Source: Deltaproteobacteria bacterium
GTDB taxonomy: Bacteria > Desulfobacterota_B > Binatia > UBA9968
Assembly: GCA_005879255.1 (NCBI GenBank)
Contig: VBKY01000198.1
Span: forward strand, 1 to 11,013
DNA length: 11,013 bases
Direction of reading: 5' to 3'
This document shows positions 1 through 11,013 of the stretch, in pieces. Within the stretch, counting starts at the first letter, position 1. Each line of letters opens with the position of its first letter. Below the pieces are notes generated by a model. It was not told the origin of the DNA. It searched no databases and saw only the letters and a list, made by a program, of their open reading frames with translations. The position numbers and the translations under genes are program-made.

Positions 1-1
1 A

Positions 2-292
2 GTCTCCATCGAGGAGCTTCAGGGCGGCACGTTCACGATCTCTAATCAAGGCAGCATCGGTGGCGACCATTTTACGCCGATCATCTACGCACCACAGGTG
101 GCGATCCTGGGCATCGGTCAAGGTAAGGCAAAACCCGTAGCGCTCGACGGCAAGATAGCCATTAGAACCATCCTGCCGCTTTGTCTCGCCTACGATCATC
201 GCGTCCTCGATGGCGCGGACGCTGTGCGCTTTTTAAAGGATATAATCGCCGGTCTTGAATCCTTCGAAGAAACCGACCTGCTGCTAAGGTAG
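2..292 (+). CDS. 2-oxoacid dehydrogenase E2 acyltransferase, C-terminal fragment (5' end outside window)
   Basis: This is the last 96 codons of the catalytic domain of a dihydrolipoamide acyltransferase, the E2 core of a pyruvate, branched-chain 2-oxoacid or acetoin dehydrogenase complex. It moves the acyl group from lipoate to CoA in the cytoplasm. The frame is open from base 2, so the gene starts upstream. Visible family signatures are TFTISNQGSIGG, a PQVAILGIGQ segment and the active-site block DHRVLDGADA (His at 197-199, Asp at 209-211), the HxxxDG catalytic motif shared with chloramphenicol acetyltransferase. The protein ends with the usual short tail after the LE segment. The E3 gene starts 9 bases after the stop, so the two are surely co-transcribed. 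Which oxoacid is used cannot be told without E1. Confidence 0.93.
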   Translation, partial: VSIEELQGGTFTISNQGSIGGDHFTPIIYAPQVAILGIGQGKAKPVALDGKIAIRTILPLCLAYDHRVLDGADAVRFLKDIIAGLESFEETDLLLR

Positions 293-301
293 AATTCATC
301 T

Positions 302-1717
302 ATGGAACCGACCAATACGGAAATCTTAGTACTTGGCGCCGGACCGGGCGGATACACGGCCGCCTTTTACGCCGCCGATAAGGGGAAAAAGGTCACGCTC
401 GTCGAGCAAAATCGGCGGTTGGGGGGGATCTGCCTCAACGTCGGCTGCATCCCCTCAAAGGCGCTGCTCCACGCGACTGAAATTCTCCGTGAGGCGACGG
501 ACTCCGCGCACCGCGGCATTGTGTTTGGGTCGCCAAAAGTCGACCTCGATCGACTGCGAAACTGGAAAGAGGCGATTCTGGAAAAACTTGGCCAAGGCCT
601 CAGAGGCCTGGCTCAACACCGGGGCGTACAGGTTGTTCACGGTCGAGGTCATTTCGAAGACTCCCAGACGCTCAGGGTCGAGACCAGCGAAGGCCAAAAA
701 TTCATTCGCTATCAGAAAGCGATCATCGCGGTCGGCTCGAAACCCACAATGCCGAATGCTTTCGATCTCGGCAACAAACGGATCATGACTTCGACCGAAG
801 CCTTGGAGCTGCCGGACATCCCGCAGGATTTCCTGATCGTCGGCGGCGGCTATATCGGCATGGAGCTCGGCACGGTGTACGCCGCCCTAGGCAGTAAGGT
901 CGTCGTACTCGAAGCGTTGCCTTCGATTCTCACGGGCATTGACCCCGATCTGGTTCGTCCGGTGGCGCGCGCGGCACAAAAGGCCTTCAAGGAGATTCGC
1001 GTCAATACCAAAGTTCTGAAGATGGCCACTGCCGGCAAGCAAATCAAAGTAACCATGGAAGTGAACAAAGAGTCACGTGAAGAACTTTACGACCGCGTGC
1101 TGGTCAGCGTCGGCCGTTCACCCAATTACGCCGATCTCGGTCTCGAGAATACGAAAGTCACCAAAGACGACAAGGGCTTCATTCAGTGCAACCCGCAGCA
1201 GCAGACCGAAGACCCGAACATCTACGCCATCGGCGACGTTAACGGCGGCGCTTTACTCGCGCACCGAGCGTCGAAAGAAGCCAAGATCGCTGTAGAAGCG
1301 ATGCTCGGAGAACCGAGCGCCTTTGAAAACATCGTGATTCCGGCGGTTGTTTACACTCACCCCGAGGTCGCGTGGTGCGGTTTGACGGAAACCGAAGCGA
1401 AACAAAAAGGCATCGAGATCCAGGTGGCCAAATTTTTGTGGGGCGCCTCCGGCCGCGCGCTCACACTCGACCGGCCCGACGGCCTGACCAAGCTCGTCAT
1501 TGACCCCGATAGCGAGCGCATCCTGGGCGTGGGCATCGCCGGCGCCGGCGCCGGCGAGCTGATCAGTGAAGGCGTGCTGGCGGTCGAGATGGGCGCCACC
1601 GCGCGAGACCTCGCCGACTCTGTGCATCCCCATCCCACCCTTTCTGAAACTCTGATGGAAGCGGCCGAGAGCTTCTACGGCACAGCAACGCACACTTTAT
1701 CGCGTCGCGACTCCTAA
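302..1717 (+). CDS. lpdA: Dihydrolipoyl dehydrogenase (E3)
   Basis: This flavoprotein reoxidises dihydrolipoamide on E2 with NAD+. At 471 aa it has the normal family length and looks intact. It has an N-terminal FAD-binding GAGPGGYTAA motif (near residue 13) and the redox disulfide in GGICLNVGCIPSK (Cys44 and Cys49). A second dinucleotide motif, GGGYIGMELG (near residue 182), binds NAD. A YAIGDV segment contacts FAD. The C-terminal interface motif HPHPTLSET carries the catalytic His444-Glu449 pair. It follows E2 after a 9-nt gap. The ATG is preceded only by a weak purine stretch (AGGT), so translational coupling to E2 is likely. It serves the complex whose E2 lies just upstream. Any functional link to the ammonia-lyase operon downstream is unproven. 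Confidence 0.97.
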   Translation: MEPTNTEILVLGAGPGGYTAAFYAADKGKKVTLVEQNRRLGGICLNVGCIPSKALLHATEILREATDSAHRGIVFGSPKVDLDRLRNWKEAILEKLGQGLRGLAQHRGVQVVHGRGHFEDSQTLRVETSEGQKFIRYQKAIIAVGSKPTMPNAFDLGNKRIMTSTEALELPDIPQDFLIVGGGYIGMELGTVYAALGSKVVVLEALPSILTGIDPDLVRPVARAAQKAFKEIRVNTKVLKMATAGKQIKVTMEVNKESREELYDRVLVSVGRSPNYADLGLENTKVTKDDKGFIQCNPQQQTEDPNIYAIGDVNGGALLAHRASKEAKIAVEAMLGEPSAFENIVIPAVVYTHPEVAWCGLTETEAKQKGIEIQVAKFLWGASGRALTLDRPDGLTKLVIDPDSERILGVGIAGAGAGELISEGVLAVEMGATARDLADSVHPHPTLSETLMEAAESFYGTATHTLSRRDS

Positions 1718-1781
1718 CGCGTCGGCATCTCTCCTGGTTTCAATCACATTTTATTTCCACCCGATCCCCCCGAAGTGTTTT

Positions 1782-1810
1782 ATTTCATTTTAAATGTTGG
1801 ATGCTATAAT
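1782..1810 (+). promoter_or_regulatory. Sigma-70-like promoter of the ammonia-lyase operon
   Basis: The 122-nt gap between the E3 stop and the lyase ATG is AT-rich, unlike the flanking genes. It contains a perfect -10 hexamer TATAAT at 1805-1810. At 16-17 nt upstream there is only a weak -35 (TTTCAT, 1783-1788). Transcription would start near 1817, so the in-frame GTG at 1819 would be almost leaderless. This favours the ATG at 1840. No operator palindrome was seen. Confidence 0.45.
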
Positions 1811-1839
1811 GAACATAGGTGACGGGGGGTCTCATAAGC

Positions 1840-3435
1840 ATGAATCCCTCTCTGATAGAAATCTGCGGAGATGGCCTGACGATCGAGAAGGTCGCTTCGG
1901 TAGCCCGCCAAAATATCCGCGTCGAACTCACTTCAAACATCGACGTACGAAATAAAATTTCCGCGTCTCGGCAGTTGTTAGAAAAAAAACTAACGGCCGG
2001 AGAGATCATCTATGGGGTGAACACGGGATTCGGCGGCAACGTGCGCTTTCTCATTCCCCAAAATGATCTGTCCTTCCATCAAGAAAATCTCCTCCGATGC
2101 CTCACCTGCGGTGTTGGCCAGCCGCTCATCGAGGACGCCGTCCGCGCAGCCATGCTCCTGAGAGCGAACGCTCTAGCCAAAGGGCTTTCTGGCGTAAGAG
2201 TGGAGATCATCGAACGAATGCTCGATCTCCTGAACCACGGGATTACGCCGGTCGTGCCCCGTTACGGTTCCGTGGGAGCCAGCGGGGATTTAATTCCCTC
2301 CGCCTATATCGGCCGCGTCTTGCTGGGCGAAGGAGAAGTCCTCTATCAGGGCAAAAAGCTCGCCGCCGCCGAAGCGCTGCAAAACGCCAAGGTGCAGCGC
2401 TCCAAACTCATGGCGAAAGAAGGTTTGGCGCTGATCAACGGCACGACCGTGATGACCGGCATCGCTGCTCTGGTGATTCATGACGGCGCCCATCTCGCCC
2501 CCCTTGTGCTCGCCTGCGCGAGCTTAGCCGTCGAGGCGCTAAAGGCCACCGATGACCCGTTTTCAGAAGTTATCCATCGGGCCAAGAATCACCCAGGGCA
2601 GATGGAAGCGGCGGAGATCTGCCGCAAGCTGCTGCGCGACAGCCGTTATATCCCCAATCTCGATGAGCTTCGGGCCAAGATCGGCGAGACTCGCAGCGCG
2701 GCCGAGGGAAAGACGATCCGCTCCGAAGAAGCGATCCAGACTCCCTATTCATTACGCTGTGCGCCTCAGGGAATCGGCCCCGTGCTCGATGCTTTGCGCG
2801 CGCATCGCCTCGTTTTGGAGCGCGAGATCAACTCGGTCAATGACAATCCGCTAATCGACCCGCTAGAGGGCCGTGTTTACCACACAGGCAATTTCTACGG
2901 CGGCCATGTTGCGCGCGCGCTCGACAGTTGGAAAATCGATCTGGCGACCCTGGCCAATTGGCTTCACGCGATCATGGCCATGCTCGTCGATGATAGATTC
3001 AGCAACGGGCTTCCTCCGAATCTATCGCGCAACCCGGGAGTGTCGTCGGGCTTTAAAGGCATGCAGCTGTGTCTGACGAGTCTGGTTTGCGCGATGCGTC
3101 ACTTGGCCAACCCGAGCATGATACATACCTTGCCGACCGAACAATACAATCAGGACATGATCAGTCTTGGCACGCATGCGGCGCTCACGGCGATGGATAT
3201 GACAGCAATGGCGCAAGATGCCGCCGCGATCTCACTGCTGGCCACTTGCCAGGCCATAGACCTGCGGGGCGGCGGCAACAACTTGGGAATCGGTAATCGA
3301 GCCATCTTTGAGACTGTTAGAAAGGAGGTGCCCATTTTAGAGAAAGACAGACCGCTGGACGTTGATATCGCGCGGATCTCCGAATTGATTCGAATAAGGC
3401 TGATCCCCATTCCCGAATTGGAGGGCAGTTTATGA
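1840..3435 (+). CDS. MIO-type aromatic amino acid ammonia-lyase (PAL/TAL-like)
   Basis: A member of the histidine/phenylalanine/tyrosine ammonia-lyase family, which eliminates ammonia from an aromatic amino acid to give an aryl-acrylate through the MIO electrophile. From ATG 1840 the protein is 531 aa. Visible features are the catalytic Tyr58 in YGVNTGFG, the MIO-forming Ala147-Ser148-Gly149 in GSVGASGDL, the NDNPLID segment, GNFYGGHVA, and TEQYNQDMISLG near the C-terminal part of the active site. The selectivity pair is Cys87-Leu88, where histidine lyases have Ser-His, tyrosine lyases His-Leu and bacterial PALs Phe-Leu. With the PAL-like EQxNQD segment and no hut genes nearby, histidine is an unlikely substrate. 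An in-frame GTG at 1819 could add 7 residues but would sit at the predicted transcript start; a G-rich stretch at about 1824-1830 suits ATG 1840. The stop overlaps the ligase gene by 4 nt. Confidence 0.93.
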   Translation: MNPSLIEICGDGLTIEKVASVARQNIRVELTSNIDVRNKISASRQLLEKKLTAGEIIYGVNTGFGGNVRFLIPQNDLSFHQENLLRCLTCGVGQPLIEDAVRAAMLLRANALAKGLSGVRVEIIERMLDLLNHGITPVVPRYGSVGASGDLIPSAYIGRVLLGEGEVLYQGKKLAAAEALQNAKVQRSKLMAKEGLALINGTTVMTGIAALVIHDGAHLAPLVLACASLAVEALKATDDPFSEVIHRAKNHPGQMEAAEICRKLLRDSRYIPNLDELRAKIGETRSAAEGKTIRSEEAIQTPYSLRCAPQGIGPVLDALRAHRLVLEREINSVNDNPLIDPLEGRVYHTGNFYGGHVARALDSWKIDLATLANWLHAIMAMLVDDRFSNGLPPNLSRNPGVSSGFKGMQLCLTSLVCAMRHLANPSMIHTLPTEQYNQDMISLGTHAALTAMDMTAMAQDAAAISLLATCQAIDLRGGGNNLGIGNRAIFETVRKEVPILEKDRPLDVDIARISELIRIRLIPIPELEGSL

Positions 3436-4973
3436 ACATCTTTAGTGCCTTGGAACGGAGCAAAAATCGTTACCCCGATAAGGAGGCCATCGTATTTGGC
3501 AGCGATTCTATCACGTACGCGCAGCTTTATGAGCAAGCCTATCGCTTGAGTTCAGCCCTGAAGGAAATCGCGAATTTGCACAAAGGCGAACGCGTGGCGC
3601 TCTTTCTCCCCAACCGGCCTGAGTTCGTGATTTCTTACTATGCCGTGGTGGGCCTCGGCGCGATTGCGGTCTCGCTGAATGTCATGCTCAAGCGTGACGA
3701 AGTGAAATTCATTCTCAATGACTCCGAAGCAAAGATACTGGTCACCTCCAGCCGGCTCCTTGATCAAGTGCCGGATGTCAACGAGACTCCCTCACTCAAA
3801 AAAATTCTCTGCATCGATGCCGCCGAGCGTGCCGGCGTCATTGGAATCAATGGCCTATTACCCCTTGCCGCAGCGTCCGGCCCAGCGGCCGAGGTAGCGC
3901 AAGATGAAGGTGCGGCCATCCTTTACACATCGGGGACCACGGGCAAACCGAAAGGCGCTTTGCTTTCCCACGGAAATCTCAGATCCAACGTCGCGGCGAC
4001 TGTTCTTCATACGCAAATGTCTTCCAGTGACAGGCTCATCTGCTACCTGCCGCTTTTTCACTGCTTCGGTCAAAATTTTATCATGAATGCATCAGTCAAC
4101 TGTGGCGCGACCTTGGTACTTCATGAGCGATTCCAGCCCGATGAGATTCTCGATTCTCTAAAGTCGAACCGAGTCTCGGTCTTTTTTGGCGTCCCGCCGG
4201 TTTATCTGCGCTTGCTCGCGGCGCCAAACATCGAACAACACTTTGGCCAAGTCCGCTATTGCTTCACTGCGGCGGCGCCGATGCCGGTAACCGTGGCCCG
4301 TCAATGGAGAGAACAGGTTGGGCAAATTATCTATGAAGGCTACGGCCTCACAGAAACCTCTCCTTTCGCCAGTTATAACCACGACGTTCGCTATCGGGAG
4401 GGCAGCGTCGGGACTCCTATCGAAAATGTGGAGATGAAGGTCGTGGATCCCGAAGGACACGCGCTGCCGCCGGACGAGCAAGGCGAGATCGCCATCAAAG
4501 GACCCAACGTGATGTTGGGCTATTTTCGGCGGCCCGAGGAAACAGCGGAAGTCATCCGGGACGGCTGGTTTCTAACCGGTGACATTGGAAAGGTGGACAG
4601 CGACGGTTACTTCTATCTTGTCGACCGGGCCAAAGATATGATCAATTTATCCGGTTTTAAAGTCTGGCCGCGCGAAGTGGAAGAGGTCTTGCTGCAACAC
4701 CCGAGTCTCAGTGAGGTTGGCGTAGTCGGAATCGCAGATCCCGCTTCCGGTGAGGCCGTCAAGGCTTTCGTCGTCTTGAAACAAGGCCAGTCACTTAGCG
4801 AACAAGAGGTGATCGATTATGCTCGCGTGCGCATGGCAGTTTACAAAGCGCCGCGATTTGTCGAGTTTATCGATGCGCTACCGCGGAATCCCGCCGGAAA
4901 GGTGCTCAAGCGGGAGCTCAGAGCACGCGCAAAAGAGCCGCGCAATGGCGCGTCCTCGTTAAAAGTAGCCTAA
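3432..4973 (+). CDS. AMP-forming acyl/aryl-CoA ligase (4-coumarate/fatty acid-CoA ligase family)
   Basis: An ANL-superfamily adenylating enzyme that makes an acyl-AMP and then the CoA thioester. At 513 aa it is of normal length. It shows the ATP-binding loop YTSGTTGKPKG (residues 165-175), the YGLTET motif (304-309) and the TGD motif of the ribose-binding region (Asp384). The hinge and C-terminal domain segment VDRAKDMINLSGFKVWP follows, and the catalytic lysine is in NPAGKV (Lys490). Its ATG overlaps the ammonia-lyase stop (ATGA), so the two are translationally coupled. The natural inference is that it activates the lyase product (cinnamate-, coumarate- or related aryl-acrylate) to its CoA ester. 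Sequence alone does not exclude a fatty acid substrate, since FadD-like enzymes share every motif seen here. Confidence 0.93.
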   Translation: MNIFSALERSKNRYPDKEAIVFGSDSITYAQLYEQAYRLSSALKEIANLHKGERVALFLPNRPEFVISYYAVVGLGAIAVSLNVMLKRDEVKFILNDSEAKILVTSSRLLDQVPDVNETPSLKKILCIDAAERAGVIGINGLLPLAAASGPAAEVAQDEGAAILYTSGTTGKPKGALLSHGNLRSNVAATVLHTQMSSSDRLICYLPLFHCFGQNFIMNASVNCGATLVLHERFQPDEILDSLKSNRVSVFFGVPPVYLRLLAAPNIEQHFGQVRYCFTAAAPMPVTVARQWREQVGQIIYEGYGLTETSPFASYNHDVRYREGSVGTPIENVEMKVVDPEGHALPPDEQGEIAIKGPNVMLGYFRRPEETAEVIRDGWFLTGDIGKVDSDGYFYLVDRAKDMINLSGFKVWPREVEEVLLQHPSLSEVGVVGIADPASGEAVKAFVVLKQGQSLSEQEVIDYARVRMAVYKAPRFVEFIDALPRNPAGKVLKRELRARAKEPRNGASSLKVA

Positions 4974-4985
4974 GACGGGCCCATC

Positions 4986-6149
4986 ATGTCGGAACGGGTC
5001 GCCATTATTGGCATCGGCTTTACCCCACTCCAGCCGACGACGCCACGGTGTTCGTTCAAAGAACTCGTTTTCGAAGCCGCTCAGAGAGCCTACGCTGACG
5101 CCGGGATTCGCTTTGACGAGATCGACTCCTTTGTCACCTGTGCCGAAGACCTCAACGAAGGCATATCGATTTTCGACGAGTACACGCCCGACCAACTCGG
5201 CGCCGTGCAAAAGCCGATGCACACGCTGACGCAGGATGGGCTTCACGGTATCGCGGATGCGCTCATGCAAATTCGCGCCGGGATCGCGGAGACTGTCGTC
5301 GCCGAGGTCCATAGCAAAGCCTCCAACATCTTGACTCCCGAATGGCTGCTCGACTATGCGTTGGACCCGGTTTACAACCGGCCATTAGATTTTTCTCCGC
5401 ACGCCATAGCCGGTTTGGAAATGAATCGGTTTCTTAGTCAAACCGGCATCACTGCGTCACACTGCGCCGAAGTGGTGACCAAGAACCGGCTCAACGCCCG
5501 ACATAATCCGTTAGCGGCCTATCCTCTGGAGACGAATCTAACAACCGTCGAATCATCGCCTTACCTCTCCTATCCGCTGCGTAAAGGAGAGCTAGCCAAG
5601 ACCGCGGACGGCTGCGTGGTTATCGTCTTGGCAAACGAAGCAAAGGCAAGCAAAGCTCGCAGCCAACCCGCGTGGATTTTAGGTACGGGCTTCGCCAGTG
5701 ACAGTCCGACCATAGAATCGCGCCATTGGAGTAATGCTGAATATGCCCGACTCGCAGCTCAAGCGGCCTACCATCAAGCGGGTATTAAGGCGCCGCGTAA
5801 CATCGATTTTTTTGAAGTCGATGACACCTATGCCTACAAGGAACTGCAACATTTGATCGCACTCGGGCTCTACGACGCGCCCGTTAAGGCCGGCCGAGCA
5901 ATTGAGACGGGCGAAACCCGGCCAGATGGTAGAACGCCCGTTAACGTCTCTGGTGGTGCGTTGGGTATGGGTCTCCCGCTGGAAGCGAGTGGGCTGTACC
6001 GCATAGTCGAGCTGGTGCTGCAGCTACGCGGCCAGGCCGGCGAGCGCCAGTTGTCGCGCGCGAAAATCGGACTGGCGCAATCATGGCGCGGCATACCCAG
6101 TACGAGTGGCGCGGTGGTCATACTTGGATCGGAACCTCCTCATGTCTAA
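4986..6149 (+). CDS. Thiolase-like protein without canonical catalytic residues (SCP-x/Ltp2-type), copy 1
   Basis: A 387-aa thiolase-fold protein of the SCP-2/lipid-transfer-type thiolase group, starting SERVAIIGIGFTPL. By-eye comparison with thiolase motifs shows that the nucleophile position in the CxSGL block reads TQDGL (Thr82 for Cys). The GHP motif reads GLP (Leu330 for His), within NVSGGALGMGLP. The C-terminal Cys block reads SWRGIP (Ser366-Trp367). Claisen/thiolytic chemistry by the textbook mechanism is therefore unlikely. A Tyr-rich segment, EVDDTYAYKEL (Tyr282, Tyr284), lies where SCP-type enzymes have an active-site loop. Ltp2-type retro-aldolases of this fold are known to use tyrosines instead. 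It starts 12 nt after the ligase stop and overlaps its paralogue by 8 nt, so it probably forms a complex with that paralogue and the DUF35 proteins. It could be a structural rather than a catalytic subunit. Confidence 0.85.
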   Translation: MSERVAIIGIGFTPLQPTTPRCSFKELVFEAAQRAYADAGIRFDEIDSFVTCAEDLNEGISIFDEYTPDQLGAVQKPMHTLTQDGLHGIADALMQIRAGIAETVVAEVHSKASNILTPEWLLDYALDPVYNRPLDFSPHAIAGLEMNRFLSQTGITASHCAEVVTKNRLNARHNPLAAYPLETNLTTVESSPYLSYPLRKGELAKTADGCVVIVLANEAKASKARSQPAWILGTGFASDSPTIESRHWSNAEYARLAAQAAYHQAGIKAPRNIDFFEVDDTYAYKELQHLIALGLYDAPVKAGRAIETGETRPDGRTPVNVSGGALGMGLPLEASGLYRIVELVLQLRGQAGERQLSRAKIGLAQSWRGIPSTSGAVVILGSEPPHV

Positions 6150-7317
6150 GCGTAGAGTGGCCGTCATCGGCGCTGGCATGACTAAGTTCATGCACCGCGC
6201 ACTTGAAACTCCGAAGGAGCTTGCGTGGCTCGCGGCCCGATCCGCTCTCGGTTCAAGTCAACTGAAGCTCAAACAGATCGATTGCGTGGTTCTCGGTAGC
6301 GCGCCAGACGCTTTCGACGGCGTGCACATGAAAAGTGAGTATCTCTCCGACGGTTGCGGTGGATGGCGAAAACCGTTTCTTCGATGTTACGTCGGCGGCG
6401 GCACCGGTGTGTACGCAGTCGCTCAAGCCTGGTTCCAGGTCGCCTCGGGAATGTTCGACACCGCGCTTGTAGTCTGCGAAGAAAAGATGTCGACTTGTCA
6501 GCCCCATCCTCAGGCAGCGTTTCTGACGATCTTTGATCCCATCACCGAACAGCCCTTAAAACCAAATCTGCTTTGGATCTTTGCTTTGGAACAAACCCGT
6601 TATATGGAAACCTACGGCATTGCCGTTGAAGAGATCGCCCGGGTCTCGGTGAAAAACAAACGCAACGCTCTGAACCATCCCGCTGCTCAGCTCGGCGCGG
6701 AGCTTACCGTGGAAGACGTTCTGGCTTCGGAAATCATGGCATGGCCGGTCCATCGCCTAATGGTGAGTCCGACCAGCGATGGCGCGGCGGCCATCGTCAT
6801 CGCCGCGGAGGAAGTCGCCCGGCGCGTCGCCGAGAAGCCGATCTGGATTCAAGGCGTCGGTTGGTGTTTGGATAGCGCCTATTGGACCAACCGCGACCTT
6901 GCCTATCCCGAGTATGTCGAGAAGGCTGCCTGGATGGCCTACCGGATGGCCGGCGTCAAAGAGCCCCGAAAGGAAATCAACATCGCCGAGCCCTACGATC
7001 CTTTCGCCTACAAGGAACTACACCACCTCGAAGGGTTGCAACTCGCGCCGAAAGGCCAAGCGCCGAAGCTCTTGGCTGACGGCGTGTTCGAACGCGACGG
7101 TGATTTGCCGGTGACCCCTTCGGGAGGTCTGCTCGGAGTCGGCAACCCCATCGCGGCCGCTGGCATGATGAAAATCTGCGAGCTGTTCTGGCAACTCCGT
7201 GCCGAAGCGGGAAAACGTCAGGTGCCGGGCAAACCCGAGCGCGGCGTCGCACAGGCTTGGGGAGATCTGATGCAAGTTGGCACGGTCGTCGTTATGGGGA
7301 CGAAAAAACCGGAATAA
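6142..7317 (+). CDS. Thiolase-like protein without canonical catalytic residues (SCP-x/Ltp2-type), copy 2
   Basis: A second thiolase-fold protein, 391 aa from ATG 6142 (MSKRRVAVIGAGMTKF, the normal beginning of the fold). An in-frame ATG at 6106 lies deep inside the preceding gene and would add only a non-homologous leader. The nucleophile block reads GGTGV (Gly86 where Cys is expected; Cys82 is four residues earlier). The GHP motif reads GNP (Asn335 for His), and the C-terminal Cys block reads AWGDL around Trp373. The segment EPYDPFAYKELHHLEGL (Tyr285, Tyr290) matches copy 1 and the active-site loop of SCP-type enzymes, so this copy may be the catalytic one if the complex is an aldolase of the Ltp2 kind. 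The pair is clearly divergent and not a recent duplication. The substrate is inferred from the neighbours to be an aryl-acyl-CoA. Confidence 0.85.
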   Translation: MSKRRVAVIGAGMTKFMHRALETPKELAWLAARSALGSSQLKLKQIDCVVLGSAPDAFDGVHMKSEYLSDGCGGWRKPFLRCYVGGGTGVYAVAQAWFQVASGMFDTALVVCEEKMSTCQPHPQAAFLTIFDPITEQPLKPNLLWIFALEQTRYMETYGIAVEEIARVSVKNKRNALNHPAAQLGAELTVEDVLASEIMAWPVHRLMVSPTSDGAAAIVIAAEEVARRVAEKPIWIQGVGWCLDSAYWTNRDLAYPEYVEKAAWMAYRMAGVKEPRKEINIAEPYDPFAYKELHHLEGLQLAPKGQAPKLLADGVFERDGDLPVTPSGGLLGVGNPIAAAGMMKICELFWQLRAEAGKRQVPGKPERGVAQAWGDLMQVGTVVVMGTKKPE

Positions 7318-7321
7318 AATC

Positions 7322-7375
7322 GTTCAATGTTCAACGTTCAATGTCCGTGTCTCTCTCCAACCTTGAACTTTGAAC
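7322..7375. repeat. Inverted array of 7-bp GTTCAAY units inside the operon
   Basis: Right after the second thiolase-like gene come three head-to-tail heptamers, GTTCAAT, GTTCAAC and GTTCAAT (7322-7342). After a 20-nt pyrimidine-rich spacer come two copies in the opposite orientation, TTGAAC and TTTGAAC (7363-7375). The two arms can pair into a hairpin. This lies in the only gap of note in the operon, between the thiolase-like and DUF35 genes. It could act as a partial terminator or an mRNA-stability element that sets the ratio of the two halves. It resembles, in 7-bp rather than 9-bp form, the palindrome at 10799-10870. Confidence 0.75.
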
Positions 7376-7402
7376 CTCAACAGAGGGATGTCAGACGAAG
7401 CT

Positions 7403-7921
7403 ATGACTGACAAATTTCCCGGCACGCCGCTCGACAAACGCACATTGAAAGGCGGCAAGATTTTCATGACTTCCTATATGCCGAAACTGCGCTACCGTTG
7501 GGATACCGGAGAAGCCATAGGTCGCTATCTCGAAGAACTCAGACACGGGCGGCTGATCGCTCGTCGCTGCGATGTCTGTCAACGCATTATGATTCCGCCA
7601 CGCATGTTTTGCGAACGCTGCTTTCGCCCGACCGATGAATGGGTTTACGTGAAAGACACCGGCAGGATTCTCACCTTTTCTCTTTGCTACGTCACCTGGA
7701 ATGTACGGCGCTTAAAGCAACCGCAGATCCCCGCGGTCATCGAAATTGCTGGCGCTTCGCCCGGCATGGGCATCCTGCATCTGGTCAAGAAGGTGCCATC
7801 GAAGCAAGTACGGGTTGGAATGCCGGTGCGTGCGGTGTGGCGACCGCCTTCACAGCGCCGAGGGAGCGTAACTGATATCGCCTATTGGGAACCTGACAGA
7901 CAAACCAAGGAGCCTAAATGA
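7403..7921 (+). CDS. DUF35 zinc-ribbon/OB-fold protein, copy 1
   Basis: A small acyl-CoA-binding accessory protein of the DUF35 family, about 172 aa. The core starts at the YRWDTGEAIGRYLEEL helix. A rubredoxin-like zinc ribbon follows with Cys56-x2-Cys59-x10-Cys70-x2-Cys73 (CDVC and CERC), and then an OB-fold beginning at DTGRILTFS. In known systems such proteins bind a thiolase-fold partner: ChsH2 with Ltp2, BbsA with BbsB, PhlB with PhlC. The start is uncertain. ATG 7403 has a purine stretch (AGAGGG, 7382-7387) 15 nt upstream, ATG 7388 follows that stretch directly, and ATG 7466 would still keep the whole core. The stop overlaps the next DUF35 gene by 4 nt. The spacing suggests one DUF35 protein per thiolase-like protein. 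Confidence 0.88.
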   Translation: MTDKFPGTPLDKRTLKGGKIFMTSYMPKLRYRWDTGEAIGRYLEELRHGRLIARRCDVCQRIMIPPRMFCERCFRPTDEWVYVKDTGRILTFSLCYVTWNVRRLKQPQIPAVIEIAGASPGMGILHLVKKVPSKQVRVGMPVRAVWRPPSQRRGSVTDIAYWEPDRQTKEPK

Positions 7922-8388
7922 CGCCATCAGCGCGAAACGACGATCATATCGCGTGGCCAGGAGCAATCCCGCTGACATCTTTGTATACAGCGGGTCTCGG
8001 CGGCCACATTTTTTTTGACGCGCTCAAGCGGCACGGCAAGCTAGTCGGCACTCGCTGTCGTGCTTGCAAGCAGGTTTATCTGCCGGCGCGCTGCTTCTGC
8101 GAGCGCTGTTTTGGCGCACTCACCGAGGAGGTGGAAGTCAAACCAACCGGCCGGCTCGTGAGTTACACGATTTGTCAAGTTGACCGTGATCGCAGACCGC
8201 TACGGCGCCCCCGAGCTTTGGCGCTCGTGCGATTAGACGGTGCCACCACGGTGCTGCTCCACTATCTGCTCGATGTTACTGAACCCGACCAGATCAGTGT
8301 CGGTCGCCGCGTCGAAGCGATCATCAAACCAAAGAGGCGGCGCATCGGATCCATTCTCGACATCGAAGGTTTTCGCATTGTCAAATGA
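7918..8388 (+). CDS. DUF35 zinc-ribbon/OB-fold protein, copy 2
   Basis: A second DUF35 protein, 156 aa, whose ATG overlaps the stop of copy 1 (ATGA). The order of parts is the same: an amphipathic N-terminal helix (FFDALKRHGKLVGTRC), a zinc ribbon with Cys47-x2-Cys50-x10-Cys61-x2-Cys64 (CRAC and CERC), then an OB-fold starting at PTGRLVSYTI. The four-Cys spacing is identical to copy 1, but the rest is only moderately similar, so the two are divergent paralogues. The likely role is to bind the CoA ester and close the active site of a thiolase-like partner, as established for ChsH2 in the steroid aldolase. Which copy pairs with which thiolase-like protein cannot be read from sequence. Confidence 0.88.
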   Translation: MTPSARNDDHIAWPGAIPLTSLYTAGLGGHIFFDALKRHGKLVGTRCRACKQVYLPARCFCERCFGALTEEVEVKPTGRLVSYTICQVDRDRRPLRRPRALALVRLDGATTVLLHYLLDVTEPDQISVGRRVEAIIKPKRRRIGSILDIEGFRIVK

Positions 8389-8430
8389 GGCGAAAATGTT
8401 TTCGGCGAATGGGACAAGGAGGGAAGAAAT

Positions 8431-8754
8431 ATGGAAGGCGAAAGGGATCGTTTCGGCGAATTCATGAAGCTGCTCGAGCACGCCAAAGAGGATATCTACT
8501 TCGCGGCGAGGGATCAGGAGCTGCTCGCGCAACTCAAAGAACGGCTTACAAAGCTCGATAAACCAGAAGGCGATACATTTCGGCTGTATTGCCCAAAGTG
8601 CCACGGCGTCTTGGAAAGCTACATGTTCATGAAACTTCCCCTTGAGCGCTGCCAGGTCTGCGGCGGCGTTTGGTTCGATAAGGAGGAGATCGAAGCGATC
8701 GCGGGGCTTGTCGGCCGGAGTCCCCTGTTCTTCCCGATGCCGTGGATTCCGTGA
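8431..8754 (+). CDS. TFIIB-type zinc-finger domain protein
   Basis: A 107-aa protein with a strong Shine-Dalgarno (AAGGAGGG, just before 8425) upstream of its ATG. Residues 1-45 are highly charged and probably helical or a short coiled coil (KEDIYFAARDQELLAQLKER). The second half is a zinc ribbon of the zf-TFIIB family: CPKC (Cys54, Cys57), then CQVC (Cys74, Cys77) followed by the family signature GGVWFDKEEIE. No membrane segment or signal peptide is seen. Such bacterial proteins are poorly characterised. It lies 42 nt after the second DUF35 gene in the same direction and so may belong to the operon, but nothing ties it chemically to the pathway. The predicted fold is confident; the function is unknown. 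Confidence 0.82.
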   Translation: MEGERDRFGEFMKLLEHAKEDIYFAARDQELLAQLKERLTKLDKPEGDTFRLYCPKCHGVLESYMFMKLPLERCQVCGGVWFDKEEIEAIAGLVGRSPLFFPMPWIP

Positions 8755-8842
8755 AGCAGCTCGCTCGCAGTGAATTGAACTAACTGATGGCTTCCGATGA
8801 ACCAGTAAAAGGCGCAAAGATTTTTCGCCGAAGGAGGGTGTT

Positions 8843-9211
8843 GTGCATTACAAAGCGGAACCGAGCGTTCGGGACATCATGATGAGCTCACCGATCAGCC
8901 TGCAAAGGGACAAAAAACTGAGTCTAGCGGAGGACGTGATGGCAGGTGGACGGATCCGGCATGTGCCGATTCTAGACGGAGAACATCTGGTCGGCGTGTT
9001 GAGCCAAGCGGACCTCTTCCATTCCGCATTCGCCAAGGCTATGCACCTTCGTCCCCGCGAACAACGAGACCTTGTAGATTCTATCAAGATCGAGGATGTC
9101 ATGAGCAAAAATGTAATCTCGGTTCCCGTCGATACCTCGATCCGGGCCGCCGCGCGCTTGATGATGGAAAAGAAGCTTGGCTGCCTGCCCGTAGTTCAGG
9201 AAAACGGCTAG
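8843..9211 (+). CDS. CBS-domain pair protein, cut short by a frameshift
   Basis: A small two-CBS-domain protein, a module that usually senses adenine nucleotides or metabolites. The GTG start at 8843 has a strong AGGAGG (8832-8837) 5 nt upstream. The first CBS motif covers about residues 8-60 (VRDIMMSSPISL to LVGVLSQADLF). The second starts at about residue 80 (IEDVMSKNVISVPVDTSIRAAARLMMEKKLGCLPVVQENG) and stops at TAG 9209-9211, before its last strand and helix. The missing end, LVGLVTKSDMLRYLAE, is present in the next frame from 9208, so one lost base near 9206-9208 explains the break. As written the product is 122 aa against an expected ~152 aa and should be unstable. A sequencing error is as likely as a real mutation. 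Confidence 0.8.
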   Translation: MHYKAEPSVRDIMMSSPISLQRDKKLSLAEDVMAGGRIRHVPILDGEHLVGVLSQADLFHSAFAKAMHLRPREQRDLVDSIKIEDVMSKNVISVPVDTSIRAAARLMMEKKLGCLPVVQENG

Positions 9212-9300
9212 TCGGGCTTGTCACCAAGAGCGATATGTTACGCTATCTCGCGGAGCGGAAAGACGAAGAAGTCGCGATCGTCGTTGATATCATTTGTTGA
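9208..9300 (+). pseudogene. Detached C-terminal end of the CBS-domain protein
   Basis: Read from CTA at 9208, this frame gives the closing half-motif of the second CBS domain, LVGLVTKSDMLRYLAERKDEE, and then runs to TGA at 9298-9300. It has no start of its own and continues the preceding gene in the -1 frame. The join ENG-LVGLVT is a typical CBS sequence if one base, for example a G, is restored. It has no independent function. Confidence 0.8.
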
Positions 9301-9369
9301 ACCAAATGGGTTAGGACCACTTCTGTGGTTTCCTCGGTCGCTAGCTGGCACGACTGTTTTTCGACTTCT

Positions 9370-10467
9370 TCACGCAATCCGGTGTGACTTTGTTTCATTC
9401 CGATGCTTCGTTAAGTAGGGGATAAACGGCGTGCCGCCGGTCCCTATGGAGTTGGGATTGCGGGCATCTCCTCGGCTTTGCTTGTTAATATAGCTGTGCG
9501 CGTATTCCAGATGGGTGGAACGGAAACGGCAAACCCCGTCGATGGCGGCATTGTAGGCATCGCGCAGCGTCGGACGCGCTCTCCTGTGACGCAGGACATA
9601 CTGGCGCACTGAAGGTCTTGCCTCCACCGCTTCGATAAATGCCCTGTGTCTGGGGGGCATGTAGTCACGCATTTCGTTTAGGTAACTGCGCAACATATCT
9701 TCAGCGTGCGTCAGACCAAGTACGGCGTCGAAGGCGGGAATAATCGAACTCTGCGCGCCGGTTTCGCCACGGAACTTTTGTGGCTCACCCGCGTAGTCCT
9801 CGACTCCTTCGTAGACTACCCCTGACGGAATGTTCGGCTGATTGGCCCAGCCATGGATGTAGGGCCTTACACGATGGAAATAAATGTAAGGGTCGCAGCG
9901 CTCCGGCATGCGCAAAAGGATTTTGTTCATTGCCTCGACCGCTCTGGCAATAGTTGCCAAGGAGTCGGCAACTCGCTCCGGCTCCTCATCTACGACTGCC
10001 CGCTGCGCTGCAACAATGGCCTCAAGCGCCGCACCCGCGGCGGCTTCGATAGCAACATGAATGAGCACAAACCACTCTTCATCCTGACCGCCGAGAAAAT
10101 TCTGCAGCAGGACAATATTGCCAACCTCGATCGGATTATGGCTATCGACTCTTCTCCAGTTGTCGAGCACGTAGGAGGCGTAGGAGAGCACCGGCGGGCG
10201 CCCGAGCATCCGCGCCACCTGATGCCACGGCACGGCAAGGGATGATGGAAGCAAAGTAACCGTTTCCTTTTCTCCCCAGACATAGGCATGGCCAACGAAA
10301 GAAAGAATCACCATGGCTTTCTTTCTTTCCCGATCATCACCAAGTCTCGCTGTGTCAAGCAGCGGCAGCTGTCTAATAAAACTTCGAATCCTACCGGTCA
10401 GCATCAGCTTCGGCAACTCCCTGCCTATTTCTTCCCAACGTACTTCAAGCGGTCGGTCACACGCCAC
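9370..10467 (-). CDS. Indoleamine 2,3-dioxygenase, lacking its N-terminal ~28 residues
   Basis: A heme dioxygenase that opens the pyrrole ring of tryptophan to give N-formylkynurenine. Family blocks seen in order are LPLLDTARL, AYVWG, PPVLSYASYVLDNWRR, EEWFVLIHVAIEAAAG, VYEGVEDYAGEPQKFRGETGAQSS, RDYMPPRHRAFIEAVEARPSV, the proximal heme ligand in RSTHLEYAHSYI (His319) and the C-terminal GTGGT loop. Against human IDO1, Trp11 corresponds to Trp39 and His319 to His346, so about 28 residues are missing. Upstream of Trp11 the homology stops, the GTG at 10467 is weak, and an in-frame TGA lies 10-12 nt further out. On the other strand this stretch reads as cysteine synthase. The rest is intact, with no internal stop. 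It may be a recent pseudogene or one side of an inversion. It is convergent with the CBS gene. Confidence 0.88.
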   Translation of the reverse strand: MACDRPLEVRWEEIGRELPKLMLTGRIRSFIRQLPLLDTARLGDDRERKKAMVILSFVGHAYVWGEKETVTLLPSSLAVPWHQVARMLGRPPVLSYASYVLDNWRRVDSHNPIEVGNIVLLQNFLGGQDEEWFVLIHVAIEAAAGAALEAIVAAQRAVVDEEPERVADSLATIARAVEAMNKILLRMPERCDPYIYFHRVRPYIHGWANQPNIPSGVVYEGVEDYAGEPQKFRGETGAQSSIIPAFDAVLGLTHAEDMLRSYLNEMRDYMPPRHRAFIEAVEARPSVRQYVLRHRRARPTLRDAYNAAIDGVCRFRSTHLEYAHSYINKQSRGDARNPNSIGTGGTPFIPYLTKHRNETKSHRIA

Positions 10468-10619
10468 TGGTCCGGCTCAACCGCGTTCTTGACGGGATCG
10501 GCGCGACGATCTGCGTCAAGATCGAAGCCGCAAATCCTGGGCGCAGCGTCAAGGATCGTATTGCCCTCGCGGTGGTTGAAGATGCAGAACGACGCGGCCT
10601 GCTCAAACCCGGTCGCACC
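10437..10619 (+). pseudogene. cysK: Cysteine synthase, N-terminal fragment
   Basis: The frame starting GTA 10440 reads VLQAVGHTPLVRLNRV, then IGATICVKIEAANPGRSVKDRIA (the PLP-binding Lys lies in SVKDR), and ends LLKPGRT. This is the start of O-acetylserine sulfhydrylase, about the first 60 residues minus the extreme N-terminus. There is no start codon: on the left the frame runs into the reverse strand of the dioxygenase. On the right the homology stops where IVE would follow, and the frame meets a stop at 10659-10661. It is a broken remnant that cannot make enzyme, overlapping the 5' end of the truncated dioxygenase ORF. Confidence 0.85.
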
Positions 10620-10789
10620 ATGGCGGCGTTGAGTCCCTGGCCGAGTTGCCTGCGATCATGACGCACGCCTCTATCCCCGAAGAAAAACAAAAAAAGGCCG
10701 GGCTCGACGACGGGCTTATTGGACTATCCGTCGGAGTCGAAGACGTGGAAGATCTCATTGCCGATCTGGAATACGCGTTGGGCGGATGA
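10620..10789 (+). pseudogene. Cystathionine gamma-synthase/lyase-type enzyme, C-terminal fragment
   Basis: The frame from 10622 reads GGVESLAELPAIMTHASIPE, then a lysine-rich stretch, and DGLIGLSVGVEDVEDLIADLEYALGG to TGA at 10787-10789. This is the unmistakable tail of the Cys/Met-metabolism PLP enzyme family (cystathionine gamma-synthase/lyase, O-acetylhomoserine sulfhydrylase). Nothing of the other ~330 residues is present. It is joined out of frame to the cysteine synthase fragment. Such genes often stand next to cysK, so a single deletion across two neighbours explains the fusion. It is not functional. Confidence 0.87.
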
Positions 10790-10798
10790 CGGAACTGG

Positions 10799-10870
10799 GT
10801 TCAAAACGTTCAAGTCGTTTAAGCCATTCAAAACGTTTTGAACGATTGGAATTTTTGGAACGACTGGAAC
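10799..10870. repeat. 72-bp palindromic array of eight 9-bp units
   Basis: Starting 9 nt after the broken CGS-type gene, the sequence divides exactly into eight 9-mers. Four have the form (G/A)TT(C/T)AAnnC: GTTCAAAAC, GTTCAAGTC, GTTTAAGCC, ATTCAAAAC. Four are in the opposite sense: GTTTTGAAC, GATTGGAAT, TTTTGGAAC, GACTGGAAC. The switch is at 10834/10835, where the two inner units are near-perfect complements. The whole can fold into a long imperfect hairpin. No terminal repeats or target duplication were recognised. It is related in style to the array at 7322-7375. Confidence 0.8.
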
Positions 10871-10940
10871 TCTTCCCGGAGGAGGAGGCTATTCTTTTCG
10901 CCTATCGATAATATTTGATCGTGAATACAACGGGACGGAG

Positions 10941-11013
10941 ATGCTTAGTCAATTGGACTCTTACGAAGTGGATGCCGAGCGCGGCTTTTTGCCCAGGCCG
11001 GACCCTCTGGAAC
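10941..11013 (+). CDS. Indoleamine 2,3-dioxygenase, first 24 codons (runs off the window)
   Basis: The ATG at 10941, with a GGGACGGAG purine stretch directly in front, opens MLSQLDSYEVDAERGFLPRPDPLE, open to the window edge. YEVDAERGFLPRPDPLE matches the conserved N-terminal segment of the dioxygenase family (human IDO1 has YHIDEEVGFALPNPQE from Tyr15). This is the very part the minus-strand copy at 9370-10467 lacks. From 24 codons it cannot be said whether a complete second gene follows or only the cut-off 5' end of the first. The upstream gap 10871-10940 holds an AGGAGGAGG run (10879-10887) with no start in range, and an AT-rich stretch (10903-10916) that could include a -10 element. Confidence 0.68.
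   Translation, partial: MLSQLDSYEVDAERGFLPRPDPLE

Follow-up and report, generated by a model that had tools for sequence, protein, structure and literature searches.

The window analysed here is a stretch of 11,013 nucleotides from a Deltaproteobacteria bacterium of the Binatia (contig VBKY01000198.1). It contains six genes on the plus strand, coding for an MIO ammonia-lyase, an ANL CoA ligase, two thiolase-like proteins (T1 and T2) and two DUF35 proteins (D35a and D35b), with spacings of -4, +12, -8, +52 (or +70) and -4 nt along the operon. Pfam searches detected one Lyase_aromatic protein, one AMP-binding ligase, two thiolase-like proteins and two zf-ChsH2/OB_ChsH2_C proteins. The layout proposed in the first-pass annotation, six genes in the same direction in which neighbours overlap by 4, 8 and 4 nt and one pair is 12 nt apart, was thus borne out by both coordinates and domains. 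The features are as follows.

1840..3435, + strand: lyase, MIO-type aromatic amino acid ammonia-lyase, PAL-like, 531 aa (PF00221, 537 bits)
2098..2103, + strand: lyase Cys87-Leu88 codons, presumed substrate-selectivity pair, aligned with Phe-Leu of 2nyn
3432..4973, + strand: ligase, ANL-superfamily acyl-CoA ligase, 513 aa (AMP-binding, 333 bits; AMP-binding_C)
4986..6149, + strand: T1, thiolase-like subunit 1, PRK06066-like, 387 aa (Thiolase_C_1)
5820..5822, + strand: T1 Asp279, replacing the His of the thiolase HDxF motif (Asp in 61/65 sequences)
6142..7317, + strand: T2, thiolase-like subunit 2, PRK06065, 391 aa, predicted aldolase subunit
6397..6399, + strand: T2 Gly86, replacing the nucleophilic Cys (Gly in 59/59 sequences)
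6994..6996, + strand: T2 Tyr285 (YDPF motif), predicted to be the catalytic base (Tyr in 59/59)
7144..7146, + strand: T2 Asn335, replacing the GHP histidine (Asn in 58/58 sequences with a letter there)
7322..7375, no strand: inverted heptamer-repeat element in the T2/D35a gap
7388..7921, + strand: D35a, DUF35 protein with zinc ribbon and OB fold (zf-ChsH2, OB_ChsH2_C; start inferred)
7918..8388, + strand: D35b, second DUF35 protein (zf-ChsH2, OB_ChsH2_C)

The larger gap and the inverted repeat reported in it are both present, but the arms (7322-7338 and 7359-7375) are 17 nt long and 88% complementary rather than 7 bp. D35a could start at 7370 or at the ATG at 7388; the latter, which has AGAGGG just 5' of it, is more likely, and would make the T2/D35a gap 70 nt. 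The repeat is composed of the heptamer (GTTCAAN)n, for which, counting overlapping matches, we found 51 and 56 occurrences in two of six related genomes and between 2 and 8 in each of the remaining four; the reversed control pattern had none in all six. Since the heptamer repeat is dispersed in related genomes, it is no special feature of the operon, and a role as an operon signal was rejected.

The lyase has the Ala-Ser-Gly triad of MIO (residues 147-149) and a TEQYNQD motif. These MIO and active-site motifs of PAL are highly conserved in the homologue alignment (GASGDL in 120 and TEQYNQD in 119 of 121 rows). Cys87 and Leu88 occupy what we take to be the substrate-selectivity pair of MIO lyases. 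Among the 121 rows, this pair is FL in 78, FM in 11, CL in 9, SL in 9, YM in 8 and AL in 5, with one gap. Thus, the window lyase shares the MIO triad, the surrounding active-site motifs and the EQxNQD motif with bacterial and plant phenylalanine ammonia-lyases, but differs from them in having Cys-Leu rather than Phe-Leu and in scoring above none of the NCBIfam cut-offs. Its score against TIGR01226 (phenylalanine ammonia-lyase, a model of 680 positions) is 360 bits with a cut-off of 519, and its scores against the histidine ammonia-lyase models are 429 and 450 bits with cut-offs of 539 and 524. The Ser-His pair of HAL is found in a HAL-like protein of a related locus (L006). Specificity for histidine, which the first-pass annotation regarded as fatal to its proposal, was rejected on the basis of these motifs and scores: judged by its residues, the window lyase carries PAL-type, not HAL-type, motifs.

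For the ligase, the best PDB matches were fatty-acyl-CoA synthase and feruloyl-CoA synthetase entries (319 bits each), followed by a 4-coumarate-CoA ligase (291 bits). Cinnamate/4-coumarate-type ligases are among its nearest solved relatives, with small score margins.

T1 and T2 both have the fold of SCP2-type thiolases. T2 scored above the cut-off of PRK06065 (649 versus 455 bits), and T1 below that of PRK06066 (420 versus 516 bits). AlphaFold2 models had pLDDT values of 85.7 for T1, with a thiolase fold across residues 1-384, and 82.5 for T2. The best fold matches were archaeal thiolases, that of the HMG-CoA synthase complex first, and then PhlC-like acyltransferases. The catalytic residues are different. 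At the nucleophile place, all 59 T2 sequences have Gly and none has Cys, whereas the three thiolases of the same alignment all have Cys; the His of HDxF, also present in 3/3 thiolases, is Tyr in 59/59 T2 sequences, giving Tyr-Asp for His-Asp. T1 of the window has Thr at the nucleophile place (Cys in 1/65 sequences), a DDTY motif with Asp at the HDxF His place, and Leu at the GHP His place, where 21 of 65 T1 sequences retain His. Site alignment thus revealed neither the nucleophilic Cys nor the HDxF and GHP His of thiolases in window T1 and T2, which argues against both BbsB-type thiolysis and PhlC-type Cys-dependent C-acyl transfer.

BbsAB, the benzoylsuccinyl-CoA thiolase, appears analogous in combining a thiolase fold and a DUF35 partner on an aryl CoA ester, but BbsB retains the Cys and both His residues that window T1 and T2 lack. 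PhlABC and CsATase are multi-component thiolase-fold complexes with a DUF35 protein. These acyltransferases are Cys-dependent, with the catalytic Cys in PhlC, and a C88S variant structure of this type was among the listed fold matches. In an alignment whose reference sequences are thiolases, T2 has no Cys at the nucleophile place that could correspond to the catalytic Cys of PhlC. We conclude from its site residues that T1-T2-D35a-D35b is neither an ordinary thiolase nor an acyltransferase working through a Cys, and both readings were rejected. Relatives close to T1, where named, are mostly listed as 'acetyl-CoA C-acetyltransferase'.

Both DUF35 proteins matched ChsH2 (6ok1 chain B), the DUF35 partner of Ltp2, though not as the best match. 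Each of the four zinc-ribbon Cys residues is conserved in 53 or 54 of 54 D35a sequences, and in 41-46 of 48 D35b sequences. The two adjacent genes probably provide a DUF35 partner of the kind found with Ltp2/Sal aldolases.

According to PMC12329534, steroid aldolases use a catalytic Tyr as base within a motif (YDHF in Ltp2 and YDCY in Sal), and Sal, which acts on bile acids, shares the Gly at the nucleophile place. Compared by motif with these published sequences, the invariant YDPF Tyr of T2 seems to correspond to their Tyr. The cassette resembles Ltp2-ChsH2 and Sal-Shy in its thiolase fold, Gly (stated for Sal) and Tyr-Asp pair, and also in its DUF35 partner, which is encoded next door in the window; the preceding acyl-CoA dehydrogenase and hydratase steps are shared by its archaeal relatives. 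On the other hand, its two thiolase-like subunits differ from each other, its two DUF35 proteins are separate and carry no fused MaoC domain, T2 is nearer to archaeal thiolase in fold, and the substrate is presumably aryl. T2 has no equivalent of the other catalytic residue of these aldolases, Tyr344 in Ltp2 and Cys304 in Sal: Pro287 stands at the Cys304 place of the motif and, if the 6ok1 match is extended past its end, Asn335 at the Tyr344 place.

To what extent the genes travel together was examined in related loci. The cassette was found in Archaeoglobi, Chloroflexota, Binatia and others. Of the fetched loci, which come from both Bacteria and Archaea, 42 extend 2.6 kb or more beyond T1, and in 41 of these T1-T2-D35a-D35b is complete, on one strand and in this order, which exceeds what chance would give; in the exception, T2 is split into two frames. 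This four-gene part is far more widespread than the six-gene set: it is an old unit, and lyase and ligase are a local addition to it. Within 148 genomes of one class, the lyase clade was located just upstream of ligase and T1 in all five genomes that have it. Conservation of the gene set, on which the first-pass annotation had staked its proposal, therefore holds, but only within one clade. In the window and in L008, the two lyase-bearing loci that reach that far, the operon is closely followed by an IDO-family gene on the opposite strand. Among plasmid records, 445 contained matches, each at less than 60% identity. Among the titles listed in searches of the open-access literature, 10 to 25 at most per search and some of the searches broad, no description of this gene set was found. 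The genes named in PMC8084838 for acetone degradation by sulfate reducers (a single DUF35 gene and genes for a 3-hydroxyacyl-CoA dehydrogenase and a thiamine enzyme) are unlike those of the cassette, and a link to that pathway was rejected.

In Archaeoglobi, an acyl-CoA dehydrogenase gene is directly downstream of the cassette in 19/19 loci with room for it, followed by a hydratase gene in nine of these; a CoA-transferase is also among the neighbours. A bacterial locus, L025, contains on one strand hydratase, acyl-CoA dehydrogenase, B12-mutase subunits, T1, T2, D35a and D35b, which are presumably the kinds of genes used in steroid side-chain retro-aldol shortening. The window operon itself encodes no hydratase, so that, as had been anticipated, one would be needed from elsewhere. 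Using one archaeal hydratase as query, 4 to 12 relatives per genome (E <= 1e-30) were detected in six genomes. BoxB, sought as a downstream enzyme, had matches in 9/9 genomes, none over the cut-off, and is thus uninformative.

Considering these data, the operon probably, though by no means certainly, encodes a catabolic route from phenylalanine or a similar aryl-alanine via a cinnamoyl-CoA type ester, hydration and retro-aldol cleavage to an aromatic aldehyde and acetyl-CoA. Family and motifs suggest that the MIO lyase would remove ammonia to give an aryl-acrylate such as cinnamate, which the ligase would convert to its CoA ester. An enoyl-CoA hydratase encoded elsewhere could then add water to form 3-hydroxy-3-arylpropanoyl-CoA. 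T1, T2 and the two DUF35 proteins may form one hetero-oligomer, in which residues, partners and neighbours point to T2 as the retro-aldolase: Tyr285 would take the 3-hydroxyl proton and the C2-C3 bond would break, releasing acetyl-CoA and the aldehyde (benzaldehyde if the substrate is Phe). The DUF35 proteins may assist in binding CoA and in closing the site; T1 may be a diverged partner for assembly, substrate binding or proton donation. Elsewhere, the same four-gene machine might be served by other supply modules, such as the CoA-transferase, acyl-CoA dehydrogenase and hydratase of Archaeoglobi. The vanillin route (feruloyl-CoA synthetase, then feruloyl-CoA hydratase/lyase, a single crotonase-fold enzyme for both last steps) likewise leads from a cinnamate-type acid through CoA ester, hydration and retro-aldol cleavage to aromatic aldehyde and acetyl-CoA, but the window operon has a thiolase-fold complex instead of a crotonase. 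The earlier idea of an aryl-acrylyl-CoA passed from an aromatic amino acid to a two-by-two complex fits this route. Of the activities it offered for the complex, thiolase and C-acyltransferase lose ground, and the retro-aldolase gains from the Gly and the Tyr-Asp pair in T2 as well as from the acyl-CoA dehydrogenase/hydratase neighbours in archaea.

It is unlikely, but worth weighing, that lyase and ligase feed cinnamoyl-CoA to ordinary beta-oxidation or another route, and that the cassette is a mere neighbour belonging to a separate acyl-CoA pathway, where it could nonetheless act as a retro-aldolase on another substrate. Of the 67 fetched loci, 61 showed no neighbouring lyase of the clade; some of these are truncated, and the close relatives L006, L007 and L009 are among them. 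L009 lacks lyase and ligase between an exonuclease gene and T1, and no lyase match was obtained anywhere in its assembly. However, in the window lyase, ligase and T1 are closely joined by a 4-nt overlap and a gap of 12 nt, and the lyase clade occupies this position in all five genomes that have it among the 148 searched.

A still less likely explanation is that the cassette catalyzes another acyl-CoA reaction, such as C-C formation by aldol addition or acyl transfer, and the operon builds an aromatic product. Aldol reactions are reversible, and the fold matches to archaeal thiolases and PhlC-like acyltransferases agree with this, but the lack of the nucleophile-place Cys in T2, and nearly so in T1, argues against acyl-enzyme chemistry, and the archaeal neighbours look catabolic. 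It is quite improbable that the MIO enzyme is an aminomutase yielding a beta-aryl-beta-alanine for activation by the ligase. Its best PDB sequence match is AdmH (301 bits), which we take to be an aminomutase, and aminomutase NCBIfam models match below cut-off; yet 2nyn, a phenylalanine/histidine ammonia-lyase entry with Phe-Leu at the selectivity pair, scores nearly the same (295 bits), and names among the 120 listed homologues, presumably automatic, are mostly phenylalanine ammonia-lyase or aromatic amino acid (ammonia-)lyase.

Returning to the retro-aldol route, a broader hypothesis, which we put forward tentatively, is that T1-T2-D35a-D35b represents a new class of thiolase-fold retro-aldolases with two unlike subunits and two DUF35 proteins, and a so far unrecognised way of shortening acyl-CoAs, the window being its amino-acid branch fed by an ammonia-lyase. 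Dehydrogenation, hydration and retro-aldol cleavage would then leave an aldehyde or ketone, not a thiolytic product. In its boldest form, T1 would supply the hydration site, and cinnamoyl-CoA would be converted to benzaldehyde and acetyl-CoA in one complex.

If the retro-aldol route is correct, the 'acetyl-CoA C-acetyltransferase' labels on T1 relatives would be misleading in several phyla, since they cover a clade without thiolase catalytic residues, and retro-aldol degradation of acyl-CoAs would exist well outside steroid catabolism. Uncultured Binatia-like bacteria would own a route from aromatic amino acids to aromatic aldehydes, and the complex would become a candidate biocatalyst for making or cleaving C-C bonds, of which archaeal versions from thermophiles are available.

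The six-gene operon of the window encodes, in order, an MIO ammonia-lyase, an ANL CoA ligase, two thiolase-like proteins (T1 and T2) and two DUF35 proteins (D35a and D35b). Gene content, order and spacing agree with the first-pass annotation, except that the first DUF35 gene probably starts later than was proposed there, at 7388. A 122-nt gap on the forward strand separates the operon from the preceding dihydrolipoyl dehydrogenase gene, and the following genes flank it:

before the operon, + strand: 2-oxoacid dehydrogenase acyltransferase gene, 3' end (partial)
between the acyltransferase gene and the operon, + strand: dihydrolipoyl dehydrogenase gene
8431-8754, + strand: TFIIB-like zinc-ribbon gene, starting 42 nt past the operon
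8843-9211, + strand: CBS-domain gene, 88 nt past the zinc-ribbon gene
9370-10467, - strand: indoleamine 2,3-dioxygenase family gene

An inverted heptamer repeat, (GTTCAAN)n, located at 7322-7375, is dispersed (genomes G002 and G006). The pattern had 51 and 56 matches in two genomes and 2 to 8 in four others, and its reversed control had 0; it may be a mobile or regulatory hairpin of the window's lineage.

A collection of 84,980 species genomes was scanned with two conserved T1 peptides, which yielded 67 loci (L numbers) and recovers only relatives keeping one of the two peptides. Of the 42 loci having at least 2.6 kb past T1, 41 carry the cassette T1-T2-D35a-D35b in this order on one strand, and the single exception has a split T2; the 25 shorter loci were left out of this count. 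Judging by record titles, the 67 loci come from Chloroflexota, Deltaproteobacteria, Acidobacteria, Elusimicrobia, Planctomycetes, Zixibacteria, Archaeoglobus relatives and others.

According to the published account, the bile-acid aldolase Sal has the motif YDCY and a Gly at the nucleophile site, the cholesterol aldolase Ltp2 has the motif YDHF, the motif Tyr is the base in both, and a DUF35 domain is the working partner of each (PMC12329534). The YDPF motif of T2 resembles those motifs as described there, and T2 shares with Sal the Gly at the nucleophile site, a comparison made with the published motifs and not within the residue alignment. The profile match between T2 and Ltp2 ends at T2 position 333 and chain position 342, which is consistent with Tyr285 falling on Tyr294 and Asn335 on Tyr344, provided that the match has no gap and the two numberings agree. 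T2 does not conserve the second catalytic residue found in Sal and Ltp2 and is thus placed in neither family; it is nevertheless predicted to work like both.

Every MIO active-site motif examined is present in the window lyase, which scores above none of the NCBIfam cut-offs. On sequence grounds the enzyme is of the phenylalanine (PAL) rather than the histidine (HAL) ammonia-lyase kind, because it carries TEQYNQD, where the HAL-like protein of L006 has TSG-NEDF, and has no Ser-His pair. We aligned it with the 120 listed out of 1028 homologues found. At the selectivity pair (Cys87-Leu88 in the window), which we take to set substrate specificity, the 121 rows read FL (78), FM (11), YM (8), CL (9), SL (9), AL (5) and gap (1). 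Most of the lyase clade has Phe or Tyr at the first position of the pair. In a 23-row group comprising the window (codons 2098-2103) and its 22 nearest homologues, the usual Phe gives way to something smaller: Cys, Ser or Ala. This replacement suggests that the substrate of the window's own lyase may be bulkier than phenylalanine. The nearest solved relatives of the ligase are an entry named feruloyl-CoA synthetase and another named fatty-acyl-CoA synthase (319 bits each), followed by 4-coumarate-CoA ligases (288-291 bits) and malonyl-CoA synthetase (286 bits), which is compatible with, but no proof of, an aryl-acrylate substrate.

In the window and in L008 (gene at 14079-15296, - strand), the two lyase-bearing loci that reach far enough, the operon is closely followed on the other strand by a gene of the indoleamine 2,3-dioxygenase family, a hint that the locus serves to break down aromatic amino acids. 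No such gene was found in the available stretch of L006, a locus without the lyase operon.

Six of the 67 loci (L001, L003, L004, L005, L008 and L010) have an operon-type lyase 5' of the ligase and T1, and all six belong to the ten loci of 67-75% T1 identity; L001 and L004 are hardly independent, as their lyases are nearly identical. L002 starts within the ligase region, and L006, L007 and L009 have enough upstream sequence, yet contain no operon-type lyase or ligase there. In L003 and L005 the lyase and ligase genes are flanked by a 5'-3' exonuclease gene on one side and T1 on the other, and the same site in L009 is empty of them. Among 148 genomes from the class of G002, T1 of the window's clade was detected in seven (E <= 1e-120) and the window's lyase clade (65-82% identity) in five, always with T1 on the same contig (5/5). 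Lyase matches at E <= 1e-60 occurred in 19 genomes, 14 of which have only lyases of 35-40% identity. The remaining two of the seven T1-bearing genomes, metagenome assemblies that are possibly incomplete, gave negative results: G132 (L002), whose contig starts within the ligase region, has no lyase match at E <= 1e-60, and G005 (L009) has none at E <= 0.001 across the whole assembly.

T1 was also detected in 25 of 59 Archaeoglobi genomes (E <= 1e-70). Neighborhoods were compared in 22 distinct genomes (L061, L066 and 20 others; L058 and L135 are one contig), whose relatedness means that the neighbor counts are not independent. In all 19 loci with room (three end too early), the gene after D35b, on the same strand, encodes an acyl-CoA dehydrogenase; a hydratase gene comes next in 9 of these 19, and CoA-transferase subunit genes lie directly 5' of the cassette in 7 of the 22, of which one is truncated where its contig ends. 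Compounds used by Ferroglobus placidus include cinnamic acid and benzaldehyde (PMC3236036). The cassette is present in L061, a Ferroglobus record other than F. placidus, so that a link between these compounds and the route proposed below is suggestive only.

In the bacterial locus L025, genes for a hydratase, an acyl-CoA dehydrogenase and two B12-mutase subunits precede the cassette in one run. Further loci (clusters C6 and C9) have methylmalonyl-CoA-mutase-type genes near the cassette, partly on the other strand, a possible sign that propionyl-CoA is handled in the vicinity. Genes for B12-dependent acyl-CoA mutase subunits were observed near the cassette in several phyla (L008, 15309-20567; L011, L012, L021, L025, L040, L047, L063 and L066), in L008 together with MeaB and an acyl-CoA dehydrogenase, and in L063 together with carboxylase subunits. 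The sampled neighbors in many Chloroflexota loci are housekeeping genes (NusB, TatC, FabD and FabG) and little informative. Eight Chloroflexota-type loci (L014, L015, L019, L020, L033, L042, L045 and L060) have a CitE-like C-C lyase gene, directly 5' of T1 in six. A partly overlapping set of eight loci (L015, L016, L019, L020, L024, L034, L038 and L045) carries a gene for aldehyde ferredoxin oxidoreductase on the other strand; for each cluster, the identification comes from a family search with a single member.

Retro-aldolases of the thiolase-fold/DUF35 type are already known for steroids. Neither a version with two dissimilar thiolase-like subunits plus a pair of separate DUF35 proteins nor its link to an ammonia-lyase turned up among the titles listed by a limited search of open-access literature. 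We propose that a Phe-type amino acid would be converted to an aryl-acrylate and then to its CoA ester, which would be hydrated in trans and cleaved by a retro-aldol reaction to an aromatic aldehyde and acetyl-CoA; related genomes have many hydratase relatives, with 4 to 12 matches per genome in six of them. In this route, the lyase and ligase would take the place of the dehydrogenase, whose step comes before hydration in the archaeal operons.
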